DNA of 64,000 nt, taken from positions 5,217,001-5,281,000 of the forward strand of contig NZ_CP048834.1 in the NCBI RefSeq assembly GCF_012971745.1, given 5' to 3'. The stretch is from Starkeya sp. ORNL1 (GTDB lineage: Bacteria; Pseudomonadota; Alphaproteobacteria; Rhizobiales; Xanthobacteraceae). Made by a program: the position numbers and the translations under genes. The notes beneath the pieces are model-generated. The model was not told the origin of the DNA. It made no database searches and saw nothing but the letters and a program-made list of their open reading frames with translations. Of the stretch, positions 1 to 64,000 are shown piece by piece (position 1 is the stretch's first letter; the number at the start of each line of letters is the position of its first letter).

Positions 1-597
1 AAGGTGCTGGGCGGCGAGGCGGCGCACGGCATGCTCATCCTCTCGCCGCGTGCGGTGGAGCGGCTCGAGACCTATGTCCCGGCGTGGCCGCTGCCGAAGA
101 TCTTCCGCATGGTGAGCGGCGGCAAGCTGATCGCCGGCCTGTTCGAGGGCGAGACCATCAACACCCCGTCCATGCTGTGCGTCGAAGACTATCTCGATGC
201 GCTCGGCTGGGCGAAGTCGATCGGCGGGCTGCAGGGCCTGCGGGCCCGTGCCGACGCCAACACCAAGGTGCTGGCCGACTGGGTGGCGAAGACCGACTGG
301 GTCGATTTCCTCGCCAAGGTGCCGGAAACCCGCTCCAACACCAGCGTCTGCCTCGTGGTCGCCGACGCCGAAGTGACCGCGCTCCCCGCCGACCAGCAGG
401 CGAACTTCGCCAAGGCGATCGCCGCCTCGCTGGAGAAGGCCGGGGTTGCACTCGATGTCGGCTCGTATCGCGATGCTCCGGCCGGCCTGCGCATCTGGGC
501 CGGCTCGACGGTGGAGGCTTCCGACGTTGAGGCCCTGCTGCCCTGGCTCGACTGGGCCTATGGCGACGCCAAGGCGACGCTGAAGAAGGCCGCCTGA
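1..597 (+). CDS. serC: Phosphoserine aminotransferase, 3' part
   Basis: This is the C-terminal half of SerC, cut by the window edge. The enzyme moves an amino group from glutamate to 3-phosphohydroxypyruvate in serine synthesis, using PLP in the cytoplasm. The visible 198 codons open with [10 protein letters not shown]; by alignment with the family QK motif, the first Lys (codon 1-3) is probably the PLP lysine. [19 protein letters not shown] is typical of the alphaproteobacterial SerC type. The reading frame is open to the left edge, so the real start lies outside the window. It precedes serA on the same strand with a 188 bp gap, the usual alphaproteobacterial order. Confidence 0.95.
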
Positions 598-785
598 CCC
601 TTTACGCTCGTTCCCGCCGCTGACGCGAGGGGACGGCGAAGGGGCCGGCATTCCGGCTTTTGATCGCGGAGAATGGCTTCTCCTCCCAGCCGCGTATCTC
701 CGCTTAAAAGCTGCCCGTCCCACGAACGCTTCGCCGTCCCTTCCCGCCAGCGGCGGGAGACCGCAACCATTACGGACCGATTGCC

Positions 786-2372
786 ATGGCACCCCGCGTT
801 CTGATTTCCGACGCTCTTTCCCCCGCCGCCGTGCAGATCTTCAGGGATCGCGGCGTCGAGGTGGATTTCCAGCCGAATCTCGGCAAGGACAAGGACAAGC
901 TCGCCGAGATCATCGGCGACTATGATGGGCTCGCCATCCGCTCCGCCACCAAGGTCTCGCCGAAGATCCTGGAGCAGGCGACGCGCCTGAAGGTGATCGG
1001 CCGCGCCGGCATCGGGGTCGACAATGTCGACATCCCCGCCGCGACCGCCAAGGGCGTGATCGTGATGAACACGCCGTTCGGCAATTCCATCACCACCGCC
1101 GAGCACGCCATTGCAATGATGTTCGCGCTGGCCCGCGAGATACCGGCGGCGGATGCTTCGACCCAGGCCGGCAAGTGGGAGAAGAACCGCTTCATGGGCG
1201 TCGAGCTCACCGCCAAGACGCTCGGCATCATCGGCTGCGGCAATATCGGCTCGATCGTAGCCGATCGCGCCTTGGGCCTGAAGATGAAGGTGGTCGCCTA
1301 TGATCCCTTCCTCTCCCCGGAGCGCGCGCTCGACCTCGGCGTCGAGAAGGTCGAACTCGACGACCTGCTCGCCCGCGCCGACATCATTACGCTGCACACG
1401 CCGCTGACCGAGAAGACCAAGAACGTCCTCTCCGCCGAGGCGCTGGCCAAGGCCAAGGCCGGTGTGCGCATCATCAATTGCGCGCGCGGCGGCCTGGTGG
1501 ACGAGGCGGCGCTGCGTGCCGCGCTCGACAGCGGCCATGTCGCGGGCGCGGCGTTCGACGTGTTCGTCACCGAGCCGGCGACCGACAACCCGCTGTTCGG
1601 CCATCCCAACGTGATCTGCACGCCGCATCTCGGCGCCTCCACCTCGGAGGCGCAGGAGAATGTCGCGCTGCAGGTCGCCGAGCAGATGAGCGACTATCTG
1701 CTGCGCGGCGCCATTTCCAATGCGGTGAACTTCCCCTCGATCACCGCGGAAGAGGCGCCGAAGCTGAAGCCCTTCATCGAGCTGGCCGAGAAGCTCGGCT
1801 CGTTTGCCGGCCAGCTCACCGAGACCGACATCAAGACCGTGCGCATCACCTATGAGGGCGCGGTGGCGGAGCTGAAGGTGAAGGCGCTGACCTCGGCGGC
1901 GGTGGCTGGACTGCTGCGTCCGGCGCTGGCCGATATCAATGTCGTCTCGGCGCCCTCGATCGCCAAGGAGCGCGGCATCGTCGTCGAGGAGATGACGCGC
2001 GACGTGACCGGCGATTTCGAGAGCCTGGTCACGCTCACCGTCGTCACCGACAAGATGGAACGCTCGGTCGCCGGCACGGTGTTCGCCGATGGGCGCCCGC
2101 GCATTGTCGAGATCAAGGGCATCAAGGTCGATGCCGAGTTCGGCCCGTCGATGATCTATGTGACCAATGAGGACAAGCCGGGCTTCATCGGCCGCTTCGC
2201 CAGCCTGCTGGGCGACGCAGGCGTGAACATCGCCACCTTCGCGCTCGGCCGCGACCGCCAGGGCGGCGACGCCATCGCGCTGGTCGAGGTCGACGGCGCG
2301 GTGCCGGCCGAGATCATCGCCAAGGTGCAGGCGCTGCCGGCAGTGAAGCAGGCCAGGCCGCTGGTTTTCTGA
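786..2372 (+). CDS. serA: D-3-phosphoglycerate dehydrogenase
   Basis: 528 aa. It oxidises 3-phosphoglycerate with NAD, the first step of serine synthesis. The N-terminal catalytic domain and Rossmann fold (GIIGCGNIGSIVA, about 150-162) carry the Arg of NCARGG, the Glu of FVTEPA and the His of TPHLGAS expected of the D-2-hydroxyacid dehydrogenase family. An intervening ASB domain (about 320-450) and a C-terminal ACT domain (IYVTNEDKPGFIG onward) make it the long SerA form, where ACT usually mediates serine feedback. The ATG at 786 matches the family start. It follows serC. Confidence 0.97.
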   Translation: MAPRVLISDALSPAAVQIFRDRGVEVDFQPNLGKDKDKLAEIIGDYDGLAIRSATKVSPKILEQATRLKVIGRAGIGVDNVDIPAATAKGVIVMNTPFGNSITTAEHAIAMMFALAREIPAADASTQAGKWEKNRFMGVELTAKTLGIIGCGNIGSIVADRALGLKMKVVAYDPFLSPERALDLGVEKVELDDLLARADIITLHTPLTEKTKNVLSAEALAKAKAGVRIINCARGGLVDEAALRAALDSGHVAGAAFDVFVTEPATDNPLFGHPNVICTPHLGASTSEAQENVALQVAEQMSDYLLRGAISNAVNFPSITAEEAPKLKPFIELAEKLGSFAGQLTETDIKTVRITYEGAVAELKVKALTSAAVAGLLRPALADINVVSAPSIAKERGIVVEEMTRDVTGDFESLVTLTVVTDKMERSVAGTVFADGRPRIVEIKGIKVDAEFGPSMIYVTNEDKPGFIGRFASLLGDAGVNIATFALGRDRQGGDAIALVEVDGAVPAEIIAKVQALPAVKQARPLVF

Positions 2373-2405
2373 GGGCGGCTCGACGTCCTGTCCGAATATG
2401 TCGTC

Positions 2406-2428
2406 ATGGCCGGCCTTGTGCCGGCCAT
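2406..2428 (+). terminator. Hairpin after serA
   Basis: Perfect 9 bp stem (ATGGCCGGC, 5 nt loop, GCCGGCCAT) 34 bp after the serA stop, followed by a short T-rich stretch. It may be a terminator. The same type of stem also occurs as a dispersed repeat in related genomes, so it may be both. Confidence 0.45.
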
Positions 2429-2458
2429 TTCGATTTCTGGGGCGGACGGCTCGGCTTC

Positions 2459-2570
2459 AGCATCCTTCGAGGCTCGCTTTGCTCGCACCTCAGGATGACG
2501 TGGTTCTTATCGGGACGGAAAAATCCACGTCATGCTGAGGTGCCCGGCATCGCCGGGCCTCGAAGCACGC
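2459..2570. repeat. Family A palindromic repeat pair
   Basis: Two facing units fill the serA-eda gap. Unit one (2461-2500) runs from CATCCTTCGAGG through a small stem to CACCTCAGGATGACG. Unit two (2528-2570) runs from CGTCATGCTGAGGTGC through CCCGGCATCGCCGGG to CCTCGAAGCACGC. The same family recurs at 12461, 24108 and 50143. It is a REP-like intergenic element, not coding. Confidence 0.85.
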
Positions 2571-2577
2571 AGGCGCT

Positions 2578-3225
2578 CTACGCCGGAAACGCCGCGCGCG
2601 GCAGTTTCGACGCCGCCTTGGCCAGCGCCGTCACCTTGGCGAAATCGCCGACCGAGATGGCATCGTTGGGTGCCACCCAGGAGCCGCCGACCGCGACGAT
2701 GTTCGGCAGAGCCAGGTAAGTCCCGACATTGTCCGGCCCGATGCCGCCGGTCGGACAGAAGCGCAGGTCCGGCAGCGGTCCGGCGAGCGATTTCAGCAGC
2801 GCCACGCCGCCGACCGCTTCCGCCGGGAACAGCTTCAGCACCGGAAAGCCCATGGCGGCGAGCGCCATCGCCTCGGTCGCGGTGGCGCAGCCGGGCATCA
2901 CCGGCACCGGCGCTTCGGCGAGCGCCTCCATCAGGCCGGGCGGGCAGCCGGGGCTGACCAGGAAGCGCGAGCCGGCATCGATCGATTTCTGGATCAGGTC
3001 CGGGCGCGTCACCGTGCCGGCGCCGACAATGGCGTCCGGCACTTCCTGCGCGATGGCGGCGATGGCTTCCAGTGCGACCGGCGTGCGCAACGTCACCTCG
3101 ATCAGCGGCAGGCCGCCGTCCACCAGTGCACGGGCGAGCTTCACCGCGGCGGCAACGCTCGGCACGGTGACGACAGGCACCACCGGCGCGCGAGCGAGCA
3201 GGAAACTGGGATCGGGAAGCGACAT
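2578..3225 (-). CDS. eda: KDPG/KHG aldolase
   Basis: 215 aa. A class I aldolase splitting 2-keto-3-deoxy-6-phosphogluconate into pyruvate and glyceraldehyde 3-phosphate (Entner-Doudoroff pathway). The Schiff-base Lys is in FPVLKLFPAE, the general-base Glu in IEVTLRT, and the phosphate-binding glycines in CPTGGIGPDN. The frame can extend to 3258, but MSLPDPSF at 3225 fits family length better. A KdgK-like kinase at 40896 would supply its substrate, although the two genes are 38 kb apart. Confidence 0.93.
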   Translation of the reverse strand: MSLPDPSFLLARAPVVPVVTVPSVAAAVKLARALVDGGLPLIEVTLRTPVALEAIAAIAQEVPDAIVGAGTVTRPDLIQKSIDAGSRFLVSPGCPPGLMEALAEAPVPVMPGCATATEAMALAAMGFPVLKLFPAEAVGGVALLKSLAGPLPDLRFCPTGGIGPDNVGTYLALPNIVAVGGSWVAPNDAISVGDFAKVTALAKAASKLPRAAFPA

Positions 3226-3352
3226 TCTGGACCACCGGACGATTGTGTTGCCTGCCATTCGAAACGCTGGCCGGCCGCTTGTCGAGGGGCAGGGTGGCGT
3301 TTTTTACCGCAGTTGCGAGATAAAGTTCCGCATGGAGGCAGAACCGTCAGAA

Positions 3353-3460
3353 CCCTATCCGCCCAGAGGGATTCATCGTGGCGGATAGGGCCCTGACTTC
3401 AATGAGCTGGAGCATGTCCCGGTCGCAAAAGTCTTCCAACTTTTGCGGGACATGCTCTAG
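3353..3460. repeat. Composite repeat: 11 bp hairpin plus family B unit
   Basis: An 11 bp hairpin (arms 3353-3363 and 3380-3390) is followed by a family B unit (3410-3460) with ends GAGCATGTCCCG and CGGGACATGCTC around AAAAGT/ACTTTT arms. Similar units lie at 15152, 18409, 22370, 47419 and 58233. Together with the stretch from 3226 it fills the gap before puuE. No other element was seen there. Confidence 0.85.
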
Positions 3461-3492
3461 CCTTCATCGACCACGCCGCTTCGAGTGACCCG

Positions 3493-4410
3493 ATGTTCAA
3501 GATCGACTCGCCCTATCCCCGCGACCTCATCGGCTATGGCCGCAACCCGCCGGACCCGAAATGGCCGGGCGGGGCCCGCATCGCGGTGCAGTTCGTCATC
3601 AATTACGAGGAGGGCGGGGAGAATTCGATCCTGCATGGCGACGCCGCCTCGGAGGCGTTCCTCTCCGAGATCGTCGGCGCCCAAGCCTGGCCCGGCCAGC
3701 GGCACATGAACATGGAATCGATCTACGAGTACGGCTCGCGTGCCGGCTTCTGGCGGCTATGGCGGCTGTTCACGTCGCGCAAGCTGCCGGTCACGGTCTA
3801 TGGCGTCGCCACCGCGCTCGCCCGCAACCCCGATGCCGTCGCCGCGATGAAGGAAGCGGATTGGGAAATCGCCAGCCATGGGCTGAAATGGATCGACTAT
3901 CGCGACCATTCCTATGACGACGAGCGCGAGGACTTTCTCGCGGCGCTGCGGCTGCATGAGGAGGTGACCGGCGCGCGTCCCCTCGGCTGGTATCTCGGCC
4001 GCACCTCGGCCCATTCGAAGCGCATTGTCATGGAGGAGGGCGGTTTCCTCTATGATTCCGATTCCTATGCCGACGACCTGCCTTATTGGGTGGAGGGGCC
4101 GCGCGGGCCGCATCTCACCATCCCCTACACGCTCGACACCAACGACATGCGGTTCGCGGTGGCGCAGGGCTTCAATTCCGGCGAGCAGTTCTTCGCCTAT
4201 CTGCGCGACGCCTTCGATGCGCTTTATGCCGAGGGCGAGAGCGCGCCGAAGATGCTCTCCATCGGCCTGCATTGCCGGCTTGTCGGCCGGCCGGGACGTA
4301 TTGTCGGGCTGCAGCGTTTCCTCGACCATATCGCCGCGCATGATCGCGTCTGGGTGCCGCGGCGCATCGACATCGCGCGGCACTGGCACCAGCATCACAA
4401 GCCGGCATGA
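3493..4410 (+). CDS. puuE: PuuE-type allantoinase (polysaccharide deacetylase fold)
   Basis: 305 aa. It matches the metal-independent allantoinase PuuE, which hydrolyses allantoin to allantoate in purine breakdown. The signature start RDLIGYGRNPPDPKWPGGAR, the motif NYEEGGENS and the NodB-like deacetylase fold (EIASHGLKWIDYRDH about 130-145; LGWYLGRTSAHS) are all visible. No other urate gene is nearby, so substrate assignment rests on family resemblance. The stop overlaps by 4 bp an ATG upstream of the next gene, suggesting co-transcription. Confidence 0.85.
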   Translation: MFKIDSPYPRDLIGYGRNPPDPKWPGGARIAVQFVINYEEGGENSILHGDAASEAFLSEIVGAQAWPGQRHMNMESIYEYGSRAGFWRLWRLFTSRKLPVTVYGVATALARNPDAVAAMKEADWEIASHGLKWIDYRDHSYDDEREDFLAALRLHEEVTGARPLGWYLGRTSAHSKRIVMEEGGFLYDSDSYADDLPYWVEGPRGPHLTIPYTLDTNDMRFAVAQGFNSGEQFFAYLRDAFDALYAEGESAPKMLSIGLHCRLVGRPGRIVGLQRFLDHIAAHDRVWVPRRIDIARHWHQHHKPA

Positions 4411-4433
4411 TCCGGCGATACCGGGAGGAAGGC

Positions 4434-4808
4434 ATGCGGCTGATCGGAACTGCACTTGTCGCGACCCTGCTGGCGGCGCAAATCGCCATCGGACCTGCAG
4501 CGGGACAGAATTCGACCATCGCCATTCCGCTGCCGGGCGGGCAGAAGGTCGAGCGGATGAAGGTCGCCTATAGCTGCAATGGCGGGCTGAAGGTGCAGGC
4601 GGAATATTTCAACGCCCAGCCGATCGCGCTGGCGACCATTGCCTTCAAGAAGGACTTCGTGGTGCTCGCCAATGTGATGGCCGGTTCCGGCGCGCGATAT
4701 GCCGGCGGTCAGTACATCTGGTGGACCAAGGGCGACAATGCCGATCTCTATGATGTGACCAAGGGCGAGAATGCGCCGCCGATAGCCTCCTGCAAGTCCA
4801 CGCCGTAG
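4434..4808 (+). CDS. MliC-family periplasmic protein (lysozyme inhibitor type)
   Basis: 124 aa with a signal peptide (MRLIGTALVATLLAAQ). The mature part carries the MliC pattern: YSCNGG near the start, then FVVLANVMAGSGARYAGG, YIWWTKGDNADLYD, and a second Cys near the C-terminus. Members of the family block C-type lysozyme in the periplasm. There is no lipobox Cys, so it is probably soluble. The start at 4434 is chosen over the ATG at 4407 because GGGAGGA precedes it. It follows puuE closely. Confidence 0.75.
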   Translation: MRLIGTALVATLLAAQIAIGPAAGQNSTIAIPLPGGQKVERMKVAYSCNGGLKVQAEYFNAQPIALATIAFKKDFVVLANVMAGSGARYAGGQYIWWTKGDNADLYDVTKGENAPPIASCKSTP

Positions 4809-4819
4809 GCGCCGGCCGG

Positions 4820-5263
4820 TCAGGCTTGCGGCGTCTTGTGCTGCCTGATGTGCGGGAGGTGGCGCTGCAGCACCTGGAACATCAGGGCCGTCGACCAGCC
4901 GAACATCAACACGCCGCTGGCCGCTGCCATCGGCCCGAGCAGGCGGGTGGTGGTGCCCTGAAGCGAGTCGCCATAGCCGAGCGCGGTGAAGTTCACGAAG
5001 GCGGAGTAATAGGCATCTCCTCGGTGTTGAACGAGGCCGTTCCAGTCATAGACGATCGCCCATACGCCGACTTCCAGCAGATGGGCGGCGAGCAGCACGA
5101 TGCTGGCGACGCTGAGCGCGATCATCAGCCGGGCGCGCGGATAGCTGGTGAGCCTGTTCTCGTAAGGGTCGACGAAATCGACCAGGATGAGGGTAGCGAT
5201 GAGATGAACCAGCGTCACGACGAGACACACCGCGATGCCGAGTGCGAGTTCATCAATCATCAT
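4820..5263 (-). CDS. Small two-TM ion channel-like membrane protein
   Basis: 147 aa. An N-terminal TM segment (ALGIAVCLVVTLVHLIATLIL) and a second hydrophobic segment flank a loop with YYSAFVNFTALGYGDSL. The TALGYGD stretch resembles the TVGYGD potassium filter of the Ion_trans_2 fold, and a last TM segment follows. One filter position differs, so selectivity is uncertain. The start is at the double ATG (5263/5260) behind GGAGAAG; the frame extends upstream without SD. Its stop lies 12 bp from the convergent MliC-type gene. Confidence 0.7.
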   Translation of the reverse strand: MMIDELALGIAVCLVVTLVHLIATLILVDFVDPYENRLTSYPRARLMIALSVASIVLLAAHLLEVGVWAIVYDWNGLVQHRGDAYYSAFVNFTALGYGDSLQGTTTRLLGPMAAASGVLMFGWSTALMFQVLQRHLPHIRQHKTPQA

Positions 5264-5298
5264 GGGCTTCTCCGATTTCCGATGCGGGGTGTCATCGA

Positions 5299-6138
5299 AT
5301 GACCGAGCTTCCACAGATTCGCGTCCTGCAACAGGGGGAAATCCGGCTTGCGGCGGAGTGGGCGGCAAAGGAGGGCTGGAATCCCGGCCTGCGCGACGAA
5401 GCCTGCTTCGGCACGGTAGATGCGCAGGGCTTTCTCGTCGCGGAACTGGACGGGGCGCCGGCGGCGGTGATCTCGGTGGTCAATTATGACGAGCGCTTCG
5501 CCTTCCTCGGCTTCTACATCGTGCGCGAGGACCTGCGCGGGCGGGGCATAGGCTGGCGGCTCTGGCAGGCCGGGCGTGCCCATGCCGGTGTCCGCACGGT
5601 CGGGCTTGACGGCGTCGTGGCGCAGCAGGCGAACTACGCGAAGGAGGGCTTTACGCTTTCCCATCGCAATATCCGGCACAGTGGGCCGGCGCCGGCGGGC
5701 GACGTCGGACGCAGCGTGCCGCTCGCCGAGGTGCCGTTTGCGCTGATCGAGGCGAGCGACGCGCTGGTATTCCCCGCCGCGCGCACCGCCTTCCTGCAAG
5801 CGTGGCTGGCGACGCCGGGCCACCAGGGCCGCGCGCTCATGCGCAACGGGCGGCTGGCGGCATGGGGCGTCATCCGTCCGGCGCGCACCGGCTTCAGGAT
5901 CGGTCCGCTGGTCGCCGAGGACGAGCCGGCCGCGGAGGAGATGTTCGTCGCGCTGGCGGCGGTTGCGGCCGGCGCCGAGCTGTTCCTCGATGTACCCGAG
6001 CCGAACCGCGCGGCGCTGCGGCTCGCCGAGCGGCACGGGCTTACCCCGGTGTTCGAAACCGCGCGCATGTATACCGGACCGATCCGTCCGGTGGCGTTGG
6101 ATCGGCTTTACGGCGTCACGAGCTACGAACTGGGCTGA
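5299..6138 (+). CDS. GNAT-family N-acetyltransferase with C-terminal second domain
   Basis: 279 aa. The N-terminal GNAT domain has the acetyl-CoA loop region REDLRGRGIGWRLW (about 80-93). The C-terminal half (about 145-279) looks like the acetyltransferase-like domain found after GNAT in YitH-type proteins. The acceptor cannot be predicted. ATG 5299 is preferred over 5242, because translation from 5242 would run through the divergent gene's start region. The 3' end overlaps the convergent EamA gene by 23 bp. Confidence 0.8.
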   Translation: MTELPQIRVLQQGEIRLAAEWAAKEGWNPGLRDEACFGTVDAQGFLVAELDGAPAAVISVVNYDERFAFLGFYIVREDLRGRGIGWRLWQAGRAHAGVRTVGLDGVVAQQANYAKEGFTLSHRNIRHSGPAPAGDVGRSVPLAEVPFALIEASDALVFPAARTAFLQAWLATPGHQGRALMRNGRLAAWGVIRPARTGFRIGPLVAEDEPAAEEMFVALAAVAAGAELFLDVPEPNRAALRLAERHGLTPVFETARMYTGPIRPVALDRLYGVTSYELG

Positions 6139-7057
6139 TGGCACTTCGCCGTCCGGCGAAGGTGGCGACGGCGACGCCGGTCAGCACCAGCGCGTAGCCG
6201 GCGGCGTGATAGAGGTGAGGCGTCTCGCCGAGCAGCAGGATGGCGAGCGCCGAGCCGAACACCGGCATCAGGTGAAAGAACGGCGCCGCGCGATTAGGCC
6301 CCACCAGCTCGATGCCGCGATTGAAGAACAGATAGGCCAGCACCGAGGCGAAGATCGAGACATAGGCGAAGGACGCCACGGTGAGCAGATCGAAATGCAG
6401 CGGGGGGCCGACCATGCGCTCCCAGATGAAGGCCGGGGTCAGCATCGCCGCGCCCCAGCCGATGGAGAAGGCGAGGAAGCCGAGCCGGCTCATCTTCGGT
6501 CGCTTGGCCAGCAGCGCGGAGTAGAAGGCGTAGAGGATCATGGCGGCGATGAGCCAGAGGTCGCCTTTCTCGAAGCGGATGTGCATCAGCACATTGAGAT
6601 CGCCGCGCGAGATGATCACGAGCACTCCGCAGAGCGAGATGGCGATGCCGAGGGCCTGACCCGTCCGCAGCTTCTCTCCGGAAATCACGAACGCCCACAG
6701 CGCGATCAGCAGCGGCGCGGTCGACTGCATCAAGAGACCGTTCAGCGCCGGGGTGAATTGCAGGCCCCAATAGAACAGCGTGTTGTAGAGGGTGATGCCG
6801 GACAGCGAGAGCAGCGTCAGCACGCCCATATGGCGGCGGATCACCGGCCAATCCTGGCGCAGCGCGCGCCAGGCGATCGGCAGCAGGATGAGGAAGGCCA
6901 GCGTCCAGCGGAACCAGGCGATGGCAACCGGCGGCACTGCGCCGACCACATAGCGCCCGAGCACGATGTTGCCGGCCCACAGCAGCGGCACCAGCGTCAG
7001 CAGCACATAGGGCGCATCGAGGAGGCGGCGGAACATAAGACGACCGGAAGGCACCAT
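6116..7057 (-). CDS. EamA/DMT-family permease
   Basis: 313 aa, about ten hydrophobic segments in two EamA repeats (about 18-150 and 165-300). The first begins LLTLVPLLWAGNIVLGR, a typical DMT opening; the second has LIAAMILYAFYSALLAKR. Family members export amino acids or other metabolites across the inner membrane; the substrate is unknown. The gene converges on the GNAT gene, with an overlapping end. Confidence 0.88.
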   Translation of the reverse strand: MVPSGRLMFRRLLDAPYVLLTLVPLLWAGNIVLGRYVVGAVPPVAIAWFRWTLAFLILLPIAWRALRQDWPVIRRHMGVLTLLSLSGITLYNTLFYWGLQFTPALNGLLMQSTAPLLIALWAFVISGEKLRTGQALGIAISLCGVLVIISRGDLNVLMHIRFEKGDLWLIAAMILYAFYSALLAKRPKMSRLGFLAFSIGWGAAMLTPAFIWERMVGPPLHFDLLTVASFAYVSIFASVLAYLFFNRGIELVGPNRAAPFFHLMPVFGSALAILLLGETPHLYHAAGYALVLTGVAVATFAGRRSAISPVRSS

Positions 7058-7135
7058 TGGCGGGCGAACGGTCTAGGCGCGGGGGTAGGGGGCGTCAATG
7101 GGGAGGGCAGGCCGCAGCCCCGTGCCGTCATCAAG

Positions 7136-8095
7136 TCAGTTTGGCTGAGGGATTTGAGCGTCTCGCAGGGTAGCGTTGGCGATGACGACGAGCTTTCGCG
7201 CGACAGCGGCGATGGCGAGGCGCTTTGGTTTTCCAGCGGCGGTGAGGCGCTGGTAGACGGCGCTCAAGGCTGGGTGGGCGCGTGCAGCGGAGAGCGCCGC
7301 CATGAAGAGCACGGGGCGCAGGGCTGCGCGGCCGCCGGTCATTCTTCGGTATTTTCGGGCGGATCCGGAATCTCTGGGATGGGGAGCGAGGCCGGCGAGG
7401 CTGGCGGCCTGTTTGGGGCCGAGCCGGCCGAGTTCGGGCAGCAGGGCGATGAGGGTGCGGGCGGCGACCGGGCCGATGCCCGGGATGGCGCGCAGGATCT
7501 GCTCGTGGCGCGCCAGGTCGGGGTCGGCGTCGAGTTGCTCGGCCATGAGGCGGTCGATCTCGGCGATCTGGCTGGTGAGGAAGTGGATCTGCCGATCCAG
7601 CAATTGATGGAGCGGTTCGGCGCCTGGAGCGCCGCGCCGGTTCTTGGCCTGGGTGCGCTGGGCCAGCAGATCCTGACGATGGCGCAGCCGTGCGGCGAAG
7701 GCTTCGCGTTCGCGGCTGGGCACTTGCCAGGGCGTCAGGGTGGCGGCGCGTTCGCGGCCGTACCGGCTCAACCAGGCGGCGTCGATCCGGTCGGTCTTGG
7801 CGCGTCCGCCATGGGAGGCGATGAAGGCCTTCGCCTGGGCGGCGTCCACGCGGGCGGCCGGCAAGCCCACCGCGGCCGCCGTCTCGAGCAGCGCGCGCTC
7901 GTAGCCGCCAGTGGTCTCGCAAATCAGCCAGTCATAGCCGGCGTAGGGCGCCAGCGCCGCGCCCAGGCTCTCGGGGGTGTTGGCCGCGCTCCAGCTGCGG
8001 CCGGTTTGGTCGTCATGGAAGACGATGCTGCCCTTGGCGACATCGGCGCCCAGGATGCGCAGGCCGGCATTGGCCGGCGGGATGGGTTGAGGCAT
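7136..8095 (-). CDS. IS110-family DEDD recombinase (transposase)
   Basis: 319 aa. N-terminal RuvC-like DEDD domain: Asp18 in LGADVAK, Glu60 in ICETTGGYE, Asp102 and Asp105 in AKTDRIDA. A coiled linker (about 125-195) leads to the Tnp_20 domain with IPGIGPVAARTL (204-215) and a probable catalytic Ser243 in PRDSGSARK. Family enzymes excise and insert the element through a circular form guided by an element-encoded RNA. The stop lies inside the element's 3' end, leaving all noncoding sequence at the 5' side, which is the IS110-group layout. Confidence 0.95.
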   Translation of the reverse strand: MPQPIPPANAGLRILGADVAKGSIVFHDDQTGRSWSAANTPESLGAALAPYAGYDWLICETTGGYERALLETAAAVGLPAARVDAAQAKAFIASHGGRAKTDRIDAAWLSRYGRERAATLTPWQVPSREREAFAARLRHRQDLLAQRTQAKNRRGAPGAEPLHQLLDRQIHFLTSQIAEIDRLMAEQLDADPDLARHEQILRAIPGIGPVAARTLIALLPELGRLGPKQAASLAGLAPHPRDSGSARKYRRMTGGRAALRPVLFMAALSAARAHPALSAVYQRLTAAGKPKRLAIAAVARKLVVIANATLRDAQIPQPN

Positions 8096-8099
8096 GATC

Positions 8100-8275
8100 T
8101 CGCTCGGCTTCGGATTGTCTGCGGGCGCGCTCGCGCGGCCCAGTCAAGTCAACAAGCACACGAAGCCGGCCCGCCGCCGGACCTTGATGACGACGGGCGT
8201 ATCGCCCGATCCCAGAACGGCCGCAGCGGCGGGCGCAGATCCGGGGCTGGCCGGCCCCGGATCTGCTTCCGGCCA
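8100..8275 (-). ncRNA. Predicted bridge RNA of IS110 copy 1
   Basis: Read on the minus strand. A 13 bp hairpin comes first (8254-8266 with 8235-8247). Next is a target loop closed by CCCGCCG/CGGCGGG (8227-8233 with 8170-8176). Its arms are UCUGGGAU (8216-8209), which pairs with the target top strand ATCCCGGA with one G-U, and CGUCAUC (8192-8186), which pairs with the other strand. Last is a donor loop closed by GGCUUCG/CGAAGCC (8161-8167 with 8106-8112). Its arms TGACTTGA (8151-8144) and CAGACAATC (8121-8113) match the element's right and left ends at the circle junction. The limits are estimates. Confidence 0.8.
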
Positions 8276-8307
8276 ACACCACAATGCATCATCTCCAACA
8301 GACAATC

Positions 8308-8403
8308 CCGGACGGCCGCAGGCCGATCCGGGATCGCAAGAAGGTGTTGTGCGGGACTTCGCGCGATCCCGGCTCTTCGGCTGCGCCTCCGGCCGGGATG
8401 ACG
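8308..8403. repeat. Family C repeat split by IS110 copy 1
   Basis: Right-hand remainder of a family C unit: CCGGACGGCCGCAGGCCGAT and CCGGGATCG, then a spacer, then GCGATCCCGGCTC and GGCCGGGATGACG. The left end (CGTCATC, 7126-7132) is on the other side of the IS. Intact relatives lie at 12838, 30632, 39671 and 60951. Confidence 0.85.
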
Positions 8404-8413
8404 CCCGGGATAA

Positions 8414-9292
8414 TCAGGCAGACGCCACTACGCGCGCCTCGATCCCCCAGGGATCGGCGGCCGTGAAGCCGCCCTCGATCCCGCGCACCGTCTCGCCCGC
8501 ACCTTCAAGCTTTGCCCGCACCGCCCCGACCGCAGCGGCATCCGGCAGCACCACGGTGTAGTGCGCCAGCCCGAGCGCGCCTTCCGGTGCGGGACCGCGG
8601 CCGCGGCTTTCCCAGATATTCAGGCCGAGATGGTGGTGATAGCCGCCGGCCGAGACGAACAACGCGCCGGGATAGCGGTCGGTCGTCACCGCGAAGCCGA
8701 GCCGCTCGACATAGAATCGCCGCGCCGCGGCGAGGTCGCCGACCTTCAGATGGACATGGCCCATCACCGTGGCCGCCGGCATTGGATCCTCGAGGCCAGC
8801 GCCTTCCGGCAGGTCGGCCAGCACCGAGCGCAGGTCGAGTTGCGCGGTCGCCATCTCCACGGTGCCGCCCTGCCAGCGCCATTCGGCGCGGGGCCGGTCG
8901 CGATAGATCTCGATGCCGTTGCCCTCCGGATCATCGATATAGAGCGCCTCGCTGACGATATGGTCGGAGGCGCCGAGCCGGACGCCGCGCGCCACCAGGC
9001 GGCGCAGCACCACCGCCAGCGCCGGGCGGTCCGGCACCAATATGGCAAGATGGAACAGGCCGGTACTGCCGCGCGGACGCTCCGGCGCGTTCGGCGACTC
9101 GACCAGTTCGACAAGAACGCGGTCGCCGACGCCGAGGCGCACGACGCCGCCTTCCTCACCGAGAGCACTAAGCCCGACCACATCGCGATAGAACGACGCG
9201 GTGCGGGCGGCATCACGCACCCGCAAACGTACCGCGCCGAGCGCGAGAGCCGCGGGAAGGGTGGCGGAGGCAGATGTGGCGAGCGTGTCCAT
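8414..9292 (-). CDS. VOC-family protein, CatE-like two-domain dioxygenase/glyoxalase
   Basis: 292 aa with two vicinal-oxygen-chelate repeats (about 15-140 and 165-290). The first starts LGAVRLRVRDAARTASFYRDVVG, with FHLAILV and the metal Glu in NGIEIYRDRP. The second starts MGHVHLKVGDLAAARRFYV, with YHHHLGLNIWES. Sequence layout is that of Bacillus CatE-type catechol 2,3-dioxygenases, but VOC substrates cannot be told from sequence alone. Start at ATG 9292. It is divergent from purA. Confidence 0.8.
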   Translation of the reverse strand: MDTLATSASATLPAALALGAVRLRVRDAARTASFYRDVVGLSALGEEGGVVRLGVGDRVLVELVESPNAPERPRGSTGLFHLAILVPDRPALAVVLRRLVARGVRLGASDHIVSEALYIDDPEGNGIEIYRDRPRAEWRWQGGTVEMATAQLDLRSVLADLPEGAGLEDPMPAATVMGHVHLKVGDLAAARRFYVERLGFAVTTDRYPGALFVSAGGYHHHLGLNIWESRGRGPAPEGALGLAHYTVVLPDAAAVGAVRAKLEGAGETVRGIEGGFTAADPWGIEARVVASA

Positions 9293-9618
9293 GAAAAATG
9301 TCCATCAGGGTTCCGGCCATCCATTTCCGGCCCGGCACATCAAGATGTCGTGCAACGCCGCCTATCTGGCAAGGCAACTCTGCTTGCGCCGACGCAATAC
9401 AGTGTATTCGCCGGCGCGCCCGCCAGGGCGCCGCGACCTACCTTGGTACAGTGCAAAACAGCAGACGTATCGATTGCACCCGGAGCGATTTCCTTGCCTC
9501 GCCGATATGCATCGCTTAAGAGGGGTCCGGCTCCGGCCCGCTTGCTTCGCCGGGAGCTGTTCCTATCCCCGGCACGACGCAAATGCCGGGCCGCACACGG
9601 ATATCAGGAGCGTTGCGC
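9293..9618. promoter_or_regulatory. Divergent VOC/purA control region with AATACAGTGTATT palindrome
   Basis: 326 bp without a gene. A perfect inverted repeat AATACA-G-TGTATT at 9396-9408 is a candidate operator, closer to the VOC gene (about 105 bp before its start) than to purA. A 7 bp hairpin (9568-9574 with 9584-9590) lies in the purA leader. The SD of purA, AGGAG, is at 9606-9610. No riboswitch was recognised. Confidence 0.4.
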
Positions 9619-10911
9619 GTGGCGAACGTGGTCGTCGTCGGCTCCCAGTGGGGCGACGAGGGGAAGGGCAAGATCGTCGACTGGCTCAGCGAGCAGGCTG
9701 ACGTCGTCGTTCGATTCCAGGGTGGACACAATGCCGGCCATACTCTGGTGGTCGGCAACAACACCTATAAGCTGTCACTGCTGCCGTCCGGGCTGGTGCG
9801 CGGCGCCAAGCTGTCGGTGATCGGCAATGGCGTGGTGCTCGACCCGCAGGCGCTGATCGACGAGATCGCCCGCATCTCCGCCCAAGGCGTCGAGGTGAAT
9901 CCGGAGCGCCTGCGCGTCGCCGAGAATGTCGCGCTGATCCTGCCGCTGCACCGCGAACTCGACGCCATACGCGAGAACGCCACCGCCGGCACGCGAATCG
10001 GCACCACCAAGCGCGGCATCGGCCCGGCCTATGAGGACAAGGTCGGCCGGCGTGCCATCCGCCTGATGGACCTCGCTTACCCGGCAACGCTCGACGACAA
10101 GATCGAGCGGCTATTGGCACATCACAATGCGCTGCGCCGCGGGCTTTCGCTCGACGAGATCGACGGCGCCGCGCTGCGCGACGAGTTGCTGGCGCTGGCG
10201 CCGCAGGTGCTGCCCTATATGGACCGCGTCTGGTCGCTGCTCGACGATGAGCGCCGTCGCGGCGCCAAGATTCTGTTCGAGGGTGCCCAGGGTGCGCTGC
10301 TCGATGTCGATCACGGTACCTACCCCTTCGTCACCTCGTCCAACACGGTGGCGGCGCAGGCGGCGACCGGCTCCGGCCTCGGCCCGGGTGCGATCGACTA
10401 TGTGCTCGGCATCACCAAGGCCTACACCACCCGGGTCGGCGAGGGGCCGTTCCCGACCGAACTGTTCGACGATACCGGCCGCAAGCTCGGCGAGCGCGGC
10501 CACGAGTTCGGCACCGTGACCGGTCGCGCCCGCCGCTGCGGCTGGTTCGACGCCGTGCTGGTGCGCCAGACGGTGCGCACCTCCGGTATCAACGGTATCG
10601 CGCTTACCAAGCTTGACGTGCTGGATGGCTTCGACACCATCAAGGTGTGCACCCGCTACCGGCTCGACGGGCAGGAGATCGACTACCTGCCGGCTGGGCA
10701 GGATGCGCAGGCGCGCGTCGAACCCGTGTACGAAACGTTGAAAGGCTGGTCGGAATCGAGCGCGGGTGCGCGTTCGTGGGTCGACTTGCCGGGCGAGGCA
10801 GTGAAATATGTGCGTCGCATCGAGGAACTGATCGGCTGTCCGGTCGCTCTCCTCTCCACCAGCCCCGAGCGCGAGGACACCATCCTCGTGCAGAACCCAT
10901 TCGAACCTTGA
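9619..10911 (+). CDS. purA: Adenylosuccinate synthetase
   Basis: 430 aa. It joins IMP and aspartate with GTP in AMP synthesis. The start is full family type: [20 protein letters not shown] with the catalytic Asp and P-loop GDEGKGK, then GGHNAGHT with the catalytic His, [17 protein letters not shown], and near the C-terminus TKLDVLDG. The GTG at 9619 is chosen because AGGAG lies 8 nt upstream and the protein then begins like other alphaproteobacterial PurA; the ATG at 9583 would add 12 poor residues. Confidence 0.97.
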
Positions 10912-10951
10912 ACGGCGCTGTAGCGCCGATCTGGTGTGACACCGAAGCGTA

Positions 10952-12388
10952 ATGGCCGACTATTACCCGCTGCTGGCGCGCGCGATCTCCGGGCTCCCCG
11001 AGAATACCGGGGAGGCGCGTCGCACCGTCTATGAGCGGGCCCGCTCGGCCCTGCTCGCCCAGCTGCGCGGCGCCGATCCGCCGCTGCCGGACGAAGAGGT
11101 GACCCGCGAGCGCCTGGCGCTCGAGGAAGCGGTGCGTCGTATCGAGTCCGAATATTCCGCGATGGCGGCGGCTGCCGCCGGCGGGACTCGGGTGGGCGCC
11201 GTGGCACAGCCGGAGCGGTTGCCGCCTGAAAGATCGCCACCTGAAAGATTGCCACCCGAGCGTCCGACGGTGGAGCGGCCGGAGCCGCCCCACGGCGCGG
11301 CGCGTCCCGGCCCGTCTGCGCCGCCGGACACCGAATCATCTCACGGCGCGCCTGCCGAGCCGGTGCCAGGCATGATCCGTTCCGGGCTGGCGCCGCGCGG
11401 CGAAGGCCGAGGGCGCCCGAGCGAGGCGCCGGCCGCGCCGCCGCGCGGCGAAGAGATGCGGGCGGAGCAACGTCCCGCCACGCGCGAGAGCGCCCGTCCC
11501 AGACCGCCGGTACGTCACGTCGCGGATGACGAACCCGTCTCCGGCGGCGGCGGCCGCTGGGGCCGGCTGGTGCTGCTGCTCGTCATATTGGCGGTGGTCG
11601 CAGGCGCTGGCGCGCTTGGCTATACGCAGCGCGAGCACATCATCGCCTTGATCCGCGACATGCGGGCCGGCACATCCGCGGCCCCGCAGCAGGAAGCGGC
11701 GAAGCCGGCGACCCCGGAAGTGCCGAAATCCACCGACCGCATCAATCAGGCGGCGGACACGGCGCGCCGCACCACGCCGCAGGCGACGATATCGGGCGGC
11801 CCGCAAGCCATGGTGGCGCAGCGCGCGGTGCTGTTCGAGGAGAATCCCGGCGGCGGGCAGCAGAGCTTGCAGCAGTTCGTCGGCAATGTGGTGTGGAAGA
11901 CCGAAACCTATAGTCCGGGCAACGGCTTGCCGCCGGATCTCGGCATTCACGCCACGGTGGAGATCCCGGATCGCCAGTTCAAGGTCGATTTCACCATACG
12001 CCGCAACCAGGACGCGAGCCTGCCCGCCTCGCACATCATCGAGATCACATTCGACCTGCCGCCGAACTTCGATCTCGGCAATGTCGCCAATGTCCCCGGC
12101 ATGCGCGCCAAGGCATCGGAATCGGCACAGGGCCTGCCGCTCATCGGTCTCGCCGTCCGCGTGACGCCGGGCTTCTTCCTGGTGGGCCTCTCCGCGCAGG
12201 AGGCGGATCGCCAACGCAATCTCGGCCTGCTCATCACCCGCAACTGGCTCGACCTGCCGATGGTGTTCAGCAATGGACGCCGGGGCATTTTGGCGCTGGA
12301 AAAGGGCGTGCCGGGCGACCAGGTGTTCCGCCAGGCCTACACCGCCTGGGGCCTGCCGGTGCCGCAAGACCAGCCGGCGCAGCAGTAG
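10952..12388 (+). CDS. Conserved single-TM protein next to purA
   Basis: 478 aa, function unknown. The N-terminal 70 residues (YYPLLARAISGL, ERARSALLAQLRG, LEEAVRRIESEY) resemble a protein that sits beside purA in several Hyphomicrobiales. They are followed by a Pro/Arg-rich low-complexity stretch (about 75-185), one TM helix (LVLLLVILAVVAGAGALGY, about 205-224) and a folded C-terminal domain (about 280-470). It is probably anchored in the inner membrane with the C-terminal domain outside. It starts 40 bp after purA and may be co-transcribed. Confidence 0.85.
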   Translation: MADYYPLLARAISGLPENTGEARRTVYERARSALLAQLRGADPPLPDEEVTRERLALEEAVRRIESEYSAMAAAAAGGTRVGAVAQPERLPPERSPPERLPPERPTVERPEPPHGAARPGPSAPPDTESSHGAPAEPVPGMIRSGLAPRGEGRGRPSEAPAAPPRGEEMRAEQRPATRESARPRPPVRHVADDEPVSGGGGRWGRLVLLLVILAVVAGAGALGYTQREHIIALIRDMRAGTSAAPQQEAAKPATPEVPKSTDRINQAADTARRTTPQATISGGPQAMVAQRAVLFEENPGGGQQSLQQFVGNVVWKTETYSPGNGLPPDLGIHATVEIPDRQFKVDFTIRRNQDASLPASHIIEITFDLPPNFDLGNVANVPGMRAKASESAQGLPLIGLAVRVTPGFFLVGLSAQEADRQRNLGLLITRNWLDLPMVFSNGRRGILALEKGVPGDQVFRQAYTAWGLPVPQDQPAQQ

Positions 12389-12460
12389 TCGCAGCACCCG
12401 CGTAGCGCTGCTTGAGCGGCGCTCTGGTTTTGCTTGAGCATTGCCGTAGTTCGGTTTGAG

Positions 12461-12563
12461 CATCCTTCGAGTTCCGGCTTTGCCGGGCACCTCGGGATGA
12501 CGTTCATCCATAAGCACCACGTCATCCTGAGGTGCGAGCGTAGCGAGCCTCGAAGGATACTGA
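12461..12563. repeat. Family A palindromic repeat pair
   Basis: Facing units CATCCTTCGAG...CACCTCGGGATGACG and CGTCATCCTGAGGTGCG...CCTCGAAGGATAC. It occupies the start of the 624 bp gap between the purA operon and sucCD. Confidence 0.85.
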
Positions 12564-12611
12564 AACCGAGCGTCCCTCTGTTCGCTGGCAGGGACATGCG
12601 CCCTGCGCACG

Positions 12612-12637
12612 TCTGGTATAACGTATCTGGTATACCA
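12612..12637. promoter_or_regulatory. Perfect FadR/GntR-type palindrome TGGTATACCA
   Basis: TGGTATACCA at 12628-12637 is a perfect 10 bp palindrome of the kind bound by FCD-type GntR regulators. TCTGGTATA occurs twice 14 bp apart (12612 and 12626). It lies 60 bp ahead of a small ORF and matches in type the boxes in front of the oxalate genes. Confidence 0.45.
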
Positions 12638-12697
12638 CGAACCGATCGACCCTTCTATGTTGCAGCGCAATAGAAGCCAATCGATTGGAGCCCACGC

Positions 12698-12826
12698 ATG
12701 TTACAGACGGTTTTTCCCGTTCTGCCGGCGCTCGTCGTTGCCCATGCGTGGATGACGATGATCCTTGTTCACACCCTGAGCGATGAATCGATCGTCTCGC
12801 TGCCGTCGGAAGCCTTCCCGGTTTGA
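12698..12826 (+). CDS. Small ORF, 42 aa, function unknown
   Basis: ATG at 12698 with GGAG 8 nt upstream, TGA at 12824. The peptide starts MLQTVFPVLPALVVAHAWM, and is hydrophobic in its first half. No family is recognised. The GntR-type palindrome upstream suggests that a promoter exists here; the ORF may be a remnant of a lost gene's 5' end. Confidence 0.25.
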   Translation: MLQTVFPVLPALVVAHAWMTMILVHTLSDESIVSLPSEAFPV

Positions 12827-12837
12827 GATACCTCGCT

Positions 12838-12937
12838 CGTCATCCCGGAATGGCTGCCAGGCCGTATCCGGGATCGTGAGAACGTTCTTCACCTTCTTAC
12901 GACCCCGGCTCTGCGCTTCGCTACGGCCGGGATGACG
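12838..12937. repeat. Family C repeat with intact IS110 target site
   Basis: Begins CGTCATCCCGGA (12838-12849), continues through a small palindrome to ATCCGGGATCG, and ends GGCCGGGATGACG. This uninterrupted unit shows what the IS110 insertion sites looked like before insertion. Confidence 0.85.
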
Positions 12938-12963
12938 CTCGAGTGGACCCGCAAAAGACAAAA

Positions 12964-12989
12964 CGCCCCGCGCTGCGAAGCGCGGGGCG
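12964..12989 (-). terminator. Rho-independent terminator of sucCD (bidirectional look)
   Basis: 10 bp perfect stem (CGCCCCGCGC / GCGCGGGGCG) with a 6 nt loop. On the minus strand it is followed by a TTTT-containing run 24 bp after the sucD stop. A T-run also lies on the plus strand side. Confidence 0.85.
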
Positions 12990-13012
12990 TTTTTATTGGT
13001 CGTGCCGGAAGC

Positions 13013-13908
13013 TCAGGCCGCGGCGCGCTTGTTCAGCACTTCGACCAGGGTCTTGCCGAGGCGGGCCGGGGAGGGGGAGACGGTGATGCCCGCCGCTTCC
13101 ATCGCCGCGATCTTGTCCTCGGCGCCGCCCTTGCCACCGGAGATGATGGCGCCGGCATGGCCCATGCGGCGGCCGGGAGGAGCGGTGCGGCCGGCGATGA
13201 AGCCGACCATCGGCTTCTTGCGGCCGCGCTTGGCCTCGTCGCGCAGGAACTGCGCGGCGTCTTCCTCGGCGGAGCCGCCGATCTCGCCGATCATGACGAT
13301 CGAGTGGGTCTCGTCATCGGCAAGAAACAGCTCAAGCACGTCGATGAACTCGGTGCCCTTCACCGGGTCGCCGCCGATGCCGACCGCGGTGGTCTGGCCG
13401 AGGCCTTCCTGCGAGGTCTGGAACACCGCCTCATAGGTCAGCGTGCCGGAGCGCGAGACGATGCCCACCGAGCCGCGCTTGAAGATGTTGGCCGGCATGA
13501 TGCCGATCTTGGATTCGCCCGCGGTGACGATGCCGGGGCAGTTCGGCCCGATCAGGCGGGACTTGGAACCGTCCAGCGCGCGGCGCACCTTCACCATGTC
13601 GAGCACCGGAATGCCCTCGGTGATGCAGACGATCAGCGGGATCTCCGCGGCGATCGCCTCGCAGATGGCGTCGGCTGCGCCCGGCGGCGGCACATAGACC
13701 ACCGAGGCATCGGCGCCGGTCTTGTCGCGCGCCTCGGCGACGGTGTCGAACACCGGCAGGCCGAGATGGGTGCTGCCACCCTTGCCCGGCGAAGTGCCGC
13801 CGACCACCTTCGAGCCATAGGCCAGGGCCTGCTCGGAGTGGAAGGTGCCATTCTTGCCGGTGAAGCCCTGGGTGATGATCTTGGTGTCTTTATTGATGAG
13901 GATGGACA

Positions 13909-13909
<1 letters not shown>
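13013..13909 (-). CDS. sucD: Succinyl-CoA ligase, alpha subunit
   Basis: 298 aa. TCA-cycle enzyme making ATP or GTP from succinyl-CoA. The N-terminal CoA-binding Rossmann domain ([17 protein letters not shown]) and the phosphorylated active-site His in MGHAGAI (about 250) are present, and the length is normal. Its ATG overlaps the sucC TGA by one base (TGATG), so the two are translationally coupled. A much longer in-frame extension upstream only reads sucC out of frame and was ignored. Confidence 0.97.
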
Positions 13910-15108
<1,199 letters not shown>

Positions 15109-15151
15109 TAAACCCGCTCCTCCGAAACGCCTGGGCGGCATGGGCGAGCTT

Positions 15152-15200
15152 GAGCATGTCCTGCAAAAGCTTTGAGACTTTTGCGAACAGAACGTGCTCA
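15152..15200. repeat. Family B palindromic repeat
   Basis: GAGCATGTCCTGCAAAAGC ... GCGAACAGAACGTGCTC arms, directly upstream of sucC. It is a mosaic element of the same family as 3410 and 22370. Confidence 0.8.
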
Positions 15201-15295
15201 AGCTTATCGAATCCAGAGCAAAGCTCCGGACCGCCCGCTGCCGGGATACGGCGCGTTCTTCCCTATAGCGCGCTGCAGTGCGACTGCGCTACTCG

Positions 15296-16069
15296 CTACT
15301 GCACAAAAGTATTGCTGAGGGTGCCGATGCCCTCGATGATTATGTCGACCGTATTTGAAGGCTCTTTCATCGAGCCGACACCGATCGACGTGCCGCAGCA
15401 AATGACGTCGCCGGGCAGCAGCGTCATGTCGTGCGAGATGCGGCTGACCAGCTGGCGCGCCGAGAACACCATGTCGCTGATCGGGTAGCGCTGGCGCTCT
15501 TCGCCATTGAGCACGGTGCGCACCAACAGCGCCGACGGATCGATATCGGTGGCGATCACCGGGCCGAAGGGTCCGAAGCCGTCGAAGCTCTTCGCCCGCA
15601 CCCATTGGGCGAAGGTCGGATCCTTGTTGATGATGTCGGCGGCGGTGATGTCGTTCACGCAGGTGTAGCCGAAAATGCAGCCTTCGGCCTCTTCCTCGGA
15701 GACATTGGTCGCCGCCTTGCCGATGACGATGCCGAGCTCGCCCTCATAGACCACCTTGCCGCCATAGGAAGCCGGCCGGTGCACGGTGGCGCCAGGGGTG
15801 GTGAGGCAGGAGCCGGCCTTCAGCAGATAGAGCGGATCGGCTGGCACCGGCGAGTTCAGCTTGGCGGCGAGCGCGTGGAAGTTGTTCCACAGCGCGATGA
15901 TCTTGCTCGGCTGGGCCGGCGCCAGCAGCTCGACCTCGGCGAGGGCAACCTGCTCGCCGGTCGGCTGCGAGCCGTCGAACATGTCGCCGGCGTGGATGGA
16001 AATGTTGTCGCCGTCGAGCGTGCCGAAACCGGCCGCGCCCGTGCGGGTGAAGCGAACCCAATGCGCCAT
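15296..16069 (-). CDS. Fumarylacetoacetate hydrolase (FAH) family protein
   Basis: 257 aa. FAH fold with metal ligands in VVYEGELGIVIG (Glu pair) and the motif YTCVNDITAADI, then KSFDGFGPFGPVI. Members hydrolyse or isomerise C-C bonded beta-diketo acids, such as 5-carboxymethyl-2-hydroxymuconate; the substrate is not set here. ATG 16069 gives family length. It starts 19 bp after the PanE-like gene and is probably in one operon with it. Confidence 0.85.
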   Translation of the reverse strand: MAHWVRFTRTGAAGFGTLDGDNISIHAGDMFDGSQPTGEQVALAEVELLAPAQPSKIIALWNNFHALAAKLNSPVPADPLYLLKAGSCLTTPGATVHRPASYGGKVVYEGELGIVIGKAATNVSEEEAEGCIFGYTCVNDITAADIINKDPTFAQWVRAKSFDGFGPFGPVIATDIDPSALLVRTVLNGEERQRYPISDMVFSARQLVSRISHDMTLLPGDVICCGTSIGVGSMKEPSNTVDIIIEGIGTLSNTFVQ

Positions 16070-16088
16070 CTGTGCGTCCCGCCGAATG

Positions 16089-17066
16089 TCAGTTGTAGCA
16101 GCCGGCGATCTGCGCGCGCTGACGCACGAGAGCGAGCACGGTGTCGATGGTCGGGGTCGGGATGCCGGCAAGGCGCCCCATCTCCTGCACCACGGTGACG
16201 AGCGGGTCGATCTCCATGGCGCGCGAGCGCTCGAGATCCTGCAGCATCGAGGTCTTGTGCGCCCCGACCGCGCCGGCACCGTCGATGCGGCGCTCCACGC
16301 TGACGCGGAAATTGACGCCGGACTGTATGGCGATCTCCTGCGCTTCCAGCATCATCGCCTTGGCGATGGCGCGGGTGCCGGGATCGGAGGCGATGGTATC
16401 GAGCGTCGCATGGGTCAGCGCGCTGATCGGGTTGAAGCAGAGATTGCCCCACAGCTTCAGCCACAGCTCGTCGCGGATGTTCGGCAGCACCGGGGCGCGC
16501 AGGCCGCCGGCAGCGAACGCCTCGGACAGCTTGGTGACGCGATCGGTGACCTCGCCGGACGGCTCGCCGAGCGGGAACTTGTCGCCATAGACGTGCTTGA
16601 TGACGCCCGGCGCGACCACTTCGGTCGCCGGATAGACGATGCAGCCGATGGCGCGCTCGGGGCGCAGGCCGTTCCACTGCTTGGCGCCGGGATCGATGCT
16701 CTCCAGCGTGCGGTTCTCGAGTTGGTCGCCGTGCTTGTAATAGTACCAGTACGGAACGCCGTTCACCGCAGTGACGATGGCGGTGTCATTGCCGAGCAGC
16801 GGCTGCATGGCGTCGACCACGCCCGGCACCGAGTGCGCCTTGAGCGCGACGATGACGTAATCCTGCGGGCCGAGATCGGCCGGGTTGTCGGAGCAGGGAA
16901 TATGCTCGACGCGCTCCTCGTCCTCGATCAGCAGCTTGAGGCCATTGGCCTTCATGGCTTCGAGATGGGCGCCGCGCGCCACCAGGCTGACGTCCACGCC
17001 AGCCCGCTTGAGCTGAACCCCGACATAGCCGCCGATCGCGCCGGCACCGTAGATGCAAACCTTCAT
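16089..17066 (-). CDS. PanE-family 2-dehydropantoate reductase-like; candidate oxalyl-CoA reductase
   Basis: 325 aa. NAD(P)-binding GAGAIGGYVG at the N-terminus, then the catalytic Lys region LWLKLWGNLCFNPISALTH (about 195-213) and a Glu in RSRAMEIDPL, all typical of ketopantoate reductases. In Methylobacterium extorquens a PanE paralogue was reported as oxalyl-CoA reductase. This gene lies near the oxalate and glyoxylate genes, and has a GntR-type box upstream like theirs, so that role is plausible. It could still be a pantothenate-pathway enzyme. SD GGAGGGAG precedes ATG 17066. Confidence 0.8.
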   Translation of the reverse strand: MKVCIYGAGAIGGYVGVQLKRAGVDVSLVARGAHLEAMKANGLKLLIEDEERVEHIPCSDNPADLGPQDYVIVALKAHSVPGVVDAMQPLLGNDTAIVTAVNGVPYWYYYKHGDQLENRTLESIDPGAKQWNGLRPERAIGCIVYPATEVVAPGVIKHVYGDKFPLGEPSGEVTDRVTKLSEAFAAGGLRAPVLPNIRDELWLKLWGNLCFNPISALTHATLDTIASDPGTRAIAKAMMLEAQEIAIQSGVNFRVSVERRIDGAGAVGAHKTSMLQDLERSRAMEIDPLVTVVQEMGRLAGIPTPTIDTVLALVRQRAQIAGCYN

Positions 17067-17122
17067 GGTGCTCCCTCCTGCGTGTCCGTCACCGGCCCCT
17101 TGGCGACAGATCACCCTTAGTT

Positions 17123-17139
17123 TGGTATTTTGTATGCCA
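17123..17139. promoter_or_regulatory. GntR-type operator upstream of the PanE-like gene
   Basis: TGGTAT-N5-ATGCCA (one mismatch from a perfect inverted repeat) at 57 bp before the start. Compare TGGCATACCA at 29941 and TGGTATGCCG at 29969 near the oxalate regulator. The 368 bp between this gene and glxR holds nothing else except a hairpin. Confidence 0.5.
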
Positions 17140-17329
17140 TGATTGGGCAGAATTCGGCATGTGTCAAGCGAGATGACGCTGCCGTGATAATACGTCGCGG
17201 CTCGATTGCTTGCCCTGTCAACGATGAAACGTGCAGTCGGCACCGCGTGGTCAAGTTAAGTCTGTAAAGGCCGGCGTGTCCACGGTGTAAAGGCCAGAAC
17301 AATTGTTCGCCGCCACCATCAAATGACTA

Positions 17330-17357
17330 CCCCGGCAGTGGGGCTCCACTGCCGGGG
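17330..17357 (-). terminator. Strong hairpin after glxR
   Basis: 12 bp perfect stem (CCCCGGCAGTGG / CCACTGCCGGGG) with a 4 nt loop, 78 bp past the glxR stop. The T-run is weak on the minus strand, so termination strength is uncertain. Confidence 0.5.
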
Positions 17358-17434
17358 CGGGTCGTCTTATTGCTGCACCGCACTGGTCCTCGCCGCGAAG
17401 GCGGGAGAAACGGTGCGGGAATCTGAATTCATTA

Positions 17435-18325
17435 TCACGCGTCTGGCGCCACGGTGTGGTTGGCGAGCAGCTCGAGCGCCTTGACCAGCGCGGAGTGGTC
17501 GAGCGCAGCGCCGCCATGGGCTGCGACCGAGGAGAACAGCTGCTGGGCGACCGCGGTGGCGGGCAGCGAAAGCTGCAGCTGGCGCGCGCCGGACAAAGCG
17601 AGGTTCAGGTCCTTCTGGTGCAGCTCGATGCGGAAGCCGGGCGCGAAGGTGCGCTTCACGATGCGTTCGCCATGCACTTCGAGGATGCGCGAATTGGCGA
17701 AGCCGCCCATCAGCGCCTGACGCACCTTGGCCGGATCGGCGCCCGCCTTGGAGGCGAACAGCAGCGCTTCGCTGACCGCGAGGATGTTCAGCGCGACGAT
17801 GATCTGGTTCGCCACCTTGGTGGTCTGGCCATCGCCATTGCCGCCGACCAGGGTGATGTTCTTGCCCATCTTCTCGAACAGCGGCTTCACCGTCTCGAAG
17901 GCGCCTTCCGGGCCGCCGACCATGATGGTGAGCGAAGCGGCCTTGGCGCCGACCTCGCCGCCGGAGACCGGGGCGTCGAGATAGTCGCAGCCGAGCTCGT
18001 TGATCTTTTTCGCGAACTCCTTGGTCTCGACCGGGGCGATCGAGCTCATGTCGACGACGATCTTGCCTGCGGTAAGGCCGGCGGCGACGCCGCCCTCACC
18101 GAACAGCGCGGCCGCGACATGGGGGGTGTCCGGCACCATGGTGATGATGATGTCGGCGTTCTTCGCCACTTCCGTGCCGCTGGCGCAGGCGACGCCGCCC
18201 TTGCCGGTCAGCTCGGCCGGGACCGGGCGGATGTCATAGAGATAGAGCTCGTGGCCCGCGTCGATGAGGTGACCGGCCATGGGGTTGCCCATGATGCCGA
18301 GACCGACGAATCCGACCTTTGCCAT
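17435..18325 (-). CDS. glxR: Tartronate semialdehyde reductase (2-hydroxy-3-oxopropionate reductase)
   Basis: 296 aa beta-hydroxyacid dehydrogenase. N-terminal VGFVGLGIMGNPMAGHL (NAD-binding), substrate motif DAPVSGGEVGAKAASLTIMVGG (read as DAPVSGGEVGA), and catalytic Lys in GQTTKVANQI. It reduces tartronate semialdehyde to glycerate after Gcl. It is third in the gcl-hyi-glxR order on the minus strand, which supports this over related 3-hydroxyisobutyrate enzymes. SD GAGGAA. Confidence 0.92.
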   Translation of the reverse strand: MAKVGFVGLGIMGNPMAGHLIDAGHELYLYDIRPVPAELTGKGGVACASGTEVAKNADIIITMVPDTPHVAAALFGEGGVAAGLTAGKIVVDMSSIAPVETKEFAKKINELGCDYLDAPVSGGEVGAKAASLTIMVGGPEGAFETVKPLFEKMGKNITLVGGNGDGQTTKVANQIIVALNILAVSEALLFASKAGADPAKVRQALMGGFANSRILEVHGERIVKRTFAPGFRIELHQKDLNLALSGARQLQLSLPATAVAQQLFSSVAAHGGAALDHSALVKALELLANHTVAPDA

Positions 18326-18346
18326 CGTTGTTCCTCGTTTTCCTAG

Positions 18347-18457
18347 ATCACGATGGATTTGGATCGGCTCGATCCAAATCCATGAACGTGATTGATTTTA
18401 TAAAGCGTGAGCATGATGTCGCCCGAAAACCGCTTCGCACTTTTCGGCATCATGCTC
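18347..18457. repeat. Composite repeat: 14 bp hairpin plus family B unit
   Basis: Hairpin arms ATGGATTTGGATCG (18351-18364) and its complement (18368-18381), followed by GAGCATGATG ... CATCATGCTC (18409-18457). It separates hyi from glxR and may act on transcript stability. Confidence 0.8.
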
Positions 18458-18487
18458 GCGACAGGTTTTTTTATCCGGCGCAGCGGT

Positions 18488-19273
18488 TCAGGCTGCGGCG
18501 CCGAGCGTCTTCAGCCAGCCGAGGCCGGCCGTGGTTTCGCCCTTGGGCTTGTATTCGCAGCCGACCCACCCGGCATAGCCGATGGCGTCGAGATGGCGGA
18601 ACAGGAATTCGTAATTGATCTCGCCGGTGCCCGGCTCGTTGCGGCCCGGATTATCGGCGAGCTGGATATGCGCGATCTGGGCGAGGTTGGCCTCGATGGT
18701 GCGGGCGAGATCGCCCTCCATGATCTGCATGTGGTAGATGTCGTACTGGATGAAGAGGTTGTCGGAGCCGACCTCGGCGATGATGTCCTTGGCCTGCTTC
18801 GTGTAGTTCAGGAAGAAGCCGGGAATGTCGCGGACATTGATCGGCTCGATCAGCAGCTTCAGGCCGGCATCCTTGATGCGGGGCGCGGCGTACTTCAGGT
18901 TCTCGACGAAGGTCTTGTGCAGTTCGGCCTTGTCGGCGCCGGCGGGAACGACGCCGGCGAGGATGTTCACCTGCGGGCAGCCGAGCGCGGTCGCGTAGGT
19001 GATCGCCTTGTCGACGCCGGCGCGGAATTCCTCGACGCGGTCCGGGAAGATCGCGATGCCGCGCTCGCCGGCGCCCCAATTGCCGGCCGGCAGATTGTGC
19101 AGCACCTGCTTCAGGCCATTGGCCTTCAGCTTGGCGACGAGATCCTCGACGGCGAAATCATAGGGGAAGAGATACTCGACGCCGGCAAAACCGGCAGCGG
19201 CGGCCTTCTCGAAACGATCGAGGAAGGGCACCTCGTTGAACAGCATGGTGAGATTGGCGGCGAAACTTGGCAT
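18488..19273 (-). CDS. hyi: Hydroxypyruvate isomerase
   Basis: 261 aa TIM-barrel isomerase converting hydroxypyruvate and tartronate semialdehyde. It matches Hyi family motifs: FAANLTMLFNEVPFLDRF at the start, LIEPINVRDIPGFFLN with a metal Glu, QYDIYHMQIMEGDL, and GCEYKPKGET near the C-terminus. It lies between gcl and glxR. SD AGGAG is 7 nt before ATG 19273. Confidence 0.93.
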   Translation of the reverse strand: MPSFAANLTMLFNEVPFLDRFEKAAAAGFAGVEYLFPYDFAVEDLVAKLKANGLKQVLHNLPAGNWGAGERGIAIFPDRVEEFRAGVDKAITYATALGCPQVNILAGVVPAGADKAELHKTFVENLKYAAPRIKDAGLKLLIEPINVRDIPGFFLNYTKQAKDIIAEVGSDNLFIQYDIYHMQIMEGDLARTIEANLAQIAHIQLADNPGRNEPGTGEINYEFLFRHLDAIGYAGWVGCEYKPKGETTAGLGWLKTLGAAA

Positions 19274-19410
19274 GAACCGCTCCTGAAAGGAACCCGGGAA
19301 AAGCTGGTGCTAGCGGGGCGTGTCCCGTGGAACACGCCCCGGACTTGAAGGCTGGAGCACGTATCCGTCGTACGCATGACGTCACGCGACGGAAAAGCGC
19401 CCCTTATGCC

Positions 19411-21177
19411 TCACGCCGTTTCCTTGACGCTTTCCAGCGGAATGTCGAGCACTTCCTCGAACTCGTTGACGGCGTCGATCTCGGCGCCCATCGCGATATT
19501 GGTGACGCGTTCCAGGATGAACTCCATCACCACCGGCACCTGGTGCTCTTCCATCAGCGCCTTGGCGCGGACGAAGGCGTCCTTGAACTCGTTCGGCGAG
19601 GAGACCCGCACCGCCTTGCAGCCGAGGCCCTCGGCGACCGCGACATGGTCGACACCATAGCCGGCATTCTCTTCGGCATTGATGTTGTCGAAGGCGAGCG
19701 AGACTTCGAAGTCCATGTTGAAGCCGCGCTGCGCCTGACGGATCAGGCCGAGATAGGAGTTGTTCACGACGACATGGAGGTAGGGCAGCTTGTGCTGCGC
19801 GCCGACCGCGAGCTCCTCGATGAGGAACTGGAAGTCATAGTCGCCGGAGAGCGCGACGATCTCGGCATCGGGATCGGCGGCGCGCACGCCGAGCGCGGCC
19901 GGCAGCGTCCAGCCGAGCGGGCCGGCCTGGCCGCAATTGATCCAGTTGCGCGGCTCATAGACCTTGAGGAACTGCGCACCGGCGATCTGCGACAGGCCGA
20001 TGGTGGAGACGTAGCGGGTGTTGCGCCCGAACGCCTCGTTCATCTCTTCATAGACGCGCTGCGGCTTCAGCGGGACGTTGTCGAAGTGGCTCTTGCGCAG
20101 CATGGTCTTCTTGCGGTCGAGGCACTCGCCGGCCCAGGCACTGCGGTTCTGCAGCTTGCCGGCGGCCTTGTATTCCTTCGCCACCTCGATGAAGAGGTCG
20201 AGCGCCGCGCCGGCATCGGAGACGATGCCGAGATCCGGCCCGAACACGCGGCCGATCTGGGTCGGTTCGATGTCGACATGGATGAACTTGCGGCCCTTGG
20301 TATAGACCTCGACCGAGCCGGTGTGGCGGTTGGCCCAGCGATTGCCGATGCCGAACACGAAGTCCGAGGCCAGCAGCGTCGCATTGCCATAGCGGTGCGA
20401 GGTCTGCAGGCCGCACATGCCGGCCATCAGGTCGTGGTCGTCGGCAATGGTGCCCCAGCCCATCAAGGTCGGGATGACCGGAACGCCGGTCAGCTCGGCG
20501 AACTCGACCAGCTTGTCGGAAGCATCCGCATTGATGACGCCGCCGCCGGAGACGATGAGCGGGCGCTCGGCCGCGTTCAGCATGGCGATCGCCTTCTCGG
20601 CCTGCTTGCGCGTGGCCTTCGGCTTGTAGACGGCGAGCGGCTCGTAGGTGTCCTCGTCGAACTCGATCTCGGCGAGCTGGACGTCGATCGGCAGGTCGAT
20701 CAGCACCGGGCCCGGACGGCCGGAGCGCATGACGTGGAACGCCTGCTGGAACACCATCGGCACCAGCGCCGGCTCGCGCACCATCACCGCCCACTTGGCG
20801 ACCGGCTTGGCGATCGATTCGATGTCGATGGCCTGGAAGTCTTCCTTATAGAGTCGCGCGCGCGGAGCCTGGCCGGTGATGCACAGGATCGGGATCGAAT
20901 CCGCGGCGGCCGAATAGAGGCCGGTGATCATGTCGGTGCCGGCCGGGCCGGAGGTACCGATGCACACGCCGATATTGCCCGCCTTGGCGCGGGTGTAGCC
21001 CTCGGCCATGTGCGAGGCGGCCTCGACGTGGCGGGCGAGGATATGGCGCGTCTTGCCGTGGGCGCGCATGGCGGAATAGAGCGGATTGATCGCGGCGCCG
21101 GGCACGCCGAAGGCAGTGGTGACGCCTTCCTTTTCCAGAACCCTTATCGCAGCATCGACGGCACGCATCTTGGCCAT
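19411..21177 (-). CDS. gcl: Glyoxylate carboligase (tartronate semialdehyde synthase)
   Basis: 588 aa ThDP enzyme condensing two glyoxylates to tartronate semialdehyde and CO2. Residue 51 is Val in [12 protein letters not shown], where nearly all other ThDP enzymes have Glu; this is the diagnostic feature of Gcl. The ThDP/Mg motif is GDYDFQF...VVNNSYLGL. The start at 21177 has GAGGAGG and gives normal length; the frame runs open to 21393 without SD. It is first gene of the operon. Confidence 0.96.
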
Positions 21178-21512
21178 GGCCAGTCCTCCTCGTCGCCTTG
21201 TCGTGTGGTTCCCCGCGGCTTCCGGCCGTCGGCGGGTGCGGACGGCGCTTGCGAAGGAGAAGTGCGGGTTACCCAAGCCTGGCGCGTTAGCAATCATCGC
21301 GGCTTCGGTGCGGCCGGGCGCTACAGGGACGCTGCCGGGGCCGGCGCCGGGCGGGATCGCCGACGTTTTCCGAAACCGGCGGGACCATCGCATGCCGGTC
21401 CTATTTCCGCAATACGGGATTGATTTCTAATTTGCAGAAAAAAGACGGATGCGGCTTTATGCTGCAAAGCCTATAAGACGGTGCCGGCACGGGCTGTGCG
21501 CGCCGGGAAGCT
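21178..21512. promoter_or_regulatory. Divergent gcl/iclR control region
   Basis: 335 bp without a gene. The imperfect palindrome TTTCCGCAATACGGGA (about 21405-21420) lies in the AT-richer part next to the iclR start and is the best candidate operator for the IclR protein. No other element was recognised. Confidence 0.35.
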
Positions 21513-22346
21513 TTGGATGGAAATTCGATGACAGACGTCGTGACGACGATCCGCCGCCGCGGCCGTCCTGCAAACGCCGGCAGCACGGAAACCGGCGGCG
21601 AGGTGCAGTCGCTGGACCGCGCCATTGCGCTGCTGGAAGTGCTGGCGCTGTCCGACGGCATGACGCTGAGCGAGGTGGCGCGGCGCGCCGAATTGCCGAC
21701 TTCGACGGTTCACCGGCTTTTGACGACGCTGGAGCGGCGCGGGCTGGTCGGCCACGAGCCGGCGAGCGGGCACTGGATGGTGGGGCTCGGGCTGTTCCGA
21801 ATCGGCTCGACCTATTTGCGCATCCGCAAGCTGCCGGAGATCGCCCGCACGCTGATCCGCGAACTCTCGCATGCGGTGGACGAGACGGTGAACCTGTCGC
21901 TGATCGATGGGCCGCAGCTCATCTGCGTGGCGCAGATGGAAAGCCATGCGGCGGTGCGCGCCTTCTTCCGCATCGGCGGCACCTTGCCGATCCACGCCTC
22001 GGGCGGCGGCAAGGCGATCCTCGCCGCGATGAATGCCGAGGCACGCCGCGCGTGGCTCGGCAATGACTCGCTGCCGCGCTTCACCGAGCACACCCATGTG
22101 AGCCGGCGCGCGCTGCAGACCGAGCTCACCACCATCGCCGAGCGCGGCTATTCGATCGATGACGAGGAGCACACGCCGGGCATGCGCTGCGTCGCCGCCG
22201 CGGTGCTCGACGAATGGCGCGAGCCGGTGGGCGCGCTCTCCATTTCCGCGCCGACGGTGCGCATGCCGCCGGAGCGCATCACCGACCTCGGCGCGCGCGT
22301 CGGCGCCGCGGCGCGGCGGCTGACCATGCTCTATTCAGGGCGGTAG
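21513..22346 (+). CDS. IclR-family regulator, probable controller of gcl operon
   Basis: 277 aa. Winged helix (about 35-95: SLDRAIALLEVLALSDGMTL and RAELPTSTVHRLLTTLE) followed by the IclR effector domain (IHASGGGKAILAAM about 168-181; GMRCVAAAVLDE). IclR proteins such as AllR/GclR sense glyoxylate or related acids and control gcl genes. Its divergent position beside gcl suggests this. The start may be ATG 21513 or 21528; neither SD is decisive. Confidence 0.88.
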   Translation: MDGNSMTDVVTTIRRRGRPANAGSTETGGEVQSLDRAIALLEVLALSDGMTLSEVARRAELPTSTVHRLLTTLERRGLVGHEPASGHWMVGLGLFRIGSTYLRIRKLPEIARTLIRELSHAVDETVNLSLIDGPQLICVAQMESHAAVRAFFRIGGTLPIHASGGGKAILAAMNAEARRAWLGNDSLPRFTEHTHVSRRALQTELTTIAERGYSIDDEEHTPGMRCVAAAVLDEWREPVGALSISAPTVRMPPERITDLGARVGAAARRLTMLYSGR

Positions 22347-22369
22347 GGCAGGCGGCTTCAGTTGCCTCA

Positions 22370-22417
22370 GAGCATGTTCCGCAAAAGTTGGAAGACTTTT
22401 GCGATGAGAACATGCTC
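22370..22417. repeat. Family B palindromic repeat
   Basis: GAGCATGTTCCGCAAAAGT ... ACTTTTGCGATGAGAACATGCTC arms between the convergent iclR and membrane protein genes. The element's CTAG end continues to 22433, and provides the stop codon of the next gene. Confidence 0.85.
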
Positions 22418-22430
22418 CAAGCTATCGAAT

Positions 22431-23987
22431 CTAGGGCGCTTCGATCCTGGTCGTGGTGCCGTCGGCGCGGATGATGGTTGCGCTTGTGTAGCGCGGCAGG
22501 TCGACGAAGGCTTCCTCGCCATCGAGGAAAACGCCGCCGCAGCCACGGCTCACCTCGATGAGGCCGGGCAGGTCGGTCAGGCTCAGTTGCTCATGGATGC
22601 CGCGGTGGAACAGCAGGTTGGCATAGCCGCGCACCTTGAGCGAGGAAACCAGCACGGCACAGCCGGGATCGATGACGCGCGCGACCTCGCCCGCTAGCGC
22701 GCGGTTGGCGGTGTCCGCGGCGATCCAGGCCGAGCGGGCATCGATGTCGTGGCGATAGGCCCGATAGCCCTGCATCGACGCGACGACGAGGCCGAGCGCG
22801 ATCGCCGCCCGTAGCCAGAACCGCGCCGCCGCAAATCCGAAGGCGATGATGAAGGCGGAGGGGATGATGAATTTCAGCCGGTCGAACGAGAACTGCATGG
22901 CGTGCTGGAGCAGCAGCAGGTTCTCGGCGAGCGGGATCGCGGCGAGGGCGAAAACCAGCAGCAGCACGCGCTCGCGTTTCGCGATGGGGCGGTGGGTGCG
23001 ATGCCACAGCAGCAGCACCAGCAACAGTGCGGCGATCACAACCAGGAACAGGCCGTAGGACAGCGCATACTCCGCGAAGGGATTGCCGGCCTGTCCCGAC
23101 GCCATGGCGCTGCGATTGAAGAAGCGCCGCGCGAAAGCCATCAGGGTCGGCAGCAAGCCTGCGGCGAGGCTGAAATGCAGCACGGTGATGAGGCCGGCCA
23201 GCATGGTCGCGACCACGATGCGGATCGCGAGGCGGCGCGAGGCTGTGCGCTCGTCGACCGCGAACCACAGCAGCAGCACGAGGCCGGCATTGAACACATA
23301 GGCGGTCCATTCGACCATCGGGCCGACGAACGCCATGAGGATGACGAACCAGGCGCCGCACGTGCCGGCCGGCTCGGCTTTGAGGTAGCGGAAGCAGGCA
23401 TAGAGCGAGACGATGAGCACCGGCTGGTAGAGCTCATGCACCCAATAGATCACGCCGAAGGATTGCAGCGCTTCGCGGCTGAACAGGCCGATGATGCATC
23501 CGGCGGCGGCAGCAGTCGCGGCCAGCCATGGGTCGCGGCCGGCATAGACCAGCAACCGGTACAGCAAGGCGAACAGCAGCAATGAGCTGACGAGCCCGAC
23601 GCTGGCGCTGAACAGAGCGAGGTTCTCAACGCTCGGCGCGATGCCGAGCAGCTTGAAGGTCAGATAGGGGGCGAGGAAGCCGGCGGGCTGGAAGCTGGTA
23701 TAGACATAGTCGCCGGTCGCGGTCGGGATGGTGCCGCCCCAGGGAATGCCCTTGTCGCCCGGCCGGCCGAGGCTGACCGTCGGCAGCAGCCAATGATGCG
23801 ACGGCGGGCTCTCACCGAGCGCGGTCACCGTCAGCAGCGCGTGATAGGTGGCTTCCAGATTCTGCGCGCCGACCGTGGCGTCGAACTGGTCGCGGCGCAG
23901 TTGAACGGTGAGCGACCACAAGAGAGCGAGAACGACCAGGCCGGCGAGGAAGGGGAGGACGTGCGTTCGCCTGGGCGTCGTCGCCAT
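22431..23987 (-). CDS. Polytopic membrane protein, GT-C-like
   Basis: 518 aa with an N-terminal TM helix, a periplasmic stretch (about 35-115), about nine more TM helices and a C-terminal soluble tail (about 425-518). The layout resembles GT-C glycosyltransferases (ArnT/PMT type), but no catalytic motif could be fixed. No cell-surface polysaccharide genes are adjacent. The TAG stop lies within the CTAG end of a mosaic repeat. The 507 bp upstream carries repeats and a terminator. Confidence 0.6.
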   Translation of the reverse strand: MATTPRRTHVLPFLAGLVVLALLWSLTVQLRRDQFDATVGAQNLEATYHALLTVTALGESPPSHHWLLPTVSLGRPGDKGIPWGGTIPTATGDYVYTSFQPAGFLAPYLTFKLLGIAPSVENLALFSASVGLVSSLLLFALLYRLLVYAGRDPWLAATAAAAGCIIGLFSREALQSFGVIYWVHELYQPVLIVSLYACFRYLKAEPAGTCGAWFVILMAFVGPMVEWTAYVFNAGLVLLLWFAVDERTASRRLAIRIVVATMLAGLITVLHFSLAAGLLPTLMAFARRFFNRSAMASGQAGNPFAEYALSYGLFLVVIAALLLVLLLWHRTHRPIAKRERVLLLVFALAAIPLAENLLLLQHAMQFSFDRLKFIIPSAFIIAFGFAAARFWLRAAIALGLVVASMQGYRAYRHDIDARSAWIAADTANRALAGEVARVIDPGCAVLVSSLKVRGYANLLFHRGIHEQLSLTDLPGLIEVSRGCGGVFLDGEEAFVDLPRYTSATIIRADGTTTRIEAP

Positions 23988-24107
23988 CGCCTCGTTCTCC
24001 TGGCCGAGTGTTTTGCTGTCGGTGGACGAGCGCTAGCACCGTTGGCTGAAGAAAGTGCTTCGGCGATCAGGGAAACGCGCGGGTATCGGGACGTCGCTCG
24101 GCTTGAG

Positions 24108-24209
24108 CATCCTTCGAGGCTCGCTGCGCTCGCACCTCAGGGTGACGTGGTCCTTTCTGAAGGCGACGTCATTCTGAGGTGCCCGGCAAAGCCGGGCCTC
24201 GAAGGATGC
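24108..24209. repeat. Family A palindromic repeat pair
   Basis: CATCCTTCGAGGCTCGC ... CACCTCAGGGTGACG and GACGTCATTCTGAGGTGCC ... GGCCTCGAAGGATGC. It lies between the membrane protein gene and the end of the oxalate cluster. Confidence 0.85.
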
Positions 24210-24250
24210 TCAAGCAGGAGGACTTCCGCTTGCACCCGCCCAAAAAAATT

Positions 24251-24272
24251 GCCGGCGCAGTGAAGCGCCGGC
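24251..24272 (-). terminator. Rho-independent terminator of the frc transcript
   Basis: 8 bp perfect stem (GCCGGCGC / GCGCCGGC) with a 6 nt loop and a seven-T run on the minus strand. It lies about 220 bp beyond the frc stop, implying a long structured 3' UTR that includes a second hairpin near 24450. Confidence 0.8.
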
Positions 24273-24297
24273 AGTCGCCTAGGAGGAACCGAACGTC

Positions 24298-24390
24298 ATG
24301 AGACTTGGTGCCGGCGCGGCCTTGCGGCCGGACCGGGCCAAGGTCCCAGAGGCGTCCTGCTCCGGGAGGCTCGTAAGCCGTCGCCAATAA
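24298..24390 (+). CDS. Possible small ORF, 30 aa
   Basis: AGGAGG ends 11 nt before ATG 24298, and the ORF stops at TAA 24388-24390. It lies antisense to the 3' UTR of frc. The peptide is Arg-rich (MRLGAGAALRPDRAK start) and matches nothing known to me. The strong SD is the only support. Confidence 0.15.
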   Translation: MRLGAGAALRPDRAKVPEASCSGRLVSRRQ

Positions 24391-24494
24391 CCGGGCGCGG
24401 CAAGCCGCGACCATCAGTGGAGGCGAGGGCGGAAGGCAGCGGTCCCGAGCCTGTCGGTTCGGGACCGGTAGAGCCGGGCGTCAGACCGAAATTG

Positions 24495-25745
24495 TCAGAC
24501 CGCCTTGGCGTCGTGCAGCTTCGTGATCTCTTCCTGCGAATAGCCGAGGTCGGCGAGCACTTCATTGGTGTGCTGGCCGAGCAGCGGCGAAGCGGTCACT
24601 TCCACGTCGAGGTCCGAGAACTTGATCGGGCTGCCGACGGTCAGGTACTTGCCGAGCTGCGGGTGCTCGACCTCGACCACGGTGCCGCTGGCGCGCAGCG
24701 ACGGGTCGTTGGCGATTTCCTTCATCGACAGCACCGGCGAGCAGGGGATGTCGAACTTGCGCAGGATGTCGACGGCTTCGAACTTCGTCTTGTCGGCGAG
24801 CCAGCTCTCGATGAAGGCGAAGATGTCGAAGATCTTGTCCTGGCGGGCGAGCGCGGTGTTGTAGGCCGGATCGTCGATCCACTCCGGCTTGCCGAGTGCG
24901 CGGCAGATCGGCGCCCAGGCATGGCCCTGGATGGTGAAGTAGATATAGGCGTTCGGGTCGGTCTCCCAGCCCTTGCACTTCAAGACCCAGCCCGGCTGAC
25001 CGCCGCCGCCGGCATTGCCGCCGCGCGGAACCACGTCCGAGAACTCGCCGTGCGGGTACTGCGGGTACTCTTCGAGATAGCCGAGGGCGTCGAGGCGCTG
25101 CTGGTCGCGCAGCTTCACGCGGCAGAGGTTCAGCACCGAATCCTGCATCGACACGGCGACCTTCTGGCCCTTGCCGGTCTTGTTCTTCTGGTGCAGCGCG
25201 GTGAGGATGCCGATGGCGAGGTGCATGCCGGTGTTGCTGTCACCGAGCGCCGCGGCGGACACGGTCGGCGGGCCGTCCCAGAAGCCGGTGGTGGAGGCCG
25301 CGCCGCCAGCGCACTGCGCGACGTTCTCGTACACCTTCAGGTCTTCATAGTGGTGGCCGTCGGAGAAGCCCTTCACCGAGGCGAGGATCATGCCCGGGTT
25401 GATGCCCTGGATGTTCTCCCAGCTGAAGCCCATGCGATCGAGCGCGCCCGGGCCGAAATTCTCGACCATGACGTCGGATTCCTTGATCAGCTTGGTCAGG
25501 ACTTCCTTGCCCTCGGGGGTCTTGGTGTCCAGCGTCAGGGAGCGCTTGTTGGAGTTCAGCATGGTGAAGTAGAGCGCGTCGGCGTCCTTCACATGGCGGA
25601 GCTGGGTGCGGGTGACGTCGCCGGAACCGGGACGCTCGACCTTGATGACGTCAGCGCCGAACCAGGCAAGGAGCTGCGTGCAGGCGGGACCGGCTTGCAC
25701 GTGCGTGAAATCGATAATCTTTATGCCTTCAAGCGGCTTGGTCAT
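24495..25745 (-). CDS. frc: Formyl-CoA:oxalate CoA-transferase, paralogue 1
   Basis: 416 aa CaiB/BaiF (class III) transferase. It moves CoA from formyl-CoA to oxalate, making oxalyl-CoA. Catalytic Asp169 in LGDSNTGMH, Gln17 in THVQAGP and the flexible glycine loop GGGGQPG (about 257-263) all fit the Oxalobacter enzyme. It is the distal gene of the cluster, in the same direction as oxc, with its own upstream box at 25784. Closely related to the adjacent copy at 25973. Confidence 0.95.
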
Positions 25746-25783
25746 CTTGGTCGATTCCCTTTCAAGCGTTTAACTTTATTCCT

Positions 25784-25803
25784 GATACAGTATTCCAATA
25801 TGC
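25784..25803. promoter_or_regulatory. Candidate operator ATACAGTAT before frc 1
   Basis: GATACAGTATTCCAATATGC about 40 bp upstream of the start. The core ATAC-A-GTAT is a palindrome and is shared with the oxlT upstream region (31733-31741). The rest of the 227 bp frc-frc gap shows nothing clear. Confidence 0.45.
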
Positions 25804-25972
25804 CACCGCTCAGGAAGTGCCAACCCATCCGGCCTGTCGGCAGGGCGGATCGCGCGGTTTTTATCCCGCGCCCGTCCCGCCGCCTTGGCGGTTCAATCTT
25901 CTACCTTCCCGCAGCCATCGAAGCAGGCCCGCTTCCCGCCGGCTTCGTCGGTCCGCCAAGGCTGCCGATCGC

Positions 25973-27250
25973 TCACTCCGCGGCGAGGCGCACCGGTTCG
26001 CCGACCGCGCCGGACGCCTTGATCGAGGCGATCGCAGCGCCGTCGAGGCCGAGCACGCTGGCTAGGATCTCGTCGGTGTGCTCGCCGAGCAGCGGCGAAC
26101 GCTCGACGGCGACATCATTGTCCGACAGCTTGATCGGGTTGCCGACGGTGAGGTAGGTGCCGCGCACCGGGTGCTCCACTTCGACCAGCGTGCCGGTCTC
26201 GTAGAGCGACTCGTCCTCGGCGATCTCCTTCATGGAAAGGATCGGGCCGCAGGGGATGTCGAGCTTATTGAGGATCTCCATGGCCTCGAACTTGGTATGG
26301 GCCATGGTCCAGGCTTCGATGCGGGTGAAGATCTCGTTGAGGTGAGGCAGGCGCCCGGCGGCCGTCGCATAGTCCGGATTGGCCTTCCAGGTCGGCTCGC
26401 CGATCACGTCGCAGATCTTCTCCCAGACCGGGGCCTGGGTGATGAAATAGATATAGGCGTTGGGATCCTGCTCCCAGCCCTTGCACTTCAGGATGCGGCC
26501 GGGCTGGCCGCCGCCGGAATCGTTGCCGGCACGCGGGGTGGCCTCGCCGAACGGCACGCCTTCGCCATACTGGCTGTATTCGCGCAGCGGGCCGCGCTGC
26601 AGGCGCTGCTGGTCGCGCAGCTTGACGCGGCAGAGGTTCAGCACGCTGTCCTGCATGGCGCAGAGCACCTTCTGGCCCTTGCCGGTGAGGGTGCGCTGAT
26701 AGAGGGCGGTGACGATGCCGAGTGCGAGGTGGAGGCCGGTGCCGGAGTCGCCGATCTGCGCGCCGGTGACCATGGGCAGGCCGTCGCGGAAGCCGGTGGT
26801 CGAGGCCGAGCCGCCGGTGCACTGGGCGACGTTCTCATAGACCTTGCAATCCTCGAACGGACCGGCGCCGAAGCCTTTCACGGAAGCGAGGATGATGCGG
26901 GGATTGAGCTCCTGGATGCGCTCCCAGGTGAAGCCCATGCGATCGAGCGCGCCGGGGGCGAAGTTCTCGACCATGACGTCGCAGATCTTCACCAGTTCCT
27001 CGAGCACCTTCTTCCCCTGCGGGTTCTTGGTGTCGAGCGTGATCGAACGCTTGTTCGAATTCAGCATGGTGAAATAGAGACTGTCCGCATTCGGGACATC
27101 GCGGAGCTGCGCGCGGGTCACGTCACCTTCGCCGGGACGCTCCACCTTGATGACGTCGGCACCGAACCAGGCCAGCAGCTGCGTGCAGGTCGGGCCGGAC
27201 TGGACGTGGGTGAAGTCGAGGACGCGGACTCCGTCGAGTGCCTTGCCCAT
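25973..27250 (-). CDS. frc: Formyl-CoA:oxalate CoA-transferase, paralogue 2
   Basis: 425 aa. Same family and residues as the neighbouring copy: Gln17 in THVQSGP, Asp168 in IGDSGTGLH, loop SGGGQPG. The first 130 residues are strongly alike (for example [23 protein letters not shown]). It has a C-terminal tail about ten residues longer. SD GAGGAAG precedes ATG 27250. A tandem pair could reflect different CoA donors or acceptors; this cannot be decided from sequence. Confidence 0.94.
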
Positions 27251-27317
27251 GGGTCTTCCTCTCTTTCTGGAACCGCGCGGCTTATTGGGGCCGTTTCTTA
27301 TTGTTTTACAATCAGAT

Positions 27318-27346
27318 GCGTGGACGGAGCTGAGCTCCGTCCACGC
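27318..27346 (-). terminator. Hairpin between oxc and frc 2
   Basis: 12 bp perfect stem (GCGTGGACGGAG / CTCCGTCCACGC) with loop CTGAG, 14 bp after the oxc stop. The following T content is low, so it may protect or attenuate the transcript rather than stop it fully. Confidence 0.5.
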
Positions 27347-27359
27347 GGGTTAGGGTGGC

Positions 27360-29108
27360 TCACGCCTTCTTCTTCACGACGCTGGTCGGGTTGAGGCTGC
27401 CGATATTGCCGCTCTCGCTGCCAGCCGCCGGGTCGATGGCCGCGTTGATGAGGGTCGGGACGCCGCTGTCCATCGCCGCGTCGACGGCGCGCTTCAGCTC
27501 ATCGGGGGTCGTCACATGGACGCCGACGCCGCCGAACGCTTCCATCATCTTGTCGTAGCGGGAGTCCTTCACGAACACCGTCGTGCCCGGGTCCCGGCCG
27601 TTCGGGTCGGTGTCGGTGCCGCGATAGATGCCGTTATTGTTGAAGACGACGATGCAGACCGGGAGGTTGTACCGGCAGATCGTCTCGACCTCCATGCCGG
27701 AGAAGCCGAAGGCGCTGTCGCCTTCCACCGCCAGCACCGGCTTGCCGGTCTCGACGGCGGCGCCGACGGCGAAGCCCATGCCGATGCCCATCACGCCCCA
27801 GGTGCCGACGTCCAGACGCTTGCGCGGCTGGTACATGTCGATGATGCCGCGGGCGAGGTCGAGCGTGTTGGCGCCTTCATTAACCAGGATGGCGTCCGGA
27901 CGCTCCTTGATGACGGTGCGCAGCGCACCGAGCGCGCTGTGGAAGTCCATCGGCGAGGAGTTCTTCATCAGCCGCGGCGCCATCTTGGCGATGTTGGCTT
28001 CCTTGCGGGCGGCGATGTTGCCGGTCCACTCGGTGGAGGGGGCTTCCCACTTGCCGTCAATGCCTTCTAGCAGAGCGGAGACGCAGGAGCCGATGTCGCC
28101 GACCAGCGGGGCGACGATCTCGACGTTCGAGTCCATTTCCTTGGGCTCGATGTCGATCTGGATGAACTTCTTCGAGCCGGGCTCGCCCCAGGTCTTGCCC
28201 TTGCCGTGCGACAGCAGCCAGTTGAGGCGGGCGCCGATCAGCAGGACGACGTCCGAATCCTTCAGCACGGTCGAGCGCGCCGCGCCGGCCGACTGCGGAT
28301 GGGTGTCGGGCAGGATGCCCTTGGCCATGCTCATCGGCAGGAAGGGGATGCCGCTCTTCTCGATGAGCTGGCGGATCTCGTCGTCGGCCTGCGCATAGGC
28401 CGCGCCCTTGCCGAGAATGATGAGGGGACGCTTGGCGCTCTTCAGCACGTCAAGCGCGCGCTTGACGGCCGACGGCGCAGGGAGCTGGGCCGGGGCGGCG
28501 TCGATCACCTTGAGCAGCGACTTGGCGCCGGCGTCGGCATCCATGACCTGCGACAGCAGCTTGGCCGGCAGGTCGAGGTACACGCCGCCGGGACGGCCGG
28601 AGACCGCGGCGCGGATCGCGCGGGCAACGCCGATGCCGATGTCGGCGGCGTGCAGCACGCGGAAGGCCGCCTTGCAGAGCGGCTTGGCGATGGCGAGCTG
28701 GTCCATCTCCTCATAGTCGCCCTGCTGCAGGTCGACGATCTCGCGCTCGGACGAGCCGGAGATGAGGATCATCGGGAAGCAGTTGGTGGTGGCGTTCGCC
28801 AGCGCCGTCAGGCCGTTGAGGAAGCCCGGAGCCGAGACGGTGAGGCAGATGCCGGGCTTCTTGGTCAGGAAGCCGGCGATCGCGGCGGCATTGCCGGCGT
28901 TCTGCTCGTGGCGGAAGGAGATGACGCGGATGCCTTCGGCCTGCGCCATGCGGCCCAGGTCCGTGATCGGAATACCGGGCACGCCATAGATGGTGTCGAT
29001 GCCGTTAAGCTTGAGCGCATCGATGACGAGATGGAAGCCATCCGTCAGATCCTGCTCGGCGCCGGCTTCGGGTTTATTCACGTCGATAATCTGTGCTACT
29101 GCGGACAT
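27360..29108 (-). CDS. oxc: Oxalyl-CoA decarboxylase
   Basis: 582 aa ThDP enzyme turning oxalyl-CoA into formyl-CoA and CO2. Catalytic Glu68 lies in FRHEQNAG. The ThDP/Mg motif is [12 protein letters not shown] with NNNGIYRG about 30 residues on. An ADP-binding middle domain is expected in the family. ATG 29108 is preferred to the TTG at 29126 because GGGAGGG lies in between at SD distance. It sits 42 bp after the GntR gene, probably in one transcript. Confidence 0.95.
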
Positions 29109-29150
29109 CCCGTATTTCCCTCCCAAGACAATTCGGCGGGTTCTGCCGCC

Positions 29151-29897
29151 CTAATCTAAATCCACGTGGCTCTCGACATGCCTCGCGAGCTTGAGCGTAT
29201 GGTCCCGGACCAGCCGCTCGGCACGGTCCGCGTCCCGCGCCTCGAGAGCTTGGATGATCTCCTCGTGGTCGGCCGCCGAACGCTGCGCCCGGTCCAGTTC
29301 GAAGATCGTGCGGTGACGGATGGCCCGAACATGGAGGAACAGGTTATCCGTCATCGCTGCGAGCAGGCTGGAGCCGCTCAGCCGGATCAGCGCCTGATGG
29401 AAATTGATATTCGCGGACGAATATTCATCCCACCGCTCGCGCTCGATCCGGGAGAGATCGAACTCCTTGAAATAGACCCTCAATCCGGCGATCGCCTCGT
29501 CGCTCGCGCGCTGCGTGGCGAGGCGGGCCGCCATGCTTTCCAGTGCCGCCCAGGCCTCGATCATCTCGATGATCTCGGCCTTGGTCCGGCGCACCACCAA
29601 TATGCCACGGCGGGGAACGGCACGAAGCAGGCCTTCCTGCTCCAGCATCGCCACCGCCTCGCGGATCGGCGTCCGGCTCGCGCCCAGCCGCTCCGAGATG
29701 TCCCGTTCGTCCAGCAGCAACGGCTCGTTGGAGCCGTAGATGTTCATGCTGGTGATGGCTTCCTTGAGGGCGGCGTAAGCTTTGCTTTTGAAGCTCTCCT
29801 TCGCCGGCAGCCGCTCGATGGCCAGGCCATGTTCGCCGCTCTGCCAACGCTTGCTCACCGCTGCCCCGTTCGTGCCCACACCTGCCTTGTTGCTCAC
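29151..29897 (-). CDS. FCD-type GntR regulator of the oxalate genes (1)
   Basis: 248 aa from GTG 29897. Winged helix (LDERDISERLGASRTPIREAVAMLE, read in two parts LDERDISERLGASR and TPIREAVAML) and C-terminal FCD domain with metal-type His residues (NFHQALIRLSG; DHEEIIQAL). The frame is open to a TTG at 29966, but that stretch contains the operator palindromes and lacks SD, so the start is inside. It is upstream of oxc and likely autoregulated. Confidence 0.85.
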   Translation of the reverse strand: MSNKAGVGTNGAAVSKRWQSGEHGLAIERLPAKESFKSKAYAALKEAITSMNIYGSNEPLLLDERDISERLGASRTPIREAVAMLEQEGLLRAVPRRGILVVRRTKAEIIEMIEAWAALESMAARLATQRASDEAIAGLRVYFKEFDLSRIERERWDEYSSANINFHQALIRLSGSSLLAAMTDNLFLHVRAIRHRTIFELDRAQRSAADHEEIIQALEARDADRAERLVRDHTLKLARHVESHVDLD

Positions 29898-29940
29898 GAG
29901 AACGCCCTCGGCGGGGACGCCCGCGGGATTTCCGGGAAAT

Positions 29941-30063
29941 TGGCATACCAAATACCAACGTGTCAATCTGGTATGCCGAATTTCAACAGCGTGCCGCTAC
30001 GTCGTTTACCTTATTCTGCGCCATTCGAGCCCCTCCGGGACAACGTCAATATGCAGTATACCA
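29941..30063. promoter_or_regulatory. Cluster of GntR-type boxes
   Basis: TGGCATACCA (29941-29950), overlapping AATACCAA, TGGTATGCCG (29969-29978) and CAGTATACCA (30054-30063) lie between the first GntR gene and the divergent GNAT gene. These are variants of the TGGTATACCA palindrome bound by FCD-type GntR proteins. Confidence 0.55.
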
Positions 30064-30118
30064 CGGATGTTGCGAAGGAAAACGTGCGTCGGTGCGGTTG
30101 TTTGCATTACCAAGGGGC

Positions 30119-30619
30119 ATGATCGAATTTCGCCCGGAAGCGCCGGAAGACCGAGCGGTGATCCACGCGATCAACCAGGCCGCCTTCGATGGCGCGTTCG
30201 AGGCCGAACTGGTCGATCAGCTTCGGGAAGACGGCTTGTTCCTCCTCTCGCTGGTCGCGACGATCGACGGCGCCGTTACCGGCCATGTGCTGTTCAGCCG
30301 GTTGGGCGTGATCCTCGATGGGCGGGCGGTCGCGGCCGCGGCGCTGGCGCCGGTCGCCGTACTGCCGGAATTCCAGCGCCGCGGCATCGGTTCAAGGCTC
30401 ATCGAGGAGGGGCTCGCGGCGCTGCCGGCACGGGGAATCACCGCGGTGTTCGTGCTCGGACACGAGGATTACTATCCGCGCTTCGGCTTCTCGCCGGAAC
30501 TGGCGCGCCGCTTCGAATCGCCGTTTCCGGTCGATGCATTCATGGCGCTGGAACTGGTGCCCAGGGCGCTGGACGGCAAAAGCGGGCAGGTGACGTATCC
30601 GCCTGCGTTCGGGATCTGA
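30119..30619 (+). CDS. GNAT N-acetyltransferase (YhbS-like)
   Basis: 166 aa. It begins MIEFRPEAPEDRAVIHAIN; the acetyl-CoA loop is PEFQRRGIGSRLIEEGL and the typical YhbS stretch is VFVLGHEDYYPRFGF. The acceptor is unknown. ATG 30119 is chosen because AAGGGG precedes it. It sits between the two GntR genes of the oxalate cluster without an obvious link to oxalate. Confidence 0.88.
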   Translation: MIEFRPEAPEDRAVIHAINQAAFDGAFEAELVDQLREDGLFLLSLVATIDGAVTGHVLFSRLGVILDGRAVAAAALAPVAVLPEFQRRGIGSRLIEEGLAALPARGITAVFVLGHEDYYPRFGFSPELARRFESPFPVDAFMALELVPRALDGKSGQVTYPPAFGI

Positions 30620-30631
30620 GCAACGATCGGT

Positions 30632-30668
30632 CGTCATCCCGGAACGGCCGCAAGGCCGGCCCGGGATT
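30632..30668. repeat. Short family C repeat with intact IS110 target site
   Basis: CGTCATCCCGGA (30632-30643) followed by ACGGCCGCAAGGCCGG and CCCGGGATTG. Only the first half of the family C unit is present. Confidence 0.75.
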
Positions 30669-30689
30669 GTGTGACGATCCAAGTTCAAG

Positions 30690-31391
30690 TCACGACGGGA
30701 ACTTGCCGTGCTTCTCGACATGGGCGGCGAGGCCGAGCGTGTGCTCGCGCACCAGGCGCTCGGCGAGGTCGGCATCGCGGGCGACCAGGGCGGCGATGAT
30801 GGCGCGGTGTTCCTGCAGCGAGCGCTCGGAGCGATTCTCCTGGCGCACCGACACCGCGCGGATGCCGCGGATGTGGATGAACAGGTTCTCCGTCATCTCG
30901 CCGATCATGGCGCAGCCGGAGAGCCCGATGATGGTCTGGTGGAAGCGGATATTGGCGTCCGAGTACTCGTTCATGTGCTCGGAGGGCGCCCCCTCCTCGA
31001 AGTCGTGGAACATGTCGCGCAGGCTGGCGAGGTCATGGTCGCTGGCGCGGGCGGTAGCGAGGCGCGCCGCCATGCTCTCCAGCGCCGCCCACACCGTGAT
31101 CATGTCGATGATCTCGGCCTTGGACTTGCGCACCACGAAGATGCCGCGCCGCGGCACCGAGCGTACGAAGCCCTCCTGCTCCAGCACGGTGAGCGCCTCG
31201 CGGATCGGGGTGCGGCTGACGCCGAGATCGGTCGACAATTGCCGCTCATCCAGCCGGATGTCGCCATCCTGGCCGTACATGTCCATCTCGGTGATGGCCT
31301 TCTTGATGGCATCATAGGCAAGTGTGCGCAGGCTCGTATTCGCCGCGAGCGGGGCAATGTTCAGTCTCATCTGCGTATCGGCGGCTTCCAC
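30690..31391 (-). CDS. FCD-type GntR regulator of the oxalate genes (2)
   Basis: 233 aa from GTG 31391 (SD GAGGAA). The wHTH motif RQLSTDLGVSRTPIREAL and the FCD domain (RFHQTIIGLSG, EHRAIIAALVARDADLAE) closely match the first regulator, so they are paralogues. It is divergent from oxlT 1, with a shared 490 bp control region. Confidence 0.88.
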   Translation of the reverse strand: MEAADTQMRLNIAPLAANTSLRTLAYDAIKKAITEMDMYGQDGDIRLDERQLSTDLGVSRTPIREALTVLEQEGFVRSVPRRGIFVVRKSKAEIIDMITVWAALESMAARLATARASDHDLASLRDMFHDFEEGAPSEHMNEYSDANIRFHQTIIGLSGCAMIGEMTENLFIHIRGIRAVSVRQENRSERSLQEHRAIIAALVARDADLAERLVREHTLGLAAHVEKHGKFPS

Positions 31392-31881
31392 GGCGGTTCC
31401 TCGTCAGTTTTGCGTTCTGCTTTTTATGGGGCCGTTCCCGCTTCACATCGGGCTCTCATGCATTCGCGCCTGATTCTTCACCGGCGCGCAGCCGTGTGCA
31501 GGATCATACAACATAAAATGAATGTCCATCCGGGTGATATGCCGGTGTCCGGCATACGTGATGGCGTGCGCCATATGCGCAGGCGCGTCGGCTGACCTAC
31601 AGGTCGCGGCATATGACGCAGAGGCCGTACACCGCCTTTTCGGCATTCCGTTGCGGTCGTTTGCGCACATTCGAGCTCAATGTCGATGACGTTGCGTCAT
31701 GTAACGGAGCGAAAAATTTGCGAAAATCTGGCATACAGTATTTTGCGTAAGGCGTAATTCATAGTATATGACTCCGAATGCCATGCTCACGCGGCGTCAG
31801 TGTCGCCTGAAGCTGTGCGTAATCAATAAGAACAACATACGTAAAACTTGCATCTTCCGTTAGGAAACATCCGAGGACATC
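31392..31881. promoter_or_regulatory. Control region of gntR 2 and oxlT 1
   Basis: 490 bp without a gene, AT-richer toward oxlT. TGGCATACAGTATTTT (31729-31744) is the clearest operator and shares ATACAGTATT with the frc 1 upstream box. The oxlT SD GAGGA lies just before ATG 31882. Nothing else was recognised. Confidence 0.5.
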
Positions 31882-33168
31882 ATGAGTACTTCCCCAGGGT
31901 CATCTGTGAATAAGGCGCGCTGGCTCCAGCTGGTATTCGGCATCATCTGCATGTGCATGATTGCGAACATGCAGTATGGCTGGACCTTCTTCGTGAATCC
32001 GATCCAGGAACGTCATGGCTGGGATCGCGCGGCGATCCAGGTGGCGTTCTCGATCTTCATCGTGACCGAGACCTGGCTGGTGCCGGTCGAAGGCTGGTTC
32101 GTCGACAAATACGGCCCGCGTATCGTCGTGCTGTTCGGCGGCATCATGTGCGGCCTCGCCTGGGTGCTGAACGCCTACGCCACCTCGTTGGCCATGCTCT
32201 ATGTCGGTGCGGCGGTCGGCGGCATCGGCGCCGGCGCCGTCTATGGCACCTGCGTCGGCAACTCGCTGAAGTGGTTCCCGGACAAGCGCGGCCTCGCTGC
32301 CGGCCTGACCGCTGCGGGCTTCGGCGCCGGATCCGCGCTGACCGTGATTCCGATCCAGAACATGATCAAGAATCAGGGTTATGAGGCGGCCTTCCTGTAT
32401 TTCGGCATCGGCCAGGGCGTCATCATCACCTTGATCGCGCTGTTCCTCGTCGCGCCGAAGAAGAGCGACGTTGCCGCCGCGGTGGCGAAGGTCGTGCAGA
32501 GCGCGCGCGAGTTCTCGCCGAAGGAGATGCTGACCACGCCGCTGTTCTGGGTGATGTACCTGATGTTCGTCATGATGGCCGCCGGCGGCCTGATGGCGAC
32601 CGCCCAGCTCGGCCCGATCGCCAAGGATTTCGGCATCGCCGACGTGCCGGTCAGCCTGATCGGCATCACTCTGCCGGCGCTCACCTTCGCCGCCGCCATC
32701 GACCGCGTGCTCAACGGCCTCACCCGCCCGTTCTTCGGCTGGGTGTCGGACCATATCGGCCGCGAGAACACCATGTTCGTGGCCTTCGCCATCGAGGGCG
32801 TCGGCATCTATGCGCTCAGCATCCTCGGTCATAACCCGGTGCTGTTCGTGGTGCTGACCGGTATCGTGTTCTTTGCCTGGGGCGAGATCTACTCGCTGTT
32901 CCCGGCGATGTGCGGCGACGCCTTCGGCTCGAAGTTCGCCACCACCAATGCCGGCCTGCTCTACACCGCCAAGGGCACGGCGGCGCTGATCGTGCCGTTC
33001 ACCAGCATCCTCACCACCGCGACCGGCAGCTGGCACGCGGTGTTCGTCTCCGCCGCGGTGCTCAACATCGTCGCCGCTCTGATGGCGCTGGTGATCCTGA
33101 AGCCGTTGCGCCGCTCGCACGCTGCCGCAGCGCAGGCGCAGAAGCTGGACGCCGTGCCCGCCGAATGA
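31882..33168 (+). CDS. oxlT: OxlT-like oxalate/formate antiporter 1
   Basis: 428 aa MFS carrier with 12 predicted TM helices. Oxalate uptake in exchange for formate is the family role. Motifs: the loop 2-3 motif DKYGPR, RGLAAGLTAAGFGAGSAL, and candidates for the two charged residues known in OxlT (Arg272, Lys355) in LNGLTRPFFGWVSD and LYTAKGTAAL. Length is normal. A terminator follows at 33227. It pairs with the second copy at 33842. Confidence 0.9.
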   Translation: MSTSPGSSVNKARWLQLVFGIICMCMIANMQYGWTFFVNPIQERHGWDRAAIQVAFSIFIVTETWLVPVEGWFVDKYGPRIVVLFGGIMCGLAWVLNAYATSLAMLYVGAAVGGIGAGAVYGTCVGNSLKWFPDKRGLAAGLTAAGFGAGSALTVIPIQNMIKNQGYEAAFLYFGIGQGVIITLIALFLVAPKKSDVAAAVAKVVQSAREFSPKEMLTTPLFWVMYLMFVMMAAGGLMATAQLGPIAKDFGIADVPVSLIGITLPALTFAAAIDRVLNGLTRPFFGWVSDHIGRENTMFVAFAIEGVGIYALSILGHNPVLFVVLTGIVFFAWGEIYSLFPAMCGDAFGSKFATTNAGLLYTAKGTAALIVPFTSILTTATGSWHAVFVSAAVLNIVAALMALVILKPLRRSHAAAAQAQKLDAVPAE

Positions 33169-33226
33169 GGCGGTCGCCATCAGCCTGGCTTCTGCCAGCC
33201 TGAGTTTCTGTCGGACTGAACTTCAG

Positions 33227-33250
33227 GGGCGTGTCCTTCCGGGCACGCCC
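33227..33250 (+). terminator. Rho-independent terminator of oxlT 1
   Basis: Ten-pair stem (GGGCGTGTCC / GGGCACGCCC, one G-U) with a 4 nt loop and TTTTT right after. It is 59 bp past the stop. Confidence 0.92.
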
Positions 33251-33841
33251 TTTTTGTTTGTCCGGCGTGGAACGTCATGCTTCCGTCATCGCCCGCGCCA
33301 GGCGGAAGCCGATATCGCATGTAGTCGCGGCGATGAATCCCCGTCCTCGTCGGGCGACGGGAGATTTTCCGCCTCTTCAACCAAAGTCGATTGCCCCAAG
33401 GCCTCTGGCCATATGCCTCAACGTTGCTTCATCGTAGATGTTATAAACTAAACTATTATATATCAATATTCGTGTACGAATACACGATGAGCCAGAACTT
33501 GAACCCAAGATATGGAAATATCATTGGTCGATATCTTTGGTCTTTTTGAGTTGCGTAGCCTCGAAAAATAGATTTGGCATACATAATATTGTCGATTATG
33601 ATCCATCCCAAGCGGGTCGGGTCCGTATACCCTGCGTCAGGCTGTTTGGCCGTTACGGCAGCGGCAGGCGAGGGGGCGGCAACCGAACAACCTCACGGAG
33701 CCAAACTCCGACATTCGTGACTGCCGCGGGGCGATGATTTCGCCCCGGCGGCCAAAACAAACGACGGCTCCGTTCCCTGGGGAACGAGGGCCGCAAAAGC
33801 CGATCCGCGGCTGAGTCTTGATCTTGGAGAGGAGAAACGCC
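33251..33841. promoter_or_regulatory. Long leader region of oxlT 2
   Basis: 591 bp without a convincing gene. At 33430-33600 there is an AT-rich island unlike its surroundings. It holds CGTGTA-CGAA-TACACG (about 33471-33486), a 6 bp-arm inverted repeat, and TGGCATACAT (33575-33584), a GntR half-box. CGTATACC follows near 33625. The second half may be a long 5' UTR. Confidence 0.4.
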
Positions 33842-35161
33842 TTGAGCACGTCGAGCACCGCAACGGCCGGCTCGGTGTCCGAACAGACCCGCTGGATGCA
33901 GCTGGTCGCGGGCATCGTCTGCATGGTGGCCGCCGCCAACATCCAGTACGCCTGGACCCTGTTCGTCCCCGAAATCACCAAGGAATTCGGCTGGTCGCGC
34001 GCCGCGATCCAGACCACCTTCACCATCTTCGTCGTGGTCCAGACCTGGCTGGCGCCGATCGAGGGCTACTTCATCGACAAGTACGGCCCCCGGGTCATGG
34101 TCCTGATCGGCGGCCTGTTTACCGGCCTGTCGTGGGTGGTGAACTCCTATGCCGACAGCCTGACCCTCTATTATGTGGGCGCGGTCATCGGCGGCATCGG
34201 CGTCGGCTGCGTCTACGCCACCTGCATCAACGCCGCGATCAAGTGGTTCCCGGACAAGCGCGGCCTCGCGGTCGGCCTTACCGCCGGCGGCTATGGTGCG
34301 GGTTCGGCGCTGACCATCCTGCCGATCGCCAACATGCTCTCCACCAGCGGCGTGTCCGAGACCTTCTGGTTCTTCGGCCTCATCCAGGGCGGCATCATCA
34401 TCGTCGCCGCGCTGTTCCTGAAGGCGCCGCCGAAGGACCTCGTGCCGGCTTCCGGCAAGCTCGCCCAGTCCCGTCGCGACTACACGCTCCCCGAGGCGCT
34501 GCGCTCGCCGGTGTTCTGGGTGATGGCTGCGATGTTCATCGGCACGGTCACCGGCGGCCTGATGGCGGTGGCCCAGCTCGGCGTCATCGCGCAGGATCTC
34601 GGCGTGAAGGACTTCCAGGTGAACCTCTATTTCGTCACCATGGCGGCCCTGCCTTTCGCGCTGATGCTCGACCGCGTCATGAACGGCATTTCGCGTCCGC
34701 TGTTCGGCTGGATCTCCGACCATATCGGCCGTGAGAAGACCATGTTCATCGCCTTCACCATCGAAGGCCTCGGCATCGTCGCGCTCGGTACCTTCGGCCA
34801 CAATCCGTGGGCGTTCCTCATCCTCTCGGGCATGGTGTTCCTGGCCTGGGGCGAGGTCTACTCGCTGTTCTCGGCGACCACGGCCGACACCTTCGGCACC
34901 AAGCACGTCGCCAAGATCTATGGCGTGCTCTATTGCGCCAAGGGCGTCGCGGCGCTCCTTGTGCCGTTCGGCAACATCCTGATGGAAGCCACCGGCACTT
35001 GGTCGAGCGTGCTCTACACCGTCGCGGCGATGGACCTTTCGGCGGCGTTCGCGGCACTGTTCGTGCTGCGCCCGATGCTGATCAAGCACCATGCCGCCAA
35101 TGCGGAATGGGCCAAGGCCAACGGCATCACGCTGGCCCCGGCCACGGCCGGCGGGCACTGA
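33842..35161 (+). CDS. oxlT: OxlT-like oxalate/formate antiporter 2
   Basis: 439 aa MFS carrier, clearly paralogous to the first copy (IKWFPDKRGLAVGLTAGG, MNGISRPLFGWISDHIGRE, LYCAKGVAAL). The corresponding Arg and Lys are kept, so dicarboxylate exchange is expected here too. The start is a TTG at 33842, 8 nt after GAGGAG; the upstream TTG at 33818 would place the SD inside the coding region. Followed by a terminator. Confidence 0.9.
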   Translation: MSTSSTATAGSVSEQTRWMQLVAGIVCMVAAANIQYAWTLFVPEITKEFGWSRAAIQTTFTIFVVVQTWLAPIEGYFIDKYGPRVMVLIGGLFTGLSWVVNSYADSLTLYYVGAVIGGIGVGCVYATCINAAIKWFPDKRGLAVGLTAGGYGAGSALTILPIANMLSTSGVSETFWFFGLIQGGIIIVAALFLKAPPKDLVPASGKLAQSRRDYTLPEALRSPVFWVMAAMFIGTVTGGLMAVAQLGVIAQDLGVKDFQVNLYFVTMAALPFALMLDRVMNGISRPLFGWISDHIGREKTMFIAFTIEGLGIVALGTFGHNPWAFLILSGMVFLAWGEVYSLFSATTADTFGTKHVAKIYGVLYCAKGVAALLVPFGNILMEATGTWSSVLYTVAAMDLSAAFAALFVLRPMLIKHHAANAEWAKANGITLAPATAGGH

Positions 35162-35184
35162 GCCTCGCTTTTGCGAAAAGGAAA

Positions 35185-35209
35185 GGGCGCCTCTCGGGGC
35201 GCCCTTTTT
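35185..35209 (+). terminator. Rho-independent terminator of oxlT 2
   Basis: 7 bp stem (GGGCGCC / GGCGCCC), 6 nt loop, then TTTTT. It lies 23 bp after the stop and next to the convergent NUDIX gene. Confidence 0.92.
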
Positions 35210-35214
35210 GTTTG

Positions 35215-35637
35215 TCAGCGCGAATCGAGCACGATCTTCGCCAGGAACTCGACCTTCACGCTCGCCGTGGTGCCGAGCGTCGCAATCTCCGCAAGGTCGA
35301 ACCAGCGCGTCTCCAGCGCGTCGTCGGCGGCGAGGCCCTCGCCGGCGAGCCAGCGGCAGCGGACCGCGATCATCGCGAAATGATGGGCGAGGGCGCCCTC
35401 GCCATCATGCTCGATGAAGTCGAGCACGGTGATGAGTGCGGGCGCGTCGGCCGCGATCCCGGTCTCCTCCTCCAGTTCGCGTAGCGCCGCCTCGCGGTAC
35501 GGCTCGCCCGGCTCGACCCGCCCGCCGGGAAAGCCCCAGCGGCCCTGGTCCGGCGGATTGGCGCGGCGCACCAGCAGAACCTGATCGCTCCGCGCCACCA
35601 CGGCGAGGACGGCGACGGTGGGACGGATGGTGCTCAT
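35215..35637 (-). CDS. NUDIX hydrolase
   Basis: 140 aa. Complete Nudix box from GGRVEPGEPYREAAL to RELEEETGI (about 38-61), with the metal-binding REXXEE. N-terminal PTVAVLAVVARSDQVLLVRR is typical of ADP-ribose or nucleotide-sugar pyrophosphatases. The substrate cannot be stated. A single short gene, convergent with oxlT 2. Confidence 0.9.
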   Translation of the reverse strand: MSTIRPTVAVLAVVARSDQVLLVRRANPPDQGRWGFPGGRVEPGEPYREAALRELEEETGIAADAPALITVLDFIEHDGEGALAHHFAMIAVRCRWLAGEGLAADDALETRWFDLAEIATLGTTASVKVEFLAKIVLDSR

Positions 35638-35679
35638 TTCAACCGGGCTCCTTCAAGTCAGACCGAAAATTCCAAGTGG

Positions 35680-35766
35680 CCCTCATCCCCGGGCTGACCC
35701 GGGGATGAGGGTGTGTGAAAGCGGTTGGCGATCCCGGATCGGCCCGATGGGCCGTCCGGGATGACG
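35680..35766. repeat. 14 bp hairpin plus reversed family C unit
   Basis: A perfect 14 bp hairpin (35680-35693 with 35698-35711, CCCTCATCCCCGGG arms) is followed by GATCCCGGATCGGCC ... TCCGGGATGACG (35730-35766). The last 12 bases are an intact IS110 target site in the opposite orientation. It may terminate thiC, which ends just after it. Confidence 0.75.
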
Positions 35767-35783
35767 CCTGTTCAAGGATAGAC

Positions 35784-37850
<2,067 letters not shown>

Positions 37851-38016
37851 CGTGGTCATTACGGCGGCAATCGATCGGGCTGTCAACGCACACACGCGTT
37901 GCTTAAAAGTTTAAAGGGATTCGTAACGATGTTTTCATGAAACCATTGCGCCGCGGGCCACTCGGGAACTCACTGGGGGAAGCCGGTTTATCCCTTCGTA
38001 ACAAGGGAGTGCAGAT

Positions 38017-38382
38017 GTGAGCACGCCGCGTATCCTGATCGTCGAAGACGACATGTTTGTCGCGCTCGACCTCGAGACTATCGTCTTGCAGGAGGCCGAG
38101 GCGGAGGTCGTCTCGGTTGCCAGCGTGTCCGCTGCCGAGCGTGCGGCTGATGACATCGACATGGCGATCCTCGACATCGATGTAGCGGACGGCAAGACCT
38201 ACGATCTCGCCCGTCGGCTGCGCCAGAGGCACACGCCCTTCATCTTCGTCTCCGCCTCGCGGCGTGATGAATTGCCCGGCGAGTTGAAGGCCGCCCCATT
38301 CATCGCCAAACCCTACGATCCCGCGGCCATCACGCGCGAAGTCCGTCGCGCGCTCGCGTACCACGCCCAGGCCGCCGAATAG
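38017..38382 (+). CDS. Single-domain response regulator (receiver only)
   Basis: 121 aa, GTG start. Acidic pocket in LIVEDD (10-12), phospho-acceptor Asp53 in AILDIDV, switch Ser79 in FVSAS and Lys98 in IAKPYD. No output domain, so it probably passes phosphate or binds a partner. No histidine kinase is nearby. Confidence 0.92.
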   Translation: MSTPRILIVEDDMFVALDLETIVLQEAEAEVVSVASVSAAERAADDIDMAILDIDVADGKTYDLARRLRQRHTPFIFVSASRRDELPGELKAAPFIAKPYDPAAITREVRRALAYHAQAAE

Positions 38383-38453
38383 CATCCACCCCGCTGCCAC
38401 GTGCCTCCCGCTTGTCGTATAGAGACGTGATCGATCATCGACAGGGGAAGCGC

Positions 38454-39659
38454 ATGCGTGTTCGGCTGGTGGCGGGCGTCGCCGCATTCTTGATGCTGGC
38501 GGCGCAGGGCGCGTCCGCCGCGCCGTGCTCCAGTGGTGCCGGTTTTCCCGCCTGGCTCGCCGAGTTCAAGCGCGAGGCGGCGGCCGACGGCATCTCCGCC
38601 CGCACCATCTCCTCCGCGCTCGACGGCGTCGGCTATGATGGCAGCGTGGTGAAGCTGGACCGCGGGCAGGGCGTGTTCAGCCAGAGCTTCTTCCAGTTCT
38701 CCGACCGCATGGTGGCGAAATATCGCATCGAGCAGGGCGGCGCGCTGATTCGCAAGAATCGCGCGGTGTTCGACCGCATCGAGCAGCGCTTCGGCGTACC
38801 GGCGCCGATCATCGTCGCCTTCTGGGGGCTGGAGACCGATTTCGGCGCCAATATGGGGGACAAGCAGACGGTGCGCTCGGTCGCCACGCTCGCCTATGAT
38901 TGCCGGCGCCCGGAGATGTTCCGCACCCAGTTGGTCGCGGCGCTGAAGATCATCGATCGCGGCGATCTCACCGCGCAGACCATGCGCGGGCCATGGGCCG
39001 GCGAACTCGGCCAGTTCCAGTTCCTGCCCGACCACTATCTGAACTATGGCGTCGATTTCGACGGCGACGGCCGGGTCGACCTCTTGCGCTCCACCCCGGA
39101 CGCCTTGGCCTCGGCCGCCAATTACATCGTCTCGCTCGGCTGGAAGCGCGGCCAGCCCTGGCTGGAAGAGGTGAAGGTGCCGGCCAACCTGCCTTGGGAG
39201 CAGGCCGACCTCTCGATCAAGCTGCCGCGCTCGCAATGGGCCGGCTGGGGCGTGCGGCGCGCGGGCGGCGGTGCGTTGCCGGCCGATGGAGTGGGAGCTT
39301 CGCTGCTGCTGCCGATGGGCCGCAACGGGCCGGCCTTCCTCGCTTATCCGAACTTCGACATCTACACGCAGTGGAACCAGTCGCTGGTCTACGCCACCTC
39401 CGCCGCCTATTTCGCCACACGGCTCAATGGCGCCGGGGCCTATTCGCGCGGGCAGGGCAACATAGCGGTGCTGTCGATGGCGCAGGTGGCGGAATTGCAA
39501 CGCCTGCTCAACGCGCGCGGCCATCATGTCGGCGGCGTCGACGGCAAGTTGGGCGCGGCGACGCGGGCCGCGGTGCGCACCGAACAGCAGCGCCTCGGCC
39601 TGCCGGCGGACTCCTACCCGACGGCCGAACTGATCGCGAAGCTGAAGACGGGCGGATAG
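38454..39659 (+). CDS. Lytic murein transglycosylase, MltB type
   Basis: 401 aa. Signal peptide (MRVRLVAGVAAFLMLAAQGASA). SLT_2 domain with catalytic Glu127 in FWGLETDFGANMG and the partner motif GELGQFQFLPDHYLNYGVD. A C-terminal peptidoglycan-binding domain (about 335-400: LQRLLNARGHHVGGVDGKLG). It cleaves the MurNAc-GlcNAc bond in the periplasm. No lipobox, so it is a soluble form. Start ATG 38454 behind GGGGAAG. Confidence 0.93.
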   Translation: MRVRLVAGVAAFLMLAAQGASAAPCSSGAGFPAWLAEFKREAAADGISARTISSALDGVGYDGSVVKLDRGQGVFSQSFFQFSDRMVAKYRIEQGGALIRKNRAVFDRIEQRFGVPAPIIVAFWGLETDFGANMGDKQTVRSVATLAYDCRRPEMFRTQLVAALKIIDRGDLTAQTMRGPWAGELGQFQFLPDHYLNYGVDFDGDGRVDLLRSTPDALASAANYIVSLGWKRGQPWLEEVKVPANLPWEQADLSIKLPRSQWAGWGVRRAGGGALPADGVGASLLLPMGRNGPAFLAYPNFDIYTQWNQSLVYATSAAYFATRLNGAGAYSRGQGNIAVLSMAQVAELQRLLNARGHHVGGVDGKLGAATRAAVRTEQQRLGLPADSYPTAELIAKLKTGG

Positions 39660-39670
39660 TCTTCCACCTC

Positions 39671-39834
39671 GTCGTCATCCCGCCTTCCAACCAGTCGTCA
39701 TCCCGGACGGCCGCAGGCCGATCCGGGATCGTAAGAAGGTGTGGGCTGGACTTCGCGCGATCCCGGCTCTACGGCTTCGCCGGAGCCTCTCCTCGGGCTT
39801 GCCGGAGGCAAGACCCGTGGGGCCGGGATGACGT
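39671..39834. repeat. Family C repeat with intact IS110 target site
   Basis: CGTCATCCCG at 39672, then a full CGTCATCCCGGA (39696-39707), CGGCCGCAGGCCGATCCGGG, a middle segment with an extra stem, and GGGGCCGGGATGACG. It fills most of the 202 bp between two convergent genes. Confidence 0.85.
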
Positions 39835-39861
39835 CTTACCCTAGGGATGACGTCTCACTAA

Positions 39862-40749
39862 TCAGAGCACCGGAATGCCGGCGTGCTTGGCCTTGGCTTC
39901 TGGCTCGACATGGATATTGACGAAGATGTCCTCCACCTCGCGGTGGAGCGCCTCTTCGATGCGGTCGCATATGGCGTGGGCTTCGCTCACCGGCATGTCG
40001 CCGGGCACCACGAGGTGGAAATCGACGAAGATCACCCGCCCGGCGTGGCGCGTGCGCACATCGTGCGCCTCGATGGCGCCGACCGCTTCCGCCGCGATCT
40101 GGGCGCGGATCTTGGCGAGCGTGTCTTCCGGCACCGCGCCGTCCATCAGTCCGCCGACACTCTCCTTGATGACGCTCCAGCCGGACCACAGGATGTTCAG
40201 CGCGACCAGCGCGGCGAGCAGCGGATCGAGGATCGGCAGGCCGGTGAGGATGGCGAGCGTTACGCCGATGAGCACGCCAGCGGATGAGACGACATCGGTG
40301 AGCAAATGCTTGCCGTCGGCGATGATCGCCGGCGAGCGGGCGCGGCGGCCCTCGCGCATCAGCACCCAGCACCAGATGGCGTTCAAGACGCCCGCCAGGC
40401 CGTTGACCAGCAGGCCGTTCAGCGGGGCATCCAGCGCCTTCGGCGCCTGCAGCGCCAGATAAGCTTCGCGGAAGATCGACAGTGCGGCGACGATGATGAG
40501 CGCGCCGACGATGACGGCGGAGAAATACTCTGCCTTGGCATAGCCATAGGGATGGGCGGCGTCGGCCGGCTTGGCGGCGACGCGCAGCGCGATCACCGCT
40601 GCGACCGAGGTCGCCACATTGACCAGGCTCTCCAGCGCGTCCGAATAGAGCGCGATGCTCCCGGTCATGCGCCAGGCGAGGAATTTCAGCCCGAGCACGA
40701 CCAGGCTGACAACGACGCTGATGCCCGCGATCCTGAGCGTCTTATCCAT
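39862..40749 (-). CDS. CDF-family divalent cation exporter
   Basis: 295 aa. Six TM helices with metal sites in SDALESLVN (TM2) and KHLLTDVVSSAG (TM5), and the loop HPYGYAKAEYFS. The cytosolic C-terminal ferredoxin-like domain (about 200-290) has HDVRTRHAG and VDFHLVVPG. This loop pattern is common in Fe/Mn/Zn exporters of the FieF type. The metal is not certain. A single gene. Confidence 0.92.
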   Translation of the reverse strand: MDKTLRIAGISVVVSLVVLGLKFLAWRMTGSIALYSDALESLVNVATSVAAVIALRVAAKPADAAHPYGYAKAEYFSAVIVGALIIVAALSIFREAYLALQAPKALDAPLNGLLVNGLAGVLNAIWCWVLMREGRRARSPAIIADGKHLLTDVVSSAGVLIGVTLAILTGLPILDPLLAALVALNILWSGWSVIKESVGGLMDGAVPEDTLAKIRAQIAAEAVGAIEAHDVRTRHAGRVIFVDFHLVVPGDMPVSEAHAICDRIEEALHREVEDIFVNIHVEPEAKAKHAGIPVL

Positions 40750-40895
40750 CTTCGCCGCTGCTCTCGATTGTCCTTGCGGACGCCCCGCGCCGCACGCGAC
40801 CGCTTACCGGCAGGGCACCTCAAATGCAAGTATTTTCAAAGACTTGCAACTCGTTCGCAGAAGCGCTCCGAGCTCGCGGCTAACTATCGGCAGCC

Positions 40896-41804
40896 TCAGG
40901 CATTCACCTGCCGGGGCATGATCGCGCCGCGGTGGCGGATGACGCGGCCGGCAAGCTCGTGGCCGGCTTCCGCCGCCGCCTCGGGGCTGGCATCGCCGAG
41001 CCGGGCGGCGAGATAAGCGGCGTTGAAGCTGTCGCCGGCCGCCGTGGTGTCGATGGCCTTGATCGGCTCCGGGATCGGCACCAGATGCGAGACGCCGGCG
41101 GCACGTACCAGCGCGCCGTTCGCCCCGTTCTTCACCACGATCTCGTTCACCCCGAAGGTGGCGATACGCTCGGCGGTCGCGGCGGGCGAGCCGTCGCCCC
41201 ACAGCGTCGCCTCGTCATCGTAGGTCGGCAGCGCGATCGAGGAGCGCTTCAGCGCCTCGGCATAGACGGCGCGGGCGCGCCCGACATCGCCGGCCCAGCC
41301 GCGCGGGCGGAAATTACCGTCGAACACGATCTTGCTGCCGCGCTCGCGGGCAAACTCCAGCGTCGCCAGCAGGCGGCCGAGGCCGACATTGGAATAGAGC
41401 GAGAGCGTGACGCCGGAGAGATAGATCATGCTGGCTTCCACCAGCGCTTCGGCGACGGTCTCCCAGCCTGGCAGTTCGAACAGCTCGCGGGCCGGCGCGG
41501 TGTCGCGCCAATAATTGAAGGAGCGCTCGCCGCGCTGGTCGGTGTCGATCACATAGAGGCCCGGCATGCGTCCGGTCACGCGCAGCATGGCCGTGGTCTC
41601 GATGCCTTCACCGCTGGCGGCGGCGAAGATGCGGTCCGAGAAGGCATCGTCGCCGAGCGCGGTGGCATAGCCGGTCTCGACCCCGGCGCGGGCGAGATAG
41701 ACCGCGGTGTTGAAGGTGTCGCCGCCGAAGGCGAGCCCGTAGCGTCCATCCGGGCCGCGGGCGAACTCCACCATAACTTCGCCGATCGTCATCACCCGGG
41801 CCAT
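40896..41804 (-). CDS. kdgK: PfkB sugar kinase, KdgK-like
   Basis: 302 aa. PfkB motif 2 with the catalytic Asp in IDTTAAGDSFNAAYLAA, glycine-rich motif GGDTFNTAVYLARAG at the N-terminus, and FNYWRDTAPARELF, which is typical of 2-keto-3-deoxygluconate kinases. The product would be KDPG, cleaved by the Eda encoded at 2578. SD AAGGAAGGA precedes ATG 41804. No KDG-producing gene is adjacent. Confidence 0.88.
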   Translation of the reverse strand: MARVMTIGEVMVEFARGPDGRYGLAFGGDTFNTAVYLARAGVETGYATALGDDAFSDRIFAAASGEGIETTAMLRVTGRMPGLYVIDTDQRGERSFNYWRDTAPARELFELPGWETVAEALVEASMIYLSGVTLSLYSNVGLGRLLATLEFARERGSKIVFDGNFRPRGWAGDVGRARAVYAEALKRSSIALPTYDDEATLWGDGSPAATAERIATFGVNEIVVKNGANGALVRAAGVSHLVPIPEPIKAIDTTAAGDSFNAAYLAARLGDASPEAAAEAGHELAGRVIRHRGAIMPRQVNA

Positions 41805-41890
41805 ACGCTGTCCTTCCTTCTTCGCGCCGCGAGGGCAGCTTGCGGCGGGACACTCGCCCCATTCGCCGCGAAGGGCAAGCGTCGCGGGTC

Positions 41891-42448
41891 TCAGGGCTGG
41901 CCCGGCATCTCGATGACACGGACCGGGCCGGAAGGGGGCGGCGGCGTGGGGGCCAGCACCTCAGCGGGCGGGGTGGGCTCGGTATAGGTCCAGCCGGCGG
42001 GCGGCGGATAGCGCCGGGAGATATCGGCGATGCGCGCATCATTGCGCTCGATCAGGCAGACCAGGCGCTGCTCCAGCGCACCGATGCCGCTGCCCAGCCG
42101 GCCGCCGACCATCTGCTTGGCGGCGCCACCCTCGTAAGGCGCGATGCTCTGGCATTCAAAATTGCGCCAATAGACGAAGCGGCTCTGCGATTCCTCCATC
42201 AGATTGGCCCACCGGGTGCGCTGGACCTGGGAAATCGCCTCATCGGCGCGAATCGCCGCCAGCGCCCCGGCCATGGTGCGCTCCAACTGCTTCTCGCCGT
42301 CCTTCTGTGAATTGCCGAGGCAGTCGAGATAGTCGCGCGGCGTCGCGCCTTCGCGCTTGCAGTTCGCGGGGGCATGCGCCCAGGCTGATGCGCAAGCGAC
42401 GACCAGGAGGGGGAAACTTAGCAGGATCAGCCGGTTGCGGCGTCCCAT
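41891..42448 (-). CDS. LprI-like (DUF1311) protein
   Basis: 185 aa from ATG 42448. N-terminal signal with a possible lipobox ending at Cys16-18 (LLVVAC). The LprI pattern is present: paired Cys (ANCKREG, YLDCLG), then RFVYWRNFECQSIAPYEGGAAKQM (read from YWRNFECQ) and LVCLIERNDARI. Proline-rich tail. LprI proteins are reported to inhibit lysozyme in mycobacteria. It lies 16 bp after the aminotransferase on the same strand. Confidence 0.7.
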   Translation of the reverse strand: MGRRNRLILLSFPLLVVACASAWAHAPANCKREGATPRDYLDCLGNSQKDGEKQLERTMAGALAAIRADEAISQVQRTRWANLMEESQSRFVYWRNFECQSIAPYEGGAAKQMVGGRLGSGIGALEQRLVCLIERNDARIADISRRYPPPAGWTYTEPTPPAEVLAPTPPPPSGPVRVIEMPGQP

Positions 42449-42464
42449 GCGGCGTTCGCTCCTC

Positions 42465-43673
42465 TCATGCGGCGTGTCCTTGCGCGAGGAAGTTGCCCAT
42501 GCGCTCCAGCGCCTTGCGGATATTCTCTGCGGAGTTGGCGTAGGAAAGACGGATATAGCCTTCACCGTGAATCCCGAAGTCCGGTCCGCCTATGGTGGCG
42601 ACCCCGGCGTCTTCGAGCAAGGCGGAGGCGAGCGCCTTGGCCGAATTCCACCGCGTCCCGGTGATGTTCGGGAAGGCGTAGAACGCCCCCTTCGGCGTCG
42701 CGCAGGAGACGCCGGGAAGACTATTGAGCCCTTCCACGATCAAATGCCGGCGGCGGTCGAACTCGCCGACCATGGTCGCCACCGCATCCTGCGGGCCGGT
42801 CAGCGCCGCCAGCGCGCCGAACTGGGCGGGGGCGTTGACGCAGGACCAGGCATTGACCGCAAGCTTGCGCGCCGCCTCGAACAGCCCGTCCGGCCACAGC
42901 GACCAGCCCATGCGCCAGCCGGTCATGGCATAGGTCTTGGACCAGCCATTGAGCAGGATCAGCCGGTCGCGGATCTCGGGATAGGCGAGCAGCGTGGCGT
43001 GCTCCTCGCCGTCGAACAGGAACTGGTCATAGATCTCGTCGGAGAGGATGGCGACCTGCGGATGCGCGGCGAGGCCCGCCACCAGAGCGTCGATCTCCGC
43101 CTTGGGCGTCACGCCGCCGGTCGGGTTGGCGGGGGAGTTCAGAATGAGCAGACGCGTTGCCGGCGTGATCAGGCCAAGCACCTCCTCCGCCGTGAAGCCG
43201 AAGCCGTTCTCCTCGCGGATCGGCACCGGGATCGGGGTCGCCCCGGTGAATTCGATCATCGAGCGGTAGATCGGGAAGCCGGGATCCGGATAGAGGATCT
43301 CCGCGCCGGGCTCGCCGAAGATCAATATGGCGGCGAACATCGTCACCTTGCCGCCCGGCACGATCATCAGCCGGCCGGGGTCGATCTCGGCGCCGAGCCG
43401 GCGGTGGACGTCGGCCGCCACTGCCTCGCGCAGCGGCTGGATGCCGACGGAGGGGGTGTAGCCGTGATGGCCGTCGCGCAGCGCCTTCACCGCCGCCTCG
43501 ACGATATGGGCCGGCGTGGAGAAATCCGGCTGGCCGATGCCGAGATTGATGATGTCGCGCCCCTCGCTCGCCAGCGCCGTAGCGCGGGCCAGCACGGCGA
43601 AGGCATTCTCTTCGCCGATGCGGTCGAAGGCGGCGATGGTGTGGGGGCGCGCACGCAGGGCGGATGAACTCAT
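42465..43673 (-). CDS. PLP aminotransferase, class I/II
   Basis: 402 aa. PLP Lys in LNGWSKTYAMTGWRMGW, Asn and Pro of LNSPANPTGGV, Asp/Tyr of ILSDEIYDQF. N-terminal NLGIGQPDFSTP. This is the aspartate aminotransferase-like Ig family; the actual substrate may be aspartate, alanine or an aromatic amino acid. SD GAGGAAG. Likely co-transcribed with the LprI-like gene. Confidence 0.92.
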   Translation of the reverse strand: MSSSALRARPHTIAAFDRIGEENAFAVLARATALASEGRDIINLGIGQPDFSTPAHIVEAAVKALRDGHHGYTPSVGIQPLREAVAADVHRRLGAEIDPGRLMIVPGGKVTMFAAILIFGEPGAEILYPDPGFPIYRSMIEFTGATPIPVPIREENGFGFTAEEVLGLITPATRLLILNSPANPTGGVTPKAEIDALVAGLAAHPQVAILSDEIYDQFLFDGEEHATLLAYPEIRDRLILLNGWSKTYAMTGWRMGWSLWPDGLFEAARKLAVNAWSCVNAPAQFGALAALTGPQDAVATMVGEFDRRRHLIVEGLNSLPGVSCATPKGAFYAFPNITGTRWNSAKALASALLEDAGVATIGGPDFGIHGEGYIRLSYANSAENIRKALERMGNFLAQGHAA

Positions 43674-43790
43674 CGGGCTTCCTCATAAACCGCTTGTAGT
43701 TTTCGCATTCCTGTCACATGGACTTGGCGCTGGTTCAAGACTTGGTGCTGTTTCACGGGCGCTTTTAGGCGCCACAACGCGGCCGGAGAC

Positions 43791-44975
43791 ATGATGCACG
43801 GCGAAGTGTCATCCCTTGCGGCGTCCGAGACGCTTCCGCTCGGCCCGATGGTGGATTCCACCCCGGCCAAACGCCCGGAGCGTATCGACCTTGAAGGCCG
43901 CTATGTGCGGCTGGTGCCGTTCCACGCGCCGACCCACGCTCCCGAACTCTATCATCTCTCGCACGGCGAGGAGGCCGAACGGCTCTGGGCCTATCTGTTC
44001 CCGGCGCCGTTCGAGAGCGAAAAGGCGTTCACCTCCTATTACGTGCTCGCTGCGCAGAAGGACGACCCGCTGCTCTATGCCATCATCGACAAGGCGAGCG
44101 GGCGCGCGGTCGGCCATACCACCTATCTGCGCATCGAGCCGGCGCACCGCGTCATCGAGGTCGGCAACATCCTCTACACGCCGGCGCTGTCGCGCACCCC
44201 GGGCGGCACCGAGGCCATGTATCTCATGGCGAAGTACGTGTTCGAGGAACTCGGCTATCGCCGCTACGAGTGGAAGTGCAATGCGCTGAACGCGCCCTCG
44301 CGCCGCGCCGCGGAGCGCTATGGCTTCCGCTTCGAGGGCATCTTCCGCAAGCACATGATCGTCAAGGGCCGCAATCGCGACACCGCCTGGTTCGCCATGC
44401 TGGGCGAGGATTGGCCGCAGCGCGCCTTTGCCTTCGAGACCTGGCTGGCGCCGGAGAATTTCGATAGCGAGGGCCGCCAGCGCCTCGCGCTCGGAGCGCT
44501 GAATGCCTCGACGCTGGATGGCGGCGAGCATGTGCTGCGCCGCGCTGATCTCGACGATCTGCCGGCGATCGAAGCGCTGCAGCGCGCGGCTTATGCCAAG
44601 AATCGTGTGCTGCTCGGCGTCGAGCCGGTGCCGCTGCTGTGGGACTATAAAAAGGTATTCCGCGAGCGCGAGGTGTGGGTGCAGGACAGCGCGACGGGGC
44701 TTGCCGGCGCGCTGATCCTGCTGCCCCGCGCTGAGGATTTCCTGATCGACAGCCTCGCCGCGGCGCCGATGGCGCAGGGCAAGGGCATCGGCAACACGCT
44801 GCTCGTTGCCGGCGAGACCCGCGCCCGCGCGCTCGGCTATGACACCATCCGGCTCTATACCGGCGAGCCGCTGTCGGCGAACATCAACTGGTATCGCCGC
44901 AAGGGCTATTCCATCGAGCGGGTCGAGCAGATGCCGGACCGCCGGCTGGTGCATCTGGTCAAGCGGCTGGGGTGA
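43791..44975 (+). CDS. Fusion of two GNAT acetyltransferase domains
   Basis: 394 aa. The first domain (about 30-215) is RimJ/RimL-like: DLEGRYVRLVPF, IEVGNILYTPALSRTPGGTEA, NAPSRRAAERYGFRFEGIFR. The second (about 245-394) is a classic GNAT: LRRADLDDLPAIEALQRAAY, MAQGKGIGNTLLVAGE, NWYRRKGY. Each half looks complete. Substrates are unknown. The stop is about 10 bp before the repeat into which IS110 copy 2 is inserted. Confidence 0.88.
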   Translation: MMHGEVSSLAASETLPLGPMVDSTPAKRPERIDLEGRYVRLVPFHAPTHAPELYHLSHGEEAERLWAYLFPAPFESEKAFTSYYVLAAQKDDPLLYAIIDKASGRAVGHTTYLRIEPAHRVIEVGNILYTPALSRTPGGTEAMYLMAKYVFEELGYRRYEWKCNALNAPSRRAAERYGFRFEGIFRKHMIVKGRNRDTAWFAMLGEDWPQRAFAFETWLAPENFDSEGRQRLALGALNASTLDGGEHVLRRADLDDLPAIEALQRAAYAKNRVLLGVEPVPLLWDYKKVFREREVWVQDSATGLAGALILLPRAEDFLIDSLAAAPMAQGKGIGNTLLVAGETRARALGYDTIRLYTGEPLSANINWYRRKGYSIERVEQMPDRRLVHLVKRLG

Positions 44976-44996
44976 GAACCCATTATCGTCATCAAG

Positions 44997-45956
44997 TCAG
45001 TTTGGCTGGGGGATTTGAGCGTCTCGCAGGGTAGCGTTGGCGATGACGACGAGCTTTCGGGCGACAGCGGCGATGGCGAGGCGCTTTGGTTTTCCAGCGG
45101 CGGTGAGGCGCTGGTAGACGGCGCTCAAGGCTGGGTGGGCGCGTGCAGCGGAGAGCGCCGCCATGAAGAGCACGGGGCGCAGGGCTGCGCGGCCGCCGGT
45201 CATTCTTCGGTATTTTCGGGCGGATCCGGAATCTCTGGGATGGGGAGCGAGGCCGGCGAGGCTGGCGGCCTGTTTGGGGCCGAGCCGGCCGAGTTCGGGC
45301 AGCAGGGCGATGAGGGTGCGGGCGGCGACCGGGCCGATGCCCGGGATGGCGCGCAGGATCTGCTCGTGGCGCGCCAGGTCGGGGTCGGCGTCGAGTTGCT
45401 CGGCCATGAGGCGGTCGATCTCGGCGATCTGGCTGGTGAGGAAGTGGATCTGCCGATCCAGCAATTGATGGAGCGGCTCGGCGCCTGGAGCGCCGCGCCG
45501 GTTCTTGGCCTGGGTGCGCTGGGCCAGCAGATCCTGACGATGGCGCAGCCGTGCGGCGAAGGCTTCGCGTTCGCGGCTGGGCACTTGCCAGGGCGTCAGG
45601 GTGGCGGCGCGTTCGCGGCCGTACCGGCTCAACCAGGCGGCGTCGATCCGGTCGGTCTTGGCGCGTCCGCCATGGGAGGCGATGAAGGCCTTCGCCTGGG
45701 CGGCGTCCACGCGGGCGGCCGGCAAGCCCACCGCGGCCGCCGTCTCGAGCAGCGCGCGCTCGTAGCCGCCAGTGGTCTCGCAAATCAGCCAGTCATAGCC
45801 GGCGTAGGGCGCCAGCGCCGCGCCCAGGCTCTCGGGGGTGTTGGCCGCGCTCCAGCTGCGGCCGGTTTGGTCGTCATGGAAGACGATGCTGCCCTTGGCG
45901 ACATCGGCGCCCAGGATGCGCAGGCCGGCATTGGCCGGCGGGATGGGTTGAGGCAT
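44997..45956 (-). CDS. IS110-family DEDD recombinase, copy 2
   Basis: 319 aa, identical in protein sequence to the copy at 7136. Residues D18, E60, D102, D105 and S243 are all kept, and the frame is intact, so both elements look functional. Confidence 0.95.
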   Translation of the reverse strand: MPQPIPPANAGLRILGADVAKGSIVFHDDQTGRSWSAANTPESLGAALAPYAGYDWLICETTGGYERALLETAAAVGLPAARVDAAQAKAFIASHGGRAKTDRIDAAWLSRYGRERAATLTPWQVPSREREAFAARLRHRQDLLAQRTQAKNRRGAPGAEPLHQLLDRQIHFLTSQIAEIDRLMAEQLDADPDLARHEQILRAIPGIGPVAARTLIALLPELGRLGPKQAASLAGLAPHPRDSGSARKYRRMTGGRAALRPVLFMAALSAARAHPALSAVYQRLTAAGKPKRLAIAAVARKLVVIANATLRDAQIPQPN

Positions 45957-45960
45957 GATC

Positions 45961-46136
45961 TCGCTCGGCTTCGGATTGTCTGCGGGCGCGCTCGCGCGGC
46001 CCAGTCAAGTCAACAAGCACACGAAGCCGGCCCGCCGCCGGACCTTGATGACGACGGGCGTATCGCCCGATCCCAGAACGGCCGCAGCGGCGGGCGCAGA
46101 TCCGGGGCTGGCCGGCCCCGGATCTGCTTCCGGCCA
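45961..46136 (-). ncRNA. Predicted bridge RNA of IS110 copy 2
   Basis: Sequence identical to the leader of copy 1. The same 13 bp hairpin (46096-46108 with 46115-46127), target loop arms (46047-46053 and 46070-46077) and donor loop arms (45974-45982 and 46005-46012) are present. Confidence 0.8.
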
Positions 46137-46168
46137 ACACCACAATGCATCATCTCCAACAGACAATC

Positions 46169-46261
46169 CCGGAATTGCCGTGAGGCAATATCCGGGATCG
46201 CGAGACATTCTCTCATCGTCACGCGATCCCGGCTCTCCGCTTCGCTGCGGCCGGGATGACG
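46169..46261. repeat. Family C repeat split by IS110 copy 2
   Basis: Right part of the unit: CCGGAATTGCCGTGAGGCAA, TATCCGGGATCG, spacer, GCGATCCCGGCTC, GGCCGGGATGACG. It differs from the copy 1 target unit in its inner part, so the two insertions are at separate repeat copies. Confidence 0.85.
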
Positions 46262-46274
46262 ACCTAAAATTCTA

Positions 46275-47321
46275 CTAGCCGCGGGCCCGCGCCTCCACCG
46301 GCTTCTCGCCTTCCCGTCGTGCGCTCTGGATGTGGTAGATGCCGTCGCGCTCGACCACCTTGCCGCGCGTGGCGGCGAAGGCCGGCTGCGGTATGTGCCG
46401 CCCCTCGCCAATGCCCATATGGACATCCACCAGGCAGTCGACGAAACGGCGCGCCAGCTTGAAGTCGGTGGCACCGGGCCCGATCATCGCGGTGACCGGG
46501 TTCACCAGCCGGAACAGGTCCGGCCGCAACGCCCTGAGCGTACCGGCATTGAAGAACGGCGCCGCCGTGTGGTCGAGCACATAGCCGATATTGCGGCCCG
46601 ACAGTATAAGCGCCAGCTGCGACTGGATGCCGAGCCCGATATCGCCGCTGGAGACCACGTCGCGGGTGCGCTCAGGGTGGTAATATTCGAGATGGCCGCG
46701 GCTGACATAGGCGGCGGAATCGATGGCTTCCTTCGTCAATTCGGCATCCGGCACGGCGAACAGCGGATGCTTGGCGCCGCAGCACATATAGCCCTGCTCG
46801 TCGAACAGATGCTCATAGGACAGCTGCGGGAACTGCTCGTTCACGAGGCCGATGCCGACATGCATCATGCCGTCGGCGACACGGCCGGTGAGCTGGAAGC
46901 CAAGCATCACCTCCACGCGGAAGCGCACATTCGGATAATATTCCGAGAAGCGCTCGATGGCATCATGGATGCGCGCGGAGGGGTTCTCGACGATGCCGTC
47001 CTGGATGCCGACATAGAGCTCGTAGCTGGCATTCTCATTGACGTTCGAGGCGCGCTGCTTGAAGCGCTCGACCGAGGCGAACAGCTCCTTGGCGGCCTGG
47101 TAGACCGCCTCGCCCTCGCGGAACAGCTTGAAGCCCTTCGGCCCGCGCCGGCACAGCCGGGTGCCGAGGCGGATCTCCAGCGACTTCAGATTCTCGCTCA
47201 GCGTCGACTGCGAGAGATTGAGCGCCGCCTGCGCCGCCGTGAAGCTCTTCTCCTCCACGATGGTGCAGAAGCAGCGCAGCAGCTTCAGGTCGATATCGTA
47301 GATGCGGCTGATGTTCGACAT
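46275..47321 (-). CDS. LysR-family regulator of the monooxygenase island
   Basis: 348 aa. N-terminal LysR wHTH (LKLLRCFCTIVEEKSFTAAQ, LNLSQSTLSENLKSLE) and a substrate-binding domain (about 100-310) opening ELYVGIQDGIVENPSARIHD. The C-terminus is extended by about 35 residues beyond the usual. It is divergent from the LLM monooxygenase gene and is the likely activator of it. Confidence 0.88.
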   Translation of the reverse strand: MSNISRIYDIDLKLLRCFCTIVEEKSFTAAQAALNLSQSTLSENLKSLEIRLGTRLCRRGPKGFKLFREGEAVYQAAKELFASVERFKQRASNVNENASYELYVGIQDGIVENPSARIHDAIERFSEYYPNVRFRVEVMLGFQLTGRVADGMMHVGIGLVNEQFPQLSYEHLFDEQGYMCCGAKHPLFAVPDAELTKEAIDSAAYVSRGHLEYYHPERTRDVVSSGDIGLGIQSQLALILSGRNIGYVLDHTAAPFFNAGTLRALRPDLFRLVNPVTAMIGPGATDFKLARRFVDCLVDVHMGIGEGRHIPQPAFAATRGKVVERDGIYHIQSARREGEKPVEARARG

Positions 47322-47365
47322 TGCCTGATCTCCGTATCCAGTCTGGCCTGCCCTCGAGCTCTTTC

Positions 47366-47468
47366 CGTTCGGATGAAATCATCCGAACGATAGAAAGCGC
47401 TCTCGATTCAAAACCCTGGAGCATGTTCTGATCGCAAAAATCATTCGAGTTTGCGGAACATGCTCTAG
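47366..47468. repeat. Composite repeat: 10 bp hairpin plus family B unit
   Basis: CGTTCGGATG-AAAT-CATCCGAACG hairpin (47366-47389), then GAGCATGTTCTG ... CGGAACATGCTC (47419-47468). The hairpin arms are the same as the core of the long palindrome at 58171. The remaining 247 bp up to the LLM gene shows no gene or clear operator. Confidence 0.85.
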
Positions 47469-47715
47469 GCGGGCGTGAGCATGCAATATGTGCGCCGCAG
47501 CATGCCCCTGCCGCGGTGCGGTAGGCGGTCGCATCCATTGCCGGCTACGCCTTGGGTGGTCGACCGGACGGCGTGCTGCCTATCGATTGGTCGCTAAGTG
47601 CCCGGATGCACAGGGAATTGGCATTCCTCCCGCAGAACAACGCTTCCTGTTTTCGCGATGGTTCCGGAGGTGGAACTGAGGTTAGCGTCGGCGATCAGAC
47701 AAGAGGCCGCGCTGC

Positions 47716-49026
47716 ATGTCGAAAAAGCCGTTCCATCTCGGATGGTTCACCAACTTCGCCGTCGATGAATGGTCTGGAGCCTTCAATGGCGGAGGCGGCG
47801 ATCCGTGGGATGGCGGCTTCTATATCGACATGGCGAAGGCCATGGAGCGCGCCTGCTTCGACTACATCATGCTCGAAGACACGCTGATGATTTCGGAAGC
47901 CTATGGCGGCAGCAACGAGATCTATCTGAAGCACAACATCATGGGGCCGAAGGCGGACCCGTCGCCGCTGGCGGCGCTGATCGGTGCCAGCACCAGCCGT
48001 CTCGGCGTGGTGGCGACGTTCTCCACCATGGCCTATCCGCCCTTCATGCTGGCGCGGCTGTGCTCGACGCTCGACAGCGTCTGCAAGGGCCGCTTCGGCT
48101 GGAACATCGTGACGTCGGGCGAGAACCTCGCCGCCGAGAATTTCGGCCTCGCCGAACTGCCGCCGCGCCAGGAGCGCTACGACATGGCGGACGAGTATGT
48201 GCGGCTCTGCCTGAAATTGTGGGGGAGCTGGGACGCCGACGCAGTGGTGCGCGACCGTGCGAGCGGCACCTATGCCGACGCCTCCAAGGTGCGGCCGATT
48301 CATTTCGAGGGCAAGTACTTCAAGTCGCGCGGCCCGCTGAACTGTGCACCGTCGCCGCAGGGCCGGCCGGCCTTCGTGCAGGCCGGTGGCTCGCCGCGCG
48401 GACGGCAGTTCGCGGCGGAGACTGCGGACAGCATCATCGCGCCGTCCATGGGTGTCGCCGGCCTCAAGGCCTATCGCGACGATGTCCGCGCCCGCGCCGC
48501 GGCGGCGGGGCGTAACCCCGACGACATCAAGGTGCTGTTCGTGGTGGCGCCGATCCTCGGCGAGACCGAGAAGGATGCGTGGGAGAAGGCCGAGCGCATC
48601 CGCTCAGCCCCCGATTATTGCGAGAAGGCGCTGGCGATGATCTCCTCGATCACCGACATCGACTTCTCCAAATTCGACCTCGACGCCGAATTGCCGAAGC
48701 TCACCACCAATGGCGAGCAGGGCTCGCTCGACGCCTTCGCGCAGTGGGGCAGCGGCAAGACGCTGCGCCAGCTCACCATGGAACAGGTGTCGCGCGGCCT
48801 CGACGGACTGATCGGCACGCCGGACCAGGTGGCCGAGCGGCTTGGCGAGGTGATGGAGCAGGTCGGCGGTGACGGCTTCCTGATCACCCGGCCTTTCACC
48901 GTCAATATCAGCCGCCAATATATCCATGACATCTGCGAGGGGCTGGTCCCGGCGCTGCAGCGCCGCGGCCTGGCGCGCACCAGCTACACCAAGACCACGC
49001 TTCGCGAGACTTTGCGGGAGTTCTGA
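47716..49026 (+). CDS. FMNH2-dependent monooxygenase, NtaA/SnaA/DszA family (1)
   Basis: 436 aa LLM-type (bacterial luciferase-like) barrel. KPFHLGWFTNF, FDYIMLEDTLM, GRFGWNIVTSGENLAAENFG, QAGGSPRGRQFAAE and GTPDQVAERLGEV are typical of the nitrilotriacetate monooxygenase subfamily. These enzymes take reduced flavin from a separate reductase and oxidise organic C-N or C-S bonds. Two flavin reductase genes follow at once. The exact substrate is unknown. Confidence 0.9.
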   Translation: MSKKPFHLGWFTNFAVDEWSGAFNGGGGDPWDGGFYIDMAKAMERACFDYIMLEDTLMISEAYGGSNEIYLKHNIMGPKADPSPLAALIGASTSRLGVVATFSTMAYPPFMLARLCSTLDSVCKGRFGWNIVTSGENLAAENFGLAELPPRQERYDMADEYVRLCLKLWGSWDADAVVRDRASGTYADASKVRPIHFEGKYFKSRGPLNCAPSPQGRPAFVQAGGSPRGRQFAAETADSIIAPSMGVAGLKAYRDDVRARAAAAGRNPDDIKVLFVVAPILGETEKDAWEKAERIRSAPDYCEKALAMISSITDIDFSKFDLDAELPKLTTNGEQGSLDAFAQWGSGKTLRQLTMEQVSRGLDGLIGTPDQVAERLGEVMEQVGGDGFLITRPFTVNISRQYIHDICEGLVPALQRRGLARTSYTKTTLRETLREF

Positions 49027-49029
49027 CCC

Positions 49030-49587
49030 ATGCGCACCGTCGATGAGGGGACAGGGATGAGCTCGGCCAATTCCGACACGTCTTTGCGGGGAGGCCAAGC
49101 CTTTCCGCCTCTCGAGCGCCAGTTGTTCCGCGATGGTATGGCCAAGCTGGCGGCGGCGGTGAACATTATCACCAGCATCAGTGAGAATGGACGCTGCGGC
49201 TTCACTGCCTCGGCGGTGTGCAGCGTCACCGACAGCCCGCCGACACTGCTGGTCTGCATCAACAAGAACAGCCAGTCGCATCCGGTCATCACCAGCAGCC
49301 AGGTGCTGTGTGTCAACACCGTAGCCGGGCCGCACGAGGACCTGTCCATGGCTTTTGCCGGCGGCGTGAAGGACATGGGCGAGCGCTTCGCGGTCGGCGA
49401 TTGGACCACGCTGGTGACCGGCGCGCCGGTCTTGCGGGAAGCGACTGTCGCCTTCGATTGCCGCGTGACACGGGTCGCCGAGGTCGGTACCCACGATGTG
49501 GTGTTCTGCGAGGTGCTGGCGATCCATGAGGGCGGCAGCATGGGTGGCCTGATCTATTTCGGGCGCAAATTCCACCGGCTTGGCTGA
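49030..49587 (+). CDS. Flavin reductase (HpaC/RutF-like) 1
   Basis: 185 aa. Flavin_Reduct domain: FRDGMAKLAAAVNIITS, GRCGFTASAVCSVTDSPPTL, NKNSQSH, and GGLIYFGRKFHRL at the C-terminus. It would supply FMNH2 to the monooxygenase encoded 3 bp upstream. The N-terminal 30 residues may be longer than real; an internal ATG at 49057 (MSSANS) is an alternative start. Confidence 0.88.
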   Translation: MRTVDEGTGMSSANSDTSLRGGQAFPPLERQLFRDGMAKLAAAVNIITSISENGRCGFTASAVCSVTDSPPTLLVCINKNSQSHPVITSSQVLCVNTVAGPHEDLSMAFAGGVKDMGERFAVGDWTTLVTGAPVLREATVAFDCRVTRVAEVGTHDVVFCEVLAIHEGGSMGGLIYFGRKFHRLG

Positions 49588-49617
49588 ACACCGGCGCGGT
49601 ATCGAAACGAGGGCAGC

Positions 49618-50133
49618 ATGACCACCGGCGACAGCCTGACCACCATCGACGTGAAGACCTTCTGGCGCACGCTGGGCGAACGGGCCACCGGCATGACCAT
49701 CGTCACCGCGCAAAGCGATGAGGGCCCGGCCGGCTTCCTCGGCCTCTCCGCCTCGCATGTCACCGCGGATCCCGCGACCATGCTGGTCTCGATCGATCGG
49801 AAGACCAGCGCGCTGGCTGGTGTGCTGGCCAAGCGGCACTTCGCGGTGAATTTCCTGCCCGCCGATGCCGGCCATGTCGCCGACGCCTTCTCCGGCAAGG
49901 CCGGGCTCTCGGGTGCGGACCGTTTCCTTGCCGGCGAGTGGGGCGAACTGGCGACCGGGGCGCCGGTGTTCAACAAGGCGCTCGGCGTGTTCGACTGCGT
50001 GGTCGACGACGTGATCGAGCGTGGCAGCATCTCCATCGTCATCGGCACGGTGGTGGCGGCGCGAGCGTCTGGCGAGGGCGAGCCGCTGGTGTTCTTCCGC
50101 GGGAAGACGTTTGCCGGGTTCGGGGCGGTCTAG
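49618..50133 (+). CDS. Flavin reductase 2
   Basis: 171 aa. Same fold as the preceding gene but distinct: FWRTLGERATGMTIVTA, GFLGLSASHVTADPATMLVS, and VFFRGKTFAGFG at the C-terminus. It starts 30 bp after the first reductase, so the three genes form an operon. Two reductases beside one monooxygenase is unusual; one may serve the second monooxygenase at 53388. Confidence 0.88.
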   Translation: MTTGDSLTTIDVKTFWRTLGERATGMTIVTAQSDEGPAGFLGLSASHVTADPATMLVSIDRKTSALAGVLAKRHFAVNFLPADAGHVADAFSGKAGLSGADRFLAGEWGELATGAPVFNKALGVFDCVVDDVIERGSISIVIGTVVAARASGEGEPLVFFRGKTFAGFGAV

Positions 50134-50142
50134 GAAACGAAC

Positions 50143-50253
50143 CTCATCCTGAGGTGCTCGCGTAGCGAGCCTCGAAGGATGCTGAAGCAGAAGACGGCCA
50201 TCTGGGATGGGCATCCTTCGAGGCCCGGCTTTGCCGGGCACCTCAGGATGAGG
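50143..50253. repeat. Family A palindromic repeat pair
   Basis: CCTCATCCTGAGGTGCTCGC ... CCTCGAAGGATGC, then GCATCCTTCGAGGCCCGGC ... CACCTCAGGATGAGG. It separates the convergent reductase and ABC operons and may end both. Confidence 0.85.
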
Positions 50254-50259
50254 TCGTCT

Positions 50260-51015
50260 TTAGTGCAATATCTGCGCAAGGAATTCCCGTAGCCGCTCAG
50301 TGCGCGGCGCGGTGAAGAAGGCGTCCGCCGGCGCGCTCTCCACGATCTGCCCCTCGCTCATGAAGATGCAGCGGTCGGCGACGCGGCGGGCGAAGCCCAT
50401 TTCGTGGGTCACGCAGATCATGGTGACACCGCCGCCGGCGAGTTCCTCCATCACCTCCAGCACTTCCTTGACCATCTCCGGGTCCAGCGCCGAGGTCGGC
50501 TCGTCGAACAGCATGATCGGCGGTTCCATGCACAGCGCGCGGGCGATGGCGACGCGCTGCTGCTGGCCGCCGGAGAGGCGTACCGGGTATTTGTGCGCCT
50601 GCTCGGCAACGCGCACGCGCTCCAGATACTTCATGGCGATCTTGTCGGCCTGTTCCTTGGCGAGGCCGCGATTGAGCTTGAGTGCCAGCGTGCAATTCTC
50701 CAGCGCGGTGAGATGCGGAAACAGGTTGAAGTGCTGGAACACCATGCCGACTTCCAGCCGCACATCCTGGATGGCGGAGGGATCACCGCTCACCTCGATG
50801 CCGTTGACCCGGATTCGTCCGGCGCTGTGCGGCTCCAGCCGATTGATGCAGCGGATCAGCGTCGACTTGCCGGAGCCGGACGGCCCGCAAATCACGATCT
50901 TCTCGCCGCGATGCACGTCGAGGTCGATGCCGGCGAGCGCGTGATGCGTGCCGTACCATTTCTCCAGGCCCGCAATGGCGATGGCCACTGGGCGCGTATC
51001 CATGGGGGCGCTCAC
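50260..51015 (-). CDS. Polar amino acid-type ABC importer, ATPase
   Basis: 251 aa. Walker A GPSGSGKST (44-52), signature RLSGGQQQRVAIARAL, Walker B IMLFDEPTSALDPEM and switch His in CVTHEMGFA. GlnQ/HisP type. The GTG start overlaps the permease TGA by 4 bp (GTGA) and has AGGAGG close upstream; the alternative ATG at 51003 is less well placed. Confidence 0.93.
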   Translation of the reverse strand: MSAPMDTRPVAIAIAGLEKWYGTHHALAGIDLDVHRGEKIVICGPSGSGKSTLIRCINRLEPHSAGRIRVNGIEVSGDPSAIQDVRLEVGMVFQHFNLFPHLTALENCTLALKLNRGLAKEQADKIAMKYLERVRVAEQAHKYPVRLSGGQQQRVAIARALCMEPPIMLFDEPTSALDPEMVKEVLEVMEELAGGGVTMICVTHEMGFARRVADRCIFMSEGQIVESAPADAFFTAPRTERLREFLAQILH

Positions 51016-51770
51016 AGCACCTCCTTGCCGATGCGGATCGCGCGCGGCTTGCGGACGGTGCGCGTGGCGGGTTCTTCCACATTGTGCCGGTCGAGATGAT
51101 CGCCCCACACCCGGAAGCCGAGGCGCACCGTGTTCACGAAGGCCCAATAGAGCGCGGCGGCGCACAGGATGGGGGTGAAGGGATCATAGGTCTGCTCGAA
51201 GATGCCGTTCGCCACCGCGGTGAGATCGGTGATGGTGACAACGCTGACAATGGCGGTGCCCTTGATGAAGCTCACCACCTCGTTTTGGTAGGCTTTGAGC
51301 CCATAGCGTATGGCGAGCGGCATGCGGACATAGAGGAAGACGTTGCGCGGCGAGATGCCGAGCGCCTGGCTCGCCTCGACCATGCCGGCCGGCACGGCGA
51401 GTAGGGCGCCTCGCAGCACCTCGGCCATGAAGGCCGCGTGGTTGAGGCTGAAGGCGACGATGGCGCAGCCGAAGGCGCTGCCGAACAGCAGCCAGAGCGG
51501 ACCGTTGCGCAGCGCCTCGATCTGGCCGAAGCCGTAATAGACGAGGTAGAGCAGGATCAGCACCGGCGCGCCGCGGAAGAAAACGATGAAAGTCCCCGCG
51601 AACTGGCGGACCCAGGCGCGCTCCGACATACGGGCGAAGCATATCGGGAAGGCCAGCACCAGCCCGCAGGCGAGCGAGAGGAGGGTGATCGCCACCGTCA
51701 TCGTCAGCCCGCGCAGCAGCGCCGGGAAACTGTCGTAGGCGAGCGCAAGGTCGATCGGGAGCCCGCTCAT
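51012..51770 (-). CDS. Polar amino acid-type ABC importer, permease 2
   Basis: 252 aa. About five TM helices. HisM/GlnP-type opening RGLTMTVAITLLSLACGL and the EAA-like loop EASQALGISPRNVFLYVRMP. Its ATG overlaps the preceding permease stop by 4 bp. Confidence 0.92.
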   Translation of the reverse strand: MSGLPIDLALAYDSFPALLRGLTMTVAITLLSLACGLVLAFPICFARMSERAWVRQFAGTFIVFFRGAPVLILLYLVYYGFGQIEALRNGPLWLLFGSAFGCAIVAFSLNHAAFMAEVLRGALLAVPAGMVEASQALGISPRNVFLYVRMPLAIRYGLKAYQNEVVSFIKGTAIVSVVTITDLTAVANGIFEQTYDPFTPILCAAALYWAFVNTVRLGFRVWGDHLDRHNVEEPATRTVRKPRAIRIGKEVL

Positions 51771-52474
51771 GCTTTCGCCCGCGCGCGCCCGCGCTCAAGC
51801 CGGATCTCCAGTGCATCGGCGATCTTGAGCGTGAGGCCGCTGAACAGGATGAAGAACAGCGCGGTGGCGATGAAGAAGATGAACGGCTCCTTGGTGGCGC
51901 CGGCCGCGATCTTCGCCGCGCCCACCAGATCGTGCAGCCCGGCGAGCGAGACCAGCGGCGTCTCCTTCAGCATGAACATCCACAGATTGACGAGGCCCGG
52001 CAGGGCGAGCCGCATCACCTGGGGCATGATCACCCGCCACCACATGATGAAGCGCGGGATGGCGAGCGCGCGGGCGCCTTCAAACTGGCCCCTGGGCAGG
52101 TTGCCGACCGCGCCGCGGATCAGCTCGGCGATGTAGGCGGCATAGACGATGGAGAGCGCGGCGACGCCCGCGCCGAACGGCGACACGTCGGGGGCCAGAT
52201 CGCCGAGCACGGCGGTGAGCATGGCGCTGCCGCCATAGAAGATCAGGAAGATCACCAGCAGCGAGGGCACGCCCATGAAGATCGAGGCATAGACGCGCCA
52301 GATCGCCTCGGTGATGCGGCTGCCCGAGAGTGTCGCGATCGCAATCAGCATGCCGAACAGCATCGCCAGCGCGAAGCTCAGCAGGAACAGCTCCATGGTG
52401 ACGAGCGCCCCCGCGGCGAGCTGGCCGAGATAGCCGTAGAGCTGCGCCCCGGAGAGGCTCGTCCAGAGGCTCAT
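51767..52474 (-). CDS. Polar amino acid-type ABC importer, permease 1
   Basis: 235 aa, about five TM helices; GALVTMELFLLSFALAMLFG at the start and EGARALAIPRFIMWWRVIMP as the EAA loop that contacts the ATPase. Forms the heterodimeric channel with permease 2. It starts 31 bp after the binding protein gene. Confidence 0.92.
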   Translation of the reverse strand: MSLWTSLSGAQLYGYLGQLAAGALVTMELFLLSFALAMLFGMLIAIATLSGSRITEAIWRVYASIFMGVPSLLVIFLIFYGGSAMLTAVLGDLAPDVSPFGAGVAALSIVYAAYIAELIRGAVGNLPRGQFEGARALAIPRFIMWWRVIMPQVMRLALPGLVNLWMFMLKETPLVSLAGLHDLVGAAKIAAGATKEPFIFFIATALFFILFSGLTLKIADALEIRLERGRARAKA

Positions 52475-52505
52475 TGCGCTGTCCCCGCTGCTGCTTCGAG
52501 AGGGT

Positions 52506-53357
52506 TCAGTTCACCTTGTCGACGCAGGCGCCCTCGGCGGTGATCGTCGGCACCGGAACCCACTTCTTGCGGATCTTGGTATAGGTGCAGTCGGCGATGA
52601 TCTCGGCGAGCGTGGCGTTGACGCGCTTCGCCAGTTCCTCGCTCTTCTTCGGTACGATCCAGCTATAGCCGCGCTCGGCTTCCGGGATCGCCGGGTCGCC
52701 GAGCCAGTGGTCGCCGCCGGTGAGCTTGTAATCCTTGCCCTCGGGCTTGGCGATGAGCTCCAGCGTCCAGTTGATCTTGGAATCGAAGACCAGGTCGAGA
52801 CGACCGGCCAGCAGGTCAAGCTTCATCTGGTCCGGGTTGTCGTAATAAACATAGGTGAATTCGTCGCCGAAGCGGTCCTGGATGTACTTCACCATCGAAG
52901 CGCCACGCTGCAGGGCGATCCGCAGCTTCTTCCCGGCCATGCCTTCCTTGGTATAGGTGTAGTCGCTCGACTTCGGCGCAATGAAGGTTGCCGGGTTGTA
53001 GACGATCGGCGTCAGGAACAGCACCTTGTCCTTGCGCTCCGGGGTCGGCGCGATCTGGGTCGCGATCATGTCGAACTTGCCCTGCAGCATGGAAGGGATC
53101 AGCGCCTTGAAATCCATGGCGACGATCTCGCAATCGGCCTTCATGCGCTTGCACACCTCGCGCGCAAGCTCCGGCTCCATGCCGGTGAGCTTGCCGTCGG
53201 AATCGACGATGCTGAAGGGCGGGTAGACGCCCTCATTGCCGAGCCGGAGCTTCTCGGCCTCGGCGCCGGTGAGGCTGCCCGCCAGCAGCAACGAAGCGGC
53301 CGTGAGGCTGCCGAGCGTGCGGAGGAAACGAACCGGCTTAAGCGTCTTTGCATGCAT
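52506..53357 (-). CDS. Periplasmic solute-binding protein of the ABC importer
   Basis: 283 aa, SBP_bac_3 family. Signal peptide (LGSLTAASLLLAGSLTGAEA). Ligand-binding pattern LRLGNEGVYPPFSIVDSDG, LTGMEPELAREVCKRM, CEIVAMDFKALIPSMLQGKFDM (read from IPSMLQGKFDM). Family members bind cationic or polar amino acids or opines. Given its neighbours, the ligand is probably an N-substituted acid, but this is inference. Confidence 0.92.
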   Translation of the reverse strand: MHAKTLKPVRFLRTLGSLTAASLLLAGSLTGAEAEKLRLGNEGVYPPFSIVDSDGKLTGMEPELAREVCKRMKADCEIVAMDFKALIPSMLQGKFDMIATQIAPTPERKDKVLFLTPIVYNPATFIAPKSSDYTYTKEGMAGKKLRIALQRGASMVKYIQDRFGDEFTYVYYDNPDQMKLDLLAGRLDLVFDSKINWTLELIAKPEGKDYKLTGGDHWLGDPAIPEAERGYSWIVPKKSEELAKRVNATLAEIIADCTYTKIRKKWVPVPTITAEGACVDKVN

Positions 53358-53387
53358 CGGCGTGAATCCTTGGCTGGAAGGAGGGGG

Positions 53388-54707
53388 TCAGAATTCGAGG
53401 AGGTTGTCGCGCAGGTGGGCATGCTCATAGGCACGGCGGGTGAGGCCGCGTTGCTGCAGGACCGGGACCAGCCCGTCCATGATGGTGGCGACCGAGCGGC
53501 GGCTGACATCGCCGAGCACCAGCAGGAAGCCGTCGCCGCCGACCTCCTGCATGATCTCGTCCATCTGGCTCGCCACGCTGTCCGGCGTGCCGACCACATC
53601 GACGCAATAGCCGACGCTGACATGGTCGATAATGGCCTGGCGCAGCGACTTGTCGCCGGCCCGCGTGAGGAATTGCGAGAGGCTGGACTGGTGGCCATTG
53701 GTGGTCAGCGTCAGCTGGCTGACCGGGGTGTCGAGGTCGCAGCCGGAGAGATCGAGATTGGTGCTCCAGCCGAAGCGGGCGAGCCTCGCCTCGATGTTCT
53801 TCTCCGCCGAAACACGGCGCTGCTCCGCGTACCAATGCGCCTGTTCCTCGGTCTCGGCGACGATCGGCGAGAGCAGGAACAGCACCTTGCAATCGTTCGG
53901 GTCGCGGCCGAGCTCGGCCATCTGGGCACGCACATCGTCGCGGTACTGCTTCATGGCGGCGATGCCGTTCGGCGCGGCGACGATGGTGTCGGCGTGGGTG
54001 GCCGCGATGGTGCGCCCGCTCCGGGAGCCGCCGGCCTGCGCGATCACCGGCAGGCCCTGCGGGCAGGGGCCGGAATTCAGCGGGCCGCGGGAGCGGTAAT
54101 ATTGCCCCTCATAGTCGATGGTGTGGACCTTGGCAGGATCGATCAGCACGCCGGTCTCGCGATTGGCGACGATGGCGCCGGGCTCCCAGGAACCCCAGAG
54201 CTGCTTGACGATCTCGATATATTCCTGCGCCATCACATAGCGCTGGTCATGCTCCGGGAGCTTGTCCATGCCGAAATTCTGCGCGGAAAAGTCGGAGCTG
54301 CCGGTCACCATGTTCCACCCAGCACGGCCGCTGGATACCTGGTCGAGCGAGCCGACGATGCGCGCGGTGAGGTACGGGTGGTAGGCGAAGGTCGAGAGCG
54401 TCGGCACGATGCCGAGCCGCTTGGTGGCGGCGGCCATCAGGGTTGCGACAACGGACGGTTCCTGACGCGGTACGCAGATGCCGCCTTCCAGGAATATGTC
54501 GCGCGAATTTCGCCAATTCTGGCCGACATAGATCGAATCTTCGATCAGAATATAGTCAAAGCAGGCGCGTTCCATGCCGCGCACCAGGTCCAGGAACATG
54601 TCCGGGACCATCCAGTCCTCGCTGATATTGCCCGTCCAGGGCTCACCCCAGGCCTGAATGCTCGAGCCTTGAAGAAACCAGGCAAGGTGGAAGGGATTCG
54701 CAGACAT
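53388..54707 (-). CDS. FMNH2-dependent monooxygenase, NtaA/SnaA/DszA family (2)
   Basis: 439 aa, same subfamily as the enzyme at 47716 but well diverged. Motifs: NPFHLAWFLQG, ACFDYILIEDS, GRAGWNMVTGSSDFSAQNFG, QAGGSRSGRTIAAT, GTPDSVASQMDEI. It is the first gene of the operon with the importer, so the imported compound is probably its substrate. SD GAAGG before ATG 54707. Confidence 0.9.
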   Translation of the reverse strand: MSANPFHLAWFLQGSSIQAWGEPWTGNISEDWMVPDMFLDLVRGMERACFDYILIEDSIYVGQNWRNSRDIFLEGGICVPRQEPSVVATLMAAATKRLGIVPTLSTFAYHPYLTARIVGSLDQVSSGRAGWNMVTGSSDFSAQNFGMDKLPEHDQRYVMAQEYIEIVKQLWGSWEPGAIVANRETGVLIDPAKVHTIDYEGQYYRSRGPLNSGPCPQGLPVIAQAGGSRSGRTIAATHADTIVAAPNGIAAMKQYRDDVRAQMAELGRDPNDCKVLFLLSPIVAETEEQAHWYAEQRRVSAEKNIEARLARFGWSTNLDLSGCDLDTPVSQLTLTTNGHQSSLSQFLTRAGDKSLRQAIIDHVSVGYCVDVVGTPDSVASQMDEIMQEVGGDGFLLVLGDVSRRSVATIMDGLVPVLQQRGLTRRAYEHAHLRDNLLEF

Positions 54708-54750
54708 TCTATACCTTCGACACAGATGAGATGCGCACTGTAACCTCTGG

Positions 54751-54782
54751 CCGCAAATGACAACCTTCAGTTACATTTGCGG
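54751..54782. promoter_or_regulatory. Inverted repeat upstream of monooxygenase 2
   Basis: CCGCAAATG (54751-54759) and CATTTGCGG (54774-54782) form 9 bp perfect arms with 14 bp between, 44 bp before the gene start. Inside and beside it, TGTAAC and GTTACA repeat. A good candidate operator. The rest of the 362 bp to map shows nothing clear. Confidence 0.5.
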
Positions 54783-55069
54783 TCGTACAGTCGAGGCTAG
54801 CGGAGGTGCGAAAGGGCGAATATCGCCAAGAGGCAAAGCATTATTCGGCTGCGCAAATTCGAGGCATGCCTACCAATTCGGCTAGCCGACTATTTTTCGG
54901 ACAATTGCGTAATGCGTGGAACCGCGTCTTCTCGGCATTCCCCCGGGCCGGGGCGTGGCGGGTCCGCGCGGATCCGGAAACCTCAAAGGCATCTTCCGGC
55001 ACGCGCTCAGTTGCGCCGCTCGCCGGATGGCTTACATTCCTGCCAACAAAACCTTTGGAATTCCCGCCT

Positions 55070-55900
55070 ATGAGTTATGTGGAAGCGGCAAATGCGCCGC
55101 TGCGTAAGACCGGCCATATCAAGCTGCACGGGCCCGAAGGCTTCGCCGGCATGCGCCGCGCCGGGCGGCTCGCCGCCGAGGCGCTGGACCTGGTGCACGA
55201 AATGGTCGCACCGGGCGTGACCACGGACGCCATCGACAGGCTGGTGTTCGAGTTCGGCATGGACAACGCCGCCTATCCGGCGACGCTAATGTATCGCGGC
55301 TACCGCAAATCGACCTGCACCTCGATCAATCATGTGGTCTGCCACGGCATCCCGAACGACAAGCCGCTGCGCGAAGGCGACATCGTCAATGTCGACGTGA
55401 CGCTGATCTTCGATGGCTGGCATGGCGATTCCAGCCGCATGTACCCGGTGGGGCCGATCCCGCGCCGGGCCGAGCGGCTGCTCGACGTCACCTATGAATC
55501 GATGATGCGCGGCATCAAGGCGATCCGGCCGGGCGCCCATGTCGGCGATATCGGCGCGGCGATCCAGGATTTCGTCGAGCCGTACCATATGAGCGTGGTG
55601 CGCGACTTCTGCGGCCACGGCCTCGGCCAGTTGTTCCATGACGAGCCGAACGTCGTCCATGTCGGCCGGCGCGGCGAGGGCCCCGAATTGCTGCCGGGGA
55701 TGATCTTCACCGTGGAGCCGATGATCAATCTCGGCCGCCCGCACGTGAAGGTGCTCTCCGACGGCTGGACCGCGGTGACCCGCGACCGTTCGCTCTCCGC
55801 GCAGTTCGAGCATTCGGTGGGCGTCACCGAGAACGGCGTCGAGATCTTCACGCTGTCGCCCAAGGGCTATCACAAGCCGGTGTTCGGCACGCCGCTATGA
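55070..55900 (+). CDS. map: Methionine aminopeptidase, type I
   Basis: 276 aa. Metal ligands Asp/Asp in [18 protein letters not shown], His in [11 protein letters not shown], Glu in [10 protein letters not shown] and Glu in [12 protein letters not shown]. It removes the initiator Met. ATG 55070 (MSYVEAAN) fits the family; the frame is open to 54806 but that part is not conserved-looking. Overlaps radC by 4 bp. Confidence 0.95.
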
Positions 55901-56652
55901 GTGCTGCGGCGGACGACGCGGACGAGGACGAGCCGAACATCGCGCGTCCGAAATCCGGCGCCGGTCTCGCCGAGGCGGCCGTCCCGCATTTCGTCGGTCA
56001 TCGCGAGCGGCTGCGCGAACGCTTCCGCCAGGCCGGCGGCGAGGCGCTGCCGGATTACGAGTTGCTGGAGCTGGTGCTGTTCCGCGCCGTGCCGCGGGCA
56101 GATGTGAAGCCGCTCGCCAAGCAGCTGATCCAGTATTTCGGCTCCTTCGCCGAGGTCGTCTCCGCGCCGCCAAAAAGGCTGCGCGAGGTGAAGGGGGTCG
56201 GCGAGGCCATCGTCACCGAGCTGAAGCTGATCGGCGCGTCCGTGGAGCGGGTGACCCGCGGCAAGGTGCGCGCCCGCGCCGTGCTCTCCTCCTGGAGCGC
56301 GGTGATCGAGCATTGCCGCGCCTCCATGGCGTTCGCCGACCATGAGCAGTTCCGCATCCTGTTCCTCGACAAGCGCAACCAGCTGATCGCCGACGAGGTG
56401 CAGCAGCGCGGCACGGTGGACCACACCCCGGTCTATCCGCGCGAGGTGGTGAAGCGGGCACTGGAACTGGCGGCGAGCGCCGTCATACTGGTGCACAACC
56501 ATCCGAGCGGCGACCCGACACCATCGAACGCCGACATCCAGATGACCAAGACCATCATCGATGTGGCGAAGCCGCTGGGCATCGAGGTGCACGACCACAT
56601 CATCGTCGGCAAGGACGGCCACGCCAGCCTCAAGGGGCTGCGGCTGATCTGA
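55897..56652 (+). CDS. radC: RadC-family JAMM protein
   Basis: 251 aa. HhH region ([17 protein letters not shown]) and C-terminal JAMM metal motif [14 protein letters not shown], with the Glu upstream. Role in repair is doubtful despite the name. Start ATG is inside the map stop (ATGA). This map-radC pair is common in Hyphomicrobiales. Confidence 0.94.
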
Positions 56653-56702
56653 GCTCCGCCCTCATCGGCCGGGCGACTGCGGCCGACCACGCGGCGCGCG
56701 GC

Positions 56703-57137
56703 TCAGCCCTTCTGGAGCGTGCCGACGATCTTTTGGTTGAACGTTCGGCAGACCGCCTCGAGCTCGGCCGGATCGTAATTGGCGGGTAATGCCGCCATTG
56801 CGCGGAAGAAGTCGTGGTGCCGCGCCGGCGTCGACACCAGCACCTGGATTGCATCGGATTGCTGCAGGTTCACGAAGCCGTGGACGTCGCCGCCCTTCAC
56901 TGCCACGAAGTCGCCAGCGTGAACGTCGAAAGTGCTGTCTCCCACGGTAAAGCGCAGCGTTCCCGCGGACACGAGAAAGATCTTGTCCTCGTCATAGGAG
57001 ATATGCGGCGGTGCACCGAATTTCGGCGTCACCGTCATGCGCATGACCGTGACCTTGCCGTCGTCGCCGGCGATGATCTCGGTCGTCAGGCCGGCGAAGC
57101 TCACGACGTCGCTGCTCTCGATCCTGCCGCTTTTCAT
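56703..57137 (-). CDS. Cupin-domain protein
   Basis: 144 aa. Cupin_2 fold: PHISYDEDKIFLVSAGTLRF (about 44-63) with metal-type His and Glu/Asp, and GDFVAVKGGDVHGFVN. It lacks an obvious second metal His in the first motif. Function unknown. Divergent from a LysR gene that probably controls it. Confidence 0.8.
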   Translation of the reverse strand: MKSGRIESSDVVSFAGLTTEIIAGDDGKVTVMRMTVTPKFGAPPHISYDEDKIFLVSAGTLRFTVGDSTFDVHAGDFVAVKGGDVHGFVNLQQSDAIQVLVSTPARHHDFFRAMAALPANYDPAELEAVCRTFNQKIVGTLQKG

Positions 57138-57216
57138 GATGTGTCTCCATCAAAGTGTCGATGGGGACATAGTTGGGTGGGGCCGCTGTGCGCTCCAGCG
57201 GGCAATTCCTATCTAC

Positions 57217-57238
57217 ACTGTCCAGCAGGATGGACAGT
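57217..57238. promoter_or_regulatory. 8 bp-arm palindrome at the lysR start
   Basis: ACTGTCCA (57217-57224) and TGGACAGT (57231-57238) are perfect arms with 6 bp between, ending one base before the chosen lysR ATG. Binding here would block lysR translation or transcription; the cupin promoter is about 80 bp away. Confidence 0.5.
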
Positions 57239-58132
57239 ATGGACCTCAATGCCGTCCGGACATTCATCGAAGTCGTGCGGGCCGGCGGTTTCTCGGCAGC
57301 GGCACGCCGGCTCGGCATGCCGCGTTCCACCGTCAGCCTGCGCGTGCGGACACTGGAGGAGGCCTTGGGCGTGCGGTTGTTCAAGCGCTCGACCCGCGCC
57401 GTTGCCCTGACAGAGGAGGGGCGGGCGCTGTTCGACGGGGCGGCCGCGGCGCTTGGCGCGCTCGCCGAGACGGTCACCTCGATTGGCGCGGTCGGTGGCG
57501 AGCTCAAAGGTCCGATCCGCGTGACCGCGCCGGCGGATTTTCCCACCCGCTTCCTGGCGGAGGCGATCGGGAGCTTCCGCGCCCGGCATCCCCGGGTCAC
57601 CTTCGAGGTCATCCTCGGCAACGCGCTGCTCGACCTCGTGTCGGACAATATCGACATCGCGCTGCGGATCGGGATCGCCAATCCTCAGGACGCCGTCATG
57701 CGCCCGGTGTTCGCGGCCGAATACGGCCTGTTCGCGAGCCCCGGCTACCTTCAACAGCATGGGGAGCCGACAACGCTCGCGGAGGTGCGGACGCTGATCG
57801 TGCCGCCGCGCGAGATGCGCAGCTTCCTCGAGCGTCGCGTCTTCTGCGCCGCTTTTCCAGCCGAGCCGGCCATCCAGGCGAACAATTTTCTCCTGATCCG
57901 AGACCTTGCCACGGCAGGACATGGAGTGGGTGTGCTGCCGGTCGGGCTGTGCATGCCGGACGTCGAGCAGGGCAGGCTGCGGCGCACTCTTCCGAACATT
58001 TCCGGCGCGGTGACGATGAGCTTGTCATTTCCGAACCGCGCCGACATGAGCGAGCGGGTCCGGGCGTTCGCCGACCATTGGGCGCGACAATTGCCGCAAT
58101 CGCGCCCGGTGACCGCTGCCCGATCCAGCTGA
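57239..58132 (+). CDS. LysR-family regulator
   Basis: 297 aa. wHTH: MDLNAVRTFIEVVRAGGFSA then RRLGMPRSTVSLRVRTLEE. Substrate domain with PIRVTAPADFPTRFLAEAI, of the CrgA-like group. ATG 57239 is preferred because AGGA is 8 nt upstream; 57230 is also in frame. Likely regulates the divergent cupin gene. Confidence 0.87.
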   Translation: MDLNAVRTFIEVVRAGGFSAAARRLGMPRSTVSLRVRTLEEALGVRLFKRSTRAVALTEEGRALFDGAAAALGALAETVTSIGAVGGELKGPIRVTAPADFPTRFLAEAIGSFRARHPRVTFEVILGNALLDLVSDNIDIALRIGIANPQDAVMRPVFAAEYGLFASPGYLQQHGEPTTLAEVRTLIVPPREMRSFLERRVFCAAFPAEPAIQANNFLLIRDLATAGHGVGVLPVGLCMPDVEQGRLRRTLPNISGAVTMSLSFPNRADMSERVRAFADHWARQLPQSRPVTAARSS

Positions 58133-58170
58133 CCGGCGCGGTGGCCCAATCGAGGGAGACCGTGGACGGA

Positions 58171-58283
58171 CTAGAGCCCTTATCGTTCGGATGGAACATC
58201 CGAACGATAAGGGCTCTAGATTCAATAAGCTGGAGCAATTCCTCTTCGACCAGATGATTCCATCTGATCGGGAAATGCTCTAG
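58171..58283. repeat. Composite repeat: 23 bp perfect palindrome plus family B unit
   Basis: Arms 58171-58193 and 58197-58219 (starting CTAGAGCCCTTATCGTTCGG) pair perfectly around GAA. Then GAGCAATTCC ... GGAAATGCTCTAG (58233-58283). The closing CTAG gives the poxB stop codon. It may terminate both convergent genes. Confidence 0.88.
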
Positions 58284-60013
58284 CGCCACAAATTGGATCT
58301 GGCGAGATCGATGACTTCGTCGGCGCGGCCGTTCATCACGGCTTTCACCATGTAGAGCGTGAAGCCTTTCGCCATGTCCAGCGTCACCGCAGGAGGCATG
58401 GCAAGCTCGGTGCGGTTCACCACGGCATCGACCAGAACCGGCCCGTCATGCTCGAATGCGGCCTTGATCCCGGCATCGACATCGGCCGGATCCTCGATCC
58501 GGATCCCGCGCACGCCAACCGCCTCGGCCATGGCTGCGAAGTTCGGATTCTTGAGTTCGGTGCCGGTTTCGAGAAAGCCGGTGGATTTCTGCTCGAGCTC
58601 GATGAAGCCGAGCGAGCTGTTGTTGAAGACAACCACCTTCACCGGCAGATTGAGCTGCACGAGGCTCAGGAAATCGCCCATCAGCATGGCGAAGCCGCCG
58701 TCACCGGACAGCGAGATTGTCTGCCGGCCGGGGAACGCCGCCTGGGCACCGATGGCCTGTGCCATCGCATTGGCCATGGAGCCGTGCCAGAACGAGCCGA
58801 GAAGCCGTCGGCTCCCGTTCATCGCAAGGTAGCGCGCGGCCCATACCGTCGGCAGGCCGACGTCGCAGGTGAAGATGGCGTCCTGCGCAGCGTGATCGCT
58901 GATGGCCTTGGCGACCTGCTGCGGATGGAGCAACTTCTTGCCGGGCACGCCCACCGCCAGATCATCCAGCGCCCGGCGTGTCTTGGCATAATGCGCTTGC
59001 GCCTGCGCGAGATGTGCGCCGTCCGTGTTTAGATCAAGCAGCGGCAGCAGCGCTTTGAGCGTCGCGCGAACGTCGCCCACCACGCCCAGATCCACCGGGG
59101 TGCGCCGGCCGATCTGCTCCGGGCGCAGGTCGACCTGGGCGATGCGCACGCCGGCCCCTTCAGGATAGAATTGCCGATAGGGAAAATCGGTGCCGAGCAT
59201 CAGCAGGACATCGCAATCGCGCATGGCGTAATAGCCGGACGAAAAGCCGATCAGCCCGGTCATGCCGACGTCATAGGGGTTCTCCCACGCGACGTGCTCC
59301 TTGCCGCGCAGCGCGTGCACCATGGGTGCCTTGAGACGTTCGCCGAGTGCCAGCAACTCCTCATGCGCGCCCTGGCATCCGGAGCCGCACAATATGGTCA
59401 CGCGCCCGCCGCCATTGAGCAGTGCCGCCAGTCGCTCAAGGTCGGCCTTTGCCGGCATCACGACCGGCGCCGCCGGCAGCAGGCCCGCGATCTTGGGCGG
59501 CGGGGCGGCGGAGGCGGGTTGCAGCGCCACGTCGCCGGGCATAACCACCACCGACACGCCGCGCTTGCCAACCGCCGCGCGGATGGCGACTTCGAGCGTG
59601 CGCGGCATCTGGTTGGCGCCGGAGACGAGTTCGCAATAATGGCTGCACTCGCGGAACAGATCCTCCGGACGGGTTTCCTGGAAATAGCCGCTGCCGATCT
59701 CGGCCGATGGAATGTGCGCGGCGATGGCGAGCACGGGCACGCGGGAGCGCTGACAGTCGAAGAGGCCATTGATGAGGTGCAGGTTGCCGGGGCCGCAGCT
59801 GCCGGCGCAGACCGCCAGTTCTCCCGTCAGGTGCGCTTCGGCCCCCGCGGCGAAGGCGGCAACTTCCTCATGCCGGACATGGACCCATTCGATCTTGCCC
59901 TGTCGACGCACCGAATCCGTCAGGCCGTTCAGGCTATCTCCAACGATGCCATATATCCGCTTGACGCCGACGGCGGCGAGGGTTTCGGCGAATTGGTCCG
60001 CGACGGTCTTCAT
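58280..60013 (-). CDS. poxB: Pyruvate:quinone oxidoreductase (pyruvate oxidase)
   Basis: 577 aa ThDP/FAD enzyme making acetate and CO2 from pyruvate, passing electrons to quinone at the membrane. Catalytic Glu in [11 protein letters not shown] (about 48), ThDP motif [14 protein letters not shown]...FNNSSLGFI. The C-terminal stretch [20 protein letters not shown] resembles the membrane-binding tail of E. coli PoxB. Start at 60013 behind AAGGAG. It is convergent with lysR and divergent from DUF3455. Confidence 0.9.
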
Positions 60014-60219
60014 GACTTTGCTCCTTGGAAGGGCGATGCGGCGAGCCAGGGCGTCCAGGGTATGCGATTGCTGTTCGGTACGCCGACCATAGCTGAGGAT
60101 GCTGGGTGGGCCGACCATACGTTGGGATGGCGCTCCGCCCCCTTACATACCGCCCGAAACCGCCACAGATGCGGCGTATCACCGGCAACCCACTGACGCA
60201 GCCGAGGGAAACCATCGCC

Positions 60220-60741
60220 ATGAACACGCCGTCGCTCGCCGCATTCGTCGTTGCGCTTCTCGCGCCGCTTTCAGCGGCGTCGACCGCAAGCGCCCAGGTG
60301 CCCCAGCAAGTGCCGGACGCGATCGCGGCTCCAACCGAGACCCTGATTGCCACGGCTCACGCCGAGGGTGCCCAGATCTACGACTGCAAGGCCGATGCGG
60401 GCGGACAACTCGTCTGGCAGTTCCGCGAGCCGATCGCGACACTCCTCATCGACGGCAAGACGGTTGGGCGGCATTACGCCGGTCCGACCTGGGAAATGCT
60501 CGACGGCAGTGCGGTGGTCGGCAAGCAGGCCGCTCGTGCTCCGGGTGCGACACCGGAAGACATTCCATGGTTGAAGCTCGATGTTGCGTCGAGCCGCGGC
60601 ACCGGCAGGCTCAGCGGCGTCACGACGGTCCAGAGGCTCAACACCAAAGGCGGGGTCGCCGTCGGGCAGTGCGACACGGCCGGAGCGTTGCGGAGCGTGC
60701 CCTACTCGGCCGACTACACATTCCTCAAGAAAGGTAGTTGA
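60220..60741 (+). CDS. DUF3455 secreted protein
   Basis: 173 aa. Signal peptide (MNTPSLAAFVVALLAPLSAA). The DUF3455 pattern is present: AEGAQIYDCK, HYAGPTWEMLDGSAV, IPWLKLDVAS, VQRLNTKGGVA and YSADYTFLKK. Function unknown; found in periplasm or outside. ATG 60220 has GAGGG upstream. Confidence 0.85.
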   Translation: MNTPSLAAFVVALLAPLSAASTASAQVPQQVPDAIAAPTETLIATAHAEGAQIYDCKADAGGQLVWQFREPIATLLIDGKTVGRHYAGPTWEMLDGSAVVGKQAARAPGATPEDIPWLKLDVASSRGTGRLSGVTTVQRLNTKGGVAVGQCDTAGALRSVPYSADYTFLKKGS

Positions 60742-60823
60742 TCCTTATCGAAGCCGAGGCGGTTGCTTGTTGGTCGCATCTATGGCTAGCTTCCAGGAAA
60801 ATATAATCCGGGAGGTCACGCCA

Positions 60824-60943
60824 ATGTCCTTCGCTTCGATACTGCGCTCAATAGGCAGATACCTGCGCGCAAGCTTCTGCGTCGCGGGTTCGGCATATTG
60901 CGTACACGATATGGATCCGCGAAAACTCGACCGGACGCCTTAG
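60824..60943 (+). CDS. Small ORF, 39 aa, Arg-rich
   Basis: ATG 60824 with GGGAGGT 8 nt upstream, TAG at 60941. It starts MSFASILRSIGRYLRASF. The size, basic N-terminal helix and C-terminal DPRKLDR recall short DUF1127-type proteins, but the match is loose. No neighbour informs its role. The 322 bp gap here otherwise holds only a family C repeat. Confidence 0.35.
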   Translation: MSFASILRSIGRYLRASFCVAGSAYCVHDMDPRKLDRTP

Positions 60944-60950
60944 CACATAT

Positions 60951-61055
60951 CGTCATCCCGGACGGCCGCAAGGCCGATCCGGGATCGCTGAAAGTGCCGA
61001 GCGGGACTTCACGCGATCCCGGCTCTCCGCCCTTCGGGCTGCGGCCGGGATGACG
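60951..61055. repeat. Family C repeat with intact IS110 target site
   Basis: CGTCATCCCGGA (60951-60962), CGGCCGCAAGGCCGATCCGG, spacer, GCGATCCCGGCTC, and GGCCGGGATGACG. A complete unit between two convergent genes. Confidence 0.85.
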
Positions 61056-61063
61056 CCAGTACA

Positions 61064-62134
61064 CTAGGCGGCGTCTGGTGCGGCGAGCAGTTCGAGGCTG
61101 CGCTGGAGCGCGGCCTGCGAGATGTTGCGGGTGATGAAGACGATGCGCGTCGAGTGATCCGCGCTCGGCCAGGCGGCGAGGTGCACCGGCGGATGCACCA
61201 CCTGCTGCACCGCATGCACCACCATCGGCCCGTCCTCCCCCCTCACATTGACGATGCCCTTCATCCGGAGCAGGTCGTTGCCGCGCAGCGACAGCACCGA
61301 GTTCAGCCAGCGGCGTAGTGCGTCGCGCGCGATTGGCGTGTCGAGCGTGACGGCGAAGGCCTTGATCGCGGCGTCGTGGTGGCTGTGGCCGTGGTGATGG
61401 TCGTGATCGTGATCGTGATCGTGATGATGGTGGTGATGATCGTGGCCGTGCTCGAATGCTTCCGCCTTCAGCCAGCGCTGGACATTGCTTCCGTCGCCTG
61501 AGGGCGCCTCCGGCGCGCGCTCGAACAGGTCTGCCGGCGACAAGTGCCCGTGCAGAACCTCGACGATCTCGGCACCCGGGTTCAGCCGGTGCAGCCGCTC
61601 GCACAGCGCTGCGGTCGTCGCCGCCTCGCCAATGTCGGCCTTGGTGACGAGCAGCACGTCGGCGAGCGCCACCTGCCGTCCCGCTTCCTCGAAACCGTCG
61701 AGCTGCGCGCCGCCATTCACCGCATCGACTGTCGTCACCACCGCCCGCAGCCGGAACAGCCCGGCAAGAGTCGGCTCGGTGGCGAACAGTTGCACGATGG
61801 AGGTCGGGTCGGCGAGGCCGGTGGTCTCGATCAATATGCGCGAGAAGGGCGGGACCTCGCCCCGCGCCTCCTTGCCCTTGAGGTCGGACAGCGTGTCGAC
61901 GAGATCGCCGCGCACCGAGCAGCAGATGCAGCCGCTCTGCAGCACAACGGCGTTCTCGACCGCGCTCTCCACCAGCAGATGATCGATGGCGACATCGCCG
62001 AACTCGTTGATGATGACGGCGGTGTCCGTCATCGCCGGGTCGCGCAGCAGATTGTTCAGCAAGGTGGTCTTGCCGCTGCCGAGAAACCCGGTGACCAGCG
62101 TGATCGGGATCATCGCGCTCGCGCCATCCGTCAT
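61064..62134 (-). CDS. COG0523 (CobW/ZNG1-like) metal-chaperone GTPase
   Basis: 356 aa. Walker A GFLGSGKT (16-23), metal motif GCICC (68-72), INEFGDVAIDH, TKAD (164-167), and a His/Asp-rich stretch (229-254, 17 His) before the C-terminal CobW_C domain. Members deliver Zn, Co or other metals to target proteins. No cob or nitrile hydratase genes lie nearby. ATG 62134 is chosen; the longer frame to 62425 reads an adjacent gene antisense. Confidence 0.92.
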   Translation of the reverse strand: MTDGASAMIPITLVTGFLGSGKTTLLNNLLRDPAMTDTAVIINEFGDVAIDHLLVESAVENAVVLQSGCICCSVRGDLVDTLSDLKGKEARGEVPPFSRILIETTGLADPTSIVQLFATEPTLAGLFRLRAVVTTVDAVNGGAQLDGFEEAGRQVALADVLLVTKADIGEAATTAALCERLHRLNPGAEIVEVLHGHLSPADLFERAPEAPSGDGSNVQRWLKAEAFEHGHDHHHHHHDHDHDHDHHHGHSHHDAAIKAFAVTLDTPIARDALRRWLNSVLSLRGNDLLRMKGIVNVRGEDGPMVVHAVQQVVHPPVHLAAWPSADHSTRIVFITRNISQAALQRSLELLAAPDAA

Positions 62135-62231
62135 GGTGCCGCCCTCAGTGTCTGGCTCAGAATCACAATCGCCGTGCCGCGATGGCGACTTCCCCCTCTC
62201 CCGAGGGGAGAGGGGGAGTAAGAGCTGATTC

Positions 62232-63473
62232 TCAGATGTCGAGTTCCAGCACATAGAGCCCGCCAATGTGGCGGTCGACGCAATAGACGATGCCGTTCTC
62301 GTCGACATAGACGTCGTTGATCTGCGCGGTACCGGCACGCGAACCCTTCGGCGTCGCCGGCACGAAGGCCGCAACCTCGCGAGGCTGGAGCGGGTTGTTG
62401 ATGTCGTGGACCCGCAAGCCGCCATTGAACATGGTCGAGAAGATCAGCGTGTCGGAGCGCAGCGCGGTGTCGCGCGGCGGGTTCTCATGGAGGTTGTGGC
62501 AGCCGAAGCGCCCGCCCTTGCGGGCATATTCCTCGACCGGCGGCATCGGCAGCGTCGAGATCGGGACGAGATTGTCTTCCTTGCGGGCGTCGACCAGCCA
62601 GTTGAGCTTCGGCCAGTCGAGACCGTTGTCGTGCACGCATTCATGGGTGACGACCAGCAATTCGCGGCTGAACAGCGGCATCACCGTGTGGGTGAAGCCG
62701 GGGAAGGGCGGGTTCGGATTGAACGCCGAGATCACCTTCGGACGCGACTTGTCGGAGATGTCCATCACATAGCCGCCGCCGTCGATATAGCCGAGATAGC
62801 AGCGGTCCGGACGCTCCGGATAGACATTGGTGTTGTGGGCGCGCACGCCGCTGTCGATGGCGAGGCGAGTCGGCGGTGCGGCATCGTCGCCGTCCATGGT
62901 GCCGGGCTGCCACCAGCGGCCGGCCTCGATCGGCTTCGAGGGATCGCGCACGTCGATGATGCGGTAGACCTGGTCGTCCTTCTGGTTGCGCGGCTTGAGA
63001 TCGGCAGCGCCGGAAGCGCAATGGATATATTCGCCATCGACGAACCACACCTGGTGGACGCCGCGCGAATAGGGGCCGGAACAATCGAAGAAGCTGATGG
63101 AGCGCGGATTCTCCGGCACCGAGATATCGAACAGTTCGATGCCCGCCGGCTTCAGGCCCGGCTCATAGGTCTGGTAGGCGACGGCCATGATGTTGCCGAC
63201 CGTCTCCAGCGAGTTGGAGCGCACCTTGTTGTGCGGCAGGTCGGTCTGCACGACGACGCGGGGATTGCGCGGATCGGTGACATCGACGCCGGTGAAGTTC
63301 TTCGGCGGGCCTTCATGGGCCATCCACATGATGCGCCGGCCATCGGGCGCGCGCTGCAGCGACATGCCCTCGCCGACGCCGCCGAAACCGGCGAGCAAAT
63401 CATGCCCGATCAGGCGCATGCCATTGATGAGGTCGGGCTTTCCGGCGGAATCCACAGCGGCATCGGCGAGCAT
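62232..63473 (-). CDS. LVIVD-repeat-like beta-propeller protein
   Basis: 413 aa. Repeated blades end with phrases such as FTGVDVTDPRNPRVV, IELFDISVPENPRSIS, YRIIDVRDPSKP, YVMDISDKSRPKVIS and LRVHDINNPLQPREVA, the LVIVD pattern. No signal peptide, so cytoplasmic unless processed otherwise. Function unknown; conserved His and Cys (HECVHDNG, FGCHNLHENPP) could bind metal. It is 97 bp upstream of the COG0523 gene on the same strand, so a metal link is possible. Confidence 0.75.
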   Translation of the reverse strand: MLADAAVDSAGKPDLINGMRLIGHDLLAGFGGVGEGMSLQRAPDGRRIMWMAHEGPPKNFTGVDVTDPRNPRVVVQTDLPHNKVRSNSLETVGNIMAVAYQTYEPGLKPAGIELFDISVPENPRSISFFDCSGPYSRGVHQVWFVDGEYIHCASGAADLKPRNQKDDQVYRIIDVRDPSKPIEAGRWWQPGTMDGDDAAPPTRLAIDSGVRAHNTNVYPERPDRCYLGYIDGGGYVMDISDKSRPKVISAFNPNPPFPGFTHTVMPLFSRELLVVTHECVHDNGLDWPKLNWLVDARKEDNLVPISTLPMPPVEEYARKGGRFGCHNLHENPPRDTALRSDTLIFSTMFNGGLRVHDINNPLQPREVAAFVPATPKGSRAGTAQINDVYVDENGIVYCVDRHIGGLYVLELDI

Positions 63474-63662
63474 AGGCGGTCATCCTCCCAATATGCGCCC
63501 TGCACGTAGTGCGTGCAATCGTTTGCAGGGCAGCTCTATGATTGTTAATATAAAGAATGTTCGAACATCGCGGATGAGTCAATGCAAGGGGCGGGTTTTA
63601 TGAACGCGGGCGGCTTCGTGGCTGGACAAGGCCATAACGAGCGTTGGGGTATCCAAGTCCGG

Positions 63663-64000
63663 CTAGGCGCCGACCTGTCCGGAGATGTCCCGCGCGATCG
63701 CCTCATAGTTTCGGGCTACCACCTCGACGCTGCCCTGGAAATGGCGCGCGAGGATATCCGTGGCGACGTCCGCGTCGCGGGCGATGGCGGCTTCGGCGAC
63801 GGCACGGTGCTGGTCGCGCACGCGCTTCAGTAGTTCCTCGGACGAAGAGGTGACGACGATGACGGCGCGCCGATAACGCTGGAAATGATCGGACAGCGCG
63901 CCGCAGAAATGCAGCAGCCAGGGCGAGTTGCAGGCCGAGATCAGGCTGAAATGGAAGCGGTCATGGCGCTGCTCCCACTCGTCGATGGTCTTGCGCTCGC
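63663..64000 (-). CDS. FCD-type GntR regulator, C-terminal part
   Basis: Frame open from the right edge to TAG at 63663. The 112 visible codons read ERKTIDEWEQRHDRFHFSLI, then SACNSPWLLHFCGALSDHF, RDQHRAVAEAAIARDADVAT and FQGSVEVVARNYE: the second half of the FCD effector domain with its metal-type His residues. The HTH lies beyond the window. It is upstream of the LVIVD-like gene on the same strand and may regulate it. The 189 bp gap shows no clear operator. Confidence 0.85.
   Translation of the reverse strand, partial: ERKTIDEWEQRHDRFHFSLISACNSPWLLHFCGALSDHFQRYRRAVIVVTSSSEELLKRVRDQHRAVAEAAIARDADVATDILARHFQGSVEVVARNYEAIARDISGQVGA

Follow-up and report, generated by a model that had tools for sequence, protein, structure and literature searches.

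IS621 of E. coli (PDB 8wt6) joins a RuvC-like DEDD domain and a Tnp domain with its serine in one recombinase and encodes a bridge RNA in its LE (PMC11208160, PMC11208158); this RNA reads 5′ hairpin, target loop, donor loop, the 5′ arm matching the left half and the 3′ arm the right half (PMC11208160). All these traits recur in the IS110-group element described here, which lies in a window of 64,000 nucleotides (the whole stretch of DNA analysed) from Starkeya sp. ORNL1, whereas its core (AT instead of CT), the length of its right target guide (about 7 nt instead of 4), its target and donor, and its non-coding RE of about 5 nt set it apart from IS621 as the available text describes it (PMC11208160). 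According to the same text, IS621 became less efficient when AT, GT or TT replaced CT as its core, and it gained from right target pairing extended from 4 to 7 bp (PMC11208160). With the seekRNA of ISEc21, also of IS110 type, the element shares a non-coding region upstream of the transposase gene (tnp), insertion without duplication, a bottom-strand match 5′ of the top-strand match, and the existence of retargeted relatives (ISMch6 for ISEc21); the ISEc21 target is a conserved stretch in IS3-family transposase genes rather than a palindromic repeat, and a short 74-nt seekRNA form is described for it in the available text (PMC11187229). Preference for palindromic repeats is not new for the IS110 family either, since all listed copies of ISPpu9, ISPpu10, ISPa11 and ISRm19 lie in such (REP) repeats, as most copies of the present element do; those are other repeats in other hosts, reported before bridge RNAs were known (PMC1525189, as far as its available text goes). 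Among the matches listed in a literature search, none reported this element or described a clade of elements with an AT core. Its bridge RNA is thus of an ordinary and known kind, the IS110 bridge RNA, and less ordinary are its native AT core and the number of natural retargetings that one small sample of relatives shows.

The element, its copies and their landing sites

The host genome, a single contig of 6.29 Mb, carries the recombinase of the element seven times at 100% identity. Comparison of six copies fixes the ends and a length of 1,175 bp; the copy L014, in which one base differs inside the search anchor, was read separately and has the same ends. On the plus strand, GTCATC precedes and C follows the element in all seven copies. 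The main features, apart from the RNA itself, are:

7130..8306, minus strand: IS110-group element with the AT core at either end (1,175 bp and a further core copy), ends from seven copies
44991..46167, minus strand: the element's second copy, inserted into a further copy of the palindromic repeat, with bridge RNA at 45967-46130
7136..8095, minus strand: IS110 DEDD recombinase, 319 aa, with D18, E60, D102, D105 and S243 (Pfam PF01548 and PF02371)
7126..7132, minus strand: right target with the core and the preceding base, GATGACG on the tnp strand, identical in all seven copies
7130..7138, minus strand: RE and left donor, TGACTTGAT, whose TGA is the transposase stop codon
8299..8307, minus strand: LE and right donor, GATTGTCTG
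8305..8312, minus strand: left target, TCCGGGAT, the end of a palindromic repeat running to about 8403

The left non-coding end is long (about 210 nt before tnp) and the right one short, at only about 5 nt past the stop codon, because the TGA within RE is that stop codon. A filled site, reading GTCATC, element, CCGGA, against the empty GTCATCCCGGA reveals no target duplication beyond the core. The window alone would allow any part of GAT as core, and AT is taken from the relatives L089, L098, L090 and L091, in which AAT precedes LE and GAT ends RE. The upstream position of the non-coding region, with the left arm first, separates the element from the IS1111 group, where the region is downstream and the arms are reversed.

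Both Pfam domains of the recombinase, PF01548 (DEDD) and PF02371 (Ser), score above both cut-offs. A search of PDB sequences returned ISCro4 (PDB 9t56; E 1.6e-27, residues 12-312), the best-scoring solved sequence, likened to the window's recombinase by alignment alone, and IS621 (E 7.2e-27). The catalytic residues are invariant, D18 nearly so, in an alignment of 24 homologues (A1). From the ISCro4 alignment and conservation in A1, D18, E60, D102, D105 and S243 are taken, by eye, to correspond to D11, E60, D102, D105 and S241 of IS621, as these are given in the available text of PMC11208158.

At 8305-8403 of the window, and elsewhere in the genome, lies an abundant palindromic repeat; it measures about 100 bp, and its two ends, ATCCCGGA and ATCCCGGC, differ. 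Scoring of 40 candidates placed the sequence from 8305 to about 8403 in at least 33 further places at 86-94% identity, and the genome contains the 11-mer GTCATCCCGGA, which spans the empty site, 181 times and its reversed letters not once. Of the 30 repeat loci that matched best, four are occupied and 26 empty; 22 of the empty ones end in GTCATCCCGGA on one side and GTCATCCCGGC on the other, one has A and T, and three are readable at one end only. The earlier note had ascribed to the element a specificity for an abundant repeat, which describes six of the seven copies, each running on into the repeat at its ATCCCGGA end; the seventh, L015, is an off-target insertion outside it. All six repeat insertions use the A end, although A ends may be over-represented among the 30 loci because the query began at that end; this use agrees with the left guide, whose outermost base, U, would pair with that A. 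The C that precedes GTCATC in all seven copies was dropped as evidence, carrying little information because 153 of the 181 GTCATCCCGGA sites have it anyway.

The copy outside the repeat (L015; G000:C1:1592313-1593495) matches its guides at 7/7 positions in the right half and 5/8 in the left, and sits at the left edge of another, single-copy IS110 element:

L015:4131-4261, G000:C1:1591149-1592449, minus strand: second IS110 element of the host, single copy, encoding a separate bridge RNA with a CT core

The leader of this second element matches the covariance model R2 (see below) at 62 bits, its RNA being among the rows that built R2. Its right guide CCUCAGC fits GCTGAGG at 7/7, and its left target reads ACAATCCT, only 4/8, because the window's element sits there; when the flanks are joined by eye they give GTCATCCT, which fits the guide GUCGUCCU at 7/8, the eighth position being a G-U. 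The host therefore has two bridge-RNA elements that differ in core and in target, and the edge of one is where a copy of the other has inserted.

Anatomy of the leader

Along the tnp strand, the leader forms a 13-bp hairpin followed by a target loop and then a donor loop:

8235..8266, minus strand: 5′ hairpin of the bridge RNA, present in the fold
8226..8234, minus strand: target loop outer stem, 5′ strand (helix 1)
8209..8216, minus strand: left target guide UCUGGGAU, for target TCCGGGAT, with one G-U
8195..8207, minus strand: target loop tip hairpin GGGCG AUA CGCCC (helix 3)
8186..8192, minus strand: right target guide CGUCAUC, pairing with GATGACG
8169..8177, minus strand: target loop outer stem, 3′ strand (helix 1, from the fold)
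8154..8157, minus strand: donor loop closing stem, 5′ strand GCUU (helix 4)
8144..8151, minus strand: left donor guide UGACUUGA, the same letters as the element's RE
8122..8142, minus strand: donor loop inner hairpin UGGGC/GCCCG (helix 5)
8113..8121, minus strand: right donor guide CAGACAAUC, pairing with LE GATTGTCTG
8107..8110, minus strand: donor loop closing stem, 3′ strand AAGC (helix 4)

The four guide arms that the earlier note had placed here, UCUGGGAU (8216-8209), CGUCAUC (8192-8186), TGACTTGA (8151-8144) and CAGACAATC (8121-8113), were each found once on the minus strand within 8090-8320, and its account of an IS621-like order, strand rule and guide lengths agrees with what is published in the available text on IS621 (PMC11208160). 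Its stems needed more revision. The target loop is closed not by 7 bp but by 9 (8234-8226 with 8177-8169), with 4 bp more nearer the loop. The 7-bp donor stem GGCUUCG/CGAAGCC does appear in the minimum free energy fold; in alignments by eye it is lost in the relatives L086, L073 and L074, whereas GCUU/AAGC is kept and covaries (95% of helix 4 cells paired, with changes on both sides), so that GCUU/AAGC is the more likely closure. The linkers of 1-2 nt change accordingly in part, since 11 nt precede the donor loop when it is closed by GCUU/AAGC.

The RNA from 8275 to 8106 folds at -101.4 kcal/mol (z -4.31), and none of 200 shuffles was as stable. In a structure alignment of relatives (A5), 24 of 26 pairs had changed on both sides, in 218 such cells against 62.9 after shuffling, counts that lean towards structure because A5 was fitted to the model. 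An Rfam search of the leader returned no family at gathering score. Elsewhere, at 37726-37855 on the minus strand, the window holds a TPP riboswitch (Rfam, 65.5 bits). Taken together with the comparisons below, the sequence makes it highly probable that the leader encodes an IS110 bridge RNA, complete in anatomy.

Guides, targets and cores among the relatives

Protein searches led to recombinases of 74% (L059), 54% (L086), 42% (L073) and 40% (L074) identity, whose leaders all share the plan described above; the nearest named relative, L059, comes from a Phenylobacterium MAG, and in its leader (L059:1232-1490) the 5′ hairpin and linker are tandemly duplicated. In all, 1,132 protein homologues were found and 120 listed, which carry no DNA and so could not serve for guides. 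Genome contigs yielded one close relative and one at 35%, plasmids only matches under 60% identity, and viral contigs, searched by protein and by alignment, no relative. A first covariance model, built from five leaders, had matches in 9 of the 385 genomes in the class, host included; a second (R2) matched in 20 of 397 genomes of the order, again host included, and in 6 of 328 of the family of the L059 host, two already known among them. The first model gave 17 matches, from which L092 and L093 (tnp truncated or broken) entered R2 and stayed out of the tables, and L094 and L095, which scored 29.7 and 24.7 bits and had no tnp match, were set aside as probable false hits. Even similar recombinases do not all come with this leader type, because the leaders of L062, L063 and L064 (recombinases of 36-39% identity) had no match to the RNA model. 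After removal of repeat listings, 74 loci gave 76 RNAs in register and these 39 elements, 27 with an AT and 12 with a CT core.

In the AT-core elements a mostly constant CCGU is followed by an 8-nt left guide, the arm being one longer in L108, L111, L119 and G1133. Left guides and their targets include:

L059: guide ACCGGGAU, target ACCGGGAT
L074: guide CUCGCGAU, target CTCGCGAT
L098: guide GCGGGAAU, target GCGGGAAT
L090 and G926: guide CUCGCAAU, target CTCGCAAT
G1148: guide CCCGGGAU, target CCCGGGAT
L115: guide CACCAGAU, target CACCAGAT
L111: guide CGUAGGAU, target CGTAGGAT

Guides and partners were compared by permutation with one row per element, multi-copy elements entering with their majority guide and target. 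For the left target guide of 24 of the 27 AT-core elements (L073, with 6 nt only, and L127 and L131, whose ends are unreadable, being left out), 127 of 144 non-core positions matched against a shuffled-partner mean of 68.9, none of 20,000 permutations, which keep column make-up and not descent, reaching as high. Thirteen of these guides matched at 8/8, eight at 7/8 and three at 6/8 or less. With one row per distinct left guide (n=17) the count was 95/102 against 48.2 (0/20,000); within genus g401, where six elements have four guides, 34/36 against 26.0 (491/20,000); and among nine of the 12 CT-core relatives (L120 and L146b, unreadable at that end, and L015b, its target broken by the window's element, were excluded), 48/54 against 35.5 (4/20,000). 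Right target guides gave 65/72 against 55.7 (1/20,000) in 18 of 27 AT-core elements, 11 of which match at 7/7 and seven at 6/7, and 23/28 against 11.5 (18/20,000) in seven of 12 CT-core ones. A 7-nt right target match was considered as a mark of AT cores and rejected, because five of the seven CT-core relatives also match at 7/7. The donor guides of AT-core elements scored 121/126 against 94.6 on the left (18 of 27 elements) and 128/144 against 99.5 on the right (24 of 27, without L127, L131 and L130), both at 0/20,000, tests that are partly circular for single-copy relatives, whose ends were placed by hand and not blind from homologous ends (RE with guide-like words, LE by hand), and free of that circularity for the window's element.

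Several elements fit less well. L091 has the left guide common to L090 and G926 and matches its target at only 3/8; the left guides of L108 and L130 reach 6/8, those of L110 and L114 7/8, and those of the G974b copies, in two versions, 5-7/8. All eight copies of G1195 stand at 6/8, with a core base of the guide changed among the misfits; the last core base is likewise different in G383, L118 and L135. In L116 the right guide, at 2/7, does not fit, and one G1148 copy, L123, has target TCCGGGAT with guide CCCGGGAU, 7/8. In L119 (left 7/8) and L098 (left 8/8) a good guide-target match accompanies a recombinase split over two frames, and bridge RNAs may outlast their recombinase. The earlier note had looked to homologues for co-variation of loop arms with targets and had named unchanged arms at other sites as the contrary case; what the homologues carry, with few exceptions, is changed arms that match, and relatives landing elsewhere mostly bear guides altered to suit.

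In a tree of 23 recombinases, 16 from AT-core and seven from CT-core elements fall on two sides of one branch (98/96), so the core is a lineage trait in this sample. Tried and unused in it were L098 and L119 (recombinase over two frames), L106 (86 aa only), and L113, L137 and L123 (no match), and it was built without L110, L115, L127, L128, L130, L131, L135, L136, L122 and L146b. L119, outside the tree owing to its split frame, has an AT core with donor arms resembling those of the CT-core group. Identity to the window's recombinase, where measured, is 33-74% for AT-core and 34-39% for CT-core elements.

Alternative readings, a possible mechanism and implications

An arm match could arise by chance, since matches of 7-9 nt are to be expected between a G+C-rich leader and a G+C-rich repeat, and singly they do: in 20,000 dinucleotide shuffles of the leader (8106-8300) the left target arm found a match in 724 and the right target arm in 229. 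Two or more arms matched in only 7 of these shuffles, however, and all four in none, and in the relatives the arms keep their position and change with their targets; chance is therefore rejected as the origin of the arm matches, its probability being negligible. A leader of this composition would also fold strongly whatever its use, and small RNAs regulating tnp have been reported for ISPpu9, according to the available text (PMC8450116), so that the leader might instead be a structured 5′ UTR or a transposase binding site, recognition being by protein only and the arm resemblance a by-product of ancestry. Against this stand guide arms that change in step with the different targets of relatives, arms that match opposite strands in the IS621 order, and a structure kept through changes on both sides, and we regard such a leader as very improbable.

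A bridge RNA inherited but now defunct, the element having spread to its present copies before promoter or guide decayed, would account for the weak junction -10 of the window's copy and for a left guide that has one G-U, and not an exact match, at all six repeat sites. Yet G-U is a standard pair, and seven open copies with recombinases 100% identical and equal bridge RNA scores point to recent spread, which leaves decay unlikely. We infer instead that the bridge RNA of this element is a working one.

With a working bridge RNA, the element would excise as a circle whose joined RE, core and LE would make a promoter for that RNA. One recombinase dimer with the target loop would hold the palindromic repeat at its end, with UCUGGGAU for one strand and CGUCAUC for the other, and another with the donor loop would hold the circle junction through UGACUUGA and CAGACAAUC; the serine would then cut next to the AT core, and insertion would proceed without duplicated target bases. 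The predicted promoter is as follows:

8281..8286, minus strand: predicted weak -10, CATTGT, of the circle-formed promoter, its putative -35 TTGATT being 7134-7130 joined to 8304

This candidate agrees with the promoter on the IS621 circle, but the window's copy makes a weak case for it, reading TTGATT, 17 nt and a poor CATTGT (3/6). At 17-18 nt, relatives have TATAAT (L090), TATATT (L091, L115) or TAAAAT (L089), and others no better box.

Beyond this locus, the relatives suggest a natural clade of IS110 elements with an AT core, probably alphaproteobacterial, whose target guides have been rewritten repeatedly to suit different sites, palindromic-repeat ends being several of these, a proposal that could equally well hold or fail. 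What the analysis adds are native AT-core elements and naturally retargeted sets, such as genus g401, where six elements carry four different left guides (L127, the seventh there, adds another guide, its target being unreadable), in which guide and target are seen changing together from raw sequence. If the proposal is true, the AT-core clade would supply ready-made recombinases with AT as their native core, one on which engineered IS621 performs less well.
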